From: Methylomonas aurea
GTDB lineage: Bacteria; Pseudomonadota; Gammaproteobacteria; Methylococcales; Methylomonadaceae
DNA length: 64,000 nt
Direction: 5' to 3'
Assembly: GCF_024505045.1 (NCBI RefSeq)
Contig: NZ_JANIBM010000007.1
Location: forward strand, 1 to 64,000
In this document: positions 1 through 64,000 of the stretch, one piece after another
Position numbering within the stretch: position 1 is the first letter of the stretch
Layout of the letters: every line of letters begins with the position of its first letter
Notes under the pieces: model-generated
Told to the model about the DNA's origin: nothing
Seen by the model: only the letters and a program-made list of their open reading frames with translations
Database searches by the model: none
Position numbers and translations under genes: made by a program

Positions 1-1122
1 CACACTGGTGTGGAGGCTCGGGTAGAGGTAAAGGCACCTACAGCTCTTGGTGCTGTAAGGCCCTTACGCATTGTAAGAATCAATGGCAATAATCGTCTCT
101 TTGTCTTGGTTGAAGCCATTGATTTCAGTAGCCAAGTGCTACATGTTACAACTTCGGTGCTTCGCTTTGGGGCCAATGGAAGTCTAGAAGCCATCTTCCC
201 GCTACCGACAGATAAGGTGGAATCTGTGCCTTCGGAATTCGTTGCTGTCGACTTCCAAGGAGATGTATATTTTATGGGTACCAATCCCAGTGAGAGCATT
301 ATTTGGCAAGTAGGACACTACATGGTAGACACGACGGGCAATCCTACTTTGCTGAATCCTTCTCAAGGAATGGACATTAGCCAGATGGAGAAATCTAAGG
401 AAGAAAATGGGTCGAACACGTTGCGCGAGGTGGCTAAACAACAAACGAAACCGGCATTGTCTCCTCTTCGCCGAGGTATAATTCTTCAAACTGCGGAAAA
501 ATACGAAAATATGAAATGGACTTTACAGCAAGGAAATTTAAGCTTTAAAGGACGATCAAACACTCGCAGTCAATGCGTTAACAAAGGAGGCAAGGCTCAT
601 CAAGCATATGCCCATTTTTTAAACCCTGCAATGATAGGCAAAGAAGTTAGTGGAACACCTTACGCATGGGGGCAAAACATTGACGTGGAAAAATCAAAGA
701 GTCGATTAAACGATAAGAAAAATCCGGCAGCTGCAGGAAATGTGTGTACCTGTCGCAATTGCAATATTAGCGGACCGGTGGGAGTCGATTGTTCTGGTTT
801 TATTAGCCTGGTTTGGGATATTGGGCACAAACGATCAACTTTGGATTTGGATCCTCTTCTTCTCGAAGGGTCAAACCATCCCAAAGGGCAGGTTGCCTCG
901 CGCGTGACTTGGGCCGATTTACTTCCAGGTGATATTCTCAACTATCGAAAAGGAAGCTCTGGCCATGTGAGACTCTTTGTCCGATTTGTCGGTGACCGAG
1001 TCGAAGTAAGCGAGGCCTCGACTGGGGAACAATGCAAAGGTAGTGTTTGTCGTTCTTCATATAGCCTTACAGAAATGAAGGATGCCTATGTACCATTACG
1101 TCGATTGAACATACAAGAATAA
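1..1122 (+). CDS. NlpC/P60-like cysteine hydrolase, C-terminal part (partial at window edge)
   Basis: The reading frame is open from the first base, so the gene probably begins upstream; a GTG at position 10 has no clear ribosome site. The N-terminal half of the visible part has repeated hydrophobic/aromatic strands that could form a beta-propeller-like region. The C-terminal ~150 residues match the NlpC/P60 layout: PYAWGQ, then GVDCSGF with the candidate nucleophile Cys (codon 790-792), then GHVRLF with the candidate His (codon 964-966). Family members cleave peptidoglycan stem peptides or related amides. Four to six other cysteines lie near the active site (CTCRNC, EQCKGSVC). The base composition is clearly AT-richer than most of the window. 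A small lipoprotein follows 139 bp downstream in the same direction, which resembles a toxin/immunity layout. The fold is fairly sure; the biological role is inference. Confidence 0.7.
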   Translation, partial: HTGVEARVEVKAPTALGAVRPLRIVRINGNNRLFVLVEAIDFSSQVLHVTTSVLRFGANGSLEAIFPLPTDKVESVPSEFVAVDFQGDVYFMGTNPSESIIWQVGHYMVDTTGNPTLLNPSQGMDISQMEKSKEENGSNTLREVAKQQTKPALSPLRRGIILQTAEKYENMKWTLQQGNLSFKGRSNTRSQCVNKGGKAHQAYAHFLNPAMIGKEVSGTPYAWGQNIDVEKSKSRLNDKKNPAAAGNVCTCRNCNISGPVGVDCSGFISLVWDIGHKRSTLDLDPLLLEGSNHPKGQVASRVTWADLLPGDILNYRKGSSGHVRLFVRFVGDRVEVSEASTGEQCKGSVCRSSYSLTEMKDAYVPLRRLNIQE

Positions 1123-1261
1123 GCCGCTTCCGCAGATTTAAAAACAACATATGCGGTTGGGGCGTGTTACTTGAACACAAAAAATAGATGAAATGCTGCT
1201 TATTACTTACATGCTACTGAGATTCCGCAAGATCAACAATAACCAATAAAGGATAAAACTT

Positions 1262-1820
1262 ATGCATAGAGTAAAATCCCTAAAAATCATTTTTTTTTAT
1301 ATTAATATTGACAATGTCAGGTTGCATGTCAATTAAGGATACCGCAGGAATAAAATTATACCTCGAAGACCAAGGCAAGGCTGAAATACGAGCACTTAAT
1401 CTAAAATCAAGCATTACTGATAAAGATTCGACTAGTTATAAAATTGCCAAGGATCTATTCGATGAGGCCGCAGGTACTGGAAATGGTTGGGCGAATGGAA
1501 TAGTTTTCGATGCCAAAACAAAACGGGAAGTAAATGTGTCAGTGGATGACTATGAAAAGAGCAGGGTCAGTAAGGCTATCAAGAGCTTTCTTAACTTCGA
1601 TCCTGGAATTAGCTCTAAATCGGAACGTGAAGTTTTTGACCCTGTTTCTGCGATAGCAGTAGTAACATTTGCAGTGAACACGGTTAAAACAATTGAGGAT
1701 TTGCATAATGGGTATGTAGAGCGATCAATCAAAACACTAGAGCAGGAATTAAACAAAGCCCGTTGGACAAGTTTTGAAAGTATTACACCCCAATCGATTG
1801 CTGAGAAGTACAATAAATGA
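1262..1820 (+). CDS. Small lipoprotein with a frameshifted signal peptide (possible immunity protein)
   Basis: The main frame runs 1308-1820 (TTG or, at 1314, ATG if read alone). It opens with LTMSGC, a lipobox-like end of a signal peptide, but lacks an n-region. Upstream, an AAAGGA ribosome site (1248-1253) precedes ATG 1262, whose frame encodes MHRVKSLKIIFF before diverging. A T9 run at 1290-1298 separates the two frames. With eight Ts the frames join into MHRVKSLKIIFFILILTMSGC, a textbook lipoprotein signal with Cys21. So the gene is either frameshifted, read by slippage, or affected by a sequencing error. The mature part (~150 residues) is not recognised; it is soluble-looking and charged. 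It sits behind the NlpC/P60-like gene, and its stop codon abuts the insertion sequence. The immunity role is inferred from position only. Confidence 0.6.
1290..1298 (+). repeat. T9 homopolymer tract inside the lipoprotein signal sequence
   Basis: Nine consecutive T residues lie at the junction between the ATG-initiated frame and the lipobox frame. Loss of one T restores a complete lipoprotein signal peptide. Such tracts are classic sites of slipped-strand phase variation, transcriptional slippage or read error. Confidence 0.85.
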
Positions 1821-1821
1821 A

Positions 1822-2881
1822 CCTGATTACCCATAAGCCTCAGCCAATTTGAGCAAACGCGCTGGCATGGGGGGTGTATTGGCCGCCGCGACGAGAAACC
1901 TGGGCATCATGGCTTGCAGATCGAACCGGCGGTTGAAGCGATAACAAAACTCAGCCAGATAACGTGGCAAGTGTTTGGGATTGATGGCATGGTACGTACC
2001 GTTAATCGAGCGCTTCACATTGCCGATCAGGGTGTTGACCCAAGCGAACTCTTCTTTGGTCACGCTGTCCGGTCCGCCGCCGGTCACAATGCTGTAGTGG
2101 TGGCAACCCCGATCAAGCACGGCGGAAAAACAGGCCAGACCGTCGGAGTAAACCAGGCTACCCGGCTCAAGATGTTTACCGGCCCAGCGTTTGATTTCGC
2201 TGGAACGAAAGCCTTTGACGACGTTCAAGTTCATGGCGATGGGATGATGTGCTTCGTTCAGTGCTACCGCCGCCACAAACGGCGTCTTGTTTTCCGAGCC
2301 TCGCCCGCGCTTTCCGCCGCGATGTTCACCACCCCAATAGACGTCATCCAGTTGAATGATGCCGGTCAGCGGTTTGCGGTCATCCCGTTCTTTCATGGCT
2401 TGCATGATCTTGTGCTTGATGCTCCAAGCGGTGTTGTAGCTCACGCCGATTTGGCGCATCAAGGCCAAGGCCGACACGGCGGTTTTGGCTTGTGTCAGCA
2501 AGTGGATCGCCAGAAACCACACCGTCAGCGGCAGTTTGGTGTGTTCGAACAGTGTCCCGCTGGTCAGCGATGTTTGATGATGACAGGTCGTACATTGATA
2601 GAGATGACGGGTCTTGACCACGCTATAACGACGGCCAGCGCAACTTGGGCATTGAAAACCGGATGGCCATCGCGCCTGAAATAGGGCTTCGGCGCATTGG
2701 GCTTCGGTACCGTAGCGCTTCATGAGCGCCATCAAACTGAAGCCTTTTTGAAATTGGATCGGATTCTTTTTCATGGCACGATCTCCAGTCAGGTTAGGGC
2801 TTTCATCGAAACAACTGCCGCGCAACAGCAATATATCTGACCTTTTGATAGTTCCGCGCTCCAGGCAAGCCTGGTAATCCA
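1822..2881 (-). mobile_element. IS1595-family insertion sequence
   Basis: The element is a single-gene IS. Both edges carry a similar inward-reading motif: GATTACC at 1825-1831, and GGTAATC at 2873-2879 (its reverse complement). This suggests short imperfect terminal inverted repeats. AACCT occurs just outside both ends (1820-1824 and 2882-2886), but an exact 8-bp target duplication, usual for IS1595, is not visible. The element sits exactly between the lipoprotein stop codon and the flavin reductase stop codon. Boundaries are approximate. Confidence 0.7.
1827..2774 (-). CDS. IS1595-family (ISXO2-like) transposase
   Basis: A 315-residue protein when started at the ATG of MKKNPIQF; a longer reading to 2882 would run into the IS end. 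The N-terminal zinc ribbon has CPSC (x~13) CTTC. It is followed by the ISXO2-like DDE domain with IIQLDDVYWGGEHRGGKRG, a second acid in LVYSDGL, and a C-terminal ...EFCYRFNRRFD motif typical of the family. Length is normal for an intact IS1595 transposase and no frameshift is visible, so the element may be active. It catalyses DDE cut-and-paste style transposition of its own element. Confidence 0.9.
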   Translation of the reverse strand: MKKNPIQFQKGFSLMALMKRYGTEAQCAEALFQARWPSGFQCPSCAGRRYSVVKTRHLYQCTTCHHQTSLTSGTLFEHTKLPLTVWFLAIHLLTQAKTAVSALALMRQIGVSYNTAWSIKHKIMQAMKERDDRKPLTGIIQLDDVYWGGEHRGGKRGRGSENKTPFVAAVALNEAHHPIAMNLNVVKGFRSSEIKRWAGKHLEPGSLVYSDGLACFSAVLDRGCHHYSIVTGGGPDSVTKEEFAWVNTLIGNVKRSINGTYHAINPKHLPRYLAEFCYRFNRRFDLQAMMPRFLVAAANTPPMPARLLKLAEAYG

Positions 2882-2904
2882 AACCTATAGCGCGGGATGC
2901 GGCC

Positions 2905-3447
2905 TCAAACGCCGTCGGGTAATTTCGACTCCATCATTTGCCGCCGGTCCAGTTTGACGCCATCGGCAACGAAGGTGCCGTCGCCTATGGCGTGCAGGGT
3001 GCGGCGTTCTTCGCGTTCGTCGTCGAGGTAGGCTGCCAGCCCTTGCAGCACGACAATGTTGTGCTGCTCGACGATGTCCACCACCCGGCATTCGATGTTT
3101 GCCAGGCATTCCCGGATCAGCGGCGCCGCGACCTGTTTCCCGCGGATTGCGGTCAATCCGAACTTGGCGAATTTGTCGGTAACGGCGCCGGAGCAGGTGC
3201 CTATGCCAACCGTCTGGTCGATCAAGTCCAGCGCCGGGATCGCTATCACGCATTCGTTGAATTCGCACAGCGCTTGGTAGGAGTGGTTCCACGGCCCGGT
3301 CGTGATCGCAAAACGGGGCGTGAAATCCATCACCATAGTCCAGGAGAGGGTCATGATGTTGTCGCGTTGGCCGTCGTTGGTCGTCACCAGTACCACCGGT
3401 CCGGGTTCGATCAGCGTAAAGGCTTGGTTAAGTGGCATGGGCTTCAT
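2905..3447 (-). CDS. Flavin reductase family protein (FMN-binding split barrel)
   Basis: This 180-residue protein matches the RutF/NtaB-like flavin reductase (DIM6/NTAB) family. It has the N-terminal VVLVTTNDGQRDNIMTLSW segment, where the substrate flavin sits, a central FNECVIAIPALDLIDQ and an IECRVVD strand near the C-terminus. Members bind FMN and either reduce free flavin with NAD(P)H or use it as cofactor. It is preceded by FecR 89 bp upstream on the same strand, without evidence of co-transcription. The 3' end abuts the IS1595 element, but the reading frame looks complete. The precise substrate cannot be told from sequence. Confidence 0.85.
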   Translation of the reverse strand: MKPMPLNQAFTLIEPGPVVLVTTNDGQRDNIMTLSWTMVMDFTPRFAITTGPWNHSYQALCEFNECVIAIPALDLIDQTVGIGTCSGAVTDKFAKFGLTAIRGKQVAAPLIRECLANIECRVVDIVEQHNIVVLQGLAAYLDDEREERRTLHAIGDGTFVADGVKLDRRQMMESKLPDGV

Positions 3448-3536
3448 ATCTGTGCGCTCCGAATGTTAATGCCGATTGCACCACCTTGAAGGGCTGCGAT
3501 GGTTCGAGTCAGGCTGTCGGGCAAGATGGCGCCGCG

Positions 3537-4547
3537 CTAACGCAACACTACCAGATACCGGGTCAACGGCACGATCTTTAGGCCCGGCACCGCAGAACCG
3601 AGGCCGGCGACCGCCTGGTCGAGGGCATCGAGCCGAAACAGGCCGCTGATCCGTTTATCCGCCCAAGCCGAGTTTAGCAGCACTACCTTACCGGGGCGGT
3701 AGGCGTTGATGCGTTCGACGGCCTCGGCCAGCGGCACGCCGTCGAGTTGCAGATAGCCGTCGCGCCACACGACCATGTTTTCCGGCCGGCCGGGCCGGAC
3801 CAAAATCCGGCCGCCCGCAATTGCTGCGGTCTGCCCGGCGGCCAGCGAATTATTCAACTCCCCGACGCGAATTTCGACCCGGCCTTCGACCAGTTCGACC
3901 TGGGTCTGCGCACCGGCGCGGCGCACGCCGAAGGCGGTGCCGATCGCCCTTACTTCGCCGGCCTCGGTGGCGGCCAAGAGCGGCCGCTGTGCATCCTTTG
4001 CCACTTCGAAAAAGGCTTCGCCGCGCAACAACTCGACCCGACGCTGAAGGTTATCGAAACGAATCGCCAGCGCGCTGTCGGCGTTCAAAATAACCCGCGA
4101 ACCGTCGGCCAGCACGACCCGGCGCTGCTCGGCTTTACCGGTCAGGTAGTCGGCCTGCCATAACAGCGGCGGATAAAACGCAGCCAAAGTCAACGCCAAC
4201 AACGCACAAGCGGCAACCGCCAATCCAAACCGTTGCCTGCCAGCCCGGTTTGGACGCGGCGACACCGATCGAGCGATAGCGCCCGCCCCAGCACCGGCCG
4301 GCTGCCGGCCGCGCTCCTGCAACAAGGGTTCGGCGCCGGGAATCGGCCGGCCGCGCAATGACTCCAGCCCTTGCCAAACCGCCTGCGCCCGTTGCCAGGC
4401 CTGGTAGTGGGCCGGATTAGCGTCGCGCCAAGCGGCCAAATCATGGCGGTCCACGGCGGAAAATTCACCGAACTGCAGTTTCGCCAACCAAGCGCAAGCC
4501 TGCTCCAGCAAACGCGGGTCGTCTTCCGGCAGCGGTGCGGTGGTCAT
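3537..4547 (-). CDS. fecR: FecR-type anti-sigma / transmembrane sensor
   Basis: A 336-residue protein (start at MTTAPLPEDD, 70 bp after the sigma-factor stop). The order is: N-terminal DUF4880-like cytoplasmic sigma-binding domain (AAWRDANPAHYQAWQRA), one transmembrane helix around residues 100-118 (FGLAVAACALLALTLAAFY), a periplasmic FecR domain (VVLADGSRVILNADSALAI ... LLRGEAFFEV ... AIGTAFGVR) and a C-terminal DUF4974/STN-like segment (GVPLAEAVERINAY). FecR proteins relay a signal from a TonB-dependent receptor to their ECF sigma factor. No TonB-dependent receptor is encoded next to this pair, so the receptor must lie elsewhere or be absent. Confidence 0.9.
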   Translation of the reverse strand: MTTAPLPEDDPRLLEQACAWLAKLQFGEFSAVDRHDLAAWRDANPAHYQAWQRAQAVWQGLESLRGRPIPGAEPLLQERGRQPAGAGAGAIARSVSPRPNRAGRQRFGLAVAACALLALTLAAFYPPLLWQADYLTGKAEQRRVVLADGSRVILNADSALAIRFDNLQRRVELLRGEAFFEVAKDAQRPLLAATEAGEVRAIGTAFGVRRAGAQTQVELVEGRVEIRVGELNNSLAAGQTAAIAGGRILVRPGRPENMVVWRDGYLQLDGVPLAEAVERINAYRPGKVVLLNSAWADKRISGLFRLDALDQAVAGLGSAVPGLKIVPLTRYLVVLR

Positions 4548-4617
4548 GGCGTATTCCTGAGTCGCCGGTGGAGGCGATATATCATAGACGAGGCGCTTAG
4601 CCCGAACCAGATCGCGG

Positions 4618-5130
4618 CTAGGATTGGCCCAGCGTTTTGGCGCAATGCAGTAACGCGCGCTTGACGTTGTCCTCCACGGTGCGCACCGAGACATCGAGTT
4701 GCTCGGCAATCTCGCGCTGTTTCAGACCTTCGAAGCGGTTCAAGTAAAAAATGCGCCGGCACAACGGCGACAACTCGGCCAGAGCGCCGATCAGGCTGTC
4801 CAGGGCTTGTTCGCCCAAGGCCACGGTTTCGACGCAACGCAAATCGGGCGCATCGGGCAAGGTCGGTTCTGGCCAGTCGGCGATGGCGGCGTTACGCACG
4901 CTCTGGCTGCGGTAGTGGTCGAACAGCAAATTCTGCGCGGTACGAAACAGGTAGGCCTGCAGGTTGCCGACCTGGCTCAGGTCTTCGCTGCGGCACAAGC
5001 GGACGAAAGCTTCCTGACTCAGATCGGCCGCGGTTTCCCGGCAACGCAATCGGGCGAATAGCAGCGCTTCCAGCTCGCTGCGGCAGTCGAGATAGAGCTC
5101 TTGCAAGGATTGGCTGGTTGGAAATGGCAT
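4618..5130 (-). CDS. fecI: FecI-like ECF sigma-70 factor
   Basis: The product has a sigma region 2 (AADLSQEAFVRLCRSED, NLQAYLFRTAQNLLFDHYR) and a sigma region 4 helix-turn-helix (CRRIFYLNRFEGLKQREIAEQLDVSVRTVEDNVKRAL). Both are diagnostic of FecI-type ECF factors controlling iron-siderophore or surface-receptor genes. The start at ATG 5130 (MPFPTSQSL) gives 170 residues. A TTG at 5226 or an in-frame GTG between them would lengthen it; no strong ribosome site decides. It lies directly upstream of its presumed anti-sigma partner FecR, as is usual. Confidence 0.88.
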   Translation of the reverse strand: MPFPTSQSLQELYLDCRSELEALLFARLRCRETAADLSQEAFVRLCRSEDLSQVGNLQAYLFRTAQNLLFDHYRSQSVRNAAIADWPEPTLPDAPDLRCVETVALGEQALDSLIGALAELSPLCRRIFYLNRFEGLKQREIAEQLDVSVRTVEDNVKRALLHCAKTLGQS

Positions 5131-5328
5131 GGCTTGCTGGCTGGTCGGCTTCGGCTGCTGAATGGTGTCAGACACATTGGACAGCAAAATTAACGCCGCC
5201 CACCGGAAACCGGTTGTAATCAGCAAGCTAAGCCGGCATCTACCGTTGGCGGCCGTAGCGAAAGCGAACGAGCGATGTTAAATGGCGCAAGCGAAACGGG
5301 CGATATCGCCCAACTGCGGCAGACTGAC

Positions 5329-6237
5329 TCAGCCGGCCGGGGCGTGCTTGGCGGCCGCTTCCGCCAATAATTCGTCGATGAAGTAGCGGCAATAATTCGG
5401 CACGTAGAGTTGTTTCAGATAGGCAATCTTGGTGGTGGAACTGGGTATCAGTCCGGCCAAATCTCTGGCGAGCAGGTCGCTGTCCTTGCCGGGTTCGTAG
5501 GAAGTGCCGGCGATGATGCCAACGCCCATGCCCAGCCGCACGTAAGTCTTGATCACGTCGGAATCGGCCGCGGCCAACGTGATATCGAGCGGCAAATGCG
5601 CATTCTGAAAGGCTTTTTCGATCGCGCTGCGGCCGGTAAAACCGGACGAATAGGTCAAAATCGGTTCGGCAGACAAACGCTGCAAGTTGATTTCGCCGTC
5701 GGCCAGCCGGTGTCCGGCCGGCATGATGGCGACGTGGTGCCATTCATAACACGGCTTGACCACCAGTTTATCGTCGTCGGCCAGCTTTTCGGTACAAATG
5801 GCGATATCGGCCTGGTGCCGGTGCAACAAATTGACCAGATTATCCGGCGAGGACTGCACCATATAAATTTTGATGCCGGGATATTTGCGCCGGAATCGGG
5901 CGATCGGCCCTGGCAGCAAGTACTTGGCCTGGGTGTGCGTGGTGGCGATACGGAAGGTACCATGGCTGTTGTCGAGAAAGTCGTCGGCAATCAGTTGAAT
6001 GTTTTTCTTCGCCTGATTGATCAAATCGACCTCTTCCATGATTTTTTCGCCGAGCGGCGTCAGGCCGGTCAGTTTTTTACCCTGGCGGATAAACAGCGGC
6101 GAACCCAATTCGGCCTCGAACAATTGCAGTTGCCGGCTCACCGCCGACTGCACCACATGCATTTTTTCCGCGGCCTTACTCAGGTTGTAATCGGTTTCCT
6201 GCAGGTTACGCAGGAGTTCGAGCTGGTTTAAATTCAT
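5329..6237 (-). CDS. cysB: CysB-like LysR-family transcriptional regulator
   Basis: A 302-residue LysR protein with an N-terminal winged helix (LSKAAEKMHVVQSAVSRQLQLFEAEL) and a periplasmic-binding-like effector domain. Within the family it resembles the CysB/Cbl branch: the NLNQLELLRNLQET opening, FRIATTHTQAKYLLP, the PADIAI-like QADIAICTE and the GMGVGIIAG loop. CysB responds to O-acetylserine/N-acetylserine and activates sulfate and thiosulfate assimilation. It is divergent from the candidate small RNA at ~6.36 kb, and a perfect ACTAAC/GTTAGT dyad lies in the shared upstream region. A YeeE/YedE sulfur transport pair is 6 kb away. Family assignment is firm; the exact regulon is inferred. 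Confidence 0.85.
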   Translation of the reverse strand: MNLNQLELLRNLQETDYNLSKAAEKMHVVQSAVSRQLQLFEAELGSPLFIRQGKKLTGLTPLGEKIMEEVDLINQAKKNIQLIADDFLDNSHGTFRIATTHTQAKYLLPGPIARFRRKYPGIKIYMVQSSPDNLVNLLHRHQADIAICTEKLADDDKLVVKPCYEWHHVAIMPAGHRLADGEINLQRLSAEPILTYSSGFTGRSAIEKAFQNAHLPLDITLAAADSDVIKTYVRLGMGVGIIAGTSYEPGKDSDLLARDLAGLIPSSTTKIAYLKQLYVPNYCRYFIDELLAEAAAKHAPAG

Positions 6238-6280
6238 CCGCTACCTCAAAAAATCGCCGCCGTCCTGGCATGTTTCGATT

Positions 6281-6299
6281 ACTAACCTATACTGTTAGT
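6281..6299. promoter_or_regulatory. Inverted repeat upstream of the LysR gene (candidate operator)
   Basis: ACTAAC-N7-GTTAGT is a perfect 6-bp dyad, 44-62 bp upstream of the LysR start and ~60 bp before the small RNA candidate. LysR proteins bind interrupted dyads near divergent promoters, so autoregulation or control of the RNA is plausible. It is close to, but not exactly, the T-N11-A form. Confidence 0.4.
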
Positions 6300-6354
6300 C
6301 GACGCTGCCAAGAAATCTAATCACAAGATATACGCATCTAATTATATCGTTTTA

Positions 6355-6482
6355 TTGTAGAGGATTAGCTCGCTAGCATAACAACCGGCTAGTCAGACGA
6401 CAGCGGTTGTTATTTGTGGCTAACCTCCTCCTAGCTACAGGGAAGTTGTTTATGGCGGGCTTAATGGCCCGCCATTTTTTTG
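6355..6482 (+). ncRNA. Candidate structured small RNA with intrinsic terminator and anti-Shine-Dalgarno motif
   Basis: There is no open frame on the plus strand here, yet the stretch ends in a strong intrinsic terminator. A perfect 10-bp hairpin (6378-6387 with 6404-6413, 16-nt loop) is followed by an apparently single-stranded linker. The linker contains ACCTCCTCC (6423-6431), complementary to Shine-Dalgarno sequences. The 9-bp terminator stem comes next. Genes on both sides are on the minus strand (LysR starts at 6237, kinase ends at 6536), so the terminator is not explained by any neighbour. AT-rich TAATTATAT-like sequence at ~6339-6346 could be the -10. I do not recognise a known Rfam family. 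Confidence 0.6.
6452..6481 (+). terminator. Rho-independent terminator of the small RNA candidate
   Basis: A perfect 9-bp stem, ATGGCGGGC (6452-6460) with GCCCGCCAT (6467-6475), has a 6-nt loop and is followed directly by a run of seven Ts to 6481. The T run is on the plus strand only. Confidence 0.88.
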
Positions 6483-6535
6483 TCCAGTGCCTGCTGCCGC
6501 AAATCCACGCCGCCCGGACCGGCCGGCAGGCCCGG

Positions 6536-9500
6536 TCAAACGCCCCGTTTCTCGGCCAATTCCTGCAAGATTTGCTCGAGCAAGCCGGCGAGTTCCGTTG
6601 CCAGTACCGCCGCGCCGGCATTGCCGTCTTTGGCCGCCGATTCGGTTTGCTGCGCCAGTTGCAACAAGCCCTGTGCCTGGAAAATACCGGCAAAGGCCTT
6701 CAGGTTATGGGCGGCAAACTTGATCGCCGCCAGATCGTCCTGAGCCGCGGCCAGCCGCAATTTTTCCAGCATCTGCTGCTGGCTGCCGTCCAAAGCGTTG
6801 ACGATGATCTTGTCGACAAACGCCTGGCGGCCGTCGAAACGTTCCAGCATCGCTTGCCAATCGATCAGGCTGGAACTCGGCGGCGACTTGTCGCCGGTTT
6901 GTATAGGCGGCAGCGCCGGTACGGCCGCCGCCGGTACCGCAGCGGGTGGCGCAACCCGGATCGGTACTGCCTTCAGAATAGCTTTGACCAAGGCATTTTC
7001 GTCGACCGGTTTGGTCACCCGGTCTTTCATGCCAGCCTCCAGGCAGCGTTTGCGTTCGTCTTCCATGGCATGGGCCGTCAGCCCGATCACCGGCAAATCC
7101 GGCGCGATTTCCGCCAACCGGCGCGCAGCCTGGTAACCGTCCATGACCGGCATCTGAATATCCATCAACACTAGATCGAAGGCTGCAACGCCCTGTTGCT
7201 GCAGCAAGTCCAGCGCCTGTTGACCGTTCTCGGCGAAAACCACTTCGGCGCCTTCGCTGTTCAAAATGTCGGCCAGCACCAAACGGTTCAATTCCACGTC
7301 TTCGGCAGCCAGAATCCGCATGCCGTGCAAGCGCAGGCCGCTCGCCGCCATTACCGCGTTGTCGCCGGCGTCGGGCTCGGCAGCCGGTAACGGCAGCGTC
7401 AATACGAAGGTGCTGCCGGCACCGTAGGCGCTCTGGACGTCGATGTCGCCGCCCATCAAGCGCGCCAGATTGCGGCTGATCGCCAAGCCCAGGCCGCTGC
7501 CGCCGAATTTGCGCGTGGTCGAGGTGTCGGCTTGTTCGAACGCGGTAAACAGACGCTGTACCTGTTCCTCGGTCATGCCGATACCGCTATCCATCACGGC
7601 AAAGCGCACATCGTCGCCGCGGCGGCCGATCTTGACTGCGACGTAACCGCGCTCGGTGAATTTGACGGCATTGGACAATAAATTCAGCAATATCTGTCGT
7701 AGGCGCAAGCCATCGCCAAGCACCCACTCCGGCAGTTCGCCTTCGAACTGCACCACCAGCGTCAACTGTTTTTCCCGCACCCGCAACTCCAGTAAATCGC
7801 GGACTTCACCGATCAAATCCGCCAGCTTGAACGGATGCGGGTCCAACTGCATCTTGCCGGATTCGATTTTGGAAAAATCCAGAATATCGTTCACCACGTT
7901 AAGCAAATGCTGGCCGGCCTCAAAGATTTTTGCCATGTTGGAGTTTTCGCTGCCGGCTTCGCGCAGGTTGATCTTGGCCAGACCGAGGATTGCATTCAAC
8001 GGCGTCCGAATTTCGTGGCTCATATTGGCCAGAAAATCGCTCTTGACCTGAGCCAAATGCTCGGCTTGCAAGCGCGCCTGCTCTTGAGCGGCCTGCACCG
8101 CCTTCTGCTCGCTGATGTCGCGGATCACGCCGATAAAGGTGCTGCCCTGGTCATCGATCAGCTCGCTGACCGTCAATTCCAGCGGAAAGGTGCTGCCGTC
8201 GATTCTGGCCCCTTCGAACTCGACGCACCGGTTCAATATCGTGTGGGTGCGATTAGCCATGTAATTGGCCAGATAACCGTCGTGGCGCGAGTGGTAGGGT
8301 TCCGGCATCAACCGTCTGACGTTGTTTCCTAACAACTCGTGCTCCTCGTAACCGAACAATTCGCAAACCGCATCGTTGACCAGCAGAATGCTACCGACAC
8401 TGTCGATCAACACCACGCCGTCGGCCATGGTGCGCAATATCGCCCGGTTGCGGGCCTCGCTCGCCACCAGTTCCAGTTTGGCCCGTTTGCGCTCGCTGAT
8501 GTCGCGCACGGTAGCCTGCACCAAATTTTCGCGGCCGGCGGCAATGCAGCTTAATTGCACTTCGGCAAAAAACAGTTCGCCGCCTACCCGCTGGTGCTGC
8601 CACTCGAAATGATGGGCGCCGTCGCGCAACGCCGCCTCGATATGGCGGGCCGCCGCCTCGGCCGACGATTCGCCGTTCGGCTGGTACTCCGGCGACAGCA
8701 AAACCGGCGACAAACTCAGCAAGTGCGCGAGGTCGCGGCAGCCGAACAATTTGACCGCGGCCGGATTGGCCGATAAAAAGCCGCGTTCCGGGCTCAGGGT
8801 CATGATGGCGTCCAACGAAAATTCAAACAAGGCGCGGAAGCGTTGCTCGCTGTCCCGCAACGTGGCGGCGGACTGTTTCTCCAGCGAAATATCGCGGATG
8901 AAGGCATTGAACTCGGTGGTATCCGCCAATTTAATCGGGGTGATCGCCAATTCCACCGGAAATTCTTCGCCGCTACGGCGCACGGCGGCGACTTCGATAC
9001 GGCGGTTCAACGCCTTGCCCTCACCGCTTTCCAGAAAGATTTGCAAGCCTTGCAAGTGGGCGCCGCGCAACCGCTGCGGGATAATCGTTTCGTGCAGCAT
9101 GCGGCCCAACACCTCGTCGGCCCGCCAACCAAATATGGCCTCGGCCTGGCGGTTCCAGCCACTGATTTCGCCGCGGCCGTTCATTTGCACGACGGCATCC
9201 AGCGCGGTATTGACGATGCTGCGCAAACGGATTTCATCCTGTTTGCGTCCGGCCAGCAGCGCGGCAAAGCCGTCGGCCATGCGGTTGAAATAGGCTGCCA
9301 CCCGGCCGATTTCGTCGCCGGAATCCTGCGCCAGCCGCTGCTGCAAATCGCCCTCGGCAAAGGCCTTGGCCGCTTTCGCCAAACCGGCGATGCTGGCGCT
9401 GAGCGACAAATGGGCGCCAATCGAGAAATAGGCGATCAACACCAACAGAAAGCCCGGAATGCCGACGCTGACACCCAGCGTAGTCCGCATCTCGCCAATC

Positions 9501-10432
9501 CGGTTGCGGATCAAACGCTCGGCTTCGGGCAAAAACCCGGTGTAAATCCGCTCGAACACGCTATCCATCGCCAACGTCGTAGCGGAAAAAAAATATTCGG
9601 GATCGACCGTAAACCGTTCCTGCAGCAGGTCGTCTATCACCTGACCGGTCAGCAGATCGGCAGCGTCGCGTATGTGCGCCAGTGCCGCCGCCATCAACGG
9701 GTGGGAGTCCGGGTTGTAGCGTAAAAAGTCTTTCGCGATATGATCCAGCTTGACGATATCATCTGTGATCCGGCTTTTCAGCACCGCCAATTCCAGCTTC
9801 TGCGCGGGGTCTATGCGTTTTGCTGCCAATATGCCGACGCCCATGCCGCGTAAGCGGCCGACGTCCTCCAGGACTTTGGGGAGTTGCTCCACCACCACCA
9901 CGTTTAAATGGTAGGAATCCAGGTTCGATTCGGTGACCAAGCGACTTTCGTCGCTGATAACACCCGCCAGATCCAACAAGCCTGCCGTTAACCCGCTGTG
10001 CAATTCGTAGGTGCGTTGCCAGCCAAGCTCGGTCTGTTGCTGCAACAACTGCGACCAGTCGGCTTGCAGGCTGTGGACGATAGACGCGGGCAGCGAGCCG
10101 GCAGACATAGCGGTCGCCAATTCGCCGATCGCGACCGTTACCTGTGCCCTTACCGAGTCGCGGCGCGCCCGCAACGCTTCCGAGCCGCCGACCAATCCGG
10201 CCGACAGGCCGCGATGCTGCTGGACCAACTGGAATACCCTTGTCACCCGGGCAATCTGGCCAAGACCGACCAGTTCCCGTTGCGAATTGGTCAGCGAACG
10301 GTTCAGCTCTTGGTACAGATTAAAAAATACCGCCAGTACCGCCAACAGCGACAATATTCCGATCACGGCGAATTTCTTGCTGAAACTCAAGCGGTTCATC
10401 AGCGCCACGGCCGGCATAAACAAGGCTTTCAT
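6536..10432 (-). CDS. Hybrid sensor histidine kinase (NIT-like sensor, HAMP, 3xPAS, HisKA, HATPase, REC, HPt)
   Basis: This is a membrane hybrid kinase of 1298 residues from ATG 10432, which has GGGAG 7 nt upstream; an in-frame ATG at 10504 overlaps the previous gene. Order: TM1 (~20-40); periplasmic region with [17 protein letters not shown], typical of nitrate/nitrite-sensing NIT domains; TM2 (~330); HAMP; PAS at ~405, ~530 and ~660; HisKA with the phospho-His in [10 protein letters not shown] (~803); HATPase ([16 protein letters not shown]); receiver with phospho-Asp in [13 protein letters not shown] (~1090); HPt with [10 protein letters not shown] (~1240). All phosphorelay residues are present. 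It forms an operon with the response regulator directly upstream. The nitrate link is inferred from the domain type only. Confidence 0.92.
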
Positions 10433-10463
10433 CGCGCGCTCCCAGACATTGCCGGTGCCGCGG

Positions 10464-11612
10464 TCATGTCGGTCCGGCATCTTCGCCGCCGGCCAACAGC
10501 GCATGCTGCTTTTCCAGAATCTGGTGCAGACGTAGCGCCAACTGGTTGTCCTTGTCGAACAACTGATCCAACTGCGTGGTCAACTCGTCGACGTAACCAT
10601 GGAGTAAAAACTCTTGGCTGTCGGTCAAGCCCAAATGCACGAACGCATTCTCCATATTGCTGCGGTGCTGTTCGGACAAGTTGACCAATTGCACGTGATT
10701 GGCCTGCTGGTTGCGTTCGATTTCGCTCAATAAGGCATTCAGTTCGCGAATACTCTCCAGCCTGACCTTGGTCTGCAATTGGCGCTGCTGCTCGCTGACC
10801 ATCGCTTCCATCCGGGCGCTGGCGCCTTCCACCAGAATCGCCAGATGGTCGCGCAAACGGCCTATCGCATCCGGGTCGTTGACATCCAGGCCGGTCACCA
10901 ACAACGTGACATGCGGAAAATTCAAAACCAAGCGGTCTCCGGCCTGGTAAATCCGGCCCAGTTTCGTCACGTAGGTCAGAATCGACCGCTCCAACGCAGA
11001 ACAAACCGGCTCCGGGCCGAAGTCGTGTTCGCCGAAAGCGTCGGCCAATTTGACCAGGCCGCTAGCGCCGTATTGCGGCAGCGTGTCAATGATCAAACTG
11101 CCCAATTGTTCCGGCGTCCGACACTGAAACGACGTGCGCAGAAAATGCAGGATCGCACCGGTCTCGCCCAAGCTGGACATGGCCGTGAACGCCGTTTGCC
11201 GGGCGTAATCGAGCTGGCTGCGCAAATTACGTTTTTGTTGTTCGGTCTCGATCGCCAATTCGACCTTGCGCAGCAAGACTTCCTTTTTGGCGTTTTTCGG
11301 AATGAAATCGTTGCCGCCGGCGTCGAATGCGGTCAACAGTATTTCCAGGTCATCGTGGGCCGACACGAACATGACCTGGACCTCGTCGTTGCCCGCGGCG
11401 CGAATCTGCCGGCAAACTTCGATACCGCTCTGCCCCGGCATTTCGATATCCAACAGGATCAGATTCGGTTGTAAATCCAATGCGGCCAGACAGTCGGCGC
11501 CGTTGGCAAACTCGTGAATCTGGTAATTATGGCCCTGCAACTGATCGACGATAACCAGCCGCAACAAGGCATCGTCATCCACTACAAAAATACAGAAGGG
11601 TTTTTCGGACAT
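10464..11612 (-). CDS. Response regulator with long coiled-coil C-terminal region
   Basis: A 382-residue protein from ATG 11612 (MSEKPFCIF). The N-terminal receiver domain has the acidic pair VVDDD, phospho-Asp in LILLDIEMPGQSG, SAHDD and the conserved Lys in FIPKNAKKE. The remaining ~260 residues contain no DNA-binding or GGDEF motif. They look like a mixed domain, with YVTKLGRIYQAGDRLVLNF resembling a heme-free sensor fold, followed by a predicted coiled coil (LESIRELNALLSEIERNQQ onward). The gene ends 31 bp before the kinase start, so the two are co-transcribed. It probably exchanges phosphate with the kinase; the output is unknown. Confidence 0.85.
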   Translation of the reverse strand: MSEKPFCIFVVDDDALLRLVIVDQLQGHNYQIHEFANGADCLAALDLQPNLILLDIEMPGQSGIEVCRQIRAAGNDEVQVMFVSAHDDLEILLTAFDAGGNDFIPKNAKKEVLLRKVELAIETEQQKRNLRSQLDYARQTAFTAMSSLGETGAILHFLRTSFQCRTPEQLGSLIIDTLPQYGASGLVKLADAFGEHDFGPEPVCSALERSILTYVTKLGRIYQAGDRLVLNFPHVTLLVTGLDVNDPDAIGRLRDHLAILVEGASARMEAMVSEQQRQLQTKVRLESIRELNALLSEIERNQQANHVQLVNLSEQHRSNMENAFVHLGLTDSQEFLLHGYVDELTTQLDQLFDKDNQLALRLHQILEKQHALLAGGEDAGPT

Positions 11613-11993
11613 GCTAATTCCTTGGCTAGCGTAGAAAAGTGGCGTATTTGCCAACAAGCTTAGCGAATTTCGGCAAACTCACTAGGCCCCCGGCCGGCCG
11701 GCGAGCCGGGCGCGGCGCGCGACTATAACCGCTAGGGGCAGGCGCCACCTGCCAGGATTCGGAAAATGTGATCGTGCCGGCCGACAACGGCCTAAATTTG
11801 CCGCCACCGCCGCAGACCCGTCGGTTGTGCCCCGTTCCGCTTTACGCCTGAACCAGTGCACGGCCGAGATCGGAATCGAATCGGACGAAGGCAAATTCGG
11901 CCCCGAACCAATGCCGCCAATAAATCCGAACGCACGCTCGCCAGCTCCGGCCTTTTCTGCTTCAATAACCGTTTTTCCTAATATGCTGAATTC
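11613..11993. other. Intergenic region between divergent operons
   Basis: This 381-bp space separates the minus-strand response regulator from the plus-strand YeeE gene. It should hold both promoters; a TAATATG motif at ~11979 could be the -10 for yeeE. No repeat, terminator or RNA structure stood out. Confidence 0.5.
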
Positions 11994-12410
11994 ATGGACT
12001 ACCCATCCGCTCTGGCCGCCATCGTCGGCGGCAGCCTGATCGGCGCTTCCGCCGCACTACTGCTATTCAGTTACAAACACACCGCCGGCATTTCCGGAAT
12101 CGCCGCCGGCCTGTTGCCGCCTTGGCCGGCAGGCAACGCCTGGCGCGTCTGGTTTCTGGCGGGACTGATCGCCAGCGCCCCGCTAGCGAAGCTGGCCGGC
12201 GCCGATCCGGTACCTGAACTACAGGCTTCGCCGGCGCTACTGGCACTGGCCGGTTTGCTGGTCGGCTACGGTTCCCGCCTCGGCGGCGGATGCACCAGCG
12301 GCCACGGCGTTTGCGGAATCGCCCGGCTGTCGCCGCGCTCTCTCGTCGCCACACTGACTTTCATGCTCAGCGCCGGCATCACGGTATTTCTGATCCGCCA
12401 TTGGCTTTGA
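11994..12410 (+). CDS. YeeE/YedE family membrane protein, first half
   Basis: A 138-residue integral membrane protein with about four transmembrane helices. It carries the signature GGGCTSGHGVCG (residues ~98-109), the cysteine motif of YeeE/YedE (TsuA-type) thiosulfate/sulfur-compound transporters. The family often occurs as two half-size genes, and the second half follows 17 bp downstream. Members are thought to move reduced sulfur species across the inner membrane. The nearby CysB-like regulator fits a sulfur theme, though it is 6 kb away. There is no strong ribosome site before ATG 11994. Confidence 0.9.
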   Translation: MDYPSALAAIVGGSLIGASAALLLFSYKHTAGISGIAAGLLPPWPAGNAWRVWFLAGLIASAPLAKLAGADPVPELQASPALLALAGLLVGYGSRLGGGCTSGHGVCGIARLSPRSLVATLTFMLSAGITVFLIRHWL

Positions 12411-12427
12411 TCGAGAGGACAAACATC

Positions 12428-12844
12428 ATGAAACACGGATTGATTATCTTCTGCTACGGCCTGCTGTTCGGCCTCGGCCTGGTGATTGCCGGTATGAGTA
12501 ACCCGGCCAAAGTGGTGGCCTTTCTGGACGTGGCCGGCGCCTGGGACCCGAGCCTGGCTCTGGTCATGGCCAGCGCACTGGCGACCTTGGGCGGCGCCCG
12601 GCATTGGCTGCACCGCAATACCGATGCCGCCGACCGCGAACAAGATAGCTGCCCGACGCCAGCTAATATCGACGCCCGGCTGATTGGCGGCGCGGCGATC
12701 TTCGGCGTCGGCTGGGGAATCTCCGGCTTTTGCCCGGGCCCGGCGCTGGTGGGTTTGAGCGCCGGGCTGGCCGGAAATTATGCGTTTGTCGGCGCGATGC
12801 TTGCCGGCTTCTACCTGTTCAAACGCCTACACCGCAATCTTTGA
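12428..12844 (+). CDS. DUF6691/YeeE-YedE family membrane protein, second half
   Basis: 138 residues, about four transmembrane helices, with GISGFCPGPALVGL near residue 100, the second conserved Cys motif of the YeeE/YedE fold. It starts at ATG 12428 behind GAGAGGAC and is clearly co-transcribed with the preceding half. Together the two should form one complete sulfur-compound channel. In other bacteria such pairs (PmpA/PmpB-like) accompany persulfide-handling enzymes, none of which is visible here. Confidence 0.9.
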   Translation: MKHGLIIFCYGLLFGLGLVIAGMSNPAKVVAFLDVAGAWDPSLALVMASALATLGGARHWLHRNTDAADREQDSCPTPANIDARLIGGAAIFGVGWGISGFCPGPALVGLSAGLAGNYAFVGAMLAGFYLFKRLHRNL

Positions 12845-13151
12845 CCCCAACCTACCGGCCGGTGCAAAAGGCTCCGGTCCAGCCAAGTTTTTTGTTGGCT
12901 TTGCCACAAAATCCAAGGCCCATCCGCGTAGTGCTTTTTTAGGGAAAACCGCCACCACTGTTACCCAGCCTGGTTATTCCGGGCTGGCATAGAATCTTCC
13001 CGTATTTATCCGGTAATTGCCACTTCCTGGAACCAAACTTGCTAGTTGCTTAGTTAACCCCCTTTTTCCGGGAGAGCTTGGCTGAGCCATCCCGCTATTC
13101 TCCGGAGAAGGATGCGCTTCGATTTTTACGACAAGTTCCAGGAGAAATGAG
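12845..13151. other. Intergenic region with small hairpins
   Basis: The region holds several short hairpins (GCCAA-loop-TTGGC near 12878, CCCAGCC-loop-GGCTGG near 12965-12988). It also contains the promoter and the AGGAG ribosome site (13138-13143) of the next gene. None of the hairpins has a clean U-tract, and no known riboswitch consensus was recognised. Confidence 0.4.
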
Positions 13152-13568
13152 ATGAGTATATTGATTGCCTCGATGACGCCGGATCGGGCATTGGAGGACA
13201 GTGCGATCAGCCGCGCTATTACCAAAACAGCAATCGCATTGGCCGGCTATCGGCAACTGCCGGTGCAACAACGCCTGCCGTTAGTCGATATCGTGTTCAT
13301 GCTGCCCGGCAGCCAGGAACGGGCGCAGTTTACCGGTTTGCGTATCCGCGGCTTCGATCCGACGGCGCAAAGCCTGCAGTTCGAAGCGGCGGTGCCGGAC
13401 AAGATGATAGGCTCGGCCCATGCCGAGCGTTACCTGATTGCTGTGATGCAGGACGCGATCGATGCCGGAGCGGAATTCTTCCGCGATCGGCAAATCTTGT
13501 TCGATCATGCAGAACATATGGCCTTGAGCGAAGCGCTGGCCGAAAAGCCGCGTTACGCCGTCAACTGA
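13152..13568 (+). CDS. Conserved-looking hypothetical protein, 138 aa
   Basis: It starts at ATG 13152 with a good AGGAG ribosome site, and codon use is like its neighbours, so it is probably a real gene. The protein has no signal peptide or membrane helix. It is a compact alpha/beta-looking sequence with LPLVDIVFMLPGSQERAQFTGLRIRGFD in its first half, which suggests a beta-rich core. I do not recognise the family. It converges with the metalloprotease gene downstream and stands alone. Confidence 0.6.
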   Translation: MSILIASMTPDRALEDSAISRAITKTAIALAGYRQLPVQQRLPLVDIVFMLPGSQERAQFTGLRIRGFDPTAQSLQFEAAVPDKMIGSAHAERYLIAVMQDAIDAGAEFFRDRQILFDHAEHMALSEALAEKPRYAVN

Positions 13569-13651
13569 AAACTAGGTCCGGCAGTCCGACGGCGGTGCAG
13601 GACGCAACGGATCGGGGACGGCCATAGCCGCCCCCGCCGAATACAAAGGCC

Positions 13652-15949
13652 TTACCAGGAAAAGCTGCCGCTAACCGAGCCGCTGCCATCGTAGAGATAG
13701 CCGGTTTTGAAGGCGCTGCTGACGCTGAAAGCGCAGCTACCCTTGGCTGTGCTGGCAAACAGCGGACTGGTGATGGTCGCCAGGCCGGTGGTGCCGGTAA
13801 AGCCGATTGCCGAAGTAGCAAGCTGGGTTTTGCTGGCGCCAGCCGTCAAATCGCCGCTCCAATAGCCGTAGATCGCGGCACCGGATACCGTCGCCTTCAG
13901 ATACTTCAACGTCACGCTCGCCACGCACTGGGCCTTGCCGCCGGCCAACGTCCGCCGCTGAATCCGGGTGGAAGCCACTTTCATGCTGGTGGTCACCGGG
14001 CTCTGTTGAGCCTGTAGATTGACGCTGGCGCTATTTTTCAAACCGCTGTTATCGGTCACGGTCAACGTCGCCGTGTAACTTCCCGGCGTGTTGTAACTGT
14101 GGCTGGCCGTTGCCGACCTGCTGACACCGCTACCGTCGCCAAAATTCCATTCGTAACCGACAATAGATCCGTCACGGTCGCTGGAACCGGAGCCGTTCAA
14201 TTCCACGTTCAACGGTGCGTAGCCTTGGGTCGGCAACGCACTGACCACGGCGGTCGGCGCTTGCGCCTCGACGGCTTTCGGATAACTGCCGCTAATCTGG
14301 TAACGGCCCAGGCTGCCGTAATCGCTGTAACCGCTGGCCAAATCGCCGAATCCGACGCCTTCGATCTGCAGGTAGTATTGGCCGGGATTCAACACCGCGC
14401 TGACGCTGGCCGCCAGGCTATCGGCCGGGCTGGCTTGCTGCACCGTCGCCCCTTTGCCGTCCAACAGTTTCAGTTGAATATCAAGATTTTGCGAGACCGG
14501 GTCCGGTGCGGCATTGAATTGCACCCCGCCACCGCCGGTATTGAAGGCGAACACGTCGACATCGCTGCTACGCTCGATGATGCCGCTCTGATTAACGGCA
14601 CTGGAGTCGCCGGCAATCGGCCCGGCGCCGGCCGTGTTATTGGCGTAATCGTCGACCCTCAATGGCGTGCCGGCGGCATGAATGACCGAGATGTCGTCCT
14701 GCAGATTGTTGGCTCCGGGGTATTCGCCCTTGCTCCATTGTGTGACCGGTTTGTAATAGCCGACGCCCATGATCGGTCCCCAACCCGTAATTCCGCTGCC
14801 GTGCCCCGAGTAGTAGGAGGTCGAGGCATTGCCGTCGTGGTTAAGGTTCAAATTATGTCCCACTTCATGCGATATCGCTTCCGCGACGTATTTCGGAAAG
14901 CCGTTACCCAATTTATCCAGAAATACCCAGGCCGGCTGGTAACGATCCGGCTTACTGGCCGAATAGTAGGAATAAACGTTGACGTAAGCCACACCGCCGC
15001 AGGACTGGTTACACAGTTGCGGCATCGACCGGGTAATCACGGCCCGCGTACCGTAAAGTGCATCGTCGGCAGCAGTTCGGAACAACCGGTCCGAACTGGG
15101 TTCTTCAGTAGTCACGTCGACGTCGAACGGCGCGTAGTCTTCCGCCACCCGTTGCCAAATCAATTTTATGTTATTCAACTCGGTGCTGCTGAAGGCGGCC
15201 GGATTGCCGTCGATATCGTAGGCCGGCGCCGTCAAAGTCCCCGAGTTCCAGGCCGTAGCGCTCGCCACATGGCCGTTGAAATCCAGATAGATCACGCGAT
15301 TGGCGCCGGCTTTGCTGTGCAACGCAAACGCGTCGGTACTGGATGCGACGCTCATGCCGCCGCTGGCGGCATCGGCCGGCGCGGTGGCGGTGGCCTCCTG
15401 GCCGCCGGTGTCGCCTTGCGGTAACGAATCGATGTAGAGCAAACGGCCGCTCTCGTCGATCCAGGCGGTCGAATCGGTGGCTAAAATCTCGGCCAAGCGT
15501 TCGGCCGACATGTCGTAGGCTCGCGCAACCGCTTCCAGCTTGTCGCCCAGCGCGTCGATCGCCGCTCTACCGTTTTTCTTTTCGGAAAGGCTGATTTGCG
15601 GAAACGGGCTCTCATCGCCCTCGCCGGCTGCCGCCGAATCAGGCGTTGCCGCCAAGGCGGATTGCGCCAGCGTAATTGGGTTATCGGCGCCGGAATCGAT
15701 CAAACCGGAGACGTAAGCCTGCACCCGGCCATCCGGTAAAGCCTTCAGCACGTAGTTGTATCCGCCCAAGGCTTTTTCGGCGTCCTCCCTGGACGGGAAA
15801 TACAGCGGCTCGCCAGCCATGCCTGCCGCCGGACTGGGCATGGCCGTACTAAGATCGTCGCCGACGGCGAGTTTAGGTTCGGGTTCCGTCGCGCATCCGG
15901 CCAGCAAAGCCGTCAGCGCAAACGAGGTGAGGAATGGTTGCTTGTTCAT
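13652..15949 (-). CDS. Secreted lipoprotein metzincin-type metalloprotease with PKD domain
   Basis: A 765-residue protein. Its lipoprotein signal (LTALLAGC, Cys at 19) suggests anchoring at the outer membrane. An N-terminal propeptide-like region is followed by a catalytic domain around residues 210-430 with HEVGHNLNLNHDG (HExxHxxxxxHD zinc motif, ~360) and the downstream Met-turn candidate IMGVGYY. A pre-peptidase C-terminal-like segment (DVDVFAFNTGGGGVQFN ... QYYLQIEGVG) comes next. A PKD domain (~565-640, with YEWNFGDGS and SYTATLTVTDNSG) and an unassigned C-terminal ~110-residue beta domain close the protein. It probably degrades extracellular protein. No T2SS gene is adjacent; a GspE-like ATPase lies 37 kb away. 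Confidence 0.88.
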   Translation of the reverse strand: MNKQPFLTSFALTALLAGCATEPEPKLAVGDDLSTAMPSPAAGMAGEPLYFPSREDAEKALGGYNYVLKALPDGRVQAYVSGLIDSGADNPITLAQSALAATPDSAAAGEGDESPFPQISLSEKKNGRAAIDALGDKLEAVARAYDMSAERLAEILATDSTAWIDESGRLLYIDSLPQGDTGGQEATATAPADAASGGMSVASSTDAFALHSKAGANRVIYLDFNGHVASATAWNSGTLTAPAYDIDGNPAAFSSTELNNIKLIWQRVAEDYAPFDVDVTTEEPSSDRLFRTAADDALYGTRAVITRSMPQLCNQSCGGVAYVNVYSYYSASKPDRYQPAWVFLDKLGNGFPKYVAEAISHEVGHNLNLNHDGNASTSYYSGHGSGITGWGPIMGVGYYKPVTQWSKGEYPGANNLQDDISVIHAAGTPLRVDDYANNTAGAGPIAGDSSAVNQSGIIERSSDVDVFAFNTGGGGVQFNAAPDPVSQNLDIQLKLLDGKGATVQQASPADSLAASVSAVLNPGQYYLQIEGVGFGDLASGYSDYGSLGRYQISGSYPKAVEAQAPTAVVSALPTQGYAPLNVELNGSGSSDRDGSIVGYEWNFGDGSGVSRSATASHSYNTPGSYTATLTVTDNSGLKNSASVNLQAQQSPVTTSMKVASTRIQRRTLAGGKAQCVASVTLKYLKATVSGAAIYGYWSGDLTAGASKTQLATSAIGFTGTTGLATITSPLFASTAKGSCAFSVSSAFKTGYLYDGSGSVSGSFSW

Positions 15950-16492
15950 ATGCCGCTCCCGAGTTTGGATGAGTAGACCCCGACATTATAACTCCGTCAA
16001 CCGAGCTCTAGCGTTGGAATCGATAAATTCTGACGAATTGTAGGTGAATAAAACCGGATCGGAAGCGCAGCAGCCGAGAACAGGGGACGCAGAACCTTAG
16101 CCGGAAGGCCTTGACGGAAACCAAGTCGAGCGCCTGATGCGCTGTGTGCGGGCCTCCTGCGCCGCATAGCCGGCGGCAAACCTGATTGCGGTGGCGTTTT
16201 CGCCGGTATTTTCCGGATCAGGCTCCGGTCGATTTTCTGTGCGGGAAACGGGAATTGCCGCAAGCACGCCGGCCAGGAACGGCCGACCCCGACCTGACTT
16301 ATAGCCAGCGCCCCTCCCCCGACCGCTCTTATTAACCGGGTCCTTATGATGATCCTTGCTATACCGTTCGGGCTCAGCCCTTGGACTAGTTCGGCGTCCA
16401 AAGCGCTTTAAGGCGAACGGCTTGTCAAACACCGAATTAATAGCAATCGGTCCGAACTGCGAACGAAACCAGACGCGGCTGCACAACCCCCA
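15950..16492. other. Intergenic region, possible decayed interspersed repeat
   Basis: This 543-bp space lies between two minus-strand genes. Two overlapping minus-strand frames here have no recognisable domain and poor codon character. Around 16364-16418 there is a CCGTTCGGGCTCAG ... GGCGAACGG arrangement. It looks like a worn copy of the GAACGG/CCGTTC repeats found elsewhere in the window. Confidence 0.4.
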
Positions 16493-18130
16493 TCAATAGC
16501 CGAAGGCGTCGATAAAGCGCGCCAGATGCGGCATCACTTCGACGAAGTATTCTTGGTAAGGCCGCCAGCGCGCCAACGCCGAGTTATACAAGGGTTGCGA
16601 CACCGCGGCGAAGCTGGGCGTCGCCACGTAGCGGCCGGCCGCGCGCTCGTGAAAGCGAGCGACTTCGGGCCGCCAATTGACGCCAAGCAAGTCGAATACG
16701 CGGCGGAAACTGGCTTCGAAATCGTTGACCACGTCTTCGTAGCGCAGCTCCAACCAGGCCGGCGCGATCCTGTCGCGCAGGCTCAGCCACAAATCCATCA
16801 CCGCCGCATACTGTTCGGCCACGCCTTGCCAGGACAACAGATTGACCGTGGCCGGCGACGCGGCGAAGGATTGCATCGCGCAACTCAGGCAAACGTCGCG
16901 CGGGTCGCGCAACGCAAACAGAATCTTAGCGTCCGGAAACAGGCAACTGATCAAGCCGGTTTCGATACTGTTCAACGCCACCTTGTTGACGAAGCATTTG
17001 CGCAAGGCCTCCGGCCCGAACTCCTCGGCCACCCGCTGCCAATAGTAAGCGCGTAGTTGCCTGGCTTGTGCTATGCCGATCCGCGCCAGCGCCGCCGGCG
17101 TGTCGTCGCTGATGCCGGCAATGGCCGCCAGTTCGGCGGACAGTTCTTCGAGCAGATGGTTTTCGTCGGAGGTCAACACCTGCGGATGGGCGGCAAGCAC
17201 CTGTTCGGTCAACGTGGTGCCGGAGCGTAGAAAACCGATCAGGAATACCGGCGCCGGCAAGCCGTCGGCCAGTTGTTCCGGCGTCCAGCGTTTCAGCAAA
17301 GCGTCGCTGTAGCCCTGTTTGAACAAGGCGATTTTTTTAAAAATGTAACCGGCATCGAGCGCAAGGTTCTCCGGCAATTGCCGCTGCAACTCTCCGGCCC
17401 TGGCAAACATCGCAAACGCTTCGGCGTAGCGCTTCTGCTTATCGTAAACCTTGGACAGTTCCAGGCAGGCCCGCGCCAATTGCTTAGGCTCGGTTTCGGC
17501 GGCAACCACCCGCTCCAGCCGCTGGCTTGCCGCATCGTACTGTTTGTTGTCGAACTCCAATATCGCCAGCAGAATATGAGAACCGGAATCGTGCGGCACC
17601 AGTTTCAACACCCTCTCCAGCGCGGCGATCGCCGCGTCGGTCCGCTGCAAACGCTGCAGGCAAACCGCCACCCCGTAATGGGCCGAAGCATTGTCCGGCA
17701 TGGCTTTGGCCGCCGCCCGCGCCAGTTGCAACGCCAATTCCATGTCGCCCCAGATTTGCATTTGCTCGGCGAAGCCCAGCAACGCCCGGCCGTCGGTTTT
17801 ATCGGCCTGCCGCAGCAAGGCTTTCGCCGCCCGAGCCAGATAGCGTTTGCCTTCCGCCAAGCGTTGGCGCCAGCACAAGCCCTGGCCGACGCCGGCCAAG
17901 GCCTCGGCATGGTTGGGCTTGAGCGCCAGCACTTCGCGGTAGCATTGTTCGGCGGCGGCGAAATCGCGGCGTTGGTAGGCGTGGTAGCGCGCCGTTTCCA
18001 GCAGTTGCTGCAAGCCGGCTTCTCCGGCCGGTGCCGCCGCCGGCTCCGCGCAGCAGTGTTTATATTTACGGCCGCTGCCGCACGGGCAGGCTTCGTTACG
18101 GCCCGGTTTGGCCAAAGGCTTCGAATTCAT
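16493..18130 (-). CDS. SEC-C / TPR / sulfotransferase fusion protein
   Basis: A 545-residue protein. Its N-terminal SEC-C zinc motif is complete (Cys15, Cys17, Cys26, Cys27 in CPCGSGRKYKHCC). About six tetratricopeptide units follow (residues ~40-260, e.g. AEQCYREVLALKPNHAEALAG and DAAIAALERVLKLVPHDSGSH). The C-terminus is a PAPS-dependent sulfotransferase domain starting at PVFLIGFLRSGTTLTEQVLAAHP (5'-phosphosulfate loop, ~297), with LFALRDPRDVCLSC as the 3'-phosphate-binding motif. TPR-sulfotransferases of this type sulfate proteins or glycans. It is cytoplasmic, with no signal peptide. It stands between the metalloprotease and PEP-CTERM genes, so a role in surface-polymer modification is plausible but unproven. 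Confidence 0.9.
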   Translation of the reverse strand: MNSKPLAKPGRNEACPCGSGRKYKHCCAEPAAAPAGEAGLQQLLETARYHAYQRRDFAAAEQCYREVLALKPNHAEALAGVGQGLCWRQRLAEGKRYLARAAKALLRQADKTDGRALLGFAEQMQIWGDMELALQLARAAAKAMPDNASAHYGVAVCLQRLQRTDAAIAALERVLKLVPHDSGSHILLAILEFDNKQYDAASQRLERVVAAETEPKQLARACLELSKVYDKQKRYAEAFAMFARAGELQRQLPENLALDAGYIFKKIALFKQGYSDALLKRWTPEQLADGLPAPVFLIGFLRSGTTLTEQVLAAHPQVLTSDENHLLEELSAELAAIAGISDDTPAALARIGIAQARQLRAYYWQRVAEEFGPEALRKCFVNKVALNSIETGLISCLFPDAKILFALRDPRDVCLSCAMQSFAASPATVNLLSWQGVAEQYAAVMDLWLSLRDRIAPAWLELRYEDVVNDFEASFRRVFDLLGVNWRPEVARFHERAAGRYVATPSFAAVSQPLYNSALARWRPYQEYFVEVMPHLARFIDAFGY

Positions 18131-18232
18131 GGGTCGGTATTAGGGTTTAACAGCCCGCATCATAACGGGAAAACGCAAGAACGCGAGCACCGCAGCCGGT
18201 TCCCCCGCTCGGTCGATCATGGTAGGGCCGGT

Positions 18233-18979
18233 TCAGGCGGTCGCGGCTTTACGCCGCGCGCTCAGGCTCCAACCGGCGACAACGCTGCCGAACAACCAGA
18301 CCGTGCCGGGTAGCGGTACTTGCGATACGGTAATGGTATTCCCGCTAAGGGCGAAATTCAGCGTATCGGAACTGAAGGTGATCCGGTAATCGGCGTAGTC
18401 CAAAATCGGATTGGCGTAACCGCCCGGTGCCGAGAAGCTGTCGCCGCTGTTGATGCCTGCGGCGGCTTCGGCGTCGGTCAGCCGGTAGTCGGCGATCACG
18501 TACCGGTAAGCGCCGGCAGCCAAAGCGATGTCGAAGGCCGGATCGCGGCGAAAATGGATGGAGCCGTCGGCCGCGCCCTGCTCTTGGCTCCGGGTCGTCA
18601 GACTGATCGTGCCGGTGCTGACCGTCGCGCAGTTATTGGCGATGTCGTCGCAGCGGGCCAAGTGGTTGGCTGCGCTCAAGCCCGCAGAACCGTCGTCCTG
18701 ATACCAGTGGGTGTCCGGGTCCAACCAGGTCAGTTCGCCGTCGCCGTTCAAATCGGCCGTCGCGTAGCCGGCGGTCGCGACATTGTTTTGCGAGGCCTCG
18801 TAAGCAACCAGATCCACGCTAAAACTGCCGGCGGTTTGCATAGCGATGTTCCAAACGTCGAACGTGGTTCCGGCCGCTTGGCGGAACAGAGTACCGTCGA
18901 CCACCAGGGTATTGGCTTGCGCCGGCGCGGGCGCCGACAAAACCGCCGCCAATGCGGCGGAAAAAGCGTATTTCATCAT
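18233..18979 (-). CDS. PEP-CTERM sorting domain protein
   Basis: 248 residues from ATG 18979, which has GGAG 6 nt upstream. An N-terminal signal peptide (AFSAALAAVLSAPAPAQA) is followed by a soluble beta-rich domain with DLNGDGELTWLDPDTHW, a calcium-loop-like acidic stretch. The C-terminus carries the sorting signal VPLPGTVWLFGSVVAG plus a basic RRK tail, the VPLP variant of PEP-CTERM. Such proteins are exported and processed by an exosortase, and are linked to extracellular polysaccharide. No exosortase gene is in this window. It is the last of three PEP-CTERM genes in a row, each separated by more than 200 bp and so probably transcribed separately. Confidence 0.85.
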   Translation of the reverse strand: MMKYAFSAALAAVLSAPAPAQANTLVVDGTLFRQAAGTTFDVWNIAMQTAGSFSVDLVAYEASQNNVATAGYATADLNGDGELTWLDPDTHWYQDDGSAGLSAANHLARCDDIANNCATVSTGTISLTTRSQEQGAADGSIHFRRDPAFDIALAAGAYRYVIADYRLTDAEAAAGINSGDSFSAPGGYANPILDYADYRITFSSDTLNFALSGNTITVSQVPLPGTVWLFGSVVAGWSLSARRKAATA

Positions 18980-19092
18980 TTCAGTCTCCGAATGGCCTTT
19001 AAGTTGCGCCCGAATCGACACCGGCGGCGCCGGTGTTCAGGCCTAAGGCCGGGCATACAGAATCGGGTGGGAGTTTGTGGCCTGGCCGCCAA

Positions 19093-19129
19093 CCCCGGCG
19101 TCCTTGCCGGGGCCGGACCGTCCTGGTCC
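19093..19129. repeat. Tandem GC-rich hairpins
   Basis: CCCCGGC-loop-GCCGGGG (19093-19112) is followed at once by GGACC-loop-GGTCC (19115-19129). They lie 50-90 bp beyond the stop of the next upstream PEP-CTERM gene, so they may end its transcript. No U-tract follows on either strand. Confidence 0.4.
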
Positions 19130-19181
19130 GAAGCCGAGTTTCCCTGGGCGGTCTGACCGTTAACGTTAATGGACTGCAGGA

Positions 19182-20000
19182 TTACGCCGATAGAGCTTGG
19201 CGCCGTTTAAGGCCCAACATGCCGAGCAATGCGCTGCCGAACAGCCAAACCGCGCCCGGAACCGGAACCGCATTGATTTGCACGTTATAGGACCCGGCCA
19301 GCCAGCCGCCGGAACCGTTGGAGGTACCGCAATTGGTCTGGGTATAGCAACTGCCGCCGACAGCCATGATGTAGTAGCCCGGCGCCAAATTCGCCAGTTC
19401 CAAGGCCGCCCAGTCCAAACCGCCGCTGGTACCGCGGCTGGAGCCGGCGCTGCCGCTGCCGACCGCATAACCGGCGCCGTTGCTAAAGCTGCTGTCAGCC
19501 GGATTGCTGTTGCCGTTCGAATAGCCGACGAAACCGGTGACGTGGGTCGAAGTAGCCGGCGGCGTGCCGGCACCCAGACCGTTCATCCATTGGTTTTTAT
19601 GGGCGCCGCCGCTCGCTTCCGGGCCGCTGACCTGACTGTAACGGTGAGCGCCGCTGGAATGGTCGACCGGGCCGTTGACCGACCAGATCGAAAAACCGGG
19701 GTGCAACAAGGCATTGGCGTTATTGGCGCTGACGACGATTCTGACGTCGGTCGCGCTGGTAACCTGAAATTGGTACCAGTCGGAGGTATGGCCCCAACCG
19801 GAACCGGCCGGACCGCCGCCGTCGGCCCAGGCTTTAGCGGCCACAGTATCGTTATGGCTGTAAGCAGATCCGGGAGTCACGGTGGCGACTTGGCCGTTGG
19901 TCGTCATCGCCGTCAAGCTGAACGCGCTGGCGTGGCTGGCGGTTAACGCCAAGGCCGCACCGGTCAGTAGTTTGGCAACCGATTTTTTTGCGAATTTCAT
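19182..20000 (-). CDS. PEP-CTERM sorting domain protein, glycine/serine-rich
   Basis: 272 residues from ATG 20000, behind GAGGA. Signal peptide: KLLTGAALALTASHASA. The middle is rich in Gly/Ser/Asn and aromatic residues, with DWYQFQVTSATDVRIVVSANN, like a pre-peptidase/DUF4465-type beta sandwich. A likely disulfide lies in GGSCYTQTNCG. The C-terminus VPVPGAVWLFGSALLGMLGLKRR is a canonical PEP-CTERM signal. It is exported and exosortase-processed; its function is unknown. A CRP-like site sits about 165-180 bp upstream of the start. Confidence 0.85.
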   Translation of the reverse strand: MKFAKKSVAKLLTGAALALTASHASAFSLTAMTTNGQVATVTPGSAYSHNDTVAAKAWADGGGPAGSGWGHTSDWYQFQVTSATDVRIVVSANNANALLHPGFSIWSVNGPVDHSSGAHRYSQVSGPEASGGAHKNQWMNGLGAGTPPATSTHVTGFVGYSNGNSNPADSSFSNGAGYAVGSGSAGSSRGTSGGLDWAALELANLAPGYYIMAVGGSCYTQTNCGTSNGSGGWLAGSYNVQINAVPVPGAVWLFGSALLGMLGLKRRQALSA

Positions 20001-20362
20001 TTGATTCCTCGTAGTTTTTGTAATGGCGGCGCGCGAACTCCCCGGTTTCGCGAAACCGCGCTTTTGCATCTTCCGATAGGTTCGACATAGGCGGCGGTCG
20101 CCGCATCCCTGAACGGCGCCCAAGCTGCCCATGCCTTAACCGGCTCAACAACGAGCCGACAAGCGTGATGCAAATCACAGACCAAAATTAAAACTTGAAG
20201 ATTTACCGAGGGCTACATGCAAGTTGGCCGGACAAAAACCGGGCAACTAATGGGTGATATGACTTGAGTACTATGGCATTTGCCGCAGTTTTCGTCTTCA
20301 GGCCAAGCGCCGGTTCGGCCAGACTGATGTGCGCTCGCCGCCGGTTGGCGGCGACATTCGAT
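20001..20362. other. Intergenic region with CRP-like site
   Basis: This is the upstream region of the minus-strand PEP-CTERM gene and the downstream region of the subtilase-like gene. It contains the CRP-like palindrome at 20164-20179 and a GCCGCC-AACC-GGCGGC-type hairpin at ~20336-20352, without a U-tract. Confidence 0.5.
20164..20179. promoter_or_regulatory. CRP/Vfr-like binding site
   Basis: CGTGATGCAAATCACA matches the CRP consensus TGTGANNNNNNTCACA at nine of the ten fixed positions. The two half-sites are perfectly complementary in GTGA/TCAC. It lies in the only promoter-bearing gap for the PEP-CTERM gene at 19182-20000, though rather far (165-180 bp) from its start codon. Confidence 0.5.
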
Positions 20363-21865
20363 CTAAACCCGGCTGGCGCCGTTTAAGCGGCCGCCGCGGC
20401 GCGATAGCGCAAATCCAAACAACGCGCCGGAAAACAAGAACACCGAAGCCGGCAGGGGCACCGGCGCCGCGGCCAGCGGCTCCATCCGCCAGGCCAACGC
20501 ATAATCCCAGACGAAATCGCCGGCCGTGGCCGCAACCACCCGCAGCTCGTAAGCGTGGCCGGCGCTCAAGGCCAGCCACAGGTTTTCGCTGTTGTCGGAC
20601 CGGCTGTCGGATAAAGCGACCGTACGCTGCAGCGTGGTGTCGAACAACTCCAGATCCAGATCGTACAAGACCGTGGCCAAGCTGCTGTCGTCGGCGACGC
20701 CGATATTCCAGACCAAAGCCGCCGACAATTGCAGGTCCTTTAACGCGGTGATTTTGTAATTGGCGGCCCTATTCGAGTTCAACCCGCCGAATGCGTCGTC
20801 GAAATCGAACCCGGCCGGCCTCAGCTCGGCATTGCCGCCGTCCTCAATGCTGTCTTGTTCGCCGCCGGCGATGATCCGGTAACTATTGAACACATCGAGC
20901 TGGCCGGCACCGAAGCGGTCGTCCAAACCGTTGGCGGTCTGGTGGCCGGCACTGCGGTAATCGGCGATATTGGCGGCGGTCGAGGTATTGTCGGTCGCCC
21001 GTTCGGCCCCGGCCATCAGCACCGCCTTAACCGTCTCGGCGCGTTCGGCGTTATAAACCCGGCCGATGCCGTGAATCGTTTGCGCCGCGTTGGACAAATT
21101 GCCTGCGCCGCTATGGCCGGTTTCGACCAGCAAGGCCGCGGCGGCGGCGACCATAGGCGTCGCGCCGCTGGTGGTGGCGCGCGGCGCGACCAAATCGGGC
21201 CGGGTGCGGCCGGCGCCGTAAACGCTGTCGACCGGGTCCGAACCCCGGTCGTGACCGCCGTCGCTGCGGCCGACCGCAATCGTGTTGTAAGCGCTGCCGA
21301 GCAACGGCGAGTCGCTCGACCCATTGTCCATGCCGACCACCTGAATGAATTCGTAGCGCTGCACGATGCGGTCCGCCAAACGCAGGTAGGCGCCAATGTC
21401 GGTTTCGCCGTCGGCCCTGCCGATCCAACTATGGTTGGCGATCCGGGCGCCGGCAAGCGGAGCTTCGGCGCTAGCGGCGACCAATCCGCTCAACCAGTCG
21501 TCGGCGTTGTACACAGCAATATTGGCGATGCCGGAGGCGATGGAGTCGTTACCGAAAAACATGGCGGCAACGCCGGTGGCATGGTCGGAGACGCCGGTAC
21601 TGGCCAGCGGCCCCGGATAACTGAAGGTTTTGCCGGCAAACCGGATTTGCCCTGTGTCGGGGGCAAACACCGGATAGCGCAGCTTGTCGGACTGTGGAAC
21701 CGTGGAGGCTTCGGCAAGAACGACATTGACGCCGGCGCCGGTCGGCACGGCACTGCCCAGCAATTGCTGCAATTGCCGATAGCCTATATCGTCCCGGTAA
21801 TCGGCTTGCGCCAATCCGCACCACAGGCTTGCCAGCCCCAAACCCAGCCGTTTCGTCGCACGCAT
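20363..21865 (-). CDS. PEP-CTERM-anchored subtilisin-like (S8) protein with altered triad
   Basis: 500 residues from ATG 21865, which has GGGAG 7 nt upstream. Signal peptide ends near AQA (residue 21). The S8 fold is visible: SDHATGVAAMFFG holds the catalytic His motif; IANHSWIGR and VVGMDNGSSDSP match the NSWG and oxyanion-Asn regions; RATTSGATPMVAAAAALL holds the catalytic Ser (canonical GTSMATPHVAG). The first motif, normally VAVIDTG, reads VNVVLAEAST, so the catalytic Asp is missing and Glu52 may stand in. A C-terminal beta domain (~380-470) precedes the VPLPASVFLFSGALFGFAL PEP-CTERM signal. It may be a divergent or inactive surface protease. Confidence 0.8.
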   Translation of the reverse strand: MRATKRLGLGLASLWCGLAQADYRDDIGYRQLQQLLGSAVPTGAGVNVVLAEASTVPQSDKLRYPVFAPDTGQIRFAGKTFSYPGPLASTGVSDHATGVAAMFFGNDSIASGIANIAVYNADDWLSGLVAASAEAPLAGARIANHSWIGRADGETDIGAYLRLADRIVQRYEFIQVVGMDNGSSDSPLLGSAYNTIAVGRSDGGHDRGSDPVDSVYGAGRTRPDLVAPRATTSGATPMVAAAAALLVETGHSGAGNLSNAAQTIHGIGRVYNAERAETVKAVLMAGAERATDNTSTAANIADYRSAGHQTANGLDDRFGAGQLDVFNSYRIIAGGEQDSIEDGGNAELRPAGFDFDDAFGGLNSNRAANYKITALKDLQLSAALVWNIGVADDSSLATVLYDLDLELFDTTLQRTVALSDSRSDNSENLWLALSAGHAYELRVVAATAGDFVWDYALAWRMEPLAAAPVPLPASVFLFSGALFGFALSRRGGRLNGASRV

Positions 21866-22010
21866 CGCTAACTCCCGTTCCAAGTGACCGCAGCCGGCGG
21901 GCGGCGCTTGCCTCGGTTCGGCGACTCTAACGCACCAACCGCATCCGCTTGCCGGTCAGGCTACTATAGTCCAGAAACGGCGCGACGCCAGCCGCGGCCG
22001 GCGAACCGGG

Positions 22011-23000
22011 CTACAACCAACCGGAGCGCTTGAGGCGCCAGTACAAACCCAGGCTGCCCACCGCCACGCCGGCCAATACCAGCGGATAACTGAAGGCCCA
22101 CTCCAGTTCCGGCATGTGGCGGAAATTCATGCCGTACCAACTGAACACCATGGTCGGAATCGCCAGAATCGCGCCCCAGCCTGCCAGACGCTTGACCACT
22201 TCGTTTTGCCGCACCGTTTCGAAGGTCAGATGCACTTGCATCGCCGCCAGCAGCATTTCGCGCATGCCCTGAATCGCCCGGTCCACGCGCTTGATATGGT
22301 CGGCGACATCGCGAAAATAAAAGCGTACGTCTTTGTGGATCATGCCGCCGTGAAACCGCATCAATTCGTTGCAGATGTCGATCACCGGATTGATCGCGCC
22401 TTCCAGCAACAGCAACTCGCGCTTCAATTCGTACAAGCCCTCCATGGTCTGCCGGCTGGGCCGGTTCTGAAAGATGGCCGATTCCAACACATCGAAGCGT
22501 TCCTGCAAGCCGTTGATGACCGGCATGTAGTTGTCGACGATGAAATCCATCACCGAATACAACGCAAACCCGGAACCTTTGGCCAGCAATTGCGGCATGG
22601 CCTGACAGCGTTCCCGCACCCGGGCCAGGCTGTGCGAAGCGCCGTGGCGCACCGTCACCAAAAAGCGCGGCCCGACGAACAAGTGGGTCTCGCCGAAGGC
22701 GACGCTGTCGTCGACCAACTGCGCGGTCTGCAATACGATGAACAGCGAATCGCCGTATTCCTCGATTTTCGGCCGCTGATGCGCGGAACAGGCATCCTCG
22801 ATCGCCAAATCGTGCAAGCCGAACTCGATTTGGATCGCCCGCAAAATCCCGCTATCGGCCTCGCGCAGCCCCAGCCAGACGAAGGTATCCTCCTTCAGCA
22901 GCACTTCGCTGATATCCTCGATGGTAACATCGCCGATACCGACCCCTTTCTGGTAGGCCACGCAACGCATGACTTTGGAATTATCGATGGCCTGGTTCAA
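22011..23000 (-). CDS. corA: CorA-family magnesium/divalent cation transporter
   Basis: A 329-residue protein with the long N-terminal cytoplasmic funnel domain and two C-terminal transmembrane helices. The signature YGMNF (GMN motif) sits at the mouth of the pore (VFSWYGMNFRHMPELEW). The HDLAIEDA and QRPKIEEYGDSLFIVL segments are typical of CorA. It imports Mg2+ (or Co2+/Ni2+) as a pentamer. The lipoprotein gene upstream on the same strand ends 12 bp before this start, so the two form an operon. Confidence 0.92.
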   Translation of the reverse strand: MNQAIDNSKVMRCVAYQKGVGIGDVTIEDISEVLLKEDTFVWLGLREADSGILRAIQIEFGLHDLAIEDACSAHQRPKIEEYGDSLFIVLQTAQLVDDSVAFGETHLFVGPRFLVTVRHGASHSLARVRERCQAMPQLLAKGSGFALYSVMDFIVDNYMPVINGLQERFDVLESAIFQNRPSRQTMEGLYELKRELLLLEGAINPVIDICNELMRFHGGMIHKDVRFYFRDVADHIKRVDRAIQGMREMLLAAMQVHLTFETVRQNEVVKRLAGWGAILAIPTMVFSWYGMNFRHMPELEWAFSYPLVLAGVAVGSLGLYWRLKRSGWL

Positions 23001-23012
23001 GAGTTTCTCCGC

Positions 23013-24212
23013 TTATTTGGCAATGGTGATGGCCGGAGCGCCTTGCTGGTTCAAATTGGCGACCGTCATCTGAAAGATCTGGCACAGCAAGCGGAAACCC
23101 TCGCGGTTCCACTGGTAGCCGGTTTCCGGCGGCAGTCCATAATTCCGGCCGCCGAATTCGACGCTGAGGTCGCCGCCGTCCGCGCCGACCTGCAAGGCCA
23201 AAGTCTGCACCGGATTCTCGCGCACCGCCGGCGTCGCCGGGTGTTTGTCCACCGCAAACTCCGGTTCGTCGCCGAGGCCTTGGCCGATGAAATTCAACAC
23301 ATTATGAAAGCTGCGCAAGCGGAACACGCCGTGCAACGGCCATTCGCCGCCCGGATAACCGGCGCGGATATCGACGCCAACATCGTTATCGGCGCCCTGC
23401 CCGGCCTCTTCATGCAGCCGCCGCCGCTCGTCGTTGCTCAGTAGCGCCGGATCGTAATTGGTCAGCACGATGCGCCCCACCACCCGTTTCTTCAGCCGCA
23501 CTTGTCCCGATTGCGGCAGAAATTCGACGGCGTAGTCTTTTTCCAGCTCGGCTAGATGTTCCGCCGCCACGGCGCCGGCCGGCAACAGCCACTCGCGCTC
23601 GAACATCAGCGGTTCGGCAAACAGTTGGTGCCGGTCCTGAACCGACGACAGATGCAGCACCGCCTGGCGAAACACGCGGTAGCCTTCGGCATCCGCCGGC
23701 CGATTCGAATAGATGCCGTTTTGCGCGCCGCCGGCCAGACGCAGTTCGCCTGCCAGCAAACGCAGCAATAAATCCACGTCGACGCCCTGGCGCAACAGCA
23801 TCGTCAGTTTGCTCTCCGGAAACGGCGTAAGCATGCGCTTGGTGAATTCCTCGCCTTCGATCGGCACGATGCTGATGGTCGGATTTTCCGATACGGTGCC
23901 GCCGAATACCGGCGTCAATAACGACCCGTTTTCGCCGGTGACCGCCGGCGTCGCCCCGGCATTCAATTGAAAATTAAAGGTCGCGGCGATATTGGACACT
24001 CCGGTGAAATGCAGCGGCTGATGCTGGTGGGCGCGGGCAATGTTCAGCAACAACTGCCGCGACAGCGTATCGGCCGTGGCTTTGTCGTATTCAACCACCG
24101 CGCGGTCCAACGCCAGCGGCGACAGGCAGGCGGACAAAAGCAGCGGAGCGACCAGACCGAAAATGGCCGGCAAACTCGGCAGCGGCAGTTGGTAATGAAA
24201 CAGAGTGGACAT
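23013..24212 (-). CDS. Lipoprotein of unknown function upstream of corA
   Basis: A 399-residue protein whose signal peptide ends in LLLSAC (lipobox, Cys29). The mature part begins with LALDRAVVEYDKATADTLSRQLLLNIARAHQHQPLHF, an amphipathic helical stretch. It continues as a mixed alpha/beta protein with a conserved-looking C-terminal half (DVGVDIRAGYPGGEWPLHGVFRLRSFHNVLNFIGQGLG). I do not recognise a named domain. It is co-transcribed with corA (12-bp gap) and divergent from the P-type ATPase, so a link to ion homeostasis or envelope function is possible but inferred. Confidence 0.75.
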   Translation of the reverse strand: MSTLFHYQLPLPSLPAIFGLVAPLLLSACLSPLALDRAVVEYDKATADTLSRQLLLNIARAHQHQPLHFTGVSNIAATFNFQLNAGATPAVTGENGSLLTPVFGGTVSENPTISIVPIEGEEFTKRMLTPFPESKLTMLLRQGVDVDLLLRLLAGELRLAGGAQNGIYSNRPADAEGYRVFRQAVLHLSSVQDRHQLFAEPLMFEREWLLPAGAVAAEHLAELEKDYAVEFLPQSGQVRLKKRVVGRIVLTNYDPALLSNDERRRLHEEAGQGADNDVGVDIRAGYPGGEWPLHGVFRLRSFHNVLNFIGQGLGDEPEFAVDKHPATPAVRENPVQTLALQVGADGGDLSVEFGGRNYGLPPETGYQWNREGFRLLCQIFQMTVANLNQQGAPAITIAK

Positions 24213-24377
24213 CGTGGCAAATACGCAAAAAAACCGGTTAAGTTTGCACGCGCAGCTATCGAAAACACAATCGCATTTTTTCGCCGCCGTATTCTCCGCG
24301 TCCGCCGGCCTGCGCCGCGGCCGGAGAAATTTGGGTTTACACTGTCGCCATCCGCCACTTCGCTAGCGTGCCGAACC

Positions 24378-27095
24378 ATGAAAATCCACCACTTGACCGC
24401 TGCGGAAGCTCTGGAAAGCTTGGGCTCCAGCCTGAACGGCCTGGACGATGCCGTAATCGAAGGCCGGCTGCGCGAATTCGGCTTCAATCGCCTCGAAGAA
24501 ACTCGAAAAACCTCGGCGCTATTGCTGTTCGCCCGGGAATTTCTGCATTTTTTTGCGCTGATCTTGTGGCTGGCGGCCGGTCTGGCGTTCTTCGCCGAAG
24601 CGCAGCAACCCGGCGAAGGCATGCAGACTCTGGGTTATGCCATTCTCGGCGTGATCGCGATCAACGGCTGTTTTTCGTTCTGGCAACGGCATCAGGCGGA
24701 ACAAGCCATCGCCGCGCTGCAAAAACTGCTGCCGCACCAGGTCAAAGTGATTCGCGACGGCGAATTGAGCCTGGTCTACGCCGACGAGCTGGCGCCCGGC
24801 GACCTGCTGGTATTGCAGGAAGGCGATAACGTGCCGGCCGATTGCCGTTTGGTGGAAGCGTTGGCGTTGCGGGTCAACAACGCCACCATCACCGGCGAAT
24901 CGTTACCGAAAGGCCGCGACGCGCAGCCGTCCGACGCCGAGGATATCGGCCAGAGCCGCAACATCCTGCTGGCGGGCACCTCGGTGGTGGCAGGTGAAGG
25001 CAAGGCCGTGGTCTTCGCCACCGGCATGCACACCGAGTTCGGCAAGATCGCAAACACCCTGAAAACCACGGTAAAAGCTCAATCGCCGCTACAAAAACAA
25101 ATCGCCCGTCTGAGCCACTTTGTTGCGCTGCTGGCGCTGGCGCTGGGCGTCGCGTTCTTTTTCATCGGCCAAGCCATCGGCCTCACCTTCTGGGAAAACT
25201 TCATCTTCGCCATCGGCCTGATCGTCGCCAACGTGCCGGAAGGGCTGTTGCCGACAGTCACCTTGTCGCTGGCGATGGCGACGCAACGCATGGCCAAGCG
25301 CAACGCGCTGATCCGCAATTTGCCGTCGGTGGAGACCCTGGGCTCGACCACGGTAATCTGCACCGACAAGACCGGCACGTTGACCGAGAACCGAATGGCG
25401 GTCAAACAGTTATTTCTGGACGGCCACTATTGCAACCCCGACCAACTGGGCCGCCACAGCCTGCAACAGCACGCCGCGTTTCTCGGCTGTGCCGCGCTAT
25501 GCCACAACCTGAAGCGTATCGAAGGCAACGCACCGCTCGGCGATCCGATGGAAATCGCGCTGGCGGACATGGCTCATGCCCGAGGCATGCGCATCGACTA
25601 TCCGAAGATCGGCGAAGTGCCGTTCGATACCGACCGCAAGCGCATGTCGACGCTGCACGACACGCCGGCCGGCACGATGTTGTTCTGCAAGGGGGCGCTG
25701 GAAATGGTGCTGCCGCTGTGCCGGCAGATCGCCGCCGGCAACCGCATCGAAACGCTCGACGACGGCCACCGCCAACAATTGGCGAAAGCGCTGCAAACCA
25801 TGGCCGACCAGGGGCTGCGGGTATTGGCGCTGGCCTATCGGCCATTACCTGAGGAAATACCGGACAATCCCGAACAAAGCCTGATCCTCGCCGGCCTGGT
25901 CGGTCTGGAAGACCCGCCGCGACCGGAAGTCGCCGCCGCCATCGGCCAATGCCATCGGGCCGGCATCAAAGTCATCATGGTGACCGGCGACCACCCGCAC
26001 ACCGCCGTCGCCATCGCCCGCCAAATCGGCTTGGTGCGCAGCGAGCATCCCAAGGTCATCGTCGGCGACAAATTGAAGAAACTGACGCCCAGCCAGTTGC
26101 AGGTGGCGCTGGATGCGGACGAGATCGTTTTCGCCCGGGTCGGTGCCGACCAGAAAATGCAGATCGTCGAAGCCCTGCAGCGCAAGCAGCATATCGTCGC
26201 GGTCACCGGCGACGGCGTCAACGACGCGCCGGCGCTGAAAAAGGCCGACATCGGCATCGCGATGGGCAAGGCCGGCACCGACGTTGCAAAAGAGGCCGCC
26301 GACATGATTTTGCTGGACGACAACTTCGCCAGCATCGTCGCCGCGATCGAGGAAGGCCGCGCCGTATTTGACAACATCCGCAAATTTCTGACCTACATCC
26401 TGACCTCGAACATTCCGGAAGTGGTGCCCTACCTGGCTTTCGTGTTGTTCAAGATTCCGCTGCCGTTGACCATCATTCAGATCTTGGCCGTCGATCTGGG
26501 CACCGACATGCTGCCGGCGCTGGGCCTGGGCGCGGAGAAGCCCGATGCGGCGGTGATGGAACAAATGCCGCGCTCGCAAAAGGAAACCCTGATCGACTGG
26601 CGGCTGTTGGCCCGCGCCTACGGCTTCCTCGGCCTATTGGAGGCCGTCGCGGCGATGGCGGCGTTCTTTTTCGTGCTGGATCGCGGCGGCTGGGAATACG
26701 GCCAAATCCTGCACGGCCGCCAGCCCTTGTATTTGCAGGCGACCACGGCCTGCCTCAGCGCGATCATCATGATGCAGATCGCCAACGTCTTCATCTGCAA
26801 ACAACGCCAGCGCGGCCTGCTCGGCACGGCGTTGCTGGATAACAAACTGATCCTGTCCGGCATTTTGTTGGAAATTGCGCTGATCCTGGCCATCGTCTAC
26901 ACGCCGTGGGGCAACGCCCTGTTCGGCGCCGCACCGATCGGCGGCGAAGTCTGGCTGTTCACATTGCCCTTCGTCGCCGGCATGCTGGCTTTGGAAGAAT
27001 TGCGCAAATGGCTGGTGCGGCGCTTCAAACTGTTTCCGCTACGGGCCGAACCGGCCCGGCTGCGCAAATCCGGCCGGACTCGAACCGGCCGTTAA
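24378..27095 (+). CDS. Cation-transporting P-type ATPase (P2, Na,K-ATPase/SERCA-like)
   Basis: A 905-residue protein from ATG 24378 (MKIHHLTAAEAL). The order is: cation_ATPase_N (HHLTAAEALESLGSSLNGL), actuator with TGES, membrane motif NVPEGLLPTVTLSLAMA (the PEGL form of the type II Na,K/H,K/Ca pumps), phosphorylation Asp330 in DKTGTLT, nucleotide-binding domain with KGALE, hinge MVTGDHPHTA and VTGDGVNDAPALKKADIGIAMG, then C-terminal helices. The PEGLL sequence is closest to P2C (Na+/K+) pumps, which bacteria also carry; the transported ion cannot be fixed from this. It is divergent from the lipoprotein/corA operon. A longer frame upstream of 24378 is not supported. Confidence 0.93.
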   Translation: MKIHHLTAAEALESLGSSLNGLDDAVIEGRLREFGFNRLEETRKTSALLLFAREFLHFFALILWLAAGLAFFAEAQQPGEGMQTLGYAILGVIAINGCFSFWQRHQAEQAIAALQKLLPHQVKVIRDGELSLVYADELAPGDLLVLQEGDNVPADCRLVEALALRVNNATITGESLPKGRDAQPSDAEDIGQSRNILLAGTSVVAGEGKAVVFATGMHTEFGKIANTLKTTVKAQSPLQKQIARLSHFVALLALALGVAFFFIGQAIGLTFWENFIFAIGLIVANVPEGLLPTVTLSLAMATQRMAKRNALIRNLPSVETLGSTTVICTDKTGTLTENRMAVKQLFLDGHYCNPDQLGRHSLQQHAAFLGCAALCHNLKRIEGNAPLGDPMEIALADMAHARGMRIDYPKIGEVPFDTDRKRMSTLHDTPAGTMLFCKGALEMVLPLCRQIAAGNRIETLDDGHRQQLAKALQTMADQGLRVLALAYRPLPEEIPDNPEQSLILAGLVGLEDPPRPEVAAAIGQCHRAGIKVIMVTGDHPHTAVAIARQIGLVRSEHPKVIVGDKLKKLTPSQLQVALDADEIVFARVGADQKMQIVEALQRKQHIVAVTGDGVNDAPALKKADIGIAMGKAGTDVAKEAADMILLDDNFASIVAAIEEGRAVFDNIRKFLTYILTSNIPEVVPYLAFVLFKIPLPLTIIQILAVDLGTDMLPALGLGAEKPDAAVMEQMPRSQKETLIDWRLLARAYGFLGLLEAVAAMAAFFFVLDRGGWEYGQILHGRQPLYLQATTACLSAIIMMQIANVFICKQRQRGLLGTALLDNKLILSGILLEIALILAIVYTPWGNALFGAAPIGGEVWLFTLPFVAGMLALEELRKWLVRRFKLFPLRAEPARLRKSGRTRTGR

Positions 27096-27222
27096 GGATC
27101 GCTAGCCGCGGTCCCGGCCGCAACCGCAGCGAACGCTAGCGGCGGCCGAAAATCGAAAAGGCGGCTTTGAAAGGTTATTGAAAGCTTGAACCGGTAGCAT
27201 GCCGCGATAAATATCGATTGGC

Positions 27223-28350
27223 ATGTTCCCGATTCAAATGCGCGTTATTGACCTGATTTACCCGATTGCACTGTCGCTTGCTCTGGCGTTGGGCTGCGAC
27301 CGGCATGAAGCCGAGCTGAAAATCCCGGCGCCGCCGGCCGGCTCCGACGGCAAGCGGCCGGTTTCGTTACGCCCGGAAGCGCTGCCCTATATCACGATCC
27401 GCGAAATCCGGCCGGAAACCCACGCCGGCACGATTTCGGCACCGGCGCGGGTCGAATTTCGGGCCCAGGCCGTCTCCACCGTCGGCACCGTCGTCGCCGG
27501 CCGGATCGGCAAAATCCTGGTACAGATCGGCGACCGGGTCAAGGCCGGCACGCCGCTGGCGGTATTGGCCAGCGGCGAAGCGGCGCAGATGCGTTCCGAC
27601 TACTCCCGCGCCGCCGCCGAATTGGCCAGGGCGCAAGACCAGTTGCGCCGCCAACTGGAAATGCAACGCACCGGCGTCGGTCTGGAAATCGAACGCGTCG
27701 CAGCGGAAACCCAAGCCAAACAGGCGCAAACCGAACTGGAACGCAGCCGCGATTTCGTCAAGCTGCTCGGCGACGGCAACGCGGCAGAAGTTGTAGTGCG
27801 GGCGCCGATGGACAGCGTGGTCCTGAAAACCCACGTTGCGACCGGCGCCGCGGTCGGCTCGGGTTCGCCGCTGTTCGATTTGGGCGAACCCTCGGCGGCG
27901 TGGGTGGTAGCCGACGTATTCGAGAAAGACTTGCTGCTGGTCGAAAAAGGCGCCAAAGCCATCATCGAACTGGCCTCGTCGCCGGAGCCCATCGTCGGCC
28001 ACGTCGTCGGCGAAAGTGCGGCGCTCGAGACCGAACTGCGCCGCGCCTCGGTATTCATCGAGCCCGACAACCGCCAGATTGCGCTACGGCCCGGCATGTT
28101 CGCCCGCGTCGTGATCGAAGCCTCGGCGCCGGAGCAAATCGTGGTGCCGACCGCGGCGGTTCTGATCAAGGACGGCCGCGAAACCGTAGTCTACGTCGAA
28201 ACCGCGGCCAACCGTTTCGAAGCGCGGCCGGTCCAGGTCGGCCAGTCCCGCGAAGGCATGGTGCCGATTCTGAAAGGCTTGTCGGCCGGCGAGCGAGTCG
28301 TGGTCGGCGGCGCGCTGCTGCTGGACGGCGAAGCGGCTTTATTGTTGTAA
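27223..28350 (+). CDS. RND efflux periplasmic adaptor (HlyD/CzcB-like)
   Basis: A 375-residue lipoprotein (LALALGC) with the membrane-fusion-protein architecture. It has a barrel-sandwich half-motif VAGRIGKILVQIGDRVKAGTPLAVL, a helical hairpin (~130-180), the second half-motif VVRAPMDSVVLKTHVATGAAV, a beta barrel (AAWVVADVFEKDLLLV) and a C-terminal membrane-proximal domain. It bridges the inner-membrane RND pump and the outer-membrane channel encoded by the next two genes, and opens the operon. The RND gene starts 11 bp after its stop. It is shorter than classical CzcB. Confidence 0.9.
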   Translation: MFPIQMRVIDLIYPIALSLALALGCDRHEAELKIPAPPAGSDGKRPVSLRPEALPYITIREIRPETHAGTISAPARVEFRAQAVSTVGTVVAGRIGKILVQIGDRVKAGTPLAVLASGEAAQMRSDYSRAAAELARAQDQLRRQLEMQRTGVGLEIERVAAETQAKQAQTELERSRDFVKLLGDGNAAEVVVRAPMDSVVLKTHVATGAAVGSGSPLFDLGEPSAAWVVADVFEKDLLLVEKGAKAIIELASSPEPIVGHVVGESAALETELRRASVFIEPDNRQIALRPGMFARVVIEASAPEQIVVPTAAVLIKDGRETVVYVETAANRFEARPVQVGQSREGMVPILKGLSAGERVVVGGALLLDGEAALLL

Positions 28351-28360
28351 CGGCCGCAGC

Positions 28361-31300
28361 ATGCTGAAGTTATTGATCGAATATTGCGTCCACCGCCGCA
28401 TCGCCGCGCTGGTATTGACCTGCATCGTGGCGCTGTTCGGCATCCGCGCCTACCTGGAAACGCCGATAGAAGCCTACCCCGACGTCACCAACACCCAGGT
28501 CAGCGTAATCAGCCTGATGCCGGGCTACGCACCGGAAGAAGTCGAACGCCAGGTCACGGTACCTTTGGAGCGGGCGCTGAACGGCATTCCCGGTATGCTG
28601 AAACTGCGCAGCCAGAGCCTGTTCGGCCTTTCGCTGGTGACGATCACCTTCGCCGACGGCGTCGACAGCTTCCATTCCCGCACCCTGGTCAGCGAACGCC
28701 TGACCGGCGCCGAACTGCCGGACGCGGTGAAACCGGTATTGGCGCCGGATTACACACCGCTCGGCGAAATCTATAAATTCGTCGTCGCCAGCGACCGCCA
28801 TTCGCTGTACGAGCTGCGCTCGGAGATGGAATGGAACGTGTCGCGGGTGTTGCGCCAGGTGCCAGGCGTGGCCGACGTTCTGACCTTCGGCGGGTACTAT
28901 AAGGAATACCACGTCGAAATCGACCCGGTGCGTCTGGATTCGTTCGGCTTGACATTGGATGAAGTCAACCAGGCCATCGCCGGCGCCAACCGCAACGTCG
29001 GCGCCGGCTTCTTGCGCCACGGCGACCAGCAAATGGTCGTGCGTAGCGTCGGCTATCTCGGTTCGGCGGAAGACGTCAAAAAAATCGTGCTGAAAAGCCA
29101 GGGCGGCACTCCGGTTACGGTCGGCGACATCGCCCGGCTGGTGCAGGCCTACACGCCGCGCCAAGGCGCGGTAGGCCTGGACCGCGAGCGCGAGGCCGTG
29201 GAAGGTATCGTGCTGCTGCGCCGCGGCCAGAACCCGTCGCGGGTGCTGGCCTGCGTGCACGCCAAAGTCGAGGAACTCAACAACCGCATATTGCCTGTCG
29301 GTATGAAATTGGTGCCGTTCCTGGATCGCACCGAATTGGTCGACAAGACGCTGCATACGGTTTACGGCAACCTGCTGCACGGTTTTTTGCTGGTAGCCGG
29401 CGTGGTCTGGCTGTTCCTGCGCAGCATCCGCGGCTCGCTGATCGTGGCCTGCGTGATTCCGGTCTCGCTGCTGGTAGCCTTCATCGGCCTGTACCAGCTC
29501 GGCCTGCCGGCCAATCTGATATCGATGGGCGCGATCGATTTCGGCATCATCCTCGACGGCGCCGTGGTGCTGGTGGAAAACGTCATCCACCAAGCCAATC
29601 ACCGGCAGCCGGCTACCCGTCGCGACATGCTGCATTTGATCGTCGGCGCCGCCTTCGACGTGGCCAAGCCGACGTTCTACGCCATGCTGATCATCATTGC
29701 CGCGCTGCTACCGGTATTTACGTTGGAGCAGGTGGAAGGCCGCATTTTTCGGCCGCTGGCGCTGACTTACAGTTTCGCCTTGGTCGGCGGGCTGGTATTT
29801 GCGTTGACCTTGGTTCCGGCGCTGTGCGCGATGCTGATTCGCCCCAAACACGCGATGATCGCCGAACCGAGGTTTTTGGCGAGCCTGCGCGGCGTCTACC
29901 GCCGCACTCTGGCTTGGGCGTTGCGGCGCCGGCCGTTGGCGCTGGCCGCTGCGGCCGGCTTGCTGCTGGCCGGCGCCGTGGCCGGGCAAGGCTTGGGCAC
30001 CGAGTTTTTGCCGGAATTGGACGAAGGCGACGTGCACGTGTTCGTGGAAATGCCGGCCAGCATTGCGCTGGCCAAAGGCCAGGAGGTGCTGCTGGACATG
30101 CGGCAACGGCTGCTGGCGTTCCCGGAAGTCAAGAACATACTCAGCCAGCAAGGCCGCTCCGAAGACGGCACCGACAACGAAGGCGTCAACATGAGCGAAA
30201 CCTTCGTCCACCTCAAACCGCGCGAACTATGGCGACCCGGCCTGGAGAAGGAGGCCCTGGTCGATGCGATGCGCGCGGCGTTGGCGGCCATCCCCGGCGT
30301 GCGTTTCAATTTCTCCCAGCCGATCAAGGACAATGTCGAAGAAGCGGTCAGCGGCGTGCGCGGCAAAGTGGTATTGAAGATTTACGGCAACGACCTGGAA
30401 GCCATGCGTAGCGCGCTGGAACAAGCCAAGACCCGCTTGAAAGCCGTGCCCGGCGTCATCGATCTGGATCTGTACCGAGAATCCATCGTGCCGCAACTGC
30501 AAATCAAACTGGACCGCTCCGCGCTGGCGCGGCAAGGCATCAGCGTCGACGCGGCGCAGGACGCCATAGAAACCGGGCTGGCCGGAAAAGTGGTCACCGA
30601 ACTGTGGCAGGACGAACGGCCGATTCCGCTCAGAACCATACTGCCCGGCGCCGAACGCAGCGACAGCGAGCAAATCGGCAATCTGCTGCTGCCGACGCCG
30701 AACGGCGCGCGGATTCCGTTGCGCGAAGTGGCATCGCTGTCGACCGAACGCGGCCGTACCTCGATCGAACGCGAAGCCAACCGCCGTTTCCTGGCGCTGA
30801 AATTCAACGTGGAAAACCGCGACTTGGGTTCGGTCGTGCACGATGCGATAGCGGCCGTGGAAGGCAATATCGATCTGCCGGAGGCTGCGTTTCTGGTCTG
30901 GGGCGGCGAATTCGAAAACCAGCAGCGGGCCATGGCCAAGCTCGGCGTCGTGGTGCCGATTGCGGTGCTGATCGTGTTCGGCTTACTGTACGGCGCGCTG
31001 CAATCGGCGCGCAGCGCCTTGGTAATTCTGGCCTGCGCGCCGTTCGCAATGACCGGCGGCGCCTTCGTGTTGCTGGCCGCCGGCATCCCGCTGTCGGTCA
31101 GCGCCGCAATCGGTTTTATCGCCCTACTCGGCCAGATGTCGTTGCTGGGTTTGCTGGTGCTGAGCGCCACCGAGCAACGCCGCCGTAACGGTCTGGCGCT
31201 AACCGACGCCATTGTCGACGGGGCCTCAGATCGCTTACGCCCGGTGTTGATGGCGTCGCTGCTGGCGTTGCTGGGCTTGTTGCCGATGGCCGTTTCCACC

Positions 31301-31468
31301 GGCATCGGCAGCGAAACCCAACGCCCGTTCGCACTGGTCATCGTCGGCGGCATGTTGACTACGTTTTTTGTGGCGATGCTGGCGCTGCCGGTCGTGTATT
31401 CGTATATCACGCCGCAGCGGCTGGTCACCCCGGAAGAAGCCGACGAACTGGCGGAGGAAGCCGAATGA
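28361..31468 (+). CDS. czcA: Heavy-metal efflux RND pump (CzcA family)
   Basis: A 1035-residue protein with twelve predicted transmembrane helices and two large periplasmic loops, the normal HME-RND size. TM4 carries DFGIILDGAVVLVEN (~393-407). This matches the DFGxxxDGAxxxxEN motif of divalent-cation exporters (Zn, Co, Cd, Ni; HME1-3 type) and differs from the motif of Cu/Ag exporters such as CusA. It opens with MLKLLIEYCVHRRIAALVLT. The pump uses proton motive force to push metal through the adaptor and outer-membrane channel. Its stop overlaps the next start (ATGA), showing translational coupling. Confidence 0.93.
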   Translation: MLKLLIEYCVHRRIAALVLTCIVALFGIRAYLETPIEAYPDVTNTQVSVISLMPGYAPEEVERQVTVPLERALNGIPGMLKLRSQSLFGLSLVTITFADGVDSFHSRTLVSERLTGAELPDAVKPVLAPDYTPLGEIYKFVVASDRHSLYELRSEMEWNVSRVLRQVPGVADVLTFGGYYKEYHVEIDPVRLDSFGLTLDEVNQAIAGANRNVGAGFLRHGDQQMVVRSVGYLGSAEDVKKIVLKSQGGTPVTVGDIARLVQAYTPRQGAVGLDREREAVEGIVLLRRGQNPSRVLACVHAKVEELNNRILPVGMKLVPFLDRTELVDKTLHTVYGNLLHGFLLVAGVVWLFLRSIRGSLIVACVIPVSLLVAFIGLYQLGLPANLISMGAIDFGIILDGAVVLVENVIHQANHRQPATRRDMLHLIVGAAFDVAKPTFYAMLIIIAALLPVFTLEQVEGRIFRPLALTYSFALVGGLVFALTLVPALCAMLIRPKHAMIAEPRFLASLRGVYRRTLAWALRRRPLALAAAAGLLLAGAVAGQGLGTEFLPELDEGDVHVFVEMPASIALAKGQEVLLDMRQRLLAFPEVKNILSQQGRSEDGTDNEGVNMSETFVHLKPRELWRPGLEKEALVDAMRAALAAIPGVRFNFSQPIKDNVEEAVSGVRGKVVLKIYGNDLEAMRSALEQAKTRLKAVPGVIDLDLYRESIVPQLQIKLDRSALARQGISVDAAQDAIETGLAGKVVTELWQDERPIPLRTILPGAERSDSEQIGNLLLPTPNGARIPLREVASLSTERGRTSIEREANRRFLALKFNVENRDLGSVVHDAIAAVEGNIDLPEAAFLVWGGEFENQQRAMAKLGVVVPIAVLIVFGLLYGALQSARSALVILACAPFAMTGGAFVLLAAGIPLSVSAAIGFIALLGQMSLLGLLVLSATEQRRRNGLALTDAIVDGASDRLRPVLMASLLALLGLLPMAVSTGIGSETQRPFALVIVGGMLTTFFVAMLALPVVYSYITPQRLVTPEEADELAEEAE

Positions 31469-32772
31469 AACCACTCTACCAACCCCAGCTGCCCATCGCG
31501 ATGATCCTGCTGCTCGGCCTGCTTTGCCTGCTCTGCGCCGCACTGCATTCGAAGCCGGCGCAGGCCGAACCCGCGGCAGCGCTGCCCGAGCGGGTAACGA
31601 TGGCGCAACTGCTCGCCATCAGCCGCGAACAAAGCCCGCGCTTCGCCGCGCTGGCGCAACGCCTCGAAGCCGCCGCGGCCGAAGTCGTGGCCGCCGAAGT
31701 ATTGCCGAACCCGAAACTGAGTTACGGCCGCAACGATTTGCTGAGCCGGCAAAATACCATGTACGACGGCCGGGTCCAGCAACAAGTGCTGCTGGAAGTA
31801 CCGGTGTTGATCGCCGGCCAGCGCGGCGCCCGCGTCGAAGCGGCCGCCAAGAGCGAACTCGCCGCCGCCGCGACAATCGAGGCCGAAGTCGCCGAATTGC
31901 TGCGCGAGGAATGGGGCTTGTTCGTCAAACAATTGGCCGACCGCCGCCGTAGCGCCGTGTTGCAGGAAACTTCGGATTATCTCGGCCATTTGGCGGAAAT
32001 CGTCTCCGGCCGCAACCGGGCCGGCAACGCCAGCCGCTACGATTTGCTGCGGGTGGAATTGGAACATAAAGCGCTGCAAACCCGGCTGGAAACCGTCGAC
32101 AACGATCTGGCCGCCGACGCCGGCCGGATCGGGGTTTTGCTGGGTTTGCCGGGGTGGAAACCGCAAGCCGCGGGCAAACTGGATTACCTGAACGTCGCAA
32201 CCGACCTGGAGCGGCTGTGGGCGGAAGCAACCAAATTGAATCCGGCTCTGGCAGCGGCCCGTTTGAACGAATCCGCCGCGGAAGCCGGTGTGGAACGGGC
32301 CGAACGCGAACGCTGGCCGGTGCCGACCTTGCAACTCGGTTCGGTATTTACCGACCAACCCTACGGCAACGCCAGCTACGCCGGCGTATCGGTCGAATTG
32401 CCGATTTTCGACCGCGGCCAGGGCGGCATGGCCCGCGCCAACGCCGAAAAGCGCGCGGCGGCGCTGGCGCGGGAATTGTCGGGAGCCAGCACGCGTAGCG
32501 AGTTGGAGCGTGCCGTCGATCAACTCGGCAAACGCCGAGCCACCCGAATCAAATTCGAAAGCGAGGTAGTCGGCAAACTGCAAGGCCTCAAGGCGATGGG
32601 CGAAGCCAGCTACCGCCTGGGTAAAGGCAGTTTGCTGGAATTGCTCGACGCCTCCCGTTCCCGCACCGATACTCAGCTCGCCCATCTGGATTTGATCCAG
32701 GCCGAAATCGAAGCCGAATTGGACGTGTTAAAAGTCGCCGGTTTGCTGGCCGCAGCCGCAGCCGACCGTTAA
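31465..32772 (+). CDS. TolC-family outer membrane efflux protein (CzcC-like)
   Basis: A 435-residue protein with a signal peptide (LLLGLLCLLCAALHSKPAQA) and two OEP repeats of long helices and short strands: LAQRLEAAAAEVVAAEVLPNPKLSYGRND in the first half, LNESAAEAGVERAERERWPVPTLQLGSVF in the second. It forms the outer-membrane exit duct of the RND system, and is translationally coupled to the pump by a 4-bp overlap. No metal-responsive regulator is adjacent, so control must come from elsewhere. Confidence 0.92.
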   Translation: MKPLYQPQLPIAMILLLGLLCLLCAALHSKPAQAEPAAALPERVTMAQLLAISREQSPRFAALAQRLEAAAAEVVAAEVLPNPKLSYGRNDLLSRQNTMYDGRVQQQVLLEVPVLIAGQRGARVEAAAKSELAAAATIEAEVAELLREEWGLFVKQLADRRRSAVLQETSDYLGHLAEIVSGRNRAGNASRYDLLRVELEHKALQTRLETVDNDLAADAGRIGVLLGLPGWKPQAAGKLDYLNVATDLERLWAEATKLNPALAAARLNESAAEAGVERAERERWPVPTLQLGSVFTDQPYGNASYAGVSVELPIFDRGQGGMARANAEKRAAALARELSGASTRSELERAVDQLGKRRATRIKFESEVVGKLQGLKAMGEASYRLGKGSLLELLDASRSRTDTQLAHLDLIQAEIEAELDVLKVAGLLAAAAADR

Positions 32773-33185
32773 GCAAGGCGGATCGATTCGAGACGGAGTC
32801 CGCATATCGGAACCAGCGGAGACCGCCGTCGACGCCGAATCCGGCCAATGTTGGCAATTGAAAAAACGCCGAAGTTATCCCGGCCGGCAACCGCCACCCA
32901 GTGCCCGACGGGTCCGCTATCGCCGGTTGGCGAATCCTAGCGATTACCCTGGAAAGAGCAGTTGGCGTGTGTTGTGGGCCGTTCGTGCCGAGCCAAAGCA
33001 TGAACCATGTCGAAGCATGAGTGGCTCAAAACTTACTCGCCCGTCGCGTGAATGAAAAATCCCGCCCATCCTTCGACAAGCTCAGGACAAACGGGATTCT
33101 TTTCGGCTCAACTGCTTTTTCTGGGATTTCCGTTGCGGTCGAATTTCGGCAAGCCTCAGCGCAACTTATTGCGAGGCTTCGCCCC
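32773..33185. other. Intergenic region carrying one interspersed repeat element
   Basis: The space lies between the convergent efflux operon and the GGDEF-EAL gene. It holds the MITE-like element at 32948-33124. The rest shows no gene or clear terminator. Confidence 0.6.
32948..33124 (+). repeat. MITE-like element, family 1, copy A
   Basis: About 177 bp. The ends are inverted: CCTGGAAAGAGCAGTTGG on the left, and a right end whose reverse complement reads CCAGAAAAAGCAGTTGAG. Inside are the GGGCCGTTCGTGCCGAGCC and CCTTCGACAAGCTCAGGAC motifs and a palindrome-rich middle. The same sequence recurs in opposite orientation at 54158-54346. No ORF. Confidence 0.75.
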
Positions 33186-36100
33186 TCAAGGCTTTGCACG
33201 CCACTGCCGGTACCAATCCAACATTTCCTCGGCCGGCATGGGCCGGGCAATACCGTAGCCTTGCGCCAATTCGCAGCCGAGTTGCAGCAGCACTTCCCCG
33301 TGTTTCGCGGTTTCGACGCCTTCGGCAATGACTTGCTTGCCGAAAGCGGCGGCCAGACTAATGACGCCGTTGAGAATGGACAAATCGTCCGGATCGTCGA
33401 GCATATCGCAGACGAAACTCCGGTCTATTTTCAACATGACCACCGGCAAGCGTTTCAGGTAGGTCAAAGAGGAATAACCGGTACCGAAATCATCCAGCGC
33501 AAATGCGACTCCAAGCTCCTTACACGCATAAATAACGTCGGAAACATGGCTGATGTCTTCGATCGCACTGGTTTCAAGCACCTCGAGCTCCAGGCAATCG
33601 GCGCCAAGCGAAGGATGGCCGGCAAGCAACTGCCGCAGGCGTTCGACAAAATTCTTTTGTTGCAATTGGCGGGCGCCGACGTTGACGCTTACCGGAATGT
33701 TCAGACCGGCTTCGCGCCAGATTTGGATTTGGTTCAGGGCGTTGTCGATCACCCATTCGCCTATTTCGACAGCGAGCGGATGATCCTCGATTACCGGCAG
33801 GAATTCGCCGGGCTGCAACAGGCCTTGCTCCGGATGGTGCCAACGGATTAAAGCCTCCGCACCGACCACTTCCCCCGTGAGCAGATTCACCTTGGGTTGG
33901 TAATGCAGCACAAATTCGCGCCCAAGCATCGCCTGGCCGATACGACTCAATGATTCGTGGCGATTGCGGAGGTAACTGTCTTGGTCGGCATCAAATTGGC
34001 ACACGCAGTTTTTGCCGGCTAACTTGGCTTGATACATGGCCTGATCGGCCTGGCGCAACAGTTGGTCGGCATCCACTTCTTCCGCTTGAGGATAAAAGGT
34101 GACTCCCAGGCTGGCGGAAACGTTGAATATCAGCTCGCCGCAAGCCACCGGCTCGGATGCGGCCTTCAGCAATCGGTTCAGCATAGGCATACTCGATTCG
34201 GCATCGGCCAGCTCCGGCATTATCGCGACGAATTCGTCGCCGCCGATCCTGGCCAAGGTATCGCCTTCGCGCAGGGCTTGTCTCATTCTGGCGGACACCG
34301 CTATCAACAAGCGGTCGCCGGCTTCGTGCCCATAACTATCGTTGATGGCTTTAAAACCATCCAGATCCAAATAGACGATTGCCAGCAGTTCCCCGTTACG
34401 TTGCGCCTGGACGATAGCCTGGCGCATCCGATCCGCCAGCAGAATCCGATTGGGCAAGTTGGTGAGTGCGTCAAAGTGCGCAATATGTTCGAGTTGCTTT
34501 TCATGCTCTTTGAGCGTTGTGATGTCGGAAAATAAAGACACATATTGGCTGATATTGCCTTGCGCATCGCGTATCGCACTGATCGATTCCATTTGGGCGT
34601 AGATCTCGCCGGTCTTGCGCCGATTCCAGATTTCCCCGTACCAATGGCCTTTCTCCAACAATTGCTGCCACAAATTGGCATAAAAACTTTGGTCGTGGCA
34701 TCCGGATTTGAACAAGCGCGGAGTGCGGCCGACGGCTTCTTCGCGGCTGTAGCCGGTTATCAAGCTGAAAGCGTCATTGACGTCAATGATGATTCCATCG
34801 GTTCCGGCTATCATGATGCCTTCGCGAGCATGGGTGAAGACGCTGGCGGCAAGCTGCAGTTTTTGCTCGACCTGCTTGCGCTCGGTGATATCGGTATGCG
34901 TTCCGATCATCCTTAACGGGTTGCCGTCGAAGCTCCGGCTCACCACCATGCCGCGGGCAAGAATGTGTTTATAGCTGCCGTCCTTGCACCTCATCCTGAA
35001 CTCCACCGAATAAAGCGGAGTCTTGCCCGTCAGATAATCCCGAAGCGTCGCCGAGACCCTGGCGCGATCGTCGGAATGTAGCCGATCTTCCCATTCTTGT
35101 TTACCGGCGAGCAGGTCGTCGTCGCCGTAACCCAACATCTCCTTGTAACGCCTGGAAAAACTCACTTCATTCGTCGCGATATTCCAGTCCCAAACCCCGT
35201 CACCTGCGCCTTCAATGGCGAATTTCCAGCGGAACTCGCTTTCGGCCAGTTGGGCCTCAGTTTGCTTACGTTCGGTTATGTCGCGTGCCGTGGCATAGGA
35301 CACACCGCCGTCTGCGTCGAAATAAGCCGTCCAAGACAAATGCACCAGCCTGCCGTCCTTGCAAACGTAGCGGTTTTCGAAGACAACCGACTCATGGCCC
35401 AAGACCTGGCGCGCCATTTCCTCCGCGGTTTTTTGCCTGTCCTCGAGGAAAACGAACTCCACGAAAGGCTTGGACAACAACTCGGATTCGTCGAAGCCGG
35501 TCAATGACACGAAGGCCGGATTGACGTGCTTGAAACGACCCAACGGATCGGCAATACACATCGGCTCCATGGTGAGCCGGAAAAATCGGAAATACTGCTC
35601 TCTTTCTTGCGCCAGGCGCTCCCGTTCCAAGACTTCCGCCCGGAGCCGACCGGTAAAATTCTGCAGCCGGGTCGTCATGTCGTTGATCGCGGCGGCGAGT
35701 TCGCTAAATTCATCGGTACCGTCGCAGATAATCCGGTAATCCAGATTGCCTTCCGCAATCCGCTTCGCCCCCTGATGCAAAGGTAATAAGCGCGTATTGA
35801 TCAGCCGGCCGAGCCGCATCGAATTCAGAATCGTGGCCAACACCAACAGAAGTGCGAACAGACTGACAATACTGACCACATATTGGTAACTTTTTTCCAC
35901 GCGCTGGGTGCGCGCATCCAGTAAAGTCCTGACCAGGTTAAGGCTCTCGGAGGCTGTCAGCAAAAGTTGGCTGACCAGTCTTTTGTCCAATTCCGTATAC
36001 ACGTCTTGCCGGTCGGATGCCCGGTTCAGGAACGGGTTGTTTTCGACGATGCGTTGAAAAATAGTTGCGGATTTGTCGACACTCCGGCGCAACTTGTGCA

Positions 36101-36392
36101 AAACCTGGGCATCGTCTGCGGAGGCATGTTTTGCTATGGCCCGGCCTACCAATCGATCGACGATTTCGCGTTGGCGCTCCCAATCGGTCCGCGCCCGCTC
36201 TTCCCGATACAGCAAGTATTGGTCCCTGAATGCGGTTAACTTGGATAAACCGCGCACGAGCTCGTCGACCAGCAGATAGCCTTTTTTTTCTTGCTGGTAA
36301 TACAGGGTTGTCCAAAACAGGATCGGCAAGATTACCACCACAGCGACGATCGTCGACGCAGATAGGATTTTTAAGCGTTTGATGATCCGCAT
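33186..36392 (-). CDS. Membrane PAS-GGDEF-EAL signalling protein (c-di-GMP turnover)
   Basis: A 1068-residue protein. Two transmembrane helices (~10-30 and ~170-190) flank a helical periplasmic sensor. HAMP follows, then a coiled coil and three PAS/PAC units (MEPMCIADPLGRFKHVNPAF; GAGDGVWDWNIATNEVSFSR; REGIMIAGTDGIIIDVNDAF). The GGDEF domain has an intact active site (RIGGDEFVAIMP, ~714) and the EAL domain has intact motifs (GAEALIRWHHP ~842; ALDDFGTGYSSL). Both diguanylate cyclase and phosphodiesterase activities are possible. The substrate-binding lipoprotein gene ends 7 bp upstream, so the two are co-transcribed. Confidence 0.93.
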   Translation of the reverse strand: MRIIKRLKILSASTIVAVVVILPILFWTTLYYQQEKKGYLLVDELVRGLSKLTAFRDQYLLYREERARTDWERQREIVDRLVGRAIAKHASADDAQVLHKLRRSVDKSATIFQRIVENNPFLNRASDRQDVYTELDKRLVSQLLLTASESLNLVRTLLDARTQRVEKSYQYVVSIVSLFALLLVLATILNSMRLGRLINTRLLPLHQGAKRIAEGNLDYRIICDGTDEFSELAAAINDMTTRLQNFTGRLRAEVLERERLAQEREQYFRFFRLTMEPMCIADPLGRFKHVNPAFVSLTGFDESELLSKPFVEFVFLEDRQKTAEEMARQVLGHESVVFENRYVCKDGRLVHLSWTAYFDADGGVSYATARDITERKQTEAQLAESEFRWKFAIEGAGDGVWDWNIATNEVSFSRRYKEMLGYGDDDLLAGKQEWEDRLHSDDRARVSATLRDYLTGKTPLYSVEFRMRCKDGSYKHILARGMVVSRSFDGNPLRMIGTHTDITERKQVEQKLQLAASVFTHAREGIMIAGTDGIIIDVNDAFSLITGYSREEAVGRTPRLFKSGCHDQSFYANLWQQLLEKGHWYGEIWNRRKTGEIYAQMESISAIRDAQGNISQYVSLFSDITTLKEHEKQLEHIAHFDALTNLPNRILLADRMRQAIVQAQRNGELLAIVYLDLDGFKAINDSYGHEAGDRLLIAVSARMRQALREGDTLARIGGDEFVAIMPELADAESSMPMLNRLLKAASEPVACGELIFNVSASLGVTFYPQAEEVDADQLLRQADQAMYQAKLAGKNCVCQFDADQDSYLRNRHESLSRIGQAMLGREFVLHYQPKVNLLTGEVVGAEALIRWHHPEQGLLQPGEFLPVIEDHPLAVEIGEWVIDNALNQIQIWREAGLNIPVSVNVGARQLQQKNFVERLRQLLAGHPSLGADCLELEVLETSAIEDISHVSDVIYACKELGVAFALDDFGTGYSSLTYLKRLPVVMLKIDRSFVCDMLDDPDDLSILNGVISLAAAFGKQVIAEGVETAKHGEVLLQLGCELAQGYGIARPMPAEEMLDWYRQWRAKP

Positions 36393-36399
36393 TGCCGGC

Positions 36400-37416
36400 T
36401 TAGTGATAAATCGATACCGCGGCCGGCTTTACGGCTGCCAGACTATCGGTATGGATGTGTAGCCGGTAGTCGGGCATCACCTCTCGATCGGCGAGTCGAT
36501 TTTTCATGGCCCAGCGGGTTTCGTCTTCCAAGGTAATCAGCAGCGTTTGATCGAGTGCCAACTCGTAGTTGAAATCGGCCCAAACATCCTTGACCAGACT
36601 CAATTCCAAACGGGTAGCCCTTGCCATAATGGTTTGCGCCGCCTCCGGTTTGTCCGCGACGAAGGCTTCGGCCTTGAGCAACGCGCGCAAAACGCGCTCG
36701 GCCGTATCGGCGTTATTTTCGATAAATGCTTTTTGTGCAGCGACATTAAACGTCTCGGTATAAATGTCCCGGTCGTAAAAAACCGCCACATCGGCGCCGA
36801 GTTGCCGTCGAATTTGTATCAGCGGGTAGTTCCAGGTGCAGACGGCATCGACCCGCTTGCGTTCAAGGCTCTGTTGCATGTCTTCGGGATCGATGGCAAC
36901 CGGCTCGATTTCCGGCCTGGTCAAGCCGGACGCCGTAAGAATGGAATCCAGAAAAAATTCGGATGTCGTGCCGGGGGTAAAGCCGACGCGCTTCCCCTTC
37001 AAATCTGCAAGTTTGGCAATGCCGGTGTCTCGTCTGGCCACGATGGCATGATTGCTGGAACTGGTCACGATATTGGCGATTGCCGTAACCGGTTCCCCGC
37101 GCAATATGCTGAACATCAGCGGCGTTTCGGCGACGGTAGCGAAATCGGCTTTCCCGTCAACCACCGCCTGCAAGGCCGTCTTGCCGAAGCTATACATTTG
37201 AGGTTGCACCTCCAATCCCTCCGCGGTAAAAAAGTCCTGCGCCATTGCGACATGCATCAGGACCGATTCCGGTTGATAGGTGAAGGCTACCGTGATCTTT
37301 CTAAAAGGCTCTGGATTTTGCGGCGTCGACTTCTGGCAAGCCGCCAGCACCGCGAAGAAAATCGATAAGAGGACAACATTTACATATTCGGATTTGCGCT
37401 GCGTAACATTAACCAC
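36400..37416 (-). CDS. NMT1/SsuA-type substrate-binding lipoprotein
   Basis: A 338-residue protein from GTG 37416, with a lipoprotein signal ending AVLAAC. The mature part is a type II periplasmic-binding fold of the NrtA/SsuA/ThiY group: ITVAFTYQPESVLMHVAMAQDFFTAEGLEV, then GKADFATVAETPLMFSILRG, then LKGKRVGFTPGTTSEFFLDSIL. Such proteins bind sulfonates, nitrate or pyrimidine precursors for ABC importers. No permease or ATPase gene is adjacent; instead it is operonic with a PAS-GGDEF-EAL sensor. It may therefore act as a periplasmic ligand receptor for that protein. The ligand is unknown. Confidence 0.88.
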   Translation of the reverse strand: MVNVTQRKSEYVNVVLLSIFFAVLAACQKSTPQNPEPFRKITVAFTYQPESVLMHVAMAQDFFTAEGLEVQPQMYSFGKTALQAVVDGKADFATVAETPLMFSILRGEPVTAIANIVTSSSNHAIVARRDTGIAKLADLKGKRVGFTPGTTSEFFLDSILTASGLTRPEIEPVAIDPEDMQQSLERKRVDAVCTWNYPLIQIRRQLGADVAVFYDRDIYTETFNVAAQKAFIENNADTAERVLRALLKAEAFVADKPEAAQTIMARATRLELSLVKDVWADFNYELALDQTLLITLEDETRWAMKNRLADREVMPDYRLHIHTDSLAAVKPAAVSIYH

Positions 37417-37971
37417 TAATTCTGTACTCTAAAAACGACCACATCGGGTCGAAAGGCAAAGCAGCATCTGCGGGCCGACAGCGGCCAACGGCGGTGCCGA
37501 CGGACTGTTATACAACGACCGGCTCGGTTAACCAAATATTTTCCGCACAAATAACATGGGCTATGTTATTGATTAACTTAGGCGTTAGAGAGTTTTTGCC
37601 ATTGGCGGACGGCCGAAACGCTCCCTGGCGGTTTCGTTACGCAGCGGCTGCAAATGGAGAACTACTGAAACAATTGGCGAGACGCCGGCATGAGGTAACC
37701 CAGAGCCGGATTCCAATCGATTGTCGATTTTCCCGCGTCTTGCGCTGTTTCATGAAAGGGTACCTCTAAAAATTGCACTTCGATTAACTCAGTGCGAACG
37801 GCAGCCTTTATAAATCAGAGCATTTCCGTTCGTGCTGAGTTGGTCGAAGCTCGAACGGATAATTTTTAGAGGTTCCCGAAAACGAAAACCGCTTCGTTTG
37901 GCGGTATTGTCCCTGCCGCAAGCCTGACCGTGGCATGATATGGCAAACACCTGAAAATAGCGGGAGGAAAC
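37417..37971. other. Intergenic region with a MITE-like repeat
   Basis: Divergent promoter space between the substrate-binding gene and the GIY-YIG-like gene. A 91-residue plus-strand frame at 37494-37769 runs into the repeat and has no recognisable domain, so it is not called. The repeat at 37758-37877 is the only clear element. Confidence 0.55.
37758..37877. repeat. MITE/REPIN-like element, family 2, copy D
   Basis: A 120-bp element with terminal inverted repeats: GGGTACCTCTAAAAATT on the left and AATTTTTAGAGGTTCCC on the right. It contains two nested inverted GAACGG / CCGTTC motifs and CTGAGTTGGTCGAAGC. A near-identical copy lies at 57254-57375. No ORF. Confidence 0.8.
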
Positions 37972-38349
37972 ATGGCACAAGTCGAATATTGGTACTCCGA
38001 CGACAGCTTCATCCACTGCGAGTCGGCGCTGCGCCGGGCGATTGGCCAGTACGCGTCGAGAAACCGCTGGATTTACATCGGCCTGACCCAACAGCGCCCG
38101 GAGGACAGATTCAGTCAGCACCAACGTAAATGGGCCGAGGGCCACAAATGGGACCGGATGATCGTGATCTACCGGGCGCGCAGCTTCAGCTTGATGCAGA
38201 CCGTCGAAGACCGGCTGATCAAATACGCGCAGATGCAAATCGACTTAGGACACTACGCTTGCACGCTGATCAACGATAAGGATTCGCAACCGCCCATGGC
38301 CGCAGTGGCACCCAACGGATTCTGGGTCTACTGCCTGGTCCAGCAGTAA
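37972..38349 (+). CDS. GIY-YIG-like small protein
   Basis: A 125-residue protein from ATG 37972, with a strong GGGAGGAAAC ribosome site. RWIYIGLTQQRPEDRFSQHQRKWAEGHKWDRMIVIY resembles the GIY-YIG nuclease core: YIG, a following Arg, then His. VEDRLIKYA could supply the metal-binding Glu. The first half of the motif (GIY) reads RWIY, so the match is partial. It could be a stand-alone DNA nuclease or a related binding domain. A ParB-like gene follows 88 bp downstream in the same direction. Moderate confidence in the fold, low in function. Confidence 0.55.
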   Translation: MAQVEYWYSDDSFIHCESALRRAIGQYASRNRWIYIGLTQQRPEDRFSQHQRKWAEGHKWDRMIVIYRARSFSLMQTVEDRLIKYAQMQIDLGHYACTLINDKDSQPPMAAVAPNGFWVYCLVQQ

Positions 38350-38437
38350 ATACGGCTACCGGCGCGGTGGGCCGGCACGGTAAATGCCGGTATGATAGGG
38401 ACTGCCGCCGATTCCGGCTTTACGAAGGGAGTTCACC

Positions 38438-39235
38438 ATGCTAGCCACCAAGCGATACGAATACCTGCCTATCGAGCAAATCGAGTTTCACCATACCCTG
38501 ACCAACCACCGCGATCTGGACCGGGCCAAGGTCGCCCATCTGGAAAAGGATATTCTCAGCAACGGCCTGTTCGAGCCGCTGGTAGTCTGGGAGCGCAACA
38601 GCCGCGAATATTACCTGGTCGGCGGCTTTCACCGGATGGAAGCGATACAGGGCATCCGCCGCGCCAATCCCGGCTATTTCGACCGGGTCGACGTCCGCGT
38701 CGTCACCGGCGACCCGGACGAGATCAAGGCGCTTAACCTGAAACTGAACTCGGACCGGGTCGATACCCGCATCACCGACTATTTCCAAACCGTGATTTAC
38801 CTGAACAACGCCAACTGGTCCAAGGAGCGCATCGCCGAGTTTTTCGACAAAAGCGTAAGCTGGATAGAAGACATCGTCCGCTTCGCGCCGCTGACCACCG
38901 AAGCGATGCGGGACAAGCTGGCCAGCGGCGAGCTGTCCTGGAACCGGGCGCGGGAAATCCTGCGCAAGGCGCTGAATGCGCCGCCCGGCAACGAAAAGCA
39001 AATTATCGAACAAGAACTGGCCCGGCCGGCAGCGCCGGCCGCGGCCAAGCCGCTGCCGTTCCAGGCTACATTGAAACGGCTGTCGGCATCGATCGAGACC
39101 GCACCGAAACAAACCTTCAAAGTCACCGGCCAGGATTTGTACGCCTTGCTGGTCACGTTGCGCGGCAAAAACGTCAGCCCGGAGGACCTGGAACGGGTGC
39201 GCAAGGCATTCCCGGTGTTGTGGGACCGGGATTAG
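38438..39235 (+). CDS. ParB/Srx-like nuclease-domain protein
   Basis: A 265-residue protein from ATG 38438 with an AAGGGAG ribosome site. The N-terminal 90 residues match the ParB/Srx domain: LPIEQIEFHHTLTNHRDLDRAKVAHLEKDILSNGLFEPLVVW ... YYLVGGFHRMEAIQ, where GGFHRMEA corresponds to the nucleotide-binding GxxRxxA/E box. A middle helix-turn-helix-like stretch (NWSKERIAEFFDKSVSWIEDIVRF) recalls the ParB KorB segment. No ParA is adjacent, so a chromosome-partition role is unlikely; it is probably a stand-alone ParB-like CTPase or DNA-binding protein. Confidence 0.75.
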   Translation: MLATKRYEYLPIEQIEFHHTLTNHRDLDRAKVAHLEKDILSNGLFEPLVVWERNSREYYLVGGFHRMEAIQGIRRANPGYFDRVDVRVVTGDPDEIKALNLKLNSDRVDTRITDYFQTVIYLNNANWSKERIAEFFDKSVSWIEDIVRFAPLTTEAMRDKLASGELSWNRAREILRKALNAPPGNEKQIIEQELARPAAPAAAKPLPFQATLKRLSASIETAPKQTFKVTGQDLYALLVTLRGKNVSPEDLERVRKAFPVLWDRD

Positions 39236-39249
39236 CCTGCCGGCGCCGT

Positions 39250-39978
39250 TTAGAAAGTCTCCTTGAACGGGCGCAGGTCGATCTCGTGGCTCCAGGCGCT
39301 GGGATGCTGGCAATGCAAATGCCAGTAAGTTTCGGCGATCGCTTCCGGTAACAGCATGCCGTCGTCGCCTTTCGCGGCGACGAACTGCGGGAATTGGCCG
39401 CGGGCGCGTTCGCCGTCGATGACGCCGTCGATCACGGCATGCACGACGTGGATGCCCTGCGGTCCGAATTCGCGTGCCATGCCTTGCGCCAAGGCCCTTA
39501 CCGCGGCTTTGGCGGCGGAAAACGCGGTAAACGGCGGCCGCGCCCGCAACGACGCGGTGGCGCCGGTAAAGATCAAGGTCCCCTTGCGGTTGGGCAGCAT
39601 CTGCCTGACCGCCTCCCGGCCGAACAGAAACGCGCCCAGGCTGTTTTGCCGCCACAGCGCGGTAAACATGTCCAGATCGGTTTCCAGCAACGGCGCCCGC
39701 AGATTGCTGTCGACGTTGTACGCCGCAACCGCCAGCGGCCGGCCGCTTTCGCCGATTTTCTCGAACAGGCGCCGCACGTCGGCTTCGACGGTGGCGTCGG
39801 CGACGACCGGAATCGCGGTGCCGCCGCTATCGGCGATGTCGGCCGCCACCGAAGCCAACTTGGCCGGACTGCGCCCGGCCACGAATACCGCCAGACCCTC
39901 GGCGGCGAAACGCCGAGCCAAGGCCGCACCCAAGCCCTGCTTGGGCCCGACGCCCAACACCAAAGCCGCCGCCGTCAT
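39250..39978 (-). CDS. Short-chain dehydrogenase/reductase family protein
   Basis: A 242-residue Rossmann-fold protein. The N-terminal dinucleotide loop is LGVGPKQGLGAALARRFA. The catalytic Ser-Tyr-Lys region reads TGATASLRARPPFTAFSAAKAAVRALAQ, so the usual Tyr of YxxxK is Phe (FSAAK). This replacement occurs in a recognisable SDR subgroup and may abolish or alter oxidoreductase activity. It is convergent with the ParB-like gene, ending 14 bp away. Confidence 0.85.
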   Translation of the reverse strand: MTAAALVLGVGPKQGLGAALARRFAAEGLAVFVAGRSPAKLASVAADIADSGGTAIPVVADATVEADVRRLFEKIGESGRPLAVAAYNVDSNLRAPLLETDLDMFTALWRQNSLGAFLFGREAVRQMLPNRKGTLIFTGATASLRARPPFTAFSAAKAAVRALAQGMAREFGPQGIHVVHAVIDGVIDGERARGQFPQFVAAKGDDGMLLPEAIAETYWHLHCQHPSAWSHEIDLRPFKETF

Positions 39979-40513
39979 TGCCCACCTCCGGACCCGGCAA
40001 CAGCGGCCCGCCGGAACCGCGCCGGCCCAGGCCGATGCCCCCGTTCCGCCAAAGCCAAAATTCGTAAAATCATTCGATTGCTATACACGCTAAGCTCCCG
40101 GCCCAAGGCCTTGGTTAGACTCTATCTGATCCGGCCGTTAAAGGTTTAACCTCGCAAGCGCAGATGGCCTGTGTTGCGGGCCGTTCGTGCTGAGCCATGT
40201 CGAAGCATGAGTGGCTTAAAACATACTCGCCCGCCGGGTGAACGAAAAATCCCGTCCATGCGTCGACACCGTTCGGCACGAACGGCCTGCTACCAGCTCT
40301 CCCGCAGGACTCTGTTGCGCAAGCTCGCAGAGCTGAAGCGCAACGGCATATTTCCAGGCCAAATACTCTTTTCGGTTTAAGCGTCCGCGCTTCGCCTGAA
40401 CTTGACGCCCGCTCGCCTGGTCCCGGCCGGACCGCTTTTTGGTTGTTGGATTCGACAGTGGGGCGCGCAGCATCGGTCAGTTTGTGCCGAACACCGCGCC
40501 CGCCTCCGCCAGC
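39979..40513. other. Intergenic region with a diverged family-1 repeat
   Basis: Upstream of the SDR and downstream of the DUF938 gene. It contains the worn MITE-like copy at ~40147-40385 and nothing else recognisable. Confidence 0.5.
40147..40385 (+). repeat. MITE-like element, family 1, diverged copy B
   Basis: Shares with copy A the run from GTGTTGCGGGCCGTTCGTG through CATGTCGAAGCATGAGTGGC, ACTCGCCC and GAAAAATCCCG. Its ends are degraded (AACCTCGCAAGCGCAGATGG on the left, CTTTTCGGTTTAAGC on the right), and the right half appears to contain extra sequence. Confidence 0.55.
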
Positions 40514-41167
40514 TTATACCCGGCCGAATACCAACGAGAAATTGTTGGCCGGCATGTCGATGATTTCCTTCAACTTCATCCCGTGGTTGGCCGCGGCTTT
40601 CTTCAGGTCCGCCACGTCCTTCAAACCCCATTCCGCGACCTGGTAGGACGCCAAGGTTTCGTGAAACTCCTGATTGGAATCGGTGGTAAAGCGGCCTTCG
40701 ACCTTGAACGGCCCGTAAATCAGCAAAATGCCGTCGTCGTTCAACAAATGCGAGGCGCATTCCATCATACCGTCGGCAATCGAGATCGGCGCGACCTGGA
40801 AGATGTTGATACAAAAAATCGCATCGAACGAGCGTTTGTCGCCGGCGTTGAACCAAGTCTCCGGATCGGTCAAATCCAGATGGGACGGATCGGCGATATT
40901 GTCGTTGCCGCGGTCGGCGGTCAATTGCTTGATGTTGTCGAACACCTCGGCATCTTTGTCGGTCGGATGAAAGTGCAAATGTTCGAAATGCGGCGCAAAG
41001 AAATTGATATGCATGCCGCTGCCGCTGGCCATTTCCAATACCCGGCCGGGTTGTTTCGGCAGTTTTTCCTTCAACACGCCGAGTATCGGCTCCCGGTTGC
41101 GGTTGCCGGCCCAAGCCACGTATTCGCTGAGCGGATGCGGGTTTAAAGGCGGTCTGTCGTTAGTCAT
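40514..41167 (-). CDS. DUF938 SAM-dependent methyltransferase-like protein
   Basis: A 217-residue class I methyltransferase fold with motif I VLEMASGSGMHINFF, the acid/post-I segment LHFHPTDKD, motif II DAIFCINIFQVAP and the GPFKVEGRFTTDSNQEFHETLA region typical of DUF938 (METTL26-like). Start ATG 41167 has GAGGAG upstream. The substrate is unknown for the family. It is divergent from the sigma-54 regulator. Confidence 0.9.
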   Translation of the reverse strand: MTNDRPPLNPHPLSEYVAWAGNRNREPILGVLKEKLPKQPGRVLEMASGSGMHINFFAPHFEHLHFHPTDKDAEVFDNIKQLTADRGNDNIADPSHLDLTDPETWFNAGDKRSFDAIFCINIFQVAPISIADGMMECASHLLNDDGILLIYGPFKVEGRFTTDSNQEFHETLASYQVAEWGLKDVADLKKAAANHGMKLKEIIDMPANNFSLVFGRV

Positions 41168-41333
41168 GTCGATCTCCTCAAGATAGATTTATTGTTGTCC
41201 GGCAGCCGCCGGGCGCGATTCAGGCGCAGAACCGAACAAGCAAGACCGGGGCCAGCCTGTCAAAGCCTTAAAACGCTTTTAAAATCAAAGGCCATCCGCA
41301 ACCGCCTTGGCTAAATCAAGAAGCCGTGTTTCA

Positions 41334-42917
41334 ATGAGTGAAACCCAATTTCACAAACCAGCAGCCATGAGCGAACACGATTTTTCCCAAATTTCGCCAG
41401 TGTTTTTCCTGCAGACCTTCATTCTGGAGCTGATGCACGCCTGCGAACAAAAAGGCGGCGATTACTGCGAATCGTTGATCGAACACATCGCCAAAAGCGC
41501 CGGCCTCTACTTCGAACAAACCTACCGCGCCGAATACGGCAAGCGCGACGAGCTGGACCGGGAAAGCTACATCGACCTGATATTGGCGCTGAAAAACCAT
41601 ATCGGCGGCAATTTTTCGCTGGCCTCGGTCGACGCCGGCACCGTCACCGTCGTCAACAGCCGCTGCCCGTTCGGCGAGCGCGTGACCAATTTCCCGGAAC
41701 TGTGCCGGATGACCTCCAGCGTGTTCGGCGGCATCGCCGCCCGCAATTTCGGCTACGCCAAAGTCGAAATCAAACGCAGCATCGCCCGCCAGCACGGCGG
41801 CTGCGAAGTCTGCATTCACACCGACCGCTCCAGCGCCGCCGGCAAGCCCGGCCTGGAATACCGGCGCCAGGACCAACCCGACGAAAGCCGCGAGATGGCC
41901 GAGCTGCATTCCAGAATCGAAGAGCGCATGCGCAACGTCTGGTGGAGCAAGCCCAAGCACCAATCGATCAAACCGCCGCCGGCCATCGTCGCCAAATCGC
42001 CGGCGATGCAAAAAGTGTTGCAACAGGTCGAGATCGTCGCCCCGACCCGCGCCACGGTGCTGGTCAACGGCGAAACCGGCGTCGGCAAGGAATTGATCGC
42101 CCGGGCGATACACGCGATGAGCGAGCGCGGCCACCGGCCCTTCGTCGCGATCAACTGCGGCGCGATCCCGGAAAGCCTGATCGAAAGCGCATTGTTCGGC
42201 CACGAGAAAGGCGCCTTCACCGGCGCATTGGAAGTGCATCAGGGTTTTTTCGAACGGGCCGAGGGCGGCACGCTGTTTCTGGACGAAGTTGACACGCTGT
42301 CGCAGGCCGCACAAACCCGGCTGCTACGGGTATTGCAGGAAGGCGAGATGGAACGGGTCGGCGGCAAACACACGCTCAGCGTCGACGTCCGCATCGTCTC
42401 GGCCTGCAACCGGCCGCTGCAGCAAGCCGTCGAACAGGGCTTGTTCCGCCAGGACCTGTTTTACCGCCTGAACGTCGTCAAGTTGTGGATTCCGCCGCTG
42501 GCGCAGCGCCCGGAAGACCTGCCGCATCTGGTGCAATTGATCCTGCAACGCCTCAGTGAAAAATACGCCCGGCCGCGGCACACGGTCAGCCGCGAAGTGA
42601 TGAACCAAATTCGCGCCTACCGCTGGCCCGGCAACGTCCGCGAACTGGAAAATACGCTGGAACGCAGTTTTCTGTTCAGCCCCGGCAACGAATTGACGCA
42701 TCTGGAACTGGACCAACCGGCAACGGCGGCGGTAGCGCAAGACTGGAACAGCCACCGCCAGCAAATTCTCGACGCCGCCGAACAGACTTTTCTGAAGCAG
42801 GCGTTGCAACACCACCGCGGCGACGTTAAACAAGTCGCCGCCGACATGAACCTGACCCCGCGCGCCGTCTACGGCAAACTGAAAAAATACGGCATCAGCG
42901 CCGGGCAGTTTAAGTGA
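41334..42917 (+). CDS. Sigma-54-dependent activator with MetOD1-like sensory domain
   Basis: 527 residues from ATG 41334; a TTG at 41307 is possible. The N-terminal sensor (~90-170) has VVNSRCPFGERVTNFPELCRMTSSVFGGIAARNFGYAKV and a closing GGCEVCIHT. This is the MetOD1-type domain with conserved cysteines that could bind metal, heme or a redox group. The AAA+ domain has GETGVGKELIARAIH (Walker A), EKGAFTGA (the sigma-54 contact loop) and GGTLFLDEVDTL (Walker B). A FIS-type helix-turn-helix closes the protein (VKQVAADMNLTPRAVYGKLKKYG). No receiver domain, so it is directly ligand- or redox-controlled. The target is not evident; DUF938 is divergent. Confidence 0.9.
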   Translation: MSETQFHKPAAMSEHDFSQISPVFFLQTFILELMHACEQKGGDYCESLIEHIAKSAGLYFEQTYRAEYGKRDELDRESYIDLILALKNHIGGNFSLASVDAGTVTVVNSRCPFGERVTNFPELCRMTSSVFGGIAARNFGYAKVEIKRSIARQHGGCEVCIHTDRSSAAGKPGLEYRRQDQPDESREMAELHSRIEERMRNVWWSKPKHQSIKPPPAIVAKSPAMQKVLQQVEIVAPTRATVLVNGETGVGKELIARAIHAMSERGHRPFVAINCGAIPESLIESALFGHEKGAFTGALEVHQGFFERAEGGTLFLDEVDTLSQAAQTRLLRVLQEGEMERVGGKHTLSVDVRIVSACNRPLQQAVEQGLFRQDLFYRLNVVKLWIPPLAQRPEDLPHLVQLILQRLSEKYARPRHTVSREVMNQIRAYRWPGNVRELENTLERSFLFSPGNELTHLELDQPATAAVAQDWNSHRQQILDAAEQTFLKQALQHHRGDVKQVAADMNLTPRAVYGKLKKYGISAGQFK

Positions 42918-42973
42918 AATGGGAGCGGCGGGCTCGGGAGCTGGTTGTGTCGTAGTGGACGGATTGCGAGGCA

Positions 42974-42994
42974 CCGATTCTTGATCGGATTTTT
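42974..42994 (+). terminator. Weak terminator-like hairpin at the trailer end of the CRISPR array
   Basis: CCGAT-TCTTG-ATCGG (5-bp stem) is followed by ATTTTT, whose last Ts are the first bases of the first repeat. It lies 57 bp after the sigma-54 regulator stop and may end that transcript before it enters the array antisense. Confidence 0.4.
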
Positions 42995-44761
42995 CTAAGC
43001 CGCCTGTGCGGCGGCGGACTCCGCGGGCTGATTATTCACTCGCTACACCAATTTCTAAGCCGCCTGTGCGGCGGCGGACTGGGATCGCCTGTAAAAGTTG
43101 GAGACGCTAACTTTCCAAGCCGCCTGTGCGGCGGCGGACAGGACAAGCCGGCCAAGGAAAATAGTAGCCAATTTCTAAGCCGCCTGTGCGGCGGCGGACA
43201 TACCGAAAGCTCTAAATTGCGATACTTGGCATTTCTAAGCCGCCTGTGCGGCGGCGGACGTTAATTGAGCGGATAGACCGGCCCGGCAGCGTTTCTAAGC
43301 CGCCTGTGCGGCGGCGGACACCTCAATGTTCAGGACTATATCGACCGCTTATTTCTAAGCCGCCTGTGCGGCGGCGGACAATAGACAATCCCTGCCGGCG
43401 TGGAACCAACCATTTCTAAGCCGCCTGTGCGGCGGCGGACCAGCCGGCAGCCACGCTGGGCGCTCTTCAGCATTTCTAAGCCGCCTGTGCGGCGGCGGAC
43501 CGACCGCCGTTTGTTGGTCAATTTCGTTCTCTTTTCTAAGCCGCCTGTGCGGCGGCGGACGTTTTTCACGTCTTTTTTTGCGTGCTCTAACTTTTCTAAG
43601 CCGCCTGTGCGGCGGCGGACTGCTGGATCGGTACGATAGTGCGACATTTAAATTTCTAAGCCGCCTGTGCGGCGGCGGACTTTTTGCCTCGATCCATGTG
43701 CGCCAATCGCCATTTCTAAGCCGCCTGTGCGGCGGCGGACAACCAACGCGGTTATGCCGGAATCGAAATGAATTTCTAAGCCGCCTGTGCGGCGGCGGAC
43801 CCGTTAACCAAGACTTTGCCTGAACAAAACAATTTCTAAGCCGCCTGTGCGGCGGCGGACGCTGGTATCAAAGCTTGGGTGAGCCGGATCAATTTCTAAG
43901 CCGCCTGTGCGGCGGCGGACAGCCGGAGAAAGTAGGGATAAAGCCGGTTATGTTTCTAAGCCGCCTGTGCGGCGGCGGACCCAATAGCCTTTGCAATGGT
44001 TAAAGCTCCCCATTTCTAAGCCGCCTGTGCGGCGGCGGACCTTGCTTACGCTAGCCATATGCTGCTGATTCATTTCTAAGCCGCCTGTGCGGCGGCGGAC
44101 GTATCGATAGACGACTATTTCGATCTGTACAATTTCTAAGCCGCCTGTGCGGCGGCGGACGATACCTGATTGTTTCTTGACTTTTTATGTCCTTTCTAAG
44201 CCGCCTGTGCGGCGGCGGACCCGTATGGCCGCTATTTGCTCGATTCGCTCTTTTTCTAAGCCGCCTGTGCGGCGGCGGACGACCGCATTAGTTACCGACC
44301 ATTGCATTATTTTTTCTAAGCCGCCTGTGCGGCGGCGGACTCATGCCGGTTGAAAAGCTCCGAGAATTACACTTTCTAAGCCGCCTGTGCGGCGGCGGAC
44401 TACAAAAAACCGCTTGCGCGACAATGCGTCTAATTTCTAAGCCGCCTGTGCGGCGGCGGACGCCGGCCCGTTTTAATGCTGCTTCGAACTGCTTTTCTAA
44501 GCCGTCTGTGCGGCGGCGGACAGACAGGCGGCGACGCAATGAAAGAGCGCATATTTCTAAGCCGCCTGTGCGGCGGCGGACTGTTTTCGCGAAAGGTTAT
44601 CCCTCGGGGTTTATTTCTAAGCCGCCTGTGCGGCGGCGGACGCTTATGGCTGCTCAGCTTGCCATGACGAAGTTTTCTAAGCCGCCTGTGCGGCGGCGGA
44701 CCATGCAGAAGAGCCAGAGCAACAGCCAAATACTTTCTAAGCCGCCTGTGCGGCGGCGGAC
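42992..44761 (-). CRISPR. Type I-F CRISPR array, 30 repeats, 29 spacers
   Basis: A 28-bp repeat recurs every 60 bp. Spacers are 32 bp, except two of 33 bp (43380-43412 and 44401-44433). On the minus strand the repeat begins GTCCGCCGCCGCACAGG and ends CGGCTTAGAAA. It forms a GCCGCC-GCACA-GGCGGC stem-loop with an 8-nt CTTAGAAA tag, the type I-F layout cut by Cas6f. Transcription is therefore to the left, with the leader at the right end beside cas6f. Two repeats differ by one base: 43112-43139 (in the tag) and 44494-44521 (in the stem). Several computed reading frames crossing the array are artefacts of the periodic repeat. Confidence 0.98.
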
Positions 44762-45000
44762 TGATTCTAAATAAACGGGAAGCCGGATGCGACAAGGGCT
44801 GCGGCTTGTTAGACTTTTATTTACCTTCCGCAAAAGCCTTGGCCGTAACCGGCTGATTTAGTTCATATTGTTAAAGAGCGAAAATTTTTTGGTCGAATTC
44901 GGCTACGGCGAGATGCTAGTCACGAAGCCCAAAGTAACTCAACCTGATTTCGGGATAAAACGCACGGCGTTTTCCAAATAGACTCATTCCTTGGCAAATT
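44762..45000 (-). promoter_or_regulatory. CRISPR leader region
   Basis: AT-richer sequence on the leader side of the array (the side of the minus-strand cas genes). It contains CTCTTTAACAATATG on the minus strand (44869-44880 region) and a one-mismatch IHF consensus site at 44846-44858. It should hold the array promoter and the spacer-integration signals. The left flank of the array has no such AT-rich leader. Confidence 0.65.
44846..44858 (-). promoter_or_regulatory. Candidate IHF site in the CRISPR leader
   Basis: On the minus strand AATCAGCCGGTTA matches the IHF consensus WATCAANNNNTTR with one mismatch. It lies 85-97 bp upstream of the leader-proximal repeat. IHF bends the leader during spacer integration in type I-E and I-F systems. 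Confidence 0.45.
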
Positions 45001-45129
45001 TGCTAAACCCTATACAACGCCTGAATGTAACGTATGCGCAGTTGGCGCTTCGGAAAATGGTGCAATCAATAGTGGCCGTTTGCCGTTAACTTTGTGGATA
45101 CAATGCCCTGTTTTCACGGGAGGCGCCCT

Positions 45130-45339
45130 ATGACAACGAGTATTGACAACCGAATTTTGATTGCAACTTGTCCGAATTGCTGCGAACAGACAGATGTAGA
45201 CGAGTGCGGCCATCGCAGTATCTTTACCGAGCAAGCCTGGCAGATGTTTTTTGCGTTGCAGGATAGCCCGCCGGAACCAACCGAGCGCATGAAAAAAGCC
45301 CTACAGATCTACAATGAAATTATCCAAAATCAAACGTGA
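45130..45339 (+). pseudogene. DUF1778/TacA-like antitoxin remnant
   Basis: The frame from ATG 45130 (or 45094) encodes ~70 residues. The C-terminal half, FTEQAWQMFFALQDSPPEPTERMKKALQIYNEII, resembles the C-terminal arm of DUF1778 antitoxins, which ends in a WxxFxxALDxPPEPNxxLxxAL-type motif. The N-terminal ribbon-helix-helix expected of the family is absent. It is replaced by a cysteine-bearing stretch (ATCPNCCEQTDVDECGH). No GNAT toxin follows in frame. It is probably the decayed residue of a TacAT module between the leader and cas6f, although a small functional gene cannot be excluded. Confidence 0.45.
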
Positions 45340-45469
45340 GCGGCGACACCGAATGCGGAAATTATCGAGCACTCGATACGGGCACGACGGTTCGCTAACC
45401 AGCGAAGACATCGAAACTCGCGCGTAACAGTTTCTCAATCGCCAATTCATAGACCGATAACGTCGTTGC

Positions 45470-45493
45470 CAGTGGCATGGACGAATGCCACTG
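45470..45493. terminator. Hairpin downstream of cas6f
   Basis: A perfect 9-bp stem, CAGTGGCAT (45470-45478) with ATGCCACTG (45485-45493), has a 6-nt loop and lies 54-77 bp beyond the cas6f stop on the minus strand. No U-tract follows, so it is a weak or factor-dependent terminator, or it blocks read-through into the leader. Confidence 0.4.
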
Positions 45494-45546
45494 CTGACCA
45501 TTATTCAGCCTGTAGCACCCGGTATCTTAAAATCCCAACCAGCTGC

Positions 45547-46185
45547 TTAAAACTCGGGAACGGTAGCCATGCTACTGAGTCCGTAAGCGCTGAAGCTTCC
45601 ACTCACCGGCGCGACCGCTTCGGTTTTACTAATCCACAAACAAAAGGTCTGCCCGCCGCTCAGGCTTTGCAAGCGAATGAACGGCAAAGCCACGGAAGGC
45701 TTGAGCATGTCGCAATAGCGGAACGACAGCGGGTAAGCCGGGTTCTCGCCCGCCGCCCTCAGTTCCACCGTCATGTTCAACGCGGTCGCCAAATCGACGC
45801 CGTGGCGTTTGGCGTAGCGCCGGGCCAGCCGCTCGGGATTGGTTTTGGGTTGCACCCGCCGGTAAACCGCATACCCGAGCAGTTTGTCCGGCACCGGACG
45901 GATGCCGGTGCAATGCACGTAGTCGCTGAGACGCGCCAAACGCTGCGGCGCGGCGAAACGTTCCAGGGTGGCTTCATCCTCCGCGAACAAACGGCATTTG
46001 CTGCCTAATACGCCATATTTATTTCCCATCTTGTATTCCGGTAACGATAAGCCGATGGGGACGTGCTTTTGATCATCCTGGTTTTCCACAAAGCCAAGAT
46101 GGAGTTGTTCGAATACTCGGGACCAAAGTTTGAATAGACTGAAGTCCGGGCCGGGCAATAAGGTAATTTCAATGTAGTAGTTCAT
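45547..46185 (-). CDS. cas6f: CRISPR pre-crRNA endoribonuclease Cas6f (Csy4)
   Basis: A 212-residue protein with the Csy4 opening PGPDFSLFKLWSRVFEQLHLGFV. The catalytic His29 is at the same position as in the characterised Pseudomonas enzyme. Other family marks are LSDYVHCTGIRPVP, the basic RRVQPKTNPERLARRYAKRHG helix that contacts the repeat stem, and the C-terminal FSAYGLSSMATVPEF. It cuts the array transcript at the base of the GCCGCC stem and stays bound to the 3' hairpin in the crRNA complex. It is the last gene of the cas operon, 12 bp after cas5fv. Confidence 0.95.
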   Translation of the reverse strand: MNYYIEITLLPGPDFSLFKLWSRVFEQLHLGFVENQDDQKHVPIGLSLPEYKMGNKYGVLGSKCRLFAEDEATLERFAAPQRLARLSDYVHCTGIRPVPDKLLGYAVYRRVQPKTNPERLARRYAKRHGVDLATALNMTVELRAAGENPAYPLSFRYCDMLKPSVALPFIRLQSLSGGQTFCLWISKTEAVAPVSGSFSAYGLSSMATVPEF

Positions 46186-46197
46186 GTTGTCTTCCGT

Positions 46198-47214
46198 TCA
46201 GCGAATAACATCGACATAAGCCAAACCCTTTTTTCCCAAATAGAAACTGGAAACACCAGCCGCTTCGATCATTTCCTTGAGTTGTTGGGCTTTGGCTTCT
46301 GGAATATCGAGGTTAATATCCAGTGTGCCGTTGGCTTTAGCTAGTGAAGAGACAACGTCGCCCTCACCTTTTCTTTTTTCTGCTAACAAATATGGATTTC
46401 CCCAGCTTGTTTTTTTGCCGCCGGTTGAATACTGGCCCATAAAATCTTTGGCTGTAAATATGCGTTTTGAAATTCCACTAATAGCACCACTTTTCGTCAA
46501 ATGCTTGCTTATATCAGATATGTTGCTAAGCCGCTTTATCTGTAAATATAGCGCACCACAATATATTTCACCAGGTTTTACTTTGTCATTAGCTTTACGA
46601 TATTCAACACCAGAAAAATGTTCACTTAAAATTAACAACGCCTTTTCAATATCTTCATTTACTTCAACACTTTTAAGTGTATTTAGTTCTTTGAATAAAT
46701 CCGATATGATAAAAGGATCAAATCGCTGTTTGCTTTCTACCTTATAATCCTCGGCGCATATAAATTTACATAGTTCGTAAAAGTTGAGATTTAATATTCC
46801 CCATAGCTCACTAGAATATTCAGAAATAAAAACAGGGTCATTAACCTTGATAGCTCCCACAAATGAAGTTGGGTCATCACTTTTTCCAACATTTCTAAGA
46901 TAAACGACCTCATTATTTATAGGCTTCAAATCATCTTGCTGGTCTTCAAATGTAATGAACTGCTCAAGGTTATCAAAAAAATAATTTTTTGATTGTCTAG
47001 CTTGATAAAGCTTTCTTTGGTCACCAATTAGTCTATTTAAAATACCCATTACGGTATCTATTGTTATCTCCCGCTTAATAAAGTTCTTTGGATTATCCTT
47101 GAGGGTTTTTATTGTTGCGATGAAATTTCTACCAGACTTTGGAATTGGCTCATTATTAGAACCGTCCAAAAACGAGTTTCGCCAAGACGCTTCGTATTTA
47201 ATAGTAATACGCAT
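46198..47214 (-). CDS. cas5fv: Type I-F2 Cascade subunit Cas5fv
   Basis: A 338-residue protein with ASWRNSFLDGSNNEPIPKSGRNF, LDTVMGILNRLIGDQRKLYQAR-like (here IDTVMGILNRLIGDQRKLYQAR), SGISKRIFTAKDFMGQYSTGGKKTSWGNP and GVSSFYLGKKGLAYV. These match my recollection of the Shewanella putrefaciens I-Fv Cas5fv protein. In that minimal complex Cas5fv caps the 5' handle and, with Cas7fv, takes over PAM and DNA contact tasks of the missing Cas8f. The gene lies between cas7fv and cas6f, the conserved order. Its base composition is AT-richer than the flanking chromosomal genes, a sign of transfer. Confidence 0.9.
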   Translation of the reverse strand: MRITIKYEASWRNSFLDGSNNEPIPKSGRNFIATIKTLKDNPKNFIKREITIDTVMGILNRLIGDQRKLYQARQSKNYFFDNLEQFITFEDQQDDLKPINNEVVYLRNVGKSDDPTSFVGAIKVNDPVFISEYSSELWGILNLNFYELCKFICAEDYKVESKQRFDPFIISDLFKELNTLKSVEVNEDIEKALLILSEHFSGVEYRKANDKVKPGEIYCGALYLQIKRLSNISDISKHLTKSGAISGISKRIFTAKDFMGQYSTGGKKTSWGNPYLLAEKRKGEGDVVSSLAKANGTLDINLDIPEAKAQQLKEMIEAAGVSSFYLGKKGLAYVDVIR

Positions 47215-47223
47215 GGCACATCC

Positions 47224-48219
47224 TTATTTAGCGTAAAAATATACCGCATAGGGTGACTTTGGTTCTTCGTTAATTCCGGCCGGATTGCGTTTTATGCGCA
47301 TCATTTTATTGCTGTCGTTGTAGTCGGCGAGCAGCTTATCGACATACACATAGCCTTTGGCTTGACGGATACTCAGCTCTTCGACCATGCGCAAGGTTTC
47401 CTTGACCAGAATATCGACGGCTTCGTTATCCAATAAAATCCCATGTTCACCTTCTTCGAAGATCGTGCCACCGCGCACGTAGTTTGGATGAAATACTGCT
47501 TTTGGATTCCGATTAGGGTCGATGGACTTAATAAAATCTTGTACTGCTTGCGCTATATTTTCACCTTCGCCATCTCTCACTGGCATAGCCGCGCGGTCAA
47601 ATTTTCTATCTAATGAGATAAATTGAAGTTGTTCGATGCCAATAGAACCGTAAGCCAAATATTCAGTATCTCCAAACGTGGTTTTAGAGAAAATTGAGTT
47701 TTCACCCCGCTTGTAGTCTTTTGTACCATCTGAATTATCAATTTCTTCAACGGAATATGACGAGAATTGCTCAAAATTTGCGTTTCCCTTCTGTTCGACG
47801 AAATCCTCAAGCAATAGTGGACTGGTACGTTTATATTGACTTGCCGGAACAACATAACCTCGAATCAACCCAGTAATTGAATTAAGCACTCTTAACAAGT
47901 TATTGCTATTTGCATAATGAAGATCATAGGCATGATCTTTAAATAAATGATGCCGAACACAGTTTTGGCTAATATACATTGGCGTGCCGGTCGCGACACT
48001 AAAATCAATGTCTCTTGGATCTTTCTTAAAAGAAAATCCATTTGGTGATTTGTCGCCAGTTAGATTTGAATAGCCACGAAGTTTAGGCATTGAATGATTT
48101 TTAGTATCCTCTCTATCACCTTCACTTCTGATTATTGTCGGGCCATTCCAATTGACCACTCCATAGCCGTAAGCAACTACTTTAAAATCCACGCTTTTAA
48201 TGCCGGTAATTTTTTCCAT
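47224..48219 (-). CDS. cas7fv: Type I-F2 Cascade backbone subunit Cas7fv
   Basis: A 331-residue protein: [92 protein letters not shown]-like ([15 protein letters not shown]) and the terminal YFYAK. This is the Cas7fv family that polymerises along the crRNA spacer. It starts 2 bp after the cas2-3 stop and ends 9 bp before cas5fv, so it is tightly operonic. Like cas5fv it is AT-rich compared with cas1 and cas2-3. Confidence 0.92.
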
Positions 48220-48221
48220 AT

Positions 48222-51164
48222 TTAATCCTCGTTTGTTGTTAATTGCTTGATTGAAATAGCACCGATGGGCTGCTTATCGCACTCGGCGTAGTAAACGGCG
48301 TAACTATGCCGCGCAGACTCACCGCCAACCCGATCCAGACCTTCCGGGGTATAGCTCAGGTAAACGGGAAATTCAGGGTCTCTTGCTTCGTTGAGCAAAA
48401 TGAAATCCTTGAAAGCTCTTGGGGCAGTAAAAATATTGTGGTGTTTGCTTTTCATATAAGCCAACAGGTTTTTATCGCTATCGCCGTAGCCCTGGATTTC
48501 ATCCAACGACGCGGTCAAGTTGTCGAATTCTTCATGCTCGCTGATTGGCGGCTGGTAGGCATATTTGTTTTGAAATTCTATCTCCGGCCACTGAGTAACA
48601 TCGCAAACCGCCATTTGTACAAACCGGTTTTCGCCGCGTAACGAATGCTTGCTGATTTTTGCGCGGCCTTTTTCGGTGGCTTTCTTCGGCGGGATGGTAA
48701 TCGGGTCGACAACCTTGTTTTGAATCATCTGTACGCCTTGTTTAAAACAAGCCAATAAATCGGCTTCCATTGCCTGCTTGGCTTGCGGCATTTCGTGAAA
48801 GTTTCGGTACAGCGTGTAGAGCTTGGGCAATTGTAGGGTTTGGTTGTCAATTTCTTCAGCTTGCAAGAATTGATACCAAGCCTTGGTAGCGGCGAAAGCA
48901 TATTGTCTGGCTAAGAATCGCGCCGCCGCGCCGGTGCCTTTGCCTTGATTAATCAAATCCGGTACGGCAACGCTGTAGATATTGGCTGACGAATTAGCGC
49001 CGAATCGATCCAATCGGCCCAGGCGCTGTAGAAAATTTTCCGCGGTGGTCAGTTCGGACACCATGTAATCGCTGGTGATATTTAACGAAGCCTGCACAAT
49101 CGGTCCGGCACGCAAAATCTCAAATTTACGGGTGCCGTCTTTCTTGAACGATTCGTAAACTTCGTCGAACAGTCTGTGTTTGTCGCTTTTCTTAAACTTG
49201 GAATGCAGCAATACCGCGTTTTCGGCACTTTGGTTGCGGATAAAGCTTTTTTGTGCGACCTGAGCGGTATTGCTGATTACGATGGTATTGCCGCTTTGGC
49301 GCTGATACAGGGGATTACTCTCGTCTTGTCGCGTTTCATCGAATACTCTGAATTCAATGCGGTACTCGCTGGGGTTAAAACTGGGCATTTCGACGATGTC
49401 TTCCGGCTGTATCTCCATGACGGTATTCAGGAAAAAATAATGCGGTGTCGCGGAAACCAGCAGGGTGTTGGCGAGATTGCCCTGCGCCTTTTTGCATTCG
49501 ACCAGTTCGGCAAACAACAGGTTAAACGCCGGCATGGCGACATATTCGTGGAATTCGTCGAACACGACATGAGCGTTAAGCACGTTGATCAAGGTATTGA
49601 CTTTAGTGTGGCTGATGATGGCGCCGAATACTTGGTCGATGGTGGTGATGACGATGTCGCCGGAAAAATAATTGTCCTCCGCCGTCGCTTTCCCCCATTC
49701 CTTGGTGAATTTGAATTCGCCGGTGTTTATCTCGATCTTGGCATCGGGCAGATATTGCTCGGAAATCAGTTCCAAAAATAAACCCTGGCACACTTGCACG
49801 CGCGGACAAATCCAGATGATTTGCTGGGCGTTTTTTAACTGCGCCCACTCCAACGCAATCTTGGTTTTGCCGCATCCCGCAGGCCCGGCCAAAACGGCGA
49901 CATCGTTCAACTTGCTAAGCTGAACTGCGATTTCATGCTGCTTGTTGCTTCTGTCACCGGCAGGAAATTGTTGTAGGCAGGTTTGGATTTGAGAACCTAA
50001 GTTACTCTCCAACAACAAGGTTTCGTCTACTAATCGGTGTAAGGTTTGTTGCCTGATATGGTCGTGTAGTTCGTCGGCTGATAAACCGGAAATCAAACGG
50101 TCGGCGGAAATGACGCTGGCTCGCATCCGGTTATTCAAGGCATTGGTGCGGATGTGCTGTCGATACTTGTCGATTCGCTCTTCGGAGTCGTATGACTTGT
50201 AGACGGGTAAAGGCAGCTTTTTAAAGGTTTCGCTATCCACTGCGCCTAAATCTACCGCTTCGCAGTAGATTTTAGTTACCAGCGACGATTCTATCGAACG
50301 ATATTTGCAATCAATTTCACCAACCTGTTGCAGCAAGCGCTGTGCTTTTTCAGTGAATTCTAAAAATGAAAGGGAAGACAAACTGTTGCCAAATTTTTTG
50401 TAAATTCCACCGAATGTCGAAAATTCAGGGTCTTTCTCCTTGCGATAAGGTTTGGCGTGATGCCAATAGACGGTATGTTTAATCGCATCCTTGTGAGCGG
50501 TGTTGATGACTTTAATCGAATTTGAATCCAGCAATTGATAAAGAAGAACGGAAATCTCGTTGTGGCGTGGATACTTCTCGAAACTGAATTTGCTGTCGTC
50601 TATGTGCTGGCCGTCTTCCGCTTGAAAGTCTTTTTTCTTCGGGTTTCTCGCCCAATCCTGAAAGGCAGGGTCGATTTTGCCGAGATCGTGCAAACAACCG
50701 GCGATGAAAGTGGCTTCTGCTTCATTTTTAGTTTCTGGCTCATTTGGCATTAAGCGCGCAAGCAGTTGCTCTGCAACGCAACCGACCGCAAACAAATGTT
50801 CCGCGAGTCCTTGCAGATGGGTATTGGCATAAAGGAAATTTGGGTTGGGCGCTTGCTTGGGTAGATCCATTATCAGTTCCTTGGTGGTGGTATTGACTGG
50901 CACGATGCCTTGCGAATTGAATTGATCCCGGTTCCCCACAATCCAAATCAACTCGCTCCTACTCCGCGACCTGAGCCAATGGCAGGCGACGGCGGTGTTT
51001 TTGGTGGCGGTCTTGCGCAGCAAAGTTTTGACCGCGATCAGGCCTTCTTCGGTGATGACGGTTTGCCAGGTGTTGTCGCCGATGCGGTTGGCGAAGGCGT
51101 CGAGGACGCGACGGGTGCGGGCCAGGGCTTTTTTCTGGCATTGGCTGACGAAGGTGACCATCAT
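48222..51164 (-). CDS. cas2-3: Cas2-Cas3 fusion nuclease-helicase (type I-F)
   Basis: 980 residues from ATG 51164 ([19 protein letters not shown]), where the Cas2 domain of I-F proteins normally begins; a frame-extended ATG at 51230 is less likely. The Cas2 part (~1-100) has [18 protein letters not shown] and [15 protein letters not shown]. The HD nuclease follows with CLHDLGK (His159-Asp160) and the upstream HLQGLAEH. The SF2 helicase has Walker [10 protein letters not shown] (~427), the DExH box DEFHEY (~535), LVSATPHYF and the [10 protein letters not shown] arginine-finger motif. It integrates spacers with Cas1 and degrades target DNA. All motifs appear intact. Confidence 0.95.
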
Positions 51165-51276
51165 AGGCAATCGTCCAATTTGCGGTTGCGATTCGGCGCG
51201 CTCATCGCGAACGGCCTTTGAGCTCGGCATTTACGCCCTGAGATACGAACGGCGCTGTAATTTTCATTCATGCCGG

Positions 51277-52221
51277 TTATTCGTTTTCCCGTAACGCCTG
51301 CCGCTTGACCTGCTCGAACATGAAATCCAGTGCCTTATGGTCGGTGAATTTTTGCAGGATTTGTTGGCGGAACTCCTGCTCGCTCATTTTTTCCTTGGCG
51401 CAGACGAAGGCCCAGGGCAGGACGATGGCGTCTTTGACCAGGTCGGCGACGTCGAACACCAGCGCGCCGCGCCGGGTTTTGCCGTGCATCACCGCGAAGC
51501 CGTGCGGGATGCCCAGTACCCACAATGTCGAGGCCGCCAAACCGTAGGCCAGGTAGTTGCCGTGGTTTAAAAAGCCGTTGGCCAGGTCGCTGGCGTCGTG
51601 GTCACGGCTGAAGTCGTTGTGTTGAGTAGCCTTGGCGGCATAGCGGTAGAGTTGTTTGGTCAACAGGGCTTCGCGTTGCAACAGGTCTCCGGTTTTGCCG
51701 GCTTGCTCGATTTGCGTGGCGTAACCGTCCAGCGCGGCGACTATGGCGCTATCGTCGGCGAAGATGTTTTCGGCTTGCAGGTCGCGGTCCTTGCTCCAGA
51801 CCTTGCGGATATAGTCGATGCGAGCTTGCTGAAAGGTTTTGGCGACCGCCAAGCGTTGCGCGTCGTCGAACCAGAATTGCAGCCAGCCCTGCACGTATTC
51901 GGTGGGGCGGTATTCGCTTTGCGGCGTCAACCATTCGATTTCGCAGCCGCTAAACAAGGGCGTGCCTCCGCCGCCGCAAAAGCCGACCAACACGCCGGCG
52001 CTGGCCAACATGCGCATCGCCGCTTGGGTGATCGAGGTGCCGGTGCCGAGCAGGATCACGGTGGTATTGGCGATCGGGATGTTCCAATACAGGTTCTCGT
52101 CTTTGGCCTCGGTCAGGTATAACACGCGGCCGTCTTTCTGCATCACCCGGCATTTTTCCAGATAGTAGATGTTGGCGCGTTTGGAGTGGAGGATGGCTTT
52201 CAGGTCGGTGAGTTGTTCCAT
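51277..52221 (-). CDS. cas1: CRISPR-associated integrase Cas1 (type I-F)
   Basis: A 314-residue Cas1f. It opens LKAILHSKRANIYYLEKCRVMQKDGRVLYL and contains TTVILLGTGTSITQAAMRMLASAGVLVGFCGGGGTPLF. The catalytic region has NGFLNHGNYLAYGLAASTLWVLGIPHGFAVMHGKTRRGALVFDVADLVKDAI, which includes the metal-binding His and Asp of the Cas1 active site. It is the first gene of the cas operon, 112 bp upstream of cas2-3 by the chosen start. With the Cas2 domain of Cas2-3 it inserts new spacers at the leader end. Confidence 0.95.
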   Translation of the reverse strand: MEQLTDLKAILHSKRANIYYLEKCRVMQKDGRVLYLTEAKDENLYWNIPIANTTVILLGTGTSITQAAMRMLASAGVLVGFCGGGGTPLFSGCEIEWLTPQSEYRPTEYVQGWLQFWFDDAQRLAVAKTFQQARIDYIRKVWSKDRDLQAENIFADDSAIVAALDGYATQIEQAGKTGDLLQREALLTKQLYRYAAKATQHNDFSRDHDASDLANGFLNHGNYLAYGLAASTLWVLGIPHGFAVMHGKTRRGALVFDVADLVKDAIVLPWAFVCAKEKMSEQEFRQQILQKFTDHKALDFMFEQVKRQALRENE

Positions 52222-52352
52222 GCCGTGTTTATCCTTTTGCGGGAGCCCGGATTATTGCTGACCCTTTCCGTTAGCGTCAATCCGCGCTAAATCCGAACCG
52301 AGCCGGTAATATTTGGCTAGACTATCGCCAAACCAATCAGAACGGCGCGCGC

Positions 52353-54134
52353 ATGCGGGAAGAAAGCAAAACCGAAGACAGAAAACTGGACATTCAACAA
52401 GTCATCAAGTGGTTGCAGGAGGACAGGATTCTGTCGGCGCAGGATTTGCAGAAATGCCGGCAATACGCGGCGGCCAAGATCAATCTGCACAAGCATCCGC
52501 TCAAGGTGTTGGCCGAGTGCGAATTGTCCGACCAAACCCAGCTCGGCAAGGCGCTGTCGCAGGAGGACTTGACCCAGTGGCTGGCGAAGAAGCTGGCCCT
52601 GCCCTACTACTATTTCGATCCGTTGAAAATCGACGTACCGACCGTGACGGCCTTGTTCAGCAAGGCCTACGCCGGCAATTACAACATCCTGCCGATCAAG
52701 ATCAGCGATGACGAAATCGTGGTCGCCACCGCCGAGCCCTTCGTCCGGGCCTGGCAGAACGATCTGGCGAAAATGCACCACGGCAAGATTCGTTGCGTAT
52801 TCTCCAATCCCGACGAAATCAAACGCTACCTGGACGAGTTTTATAACTTTTCCAAATCGCTGAAAGGCGCGCAAAGCCATAACGACGGCCGCGCCGCCGA
52901 GGGCCAGAATTTCGAGCAACTGGTCGAGCTGAGCAAGATCGCCGATCTGGACGCCAACAACCAGCACGTGGTCAACCTGGTGAACTGGCTGCTGCAATAC
53001 GCTTTCGACCAGCGCGCCAGCGACATCCACATCGAGCCGCGCCGCCTGCAGGGCAACGTCCGGTTTCGGATCGACGGCATCCTGCACAACGTCTACCAGT
53101 TGCCGATGCCGATCATGAACGCGGTATTGAGCCGGCTGAAGATTCTGGGGCGGATGAACATCGCCGAAAAGCGGCTGCCGCAGGACGGCCGGATCAAAAC
53201 CCAGAACAGCAACGGCAAGGAAATCGAGCTGCGCTTATCGACGATGCCGACCGCGTTCGGTGAGAAGCTGGTGATGCGGATTTTCGATCCGGAAGTGTTG
53301 CTGCGCGATTACGAACAACTCGGTTTCACTAAGCAGGAACTGACGCTGTGGAACCGGCTGGTCGGCCACACCCACGGCATTATTCTGGTCACCGGTCCGA
53401 CCGGTTCCGGCAAGACCACGACGTTGTATTCGACCTTGAAGCGGCTGGCGACGCCGGAAATCAATTTATGCACGGTGGAAGACCCGATCGAGCAAATCGA
53501 ACCGGCTTTCAATCAGATGCAGGTGCAGGCCAATATCGGGCTGGATTTCGCCAGCGGCATCCGCACCTTGCTGCGGCAGGACCCGGACATCATCATGGTC
53601 GGCGAGATTCGCGATCTGGAAACCGCGGAAATGGCGGTCCAGGCCTCGCTGACCGGGCATTTGGTCATTTCGACGCTACACACCAACAACGCGCCGGCCG
53701 CCGTAACCCGTTTACTGGATATCGGCGTGCCGGGCTACCTGATCCAGCAGACCGTGCTCGGCATCATGGCCCAGCGTCTGATCCGGGTGCTGTGCAAGCA
53801 CTGCAAAACCGCGGTACCGACCGACGAAAACCAATGGCGGGCGCTGGTGGCGCCGTTCAAGGTGGCGCCGCCCAGGCAGTTGTTCAAAGCCGTCGGCTGT
53901 AAGGAATGCCGCAATACCGGTTTTGCCGGCCGGGTCGGGATTTACGAGATTTTCGAGAACAGCCCGGCGCTGGAAAAGCTGATCGTGGAAGGCTGCGACA
54001 CCGCGCTGCTGCAAAAGCAGGCGATCAAGGAAGGCATGCGGCCATTGCGGCTCAGCGGCGCCGAAAAAGTCGCGGCCGGCATCACCACCATCGACGAGAT
54101 ACTGCGGGTCGCGCCGGAACGGATCGAGTTCTAG
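52353..54134 (+). CDS. GspE/PilB-family secretion or pilus ATPase
   Basis: 593 residues. The N-terminal T2SSE_N/MshEN-like domain (~10-160) has LAKKLALPYYYFDPLKID and ATAEPF. The core has ASDIHIEPRRLQGNVRFRIDG, Walker A GPTGSGKTTTLYS (~350), the Asp box EDPIEQ, Walker B DIIMVGEIRDLETAEMA, STLHTNNAPAAVTRLLDIG and the zinc-binding pair CKHCKT ... CKECRNTG. It powers assembly of type II secretion pseudopili, type IV pili or MSHA-type pili. No other secretion gene is adjacent, so its machine cannot be named. It is divergent from cas1. Confidence 0.9.
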   Translation: MREESKTEDRKLDIQQVIKWLQEDRILSAQDLQKCRQYAAAKINLHKHPLKVLAECELSDQTQLGKALSQEDLTQWLAKKLALPYYYFDPLKIDVPTVTALFSKAYAGNYNILPIKISDDEIVVATAEPFVRAWQNDLAKMHHGKIRCVFSNPDEIKRYLDEFYNFSKSLKGAQSHNDGRAAEGQNFEQLVELSKIADLDANNQHVVNLVNWLLQYAFDQRASDIHIEPRRLQGNVRFRIDGILHNVYQLPMPIMNAVLSRLKILGRMNIAEKRLPQDGRIKTQNSNGKEIELRLSTMPTAFGEKLVMRIFDPEVLLRDYEQLGFTKQELTLWNRLVGHTHGIILVTGPTGSGKTTTLYSTLKRLATPEINLCTVEDPIEQIEPAFNQMQVQANIGLDFASGIRTLLRQDPDIIMVGEIRDLETAEMAVQASLTGHLVISTLHTNNAPAAVTRLLDIGVPGYLIQQTVLGIMAQRLIRVLCKHCKTAVPTDENQWRALVAPFKVAPPRQLFKAVGCKECRNTGFAGRVGIYEIFENSPALEKLIVEGCDTALLQKQAIKEGMRPLRLSGAEKVAAGITTIDEILRVAPERIEF

Positions 54135-54438
54135 CCGGGCCGGCCCTTAGTTGTTTGAACCTAGAAAAAGCAGTTGAACCGAAAAAAAATCCCGTTCGTC
54201 CTGAGCTTGTCGAAGGATGGGCGGGATTTTTGATTCACCCGATGGGCGATTGTGTTGTGAGCCAGTCATGCTTCGACCTTGCTCAGCATTTATGCCCTAG
54301 AGGGTACGAACGGCCCACAACACACATCAACTGCTCTTTCTAGGTTGAACCGTTCGTACCCTCTGGGGCATAAAGGCGAACGGATATTAAAACTTCACCA
54401 GACCGGATCGATAGCACGGCACGCCCGGCCCGACGCCG
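54135..54438. other. Intergenic region filled mostly by a repeat
   Basis: The convergent space between the ATPase gene and the small membrane protein gene is occupied almost entirely by MITE-like copy C and its flanking inverted repeat. Confidence 0.6.
54158..54346 (-). repeat. MITE-like element, family 1, copy C (best preserved ends)
   Basis: The terminal inverted repeats AACCTAGAAAAAGCAGTTGA (54158-54177) and TCAACTGCTCTTTCTAGGTT (54327-54346) differ at one position. The interior matches copy A (32948-33124) in the opposite orientation: AAATCCCGTTCGTCCTGAGC, TTGTCGAAGGATGGGCGGGA and CGAACGGCCCACAACACAC. A further inverted pair (54288-54313 with 54350-54374) surrounds the right end. No ORF. 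Confidence 0.8.
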
Positions 54439-54864
54439 TCACATTGCCAAAAAGGTACTCAGGTAGACCGCGCCCAACAGCGTGGACAATAAGCCGAGCT
54501 TGTTCTGCAAGGTCAGCGATTGCCAATACAACTCGCATTCGGTTTTCCGCCGCACCCAGGCGTTCATGACTGCCTGCTGCAGCCGGCGCCGTATCCGCGG
54601 CAAGGCTTTCCACAGCGCGTAAAGCGCCGCACTGCCCAGCGCCAACAAGATATAAAAAGTCACGATCTGGCTGCCGTGGCGCGTAGTGTGAAAGGTATGC
54701 TCCACGGCGTGTTCGATGCCGAGTTCGAACCATTCGAATGCCAGATGCAGCATTTCGAATAGGAAATGGCCGACACTGAAAACCAGGTCTAACGTTACGT
54801 CGTACATTGCCACGCCGGCTCCGACGCCGGCCACGGCGATTAAATCCAGATGTTGTCTAATCAT
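54439..54864 (-). CDS. Small integral membrane protein, unknown
   Basis: A 141-residue protein with hydrophobic stretches at ~8-25, ~65-85 and ~122-138. A His/Glu/Phe-rich middle (FEMLHLAFEWFELGIEHAVEHTFHTTRHGSQ) might bind metal or heme. I do not recognise the family. It is in the same direction as the DUF457-like and creD genes but 254 bp away from the former. Confidence 0.6.
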   Translation of the reverse strand: MIRQHLDLIAVAGVGAGVAMYDVTLDLVFSVGHFLFEMLHLAFEWFELGIEHAVEHTFHTTRHGSQIVTFYILLALGSAALYALWKALPRIRRRLQQAVMNAWVRRKTECELYWQSLTLQNKLGLLSTLLGAVYLSTFLAM

Positions 54865-55118
54865 GCCCGTACCTCTTCAACCAACGAAATCGCATCGTTT
54901 CAAGCACCGGCCGCTCCGAGAGCGACGGCCGCAGATTGCTCGGCCGTGATGGCGTGCGTAAAGCCCGCCATCAGCGGAAAATCCGCCGGCATTCCCTTGG
55001 GGGGTGAAGTGTCTCGACGGATTCGGCATGATTGTAGTTAAATATCGATTCGATACCAAATGATTTTTTGCATCGCCTCCGTTTCGCGGAGCGAGCCGGC
55101 TGCCTGCATGCCCTCGCT

Positions 55119-55625
55119 TTACTTTTTCAGCAGCGCACACCGCCGCTGCCGGATCAGCAATGCCGTTGCTACGATCGCGATTTCCAATGCAAACGCGCGG
55201 TGAAATAGAAAGTTCAACCACCACGGTTGGTAGACTCGCTCCACGATAGTCAACGAAAACGGCTGCAACACAAACGGCGCCAGCCAGTAAATATTGCTGG
55301 CGACATAATCCAGCAGCATGTGCAGGAAGCCGTTGCCGGCAAATACCAAAGCCAGCATCGGCAGGCGCCGGTCCGCGCTGCGCCGGTAGTAAACCGCGGC
55401 CGCCGCCACCAGCAACAGCCAGGTCAGCGGAAAATGGCTGAAATAACTGTGGTGCGGGTGCATGCCGCCGTCCACCAGATAAAAGTAAATCATGTCGAAA
55501 TCCGGCGCCACCGCACCCAACATACCGCAACGCAGATAGGTTTTACATTCCACTTGCAGCCTGGCGGTCATTGGATAAGTCAATACCGAGACGATATAGC
55601 CGGCCGGTAAATGGGCGATCAGCAT
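55119..55625 (-). CDS. Membrane-bound metal-dependent hydrolase-like protein (DUF457/YbcI family)
   Basis: 168 residues from ATG 55625, overlapping the creD stop by 3-7 bp, so translationally coupled. It has four or more hydrophobic helices plus AHLPAGYIVS at the N-terminus, GAVAPDFDMIYFYL, HHSYFSHFPLTWLL and GNGFLHMLLDYVASNIYWLAPF. The H...DFD...HHxxxxH...H...D arrangement is typical of the DUF457/YbcI/YdjM inner-membrane hydrolase family. The activity is unknown. Co-transcription with creD suggests an envelope-related role. Confidence 0.8.
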   Translation of the reverse strand: MLIAHLPAGYIVSVLTYPMTARLQVECKTYLRCGMLGAVAPDFDMIYFYLVDGGMHPHHSYFSHFPLTWLLLVAAAAVYYRRSADRRLPMLALVFAGNGFLHMLLDYVASNIYWLAPFVLQPFSLTIVERVYQPWWLNFLFHRAFALEIAIVATALLIRQRRCALLKK

Positions 55626-56998
55626 GATTCCCTCCCACTGGCGGCGGCCGCGGCGGTGCCGGTGTCGGCCAACGCGTACCAATCCAGCTTGCGCGTCGCC
55701 AGCATCGCGATGCTCAACACCGCAAACAACAGCAACGAACCCAGCATCAACGCGTTATCTTCCGATTCCAGCAAGCCGTACAGGCTGGCGAACAAGGCCG
55801 CCAACAACACGCCGGCCGCGGTGCCGCGAGCCGCGCTGAGCAACACCGCGCTCAGATAGACCGCAATCAGCAGCACGCAAGCTCCGCTCGCCAGGCAATA
55901 CGCCGCAGCGAACGGCAAATGCTCCGACAGGCTGAGCAACAACAAAAAGAACATCGCCAACGCCAAACCGACCAAGGCGTATTGGGCCGGATGGATCGCC
56001 AGTTTTTTCAGGAGTTCGAACAGAAAAATCGCAGCGAAGGTCAGGCAGACGAACAAGAAGCCGTACTTGGCGGCGCGATCGGACAAGGAATAGACGTTGA
56101 TCGGTTCGATCAGGCGCACGCCGAAACTGTCGTAGCTGGCGATATGGCGCACCCCGCTCAGATTGCGGCCGACATTCGAAGCCAAGGCATCCACGCTCCA
56201 GGCCGCGCGAAAACCGTCGGTACCGGTCTGCTGGCTGCTCGGGTCAGGCAAAAACCGGCCGAAAAAGCTCGGGTGCTGCCAGGCTGAGGCCAGCTCGACT
56301 TGGGTATGCTTGCCGGCCGGGACGAATTCCAGCGCTTCGATGCCGCGCAGCTTCAAATCGAAGCCGAACGGAATCGAGATCGGACCGAATTCGACCGGCA
56401 TCGGCTCCAGATTGGCGTGCATGCCGCTGGCATCCTCCAGCGGCAAATTCGAACCTTGTTCGAAGGCATAGGTTTTGCCGGCCCATGCCACGCCCGGCGC
56501 CGCCAACACGCCGCGCATATCCGACAAGGCAATGCCGATATAAGGCGTGCCGAATTGGATGCGGCCGCCGTGCAACGACGGCGGATTGCCGTAGCCGCCG
56601 GGCAGTTTGATCTCGCCTTTGCCGGACAGATTCACCACGTAAGAACGGACCTCGAACAGGCCGCGGCGTTTGGTCTCGGTTGCCAGCTCGCCGGTCAGGC
56701 GCAATTGCTCGGGTAAAAAGTGTAAATAGCGCAGCTCGCTGCGTTGCTGCACCTCGCGCACCGCGGTGCGGTCGCGGATGGTTTCGGAGACTTCGCTCCA
56801 AATTTCGTGATAAGGCACCACCAGTACCGGACCGAACAGCTTTTGCGGGCCGGCCGAGCTGGCGGCGATATCGTTTACCGCCTGCAACTGCCGGTTCTCG
56901 CGTTCGTTCGCCAGGTCCTTGACCATGCCGATCGGGATCAATAACAGCAGCGTCAACACCGCCATTGCCGCCGCTTTTTGCCAGAGTTTGTTTCGCAT
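55619..56998 (-). CDS. creD: Inner membrane protein CreD
   Basis: A 459-residue protein with one N-terminal helix, a large periplasmic domain (LFGPVLVVPYHEIWSE; LPEQLRLTGELATETKRRGLFEVRSY; FGFDLKLRGIEALEFVPAGKHTQVEL; SWQHPSFFGRFLPD-like AWQHPSFFGRFLPD) and five or six C-terminal helices (YGFLFVCLTFAAIFLFELL; HPAQYALVGLALAMFFLLLLSLSEH). This is the CreD family, controlled by CreBC and related to envelope integrity and, in Aeromonas and Stenotrophomonas, beta-lactam response. A matching CreB box lies 71-86 bp upstream. creBC are not in the window. Confidence 0.93.
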   Translation of the reverse strand: MRNKLWQKAAAMAVLTLLLLIPIGMVKDLANERENRQLQAVNDIAASSAGPQKLFGPVLVVPYHEIWSEVSETIRDRTAVREVQQRSELRYLHFLPEQLRLTGELATETKRRGLFEVRSYVVNLSGKGEIKLPGGYGNPPSLHGGRIQFGTPYIGIALSDMRGVLAAPGVAWAGKTYAFEQGSNLPLEDASGMHANLEPMPVEFGPISIPFGFDLKLRGIEALEFVPAGKHTQVELASAWQHPSFFGRFLPDPSSQQTGTDGFRAAWSVDALASNVGRNLSGVRHIASYDSFGVRLIEPINVYSLSDRAAKYGFLFVCLTFAAIFLFELLKKLAIHPAQYALVGLALAMFFLLLLSLSEHLPFAAAYCLASGACVLLIAVYLSAVLLSAARGTAAGVLLAALFASLYGLLESEDNALMLGSLLLFAVLSIAMLATRKLDWYALADTGTAAAAASGRESC

Positions 56999-57068
56999 CG
57001 TAGTCCTCCACAGGTTTGAATACGCTGCCTAGCATGCGCCCAAGCCGTGAAACCATGATGTCGGGATC

Positions 57069-57084
57069 GTGAAGCGGAGGTGAA
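57069..57084 (-). promoter_or_regulatory. CreB-binding (cre/blr tag) site upstream of creD
   Basis: On the minus strand TTCAC-CTCCGC-TTCAC fits the CreB/BlrA tag TTCACNNNNNNTTCAC exactly, 71-86 bp upstream of the creD start. A third GTGAA half-site lies at ~57045. Confidence 0.75.
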
Positions 57085-57253
57085 GTTGGCCGGAGTGGGG
57101 AATTCGGCCGGGTAGCATCGTCCCTGGCCGGGCCGGCCGCATCCTTGCCGTCGGCCCGGCATCGGCTTTTGGCTGCGTCCGCTCGATGGCGCAGCCGAAA
57201 GCCGTTCCTTGTTCTTGCTGAGATCGATTGATAGTCCGTGGTAACTCGCACTA

Positions 57254-57375
57254 AGGAATCTCTAACAATTGCGCTTCGACCAACTCAGCGCGAACGGCAG
57301 CCCTTATAAATCAGAGCATTATCCGTTCGTGCTGAGTTGGTCGAAGCACGAACGGATAATTGTTAGAGGTTCCCC
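57254..57375. repeat. MITE/REPIN-like element, family 2, copy E
   Basis: About 120 bp, near-identical to copy D (37758-37877). Left end GGAATCTCTAACAATT; right end AATTGTTAGAGGTTCCC. The stem bases differ from copy D on both arms in a compensating way. Inner core CCGTTCGTGCTGAGTTGGTC. No ORF. Confidence 0.8.
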
Positions 57376-57380
57376 CCAAA

Positions 57381-59501
57381 TCATACCGCCTGCGATACCG
57401 CCTCGCGCCGGCCGCGCTGGGCAAGGGCCTGCAAATCGATCACCCGGTCCACCGAGGCGATGGTTTCCGGGCGGTGGGCGATGATGATGCGGGTCAGCTT
57501 CAATTGCTGAATCGCGCCGTTGACCAGACGCTCCCGCGCCACGTCCAGATGGCTGGTGGCCTCATCCAAAACCAGAATCTTCGGCCGTTTGTACAAGGCC
57601 CGCGCCAACAGTACCCGTTGCTTTTGACCGCCGGACAATACGGTGCCCATGTCGCCGATCAACGTGTTGTAAGCCATCGGCATCGCTACGATGTCCTGGT
57701 GTACCGCCGCCAGTTGGGCGCAGGTTTCGATCCAGGCCTGGTCCGGTTCCGGATCGAAGAAACAGATGTTGTCGGCGATCGAACCGGCAAAGAGTTGATC
57801 TTCCTGCATCACCGCCGCGACCATGTCCCGATATTCGCGATTGTCGATTTGCGGCAAGCGCACGCCGCCGACCAATATTTCGCCGGAGCTCGGCTGCAAC
57901 AGGCCGAGAATCAACTTGGCCAGCGTGGTCTTGCCGTATCCGGACGGACCGACGATGGCCACCGATTCGCCGGCCTGGATGTCCAGACTCAGATTGCTGA
58001 TCACCGCCGGTTCCGACGGCGCATAGCTGAACTCCAGATCGCGGATTTGCAGCGAGGCCGGCAAGTCGCGCTGGCCGCAGCCCAAGCCGGCGCGCTCGGT
58101 GTCGGCCAGGGCGATATCGGCCACCCGCTCGGTATGCAGGCCCAGCATTTTGAATTCGATACTTTTCTCGATGAAGCTGCCGACCCGGTGGGTGAATTGG
58201 TCCTTGAACGACATGAAGGCAAACAGCATCCCCACCGAAAAACCGCCGTCCAGAATGAACAGCGCGCCAAGCCAGACCACGGCGATGTTTTCCAGACCGA
58301 ACAACAGGCTGTTCAGTGCCTTGTAGACGATGCCCAGCTTTTGCACGCGGATGCCGGCGTTGAAGTGGTCCACCATCAGATTCTGGTAACCGACCTTGCG
58401 TTGCGACTCGCGGTTGAACAACTTCACGCTCTGCATGCAGCGCACGGTTTCCAGCAGATTGGTCTGCTGTTTGGCGCCGCGCAGGATTTGTTCCTCGGTC
58501 GCCAGCCGCAACGGCGTGAACAGGCCCAGCCTCAATAGACCGTATAACGCGGCCGCCAGGCAGACGATGGCGGCCAGTTTCCAGCTATAGACCAGCATCA
58601 TCGCCAGCGTGGCCAGCGCCATCGCGCCGTCGACGATGGCTTCCAGGAAACTAGTGGTCAGCGTGCGTTGGATCACGTTCAACGATTCGAACCGGGAGAC
58701 GATGTCGCCGAGATGGCGTTTTTCGAAAAAACTCATCGGCAACTGCAGTAAATGGCCGAACAGATTGCTCAGCAATTGCAGATTGGCCGAGGTGCTCAAG
58801 ACCAGGACCACCCAGGAGCGCAATGCGGTAATTGCGGTCTGGATCAGAAACAGCAACAAAAAGCCCAAGCCCAGTACGGTCAGCAGGTTGTCGTCGCGGG
58901 CCACGACCGCGTTATCGACCACCAATTGCATAAAAAAAGGCGCGACGATGGCAAACACTTCAATGGCCGCAGCCAATAAAACGATTTGCCAGATCGCGCC
59001 GGCGGCCCCATCCAACTGGCCAATCAGGCGGGAGAGCTTGATTTGTTGACGTTCGGTTTTCGGCGTAAAGCTTTGGGTCGGCGCCAGCTCCAAGGCGATA
59101 CCGGTGAAATGTTTGGAGATTTCGCTATACGGCAGATTCAGCACGCCTTTGGCCGGATCGTGTATTGTCGCCACGCCGCGCTTGACCTGGGCCAGCACCA
59201 CGAAGTGGTTGAAATCCCAATGCAGGATCGCCGGCAGGCTCAGCTTGCTCAGCTCCGGCAAATCGACTTTGACCGGGCGCGAGGCCAGATGCAACTGGTC
59301 GGCGATGCGGATCAAATGGTTCAGGGTCGAGCCTTTCAGCGACACCGAAAACTTGCGACGTAAACTGGCGACGTCGAGCCGGTGGCCGTGGTAGGACGCC
59401 ACCATCGCCAGACAGGCAAGCCCGCATTCGGCGGCTTCGGTTTGCAGAATCGACGGCGTTTTCTTGCGGCCGGAAAAATCCAGCATGGCTTGTATGCTCA
59501 T
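57381..59501 (-). CDS. C39 peptidase / ABC exporter for double-glycine peptides (PCAT)
   Basis: A 706-residue protein. The N-terminal C39 cysteine peptidase has Cys26 in QTEAAECGLACLAM, His99 in HWDFNHFVVLAQV and Asp115 in HDPAKG, the full triad. A six-helix ABC transmembrane domain follows (~160-440). The nucleotide-binding domain has GPSGYGKTTLAKLILGLLQ (Walker A with Tyr), VLSGGQKQRVLLARALYKRP (signature) and ILVLDEATSHLD (Walker B), then the switch His in IIIAHRPE. It cuts leaders after GG and pumps the core peptide through the inner membrane. The HlyD-family partner lies 2 bp upstream, and the two GG-leader peptides are in the same operon. Confidence 0.94.
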   Translation of the reverse strand: MSIQAMLDFSGRKKTPSILQTEAAECGLACLAMVASYHGHRLDVASLRRKFSVSLKGSTLNHLIRIADQLHLASRPVKVDLPELSKLSLPAILHWDFNHFVVLAQVKRGVATIHDPAKGVLNLPYSEISKHFTGIALELAPTQSFTPKTERQQIKLSRLIGQLDGAAGAIWQIVLLAAAIEVFAIVAPFFMQLVVDNAVVARDDNLLTVLGLGFLLLFLIQTAITALRSWVVLVLSTSANLQLLSNLFGHLLQLPMSFFEKRHLGDIVSRFESLNVIQRTLTTSFLEAIVDGAMALATLAMMLVYSWKLAAIVCLAAALYGLLRLGLFTPLRLATEEQILRGAKQQTNLLETVRCMQSVKLFNRESQRKVGYQNLMVDHFNAGIRVQKLGIVYKALNSLLFGLENIAVVWLGALFILDGGFSVGMLFAFMSFKDQFTHRVGSFIEKSIEFKMLGLHTERVADIALADTERAGLGCGQRDLPASLQIRDLEFSYAPSEPAVISNLSLDIQAGESVAIVGPSGYGKTTLAKLILGLLQPSSGEILVGGVRLPQIDNREYRDMVAAVMQEDQLFAGSIADNICFFDPEPDQAWIETCAQLAAVHQDIVAMPMAYNTLIGDMGTVLSGGQKQRVLLARALYKRPKILVLDEATSHLDVARERLVNGAIQQLKLTRIIIAHRPETIASVDRVIDLQALAQRGRREAVSQAV

Positions 59502-59503
59502 GG

Positions 59504-60751
59504 TTACACCCTTCCGGCAATGCTATAGAGCGGTTCGAAAATCCAGTCGATCAAGCGGCGGTGGTCCAGCCAGATGTCGGCATCCAGCAACATGCCGGAC
59601 TGCAACGGGATCTCCTGGCGATAGGCCTGCACCGACTGTTTATCCAGCACGACCGTGACGCGGTAAACCGCTTCCTGCAAGGTCACCGGCAAATCGGCGT
59701 CCTTCGGCGTGATCAGCGTTTTGGCGATTTCAACGATGCGGCCCCGGTGGCTGCCGAAACGCTGGTAGGGAAAGGCCTGGTAACGGATCGCCACGGTTTG
59801 GCCGGTCTCGACGAAACCGACCGCGCTGGACGGCACCAGCAGTTGCGCCTGCAATTGAGCGCCGGCCGGCAAGATCGACAATAACGGATTGGCGGTGCCG
59901 GCATTTTGGCCCTGTTCGGCCAGAATCGCGGTCGCGGTGCCGTCGTGCGGCGCAGTGATGACGATGTTGCGCCGCGACTCGGATTCGGTGATGTTCTGGG
60001 TCAAGGTCGAGATGTTGCGTTCGATTGCCGCGCGCTGGTTTTTAAACTTCATCTGGCTGCTGTCCACTTCCAACTGGGTGGCGCGGATGTCGCGCTGCAG
60101 CGTCATTTCGATGCGTTGCAAGGCCTGCAATTTGGCTTGGTGGTCCAGCCATTCGTCCTGTTTTTGCTGGGCCTGTACCGCCGAGACGAACTTGGTCGGC
60201 AGCAACTGCTGGTAGCGCTGCAGCGTGGCTGCCGCCCCGGCCAGGCGTTGCTGTTGGGTAGCGATTTCGCTATTGACCTGCTGCAGTTCGCGTTGCATGC
60301 CTTGCAAGCGGTCCAGCAGAGCGCGGTATTGAATCCGGTCGATTTGTTCCTGCTTGCCCAACTCGGTTTCCAGGCTTTCCCGGCGCTGCTTGAGCTGTTC
60401 GATTGCGGCGGCCTGGGCCTGCGGCGTGTCGCGGGAACTGCTGTCGGTCGACAATACGAACAAGGTATCGCCGGCTTTTACGGTTTGGCCTTCCTTGACG
60501 TGTTTTTCGATCAGGGTGCCGGCTTGCGGCGGGTAAACTTTGATCAAACCCATGCTCGGCGCCAAATAACCGCTGACATGGGATTTACGGGTGTATTCGC
60601 CCCAGAAGGCGAAGGCGATCAGCAGCACCGCGCTGCTAACCGCCAATGCGGTAAGTAAGGAAAACGGCAAAGCTTCCACCCGTATCACCTCTCCCAAAGG
60701 CTTGTCTCTTTTGTAATCCAAGGCTTGTTGCCGAAATAATGCCGGTTTCAT
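59504..60751 (-). CDS. HlyD-family secretion adaptor (CvaA-like)
   Basis: 415 residues: a short cytoplasmic N-terminus, one transmembrane helix (~32-50, LLTALAVSSAVLLIAFAFWG), a lipoyl half-motif (GLIKVYPPQAGTLIEKHVKEGQTVKAGDTLFVL), a long coiled coil (~95-250), a second half-motif (VITAPHDGTATAILAEQGQNAG) and a beta domain ending WLDHRRLIDWIFEPLYSIAG, as in colicin V/microcin export adaptors. It links the PCAT exporter to an outer-membrane channel that is not encoded here. It sits 45 bp after the cysteine-rich gene. Confidence 0.92.
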   Translation of the reverse strand: MKPALFRQQALDYKRDKPLGEVIRVEALPFSLLTALAVSSAVLLIAFAFWGEYTRKSHVSGYLAPSMGLIKVYPPQAGTLIEKHVKEGQTVKAGDTLFVLSTDSSSRDTPQAQAAAIEQLKQRRESLETELGKQEQIDRIQYRALLDRLQGMQRELQQVNSEIATQQQRLAGAAATLQRYQQLLPTKFVSAVQAQQKQDEWLDHQAKLQALQRIEMTLQRDIRATQLEVDSSQMKFKNQRAAIERNISTLTQNITESESRRNIVITAPHDGTATAILAEQGQNAGTANPLLSILPAGAQLQAQLLVPSSAVGFVETGQTVAIRYQAFPYQRFGSHRGRIVEIAKTLITPKDADLPVTLQEAVYRVTVVLDKQSVQAYRQEIPLQSGMLLDADIWLDHRRLIDWIFEPLYSIAGRV

Positions 60752-60796
60752 GCTGCCGTTCTCCTCTCACCTGTGCTGTGTTAAAGACCAAAGCGC

Positions 60797-61231
60797 TCAG
60801 ATAACGCCGTAATCGGCCGCCCGCCGCATCTCGTCGCTGGGTTTGAGGTTATTGGTCACCACTTGCGGACATCTGAAACAAGCCGCCTTCCCCTCCTGGT
60901 TCCACCAGCGGCAATCGGCGCGAATCGCGCACACCGGCAATTGCTCGGTAACCGACGGCGTGAAGCGCACGACTTTTTCGGCCAAGCGACATTTCGATTC
61001 CTCGGCGGCAAAATGGCCGCATCCGCTGCAGGCGCAAGGCGCGGAGAAGCGAAACACTTCGGCCGGCGTCAACGGGCCGGCCATGGCCAGCACTTGCTCG
61101 GTGACCGGTTGCGGCGTATTCAGATAGGCCATTTCCGGCTGTTCCGGGGTACCGGCCACAACTCCGATGACTTGGGCTCCGTCCCACTCCGGCTGCGCGC
61201 TGGGGCATAACACTGCGTTATCCGAGGCCAT
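60797..61231 (-). CDS. Nine-cysteine accessory protein of the GG-peptide operon, unknown function
   Basis: A 144-residue soluble protein with cysteines at 9, 66, 68, 71, 81, 101, 107, 118 and 121. Two clusters stand out: C66-x-C68-x2-C71 with C81 (APCACSGCGHFAAEESKC), and C101-x5-C107-x10-C118-x2-C121 (CAIRADCRWWNQEGKAACFRC). Each supplies four ligands, so two Fe-S clusters or two zinc sites are possible. There is no signal peptide, SAM motif or kinase/cyclase motif. It starts 7 bp after the second precursor gene, so it belongs to the operon. I do not recognise the family; a role in precursor maturation, regulation or self-protection is inference. Confidence 0.75.
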   Translation of the reverse strand: MASDNAVLCPSAQPEWDGAQVIGVVAGTPEQPEMAYLNTPQPVTEQVLAMAGPLTPAEVFRFSAPCACSGCGHFAAEESKCRLAEKVVRFTPSVTEQLPVCAIRADCRWWNQEGKAACFRCPQVVTNNLKPSDEMRRAADYGVI

Positions 61232-61238
61232 GGCGCGC

Positions 61239-61520
61239 TCAACCCAGCCGGGTTGCTCCTTGGATACCGGCCGCCAAGCCGCCCGCGGCTGGGTTGGTGG
61301 CCAAGCCGTTGACGGCTTTGAATTGGTCGAACCATGGGCCGCCGGCGATGATGCCTTTGCTCAGCACCAGGCTGACCGAGGCGCCGCCGCTGACTTGCTC
61401 CAGTTCGGCGGCGCTCAATTCGCTGCCGGCCGCGGCGCGGGCCTGCAATGCGCGTTGCTTGCCTTGTTCGGCGAAAGCGGATAAGTCTTCGGCGGAAATC
61501 CGGGTAGTTTTATTTGACAT
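61239..61520 (-). CDS. Double-glycine leader peptide precursor 2 (bacteriocin-like)
   Basis: 93 residues from ATG 61520, behind GGAGAG. The 46-residue leader ends LSAAELEQVSGG. The predicted core is 47 residues, rich in Gly and Ala with several hydrophobic segments (SLVLSKGIIAGGPWFDQF; NPAAGGLAAGIQG) and no cysteine. It resembles class II or two-peptide bacteriocins more than lanthipeptides. The leader motif is shared with the neighbouring precursor, which supports processing by the C39 exporter of this operon. No target or activity can be read from the sequence. Confidence 0.85.
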   Translation of the reverse strand: MSNKTTRISAEDLSAFAEQGKQRALQARAAAGSELSAAELEQVSGGASVSLVLSKGIIAGGPWFDQFKAVNGLATNPAAGGLAAGIQGATRLG

Positions 61521-61551
61521 GTTTGCTCTCCAGAATGTGGTTGGAAAATCC

Positions 61552-61743
61552 CTAGCGCACCAGAACGTTCTGGGCCAAGGTTTTAGCGTTGATCACGCTG
61601 GCGCCCGGATTGATCACCGGCCAGAATTTGCGCGGAAACTGGCTCAAGTCGCCTTCCGGGCCGATCAGGCCGCCGGATACCAGCGCCGACTCCTGTGCCG
61701 ACAAGACCTTCAGGTCTGAGGTAAATGCTTGTTGTTTGGACAT
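61552..61743 (-). CDS. Double-glycine leader peptide precursor 1 (bacteriocin-like)
   Basis: 63 residues from ATG 61743, with GGAG 7-8 nt upstream. The 25-residue leader ends LSAQESALVSGG, then a 38-residue core (begins LIGPEGDLSQFPRKFWPV) with net positive charge, a Trp and no cysteine. It is first in the operon, 31 bp before precursor 2. The two cores are unrelated in sequence although their leaders share LSAxExxxVSGG. That suggests either a two-component bacteriocin or two independent products of one exporter. Confidence 0.85.
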   Translation of the reverse strand: MSKQQAFTSDLKVLSAQESALVSGGLIGPEGDLSQFPRKFWPVINPGASVINAKTLAQNVLVR

Positions 61744-62251
61744 GTTCTTGCTCCATCGGAAAGAAAAATCCGGACCGGGTCCGGCGTCGTGAACATGCGG
61801 AATCGATACAGCCGTCGGGCCGTCTCGCTACCGCTCCCCGCCTGCGGCCGCTAGCCGTTGGCGGGTGTGGATACTTTAGGGACGCCGGCCGGCCGGAGGC
61901 TGTGACAAATTGCACTGCCCGGCTGTGGAGTTGTTAACCTGGAGAATCGGGAAGTTAGGATCGGTCGGGCGGGCTGCAGATTGCGACTGAAGGGTATTGT
62001 TCGTCCAGCCAATACCGCTCGATTCCGCGAAGAATAACCCCGATGGAGGCCAAGGCCTGTGGGACGATCGCTTTCGGTTGATAGCGCAAATTTCGCGGCC
62101 GCGAAGGTTGGATTTCGGGTCTGGCCCGGCCGCGGCGATTCGGTCGTTAGCGAATCCCAACGACCGTCAAAACGATACCGATCGGCATTGATCCTGCCTG
62201 GATATCAAAGACGCCCCGTTAAGAAAGTAATCTCTGAACATGAGGAGTCTT
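61744..62251. other. Upstream region of the GG-peptide operon and left flank of the IS3 remnant
   Basis: It must contain the peptide operon promoter on the minus strand, but no clear -35/-10 pair was found. A TGTGACAAATTGCACT stretch (61911-61926) is a half-matching CRP-like site. At ~62189 a TGATCCTGCCTGG sequence could be the worn left end of the IS3-type element. Confidence 0.4.
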
Positions 62252-62660
62252 ATGGAAAACAAGGATCAAACAGCCGTTACCACAGCAAAGCCTAAACGCA
62301 ATAAACATACGCCCCAGTTTAAAGAGCAAGCCTTGGAGCGTGCCAAGCAAGATGGCGTCCCCAAGGCAGCCAAAGATTTAGGCATTGCCCAGGCGATGCT
62401 TTATAGCTGACAGGCCAAAAGCCGCCAAACCGGTCAGCCATTTGAAGAGCAAAAACTGCAACAAGCAGAAATCGCGCGGCTTAAACGGGAAAGTGCTCGC
62501 CTGGAAGCGGAAGTCGCTTTTTTAAAAAATCAAAGGAAAAAACGTCCACCCTCGCCAAGAGCGCAAGCGCAGGAAGCCATGGCCGATGCAATCAAGAGGG
62601 TATTTGACGATGAAAAGTCACGCGCCGGTTCGCCACGCATAGCCAAGCGTCTCAACGCAG
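62252..62660 (+). pseudogene. Decayed IS3-family transposase (orfA-orfB fragment)
   Basis: From ATG 62252 the frame reads as an IS3-type OrfA (MENKDQTAV ... TPQFKEQALERAKQDG, KAAKDLGIAQAMLYS). An in-frame TGA at 62408 stands where Trp is usual. The frame then continues QAKSRQTGQPFEEQKLQQAE ... VAFLK, and joins abruptly to an OrfB fragment (ARAQEAM-like RAQAQEAMADAIKRVFDDEK, SRAGSPRIAKRLNA). It stops matching after ~62660. So orfA has a nonsense mutation, the orfA-orfB junction is deleted, and the rest of orfB with the integrase core is missing. The element is dead. Confidence 0.85.
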
Positions 62661-62806
62661 CGATACTCGCGCGATATAAAAGGCGCCTTCGGCATTTTCC
62701 GCTACTCAGTTTCTTGCCTGCGGTTAAAGAACCAAGTCAATGTGAGTCGCCCACCCTCGTATTCATACCCTGGCGAACGCTCGCCGAGTTGTGGTTATAA
62801 TCCGCT

Positions 62807-64000
62807 ATGCCTTTGTCCGCCGCCTTTACCCGCCAATGCCTCGACTTGCTCGGCGCCGCCAACATCGTCACCGAGCCGGAGCGCTTGCGGGTTTACGAAT
62901 GCGACGGCCTATCGGCCTACCGCACCCTGCCGGAGTTGGTGGCGTTGCCGGAAACCGCGGAACAAGTCCTGGCGTTGATGCGCTTATGCCGCGAGCAGCG
63001 GGTGCCGGTCGTACCGCGCGGCGCCGGCACCGGTCTCGCTGCCGGCGCGATGCCGGTGGCCGGCGGCATCGTGGTCGGTTTGAGCAAGATGAACCGCATC
63101 CTGGCGCTCGATCCGCTGAACCGCACCGCCACGGTCCAGCCCGGCGTCAGAAACCTGGCCATTTCCGAAGCCGCCAAAGCGCACGGCTTGTTTTACGCAC
63201 CGGACCCGTCGTCGCAAATCGCCTGCAGCATCGGCGGCAACATCGCCGAAAATGCCGGCGGCGTGCACTGCCTGAAATACGGCTTGACCGTGCACAACGT
63301 GTTGCAGATCAAATTGGCGACGATAGACGGCGAGCTGCTGACGCTGGGCGGCCCCGGCCTCGATGCGCCCGGCTACGACCTGCTGGCGTTGGCGATCGGC
63401 TCGGAGGGTTTGCTGGGTATCGTGGTCGAAGCCACCGTCCGGCTGCTGCCGTTGCCGCCGGCGACGCGGGTGCTATTGTCGGCTTTTCCCAGCGTCGAGC
63501 AAGCTGGCGCGGCCGTGGCGGCCGTGATCAGCTCCGGCCTGCTGCCGGCCGGCCTGGAACTGATGGACAACCCGGCCATCCGCGCCACCGAAGCCTTCGT
63601 CCACGCCGGCTATCCGCTCGATGCCGCCGCATTGTTACTGTGCGAACTGGACGGTTTGCCGGAACAGGTGGCAGCCGACAGCGAACGCGCCATCGCGGTG
63701 CTGACGGCCGCCGGCGCCAGCGAAATCCGCAGCGCCGACGACGAAGCGCAACGCAAACGCTTCTGGGCCGGCCGCAAGGCCGCGTTTCCGGCGGTCGGTC
63801 GCATCGCCAGCGATTACTACTGCATGGACGGCACGATTCCGCGTAAACACCTGGCCGAGGTATTGCGCCGAATTTCCGAGATGTCGGCCGAATTCGGCCT
63901 GGCGGTAGTCAACGTATTCCACGCCGGCGACGGCAATTTGCATCCTTTGATTTTGTACGACAACGGCGTCGACGGCGAATTTGCCAAAGCCGAGGCCTTC
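62807..64000 (+). CDS. glcD: Glycolate oxidase subunit GlcD-like FAD-linked oxidase (partial, runs off window)
   Basis: The frame from ATG 62807 (MPLSAAFTRQCLDLLG) stays open to the end of the window (398 codons). It has the FAD_binding_4 (VAO/PCMH) domain: VPVVPRGAGTGLAAGAMPVAGG, the pyrophosphate-binding segment DPSSQIACSIGGNIAENAGG, and LALAIGSEGLLGIVVEATVRLL. The FAD-oxidase C-terminal domain follows, with FHAGDGNLHPLILYD, the conserved His motif. It oxidises D-2-hydroxyacids (glycolate, D-lactate), passing electrons to GlcE/GlcF, which are probably just outside the window. A shorter overlapping frame in another phase is a shadow. Confidence 0.92.
   Translation, partial: MPLSAAFTRQCLDLLGAANIVTEPERLRVYECDGLSAYRTLPELVALPETAEQVLALMRLCREQRVPVVPRGAGTGLAAGAMPVAGGIVVGLSKMNRILALDPLNRTATVQPGVRNLAISEAAKAHGLFYAPDPSSQIACSIGGNIAENAGGVHCLKYGLTVHNVLQIKLATIDGELLTLGGPGLDAPGYDLLALAIGSEGLLGIVVEATVRLLPLPPATRVLLSAFPSVEQAGAAVAAVISSGLLPAGLELMDNPAIRATEAFVHAGYPLDAAALLLCELDGLPEQVAADSERAIAVLTAAGASEIRSADDEAQRKRFWAGRKAAFPAVGRIASDYYCMDGTIPRKHLAEVLRRISEMSAEFGLAVVNVFHAGDGNLHPLILYDNGVDGEFAKAEAF

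Follow-up and report, generated by a model that had tools for sequence, protein, structure and literature searches.

A gene for a small cysteine-rich protein lies between the precursor and adaptor genes of a double-glycine (GG) peptide export operon in the methanotroph Methylomonas aurea, and in Methylomonas and cyanobacteria members of this protein family are tightly linked to GG precursors. The operon is part of a window of 64,000 nucleotides, by which we mean the whole stretch of DNA analyzed. The exporter half of the system is already known, and the Cys-rich partner is the new element. We tentatively interpret the locus as a GG-peptide export operon in which a small metalloprotein, dedicated to the precursors, would act on them in the cytosol.

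Five minus-strand open reading frames occupy positions 57381–61743 and are separated by gaps of 31, 7, 45 and 2 bp, which bears out the tight operon (gaps of 2–45 bp) of the preliminary description. The first gene (61552..61743, minus strand) encodes a 63-aa GG precursor, P0003, with a leader at residues 1–25 and a core at 26–63 that contains DLSQFPRKFWPVINPG; counterparts are found in other Methylomonas loci. The second precursor, P0002 (93 aa; 61239..61520, minus strand; leader 1–46, core 47–93), is encoded directly upstream of the Cys-rich gene. As first described, the two leaders share the ending LSAxE...VSGG (LSAAELEQVSGG and LSAQESALVSGG) and neither peptide contains a Cys. Judged by its sequence, each precursor has the GG leader by which class II bacteriocins and microcins are recognized. 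Bacteriocin models in Pfam and NCBIfam match P0002 only below cut-off and do not match P0003, and the NHLP and Nif11 leader models of NCBIfam match neither peptide at E 1.

The Cys-rich partner, P0001 (144 aa; 60797..61231, minus strand), is followed by a HlyD-type periplasmic adaptor, P0004 (415 aa; 59504..60751, minus strand), which matches HlyD_3 at 52.6 bits (Pfam cut-off 22.2), placing a type I secretion adaptor in the operon; its match to TIGR01843 in NCBIfam, at 148.9 bits, is under the cut-off of 208.65. The last gene encodes a C39 peptidase-containing ABC exporter, P0005 (706 aa; 57381..59501, minus strand), with the Pfam domains Peptidase_C39 (PF03412, 123 bits), ABC_membrane (PF00664, 124 bits) and ABC_tran (PF00005, 112 bits). 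Its residues C26, H99 and D115 align with the catalytic triad of PCAT1 (4ry2), so that both the intact triad and the assignment of the transporter half to established PCAT biology can be upheld. Cleavage and export by C39-containing ABC exporters are well established for the family, and P0005 would be expected to cleave the GG leaders, which fit the consensus. A close exporter orthologue (>1000 bits) is found in 16/37 Methylomonas genomes, all 16 being among the 17 with the Cys-rich gene. Immediately downstream of this window's exporter gene lie nested inverted repeats (57255..57373), possibly a terminator or a mobile palindrome. Among the five operon proteins, Pfam reveals no TolC-type outer membrane channel, and Pfam and NCBIfam (for P0005, the best 25 of 191 NCBIfam matches) reveal no known tailoring enzyme, as had been remarked before, and no PlpX-type radical SAM protein. 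The locus also differs from methanobactin clusters in that both precursors are Cys-free and MbnB and MbnC are not among the Pfam and NCBIfam matches listed for the operon proteins.

P0001 was introduced as a nine-cysteine protein. It does contain nine Cys, but only eight are conserved, each of them present in at least 52 of the 53 distinct family sequences. The exception is C68, in the center of C-x-C-x2-C, where only 15/53 have Cys; the family is defined by eight cysteines, not nine. R61, R104 and G114 are present in 53/53 sequences. Because few polar residues are conserved besides the Cys and the two Arg, catalysis is not evident for this protein. Neither a signal peptide nor a GG leader was seen in P0001 by eye. 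The gene is, as claimed, unnamed and central: no curated family of Pfam, NCBIfam or PADLOC was reached, and no PDB sequence. Single-member matches in Pfam have a best E of 0.0052, a PDB profile search gave one match at E 1, taken as chance, and in PHROGs (6 proteins) the strongest match, at E 0.0012 and 17 residues long, was to a family whose function is unknown. Two AlphaFold runs yielded unusable models (mean pLDDT 51.6 and 54.3; the Cys-rich half mostly scored less than 50), and one Foldseek run gave no match with an E of 0.001 or lower. In the M. aurea genome no copy other than that in the operon passes E 0.001; two weak matches, one of 46 residues at E 0.003 and one at E 0.18, were considered as paralogues and set aside as chance.

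Conservation of P0001 exceeds that of its neighbors. Of four Methylomonas examined, the most distant one has 67% identity in the Cys-rich protein and 30% in the P0002 core. Between the window and cyanobacterial loci L005 and L006, the Cys-rich protein is 54–56% identical, in comparison with 31% for the peptidase-ABC protein and about 22% for HlyD, indicating that the sequence of the Cys-rich protein is maintained although exporters and cores vary. The cyanobacterial cores look unrelated to those of Methylomonas.

To score linkage, one fixed pattern was applied to same-strand ORFs up to 300 bp away, a match being counted as a GG leader, with other genes from the same loci as controls. Such an ORF is found beside the Cys-rich gene in 16/16 further Methylomonas loci (7/146 control genes) and in 20/24 cyanobacterial loci (29/190 control genes), or 36/40 combined. 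In Methylomonas this arrangement is not due to chance. The 16 Methylomonas loci represent 15 genomes, L004 and L105 being one contig; in all 16 the P0002-like precursor ends 10–16 bp before the matched domain, and HlyD and PCAT matches adjoin the Cys-rich gene. In each of 386 cyanobacterial genomes the first 10 or 14 candidates were scored. On this basis the Cys-rich gene is present in 23 genomes and the partner precursor family in 18, all of which are among the 23. Of the 24 places of these partner-family precursors, detected with a profile trained on Cys-rich-linked precursors, 20 are no more than 500 bp from the Cys-rich gene. The neighborhood counts omit L009 and L043 (a partial second copy in Moorena), L070 (internal stop), L025 (contig edge) and the short versions of loci for which longer stretches were used; L106–L108 were treated apart.

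Relatives of the Cys-rich protein occur in at least four phyla, and outside Methylomonas and cyanobacteria the picture is different. There the fixed pattern finds a GG leader in 0/13 loci (Agrobacterium, Streptomyces, Spirosoma and others), against 4/163 control genes. Small partner ORFs of any kind (40–200 aa, within 300 bp) were considered as evidence of pairing and rejected, since they are no commoner beside the Cys-rich gene (12/13) than beside controls (159/163); pairing in these lineages is therefore not above chance. The link to GG precursors thus holds in Methylomonas and cyanobacteria but is not seen in the other 13 loci. The finding named beforehand as refuting the original interpretation, a family located mainly away from GG-peptide operons, is contradicted in the two main lineages. 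The original interpretation is supported in part, in its standard exporter half and its unnamed, central gene.

By eye, the Spirosoma locus has one GG leader that the fixed pattern missed. This locus also carries an annotated NHLM set, three phage-like contigs have an MFS-like ORF near the Cys-rich gene, and several relatives lack a PCAT- or HlyD-like match in the 8–10 kb flanks examined. Consequently, the Cys-rich gene is not a general part of PCAT systems. Further scans of viral contigs returned the same contig or no match. Five loci from other Pseudomonadota have a small ORF that stops 2–67 bp before the matched domain, and two loci on Streptomyces plasmids carry an HTH gene two genes upstream.

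The leaders look alike by eye across lineages, and a common leader helix was considered. However, a Methylomonas-trained profile ranks the cyanobacterial partners no better than a background of 8763 ORFs in which some true precursors are still included (best rank 799, E 430). Among partners from groups not used in training, the highest-scoring are L106, with E 0.017 in one training, 0.79 in another and rank 155 in the third, and L046, with E 1.7 in a single training. The Methylomonas and cyanobacterial profiles match each other at E 5.3e-5, but P0002 and P0003, which can be aligned over the generic GG box only, match equally well (E 4.1e-5), and without that box the match between lineages has E 0.028; the shared helix was therefore rejected. 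A leader helix fused to the Cys-rich protein of Nostoc C057, also suspected by eye, was dismissed (i-E 69 in one training, unlisted in two). A relaxed core motif, P.{3,4}[VLI]G[LIF][IVW], shaped after the sequences were seen, occurs in 12/17 cyanobacterial partners (loci L026, L080, L083, L087, L088, L089 and L090 excluded), 5/6 partners from other Pseudomonadota and 1/1 from a MAG, against 23/8752 background ORFs. It is absent from Methylomonas (0/5), Spirosoma (0/1), phage-like (0/1) and Streptomyces (0/2) partners and from P0003. The strict cyanobacterial motif occurs in 1/6 partners from other Pseudomonadota and 2/8752 background ORFs. A core motif common to cyanobacterial and other Pseudomonadota partners is suggestive only.

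In the proposed mechanism, both precursors would be made first. The Cys-rich protein may hold two four-Cys metal sites (Zn or Fe-S), C9 with C66/C71/C81 and C101/C107/C118/C121, and would bind the neighboring precursor in the cytosol, either modifying it or keeping it export-competent. The C39 domain would then cut after Gly-Gly, and the ABC exporter, HlyD and a TolC presumably encoded elsewhere would release the cores. We tentatively favor a metal- or Fe-S-dependent maturation factor over immunity and regulation. Because its family also adjoins such peptide genes in cyanobacteria, P0001 is a candidate for an unrecognized step in peptide maturation. Counting against this reading are the 13 other loci in which pairing is not above chance, the unusable structure models, the scarcity of conserved polar residues, the rejected leader helix and a cyanobacterial core motif that the Methylomonas precursors do not share. 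It is possible, if on balance unlikely, that P0001, with its eight conserved cysteines, founds a new class of peptide-maturation proteins that are small and depend on metal or Fe-S. A new RiPP class composed of a precursor and a Cys-rich protein would then exist in two lineages, the protein family itself reaching four phyla or more, and would have stayed hidden because the Cys-rich protein has no known enzyme domain.

The linkage in Methylomonas and cyanobacteria is equally compatible with a cytosolic chaperone or export adaptor that binds the precursor and passes it, chemically unchanged, to the exporter, and Cys-free precursors in an operon with no known tailoring enzyme would suit such an escort. 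However, relatives without a PCAT- or HlyD-like match in the flanks examined argue against this role, no PCAT is known to require such a helper, and we regard it as improbable. Self-protection against the secreted peptides is a similarly doubtful alternative. Bacteriocin immunity genes are often adjacent to the precursor gene, as the Cys-rich gene is, and the five operon genes include no other immunity candidate. Yet P0001 shows much stronger conservation than the peptides do, including 54–56% identity to its counterparts in cyanobacterial loci whose cores look unrelated, and inspection by eye showed no membrane segment in it, in contrast to the many class II peptide immunity proteins that are membrane proteins.

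Two four-Cys groups could also sense metal or redox state if P0001 regulated the operon or peptide production, a role with which the upstream HTH gene of the two Streptomyces plasmid loci would be consistent. P0001 matches no DNA-binding domain in Pfam or NCBIfam, however, and the position of its gene inside the operon and the pairing with one precursor family in cyanobacteria make regulation a poorer prospect still. The toxin–antitoxin-like layout of the five other Pseudomonadota loci raises the idea that the Cys-rich protein is itself an effector, the small partner an antidote or co-factor, and export a later addition. But small ORFs are equally common beside controls, PADLOC gives no match, and in Methylomonas and cyanobacteria the GG export leader is on the small partner rather than on the Cys-rich protein; we consider this account very improbable.

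RiPP mining mostly begins with known enzymes. In methanotrophs and cyanobacteria, the location of GG precursors is predicted by a short protein that the curated libraries do not cover. If it modifies peptides, it represents a new maturase class; if it acts in immunity or as an escort, it is still a conserved component of a GG-peptide system for which no description was found in the libraries and literature searched.

NHLM systems provide the best NCBIfam name for the window exporter (TIGR03796) and the second-best for the adaptor (TIGR03794), and an annotated NHLM set adjoins the Spirosoma family member. The cut-offs, however, are far missed (exporter 488 vs 853.3 bits, adaptor 65.8 vs 156.2 bits), and the window precursors match no NHLP or Nif11 model. 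A resemblance to spliceotide clusters (PlpX, a member of nif11-class radical SAM maturase 3, TIGR04103) is that 16/24 cyanobacterial Cys-rich loci contain a homologous radical SAM gene, and the one such protein compared with TIGR04103 scored 841 bits (cut-off 725). In contrast, the window operon encodes no radical SAM protein, and 8/24 cyanobacterial Cys-rich loci lack that gene within 9 kb. Wang and co-workers (2011; PMC3140520) described bacteriocin clusters of cyanobacteria with peptidase-ABC and HlyD genes near GG precursors, genes represented here by neighbor clusters 3 and 6 of the cyanobacterial Cys-rich loci, and neighbor cluster 1 resembles by eye the SurA-type rotamase reported there; the relevant passages do not mention a Cys-rich partner, and the word “cysteine” is absent from the main text. 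The window operon also resembles PCATs (PCAT1, ComA, LahT) with class II microcin- or bacteriocin-like precursors, with which it shares the C39 triad, the ABC transporter, the HlyD adaptor and GG leaders with L-12, E-8 and V-4, the consensus given in PMC6363468. Unlike these systems, the window operon adds a partner unnamed in any library searched, the conserved Cys-rich protein.

The Cys-rich partner protein P0001 (144 aa) is 99% identical to the corresponding protein of M. koyamae SM2, the nearest named record, and the window is part of a Methylomonas genome. Searches of Pfam and NCBIfam with P0001 gave nothing better than E 0.1, and PADLOC gave no match. A PDB sequence search with a profile of 14 relatives returned a single chance hit (E 1), and the best E value when 14 family members were scanned one by one against Pfam was 0.0052, in one member. 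No name for the protein was seen in the open-licence papers searched, and none of them linked Methylomonas with double-glycine (0 papers). The nine-Cys protein of the preliminary description proved to have eight family-conserved Cys, each present in 52 or 53 of 53 distinct family sequences, while the ninth, C68, is Cys in 15 of the 53. R61, R104, and G114 occur in 53/53 distinct sequences and W109 in 52/53. The spacing of the Cys residues suggests two groups of four, C9 with C66-x4-C71-x9-C81, and C101-x5-C107-x10-C118-x2-C121.

Among 61 genomes near the window (its own included), 17 have a relative, all 17 within the genus, and in a sample of 398 genomes from its phylum (again with its own) 7 do. 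Methylomonas genomes never have more than one hit. Of 386 genomes from the cyanobacterial phylum represented by locus L006, 23 carry the gene; it is also present in 1 of 246 from the phylum of the MAG locus L008, in nine plasmid records (Nostoc, Agrobacterium vitis, Spirosoma, Streptomyces, and Polymorphobacter), and in three IMG/VR contigs; by their taxonomy lines, family members span at least four phyla. At 8001-8369 of the A. vitis plasmid locus L027, and at the equivalent spot in two other A. vitis plasmid records, the Cys-rich ORF has no listed gene; the plasmid gene table is known to be incomplete, and a small ORF upstream is listed. In a tree whose bootstrap has not settled, the Methylomonas and the cyanobacterial sequences are each compatible with a single, weakly supported group, and the Spirosoma sequence clusters with those of L047-L049, on long branches. 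Transfer of the gene between phyla, of whatever number and direction, is likely.

The 53 loci examined comprise 16 from Methylomonas (15 genomes, L004 and L105 lying on one contig), 24 from cyanobacteria (including the nearly identical L026 and L087), eight from other Pseudomonadota (the named alphaproteobacterial plasmids L027 and L032, and L044-L049 from outside the window's class), three from Streptomyces, one from Spirosoma, and one MAG. In 16/16 Methylomonas loci a double-glycine (GG) precursor ends 10-16 bp ahead of the matched domain of the Cys-rich protein, and 19 of the 24 cyanobacterial loci have one no more than 300 bp upstream, on the same strand. The GG precursor is 26 bp downstream in L088 and L089; L026 and its near-copy L087 have an NHLP-type precursor, whose end is about 450 bp ahead of the matched domain. 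The Cys-rich gene of L090 is N-terminally incomplete, and the GG ORF about 370 bp downstream of it is of a different kind. A PPI[TI][VI]GLI-like sequence is common among the cyanobacterial cores, and 10 of 17 of the cyanobacterial precursors are without Cys. In 17/24 cyanobacterial loci an HlyD homologue occurs no more than 9 kb away, mostly on the opposite strand, and Nif11-type ORFs accompany a radical SAM gene in 16/24. The one radical SAM protein tested scored 841 bits for TIGR04103 (cut-off 725), the family to which we take PlpX to belong. PlpX is described as a splicease in passages of PMC11002830.

As a control, a fixed GG-leader pattern was applied to small ORFs (40-200 aa, within 300 bp, same strand) beside the Cys-rich gene and beside the remaining genes of those loci that encode 120 aa or more. 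A GG ORF adjoined the Cys-rich gene in 16/16 Methylomonas loci versus 7/146 control genes, in 20/24 cyanobacterial loci versus 29/190 control genes, which sit in peptide-rich loci and in part neighbour the very precursors that flank the Cys-rich gene, and elsewhere in 0/13 versus 4/163. Any small ORF at all was found beside the Cys-rich gene in 16/16 (control 135/146), 23/24 (148/190), and 12/13 (159/163), respectively. The control counts therefore show the pairing of Cys-rich gene and GG precursor in Methylomonas and cyanobacteria, and a small neighbour in other lineages is by itself no evidence; the co-occurrence that the preliminary description asked to have checked holds for the first two groups and is not borne out in the others.

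The 386 genomes were also searched with a profile made from 14 partner precursors of cyanobacteria. It matched in 18 genomes, every one of them belonging to the 23 that carry the Cys-rich gene, and in 0 of the other 363, with both scans confined to the first 10 or 14 candidates of each genome (Fisher p about 1e-26). Since the profile was trained on Cys-rich-linked precursors and scoring was limited, this means that no member of this precursor family was seen in a genome lacking the Cys-rich gene, and no more. Of 24 precursor places, 20 are no more than 500 bp from the Cys-rich gene and four are farther off or on another contig. Extra profile precursors at G561:C50, G561:C91 (genome:contig), and G800:C1:4583364 are far from the Cys-rich gene or off its contig. 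The five Cys-rich genomes without a profile match are G524 (stop inside), G744 (N-terminal part missing), G835 (NHLP-type), and G697 and G557, where the precursor is downstream.

The Spirosoma locus has an annotated NHLM set and, judged by eye, a GG ORF adjoining the Cys-rich gene. Five loci (L027, L044, L045, L047, and L048) have a small ORF lacking GG that stops 2-67 bp short of the matched domain, and their sole PCAT- or HlyD-like hit is an ABC gene 6.9 kb off, in L044; L046 has a downstream small ORF with VSGAG. Small ORFs and a radical SAM gene are found near the Cys-rich gene of L032, where two small ORFs flank the radical SAM gene 378-2291 downstream of the Cys-rich ORF start. Both share H-x-KG-x-FSK...TK, and they possibly form a separate RiPP set with the radical SAM gene. 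An MFS-like ORF lies directly downstream in all three IMG/VR contigs (L106-L108); the only one scanned, from L106, gave a best E of 3.7e-10, under every cut-off. In two of three Streptomyces loci the preceding small ORF starts signal-peptide-like by eye. The Streptomyces plasmids L030 and L031 have an identical order of response regulator, HTH protein, small ORF, and Cys-rich gene, and could conceivably encode a peptide-regulator pair.

Between the window and L005/L006, the Cys-rich protein is 54-56% identical, versus 31% for the peptidase-ABC protein and about 22% for HlyD. For the most distant of four Methylomonas compared, identity is 67% over the Cys-rich protein, 54% over the leader of precursor P0002, and 30% over the P0002 core. 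A close exporter orthologue (>1000 bits) occurs in 16 of 37 Methylomonas genomes, all within the 17 with the Cys-rich gene; in the 17th, G030 (78% complete), only a 62%-identical exporter piece with a stop was found. Distant PCAT-like genes in the genus are 55%, 44-46%, and 32-34% identical, and full-length ones (55%, 44-46%) accompany a single Cys-rich gene in G012 (G012:C1:2270703-2272754), G025, G006, G023, G028, and G036.

We favor a cytosolic metal- or Fe-S-binding protein that would act on the neighboring precursor before C39 cleavage and subsequent export, because the pairing is found in two lineages, the Cys conservation is typical of metal sites, and the Cys-rich protein is far more conserved than the peptides and exporters. 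Counting against this reading, prediction gave no usable structure for the protein, no obvious catalytic residues were seen in it, no shared recognition element was found, and no peptide partner was demonstrated in the other 13 loci. The Cys-rich protein could instead escort the precursor, confer immunity, or act as a regulator, all possible and in about that order of likelihood.

The five genes run from 61743 to 57381 on the minus strand, their ORFs separated by successive gaps of 31, 7, 45, and 2 bp. Upstream, 62240-62700 looks by eye like a stop-broken remnant of an IS3-type transposase gene, and no Pfam match at E 0.001 was found for its first 56-aa ORF. Downstream on the operon's strand are genes for a CreD membrane protein (55619-56998, 450.6 bits) and a YdjM-type membrane protein (55119-55682, 43.7 bits). 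Nested inverted repeats follow the exporter gene at 57255-57373, with further sites noted at 8709 and 37834. A 12-mer from them has 4 copies in the window with at most one mismatch, versus 0.23 expected, and the repeats are perhaps a dispersed palindromic element.

The five genes form an export operon for GG peptides, joined by a partner protein that is unnamed and widely distributed. Family searches identify P0004 as an HlyD-type adaptor, and the exporter P0005 has C39, ABC_membrane, and ABC_tran domains, with Cys26, His99, and Asp115 lining up with PCAT1 (4ry2); neither protein reaches the NHLM cut-offs. The GG precursors P0003 (63 aa) and P0002 (93 aa), both without Cys, have leaders ending in LSAQESALVSGG and LSAAELEQVSGG, respectively. 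Counting back from the cut, P0002 has L-12, E-8, L-7, and V-4 and P0003 has L-12, E-8, and V-4, which are the positions given for C39 recognition in passages of PMC6363468.
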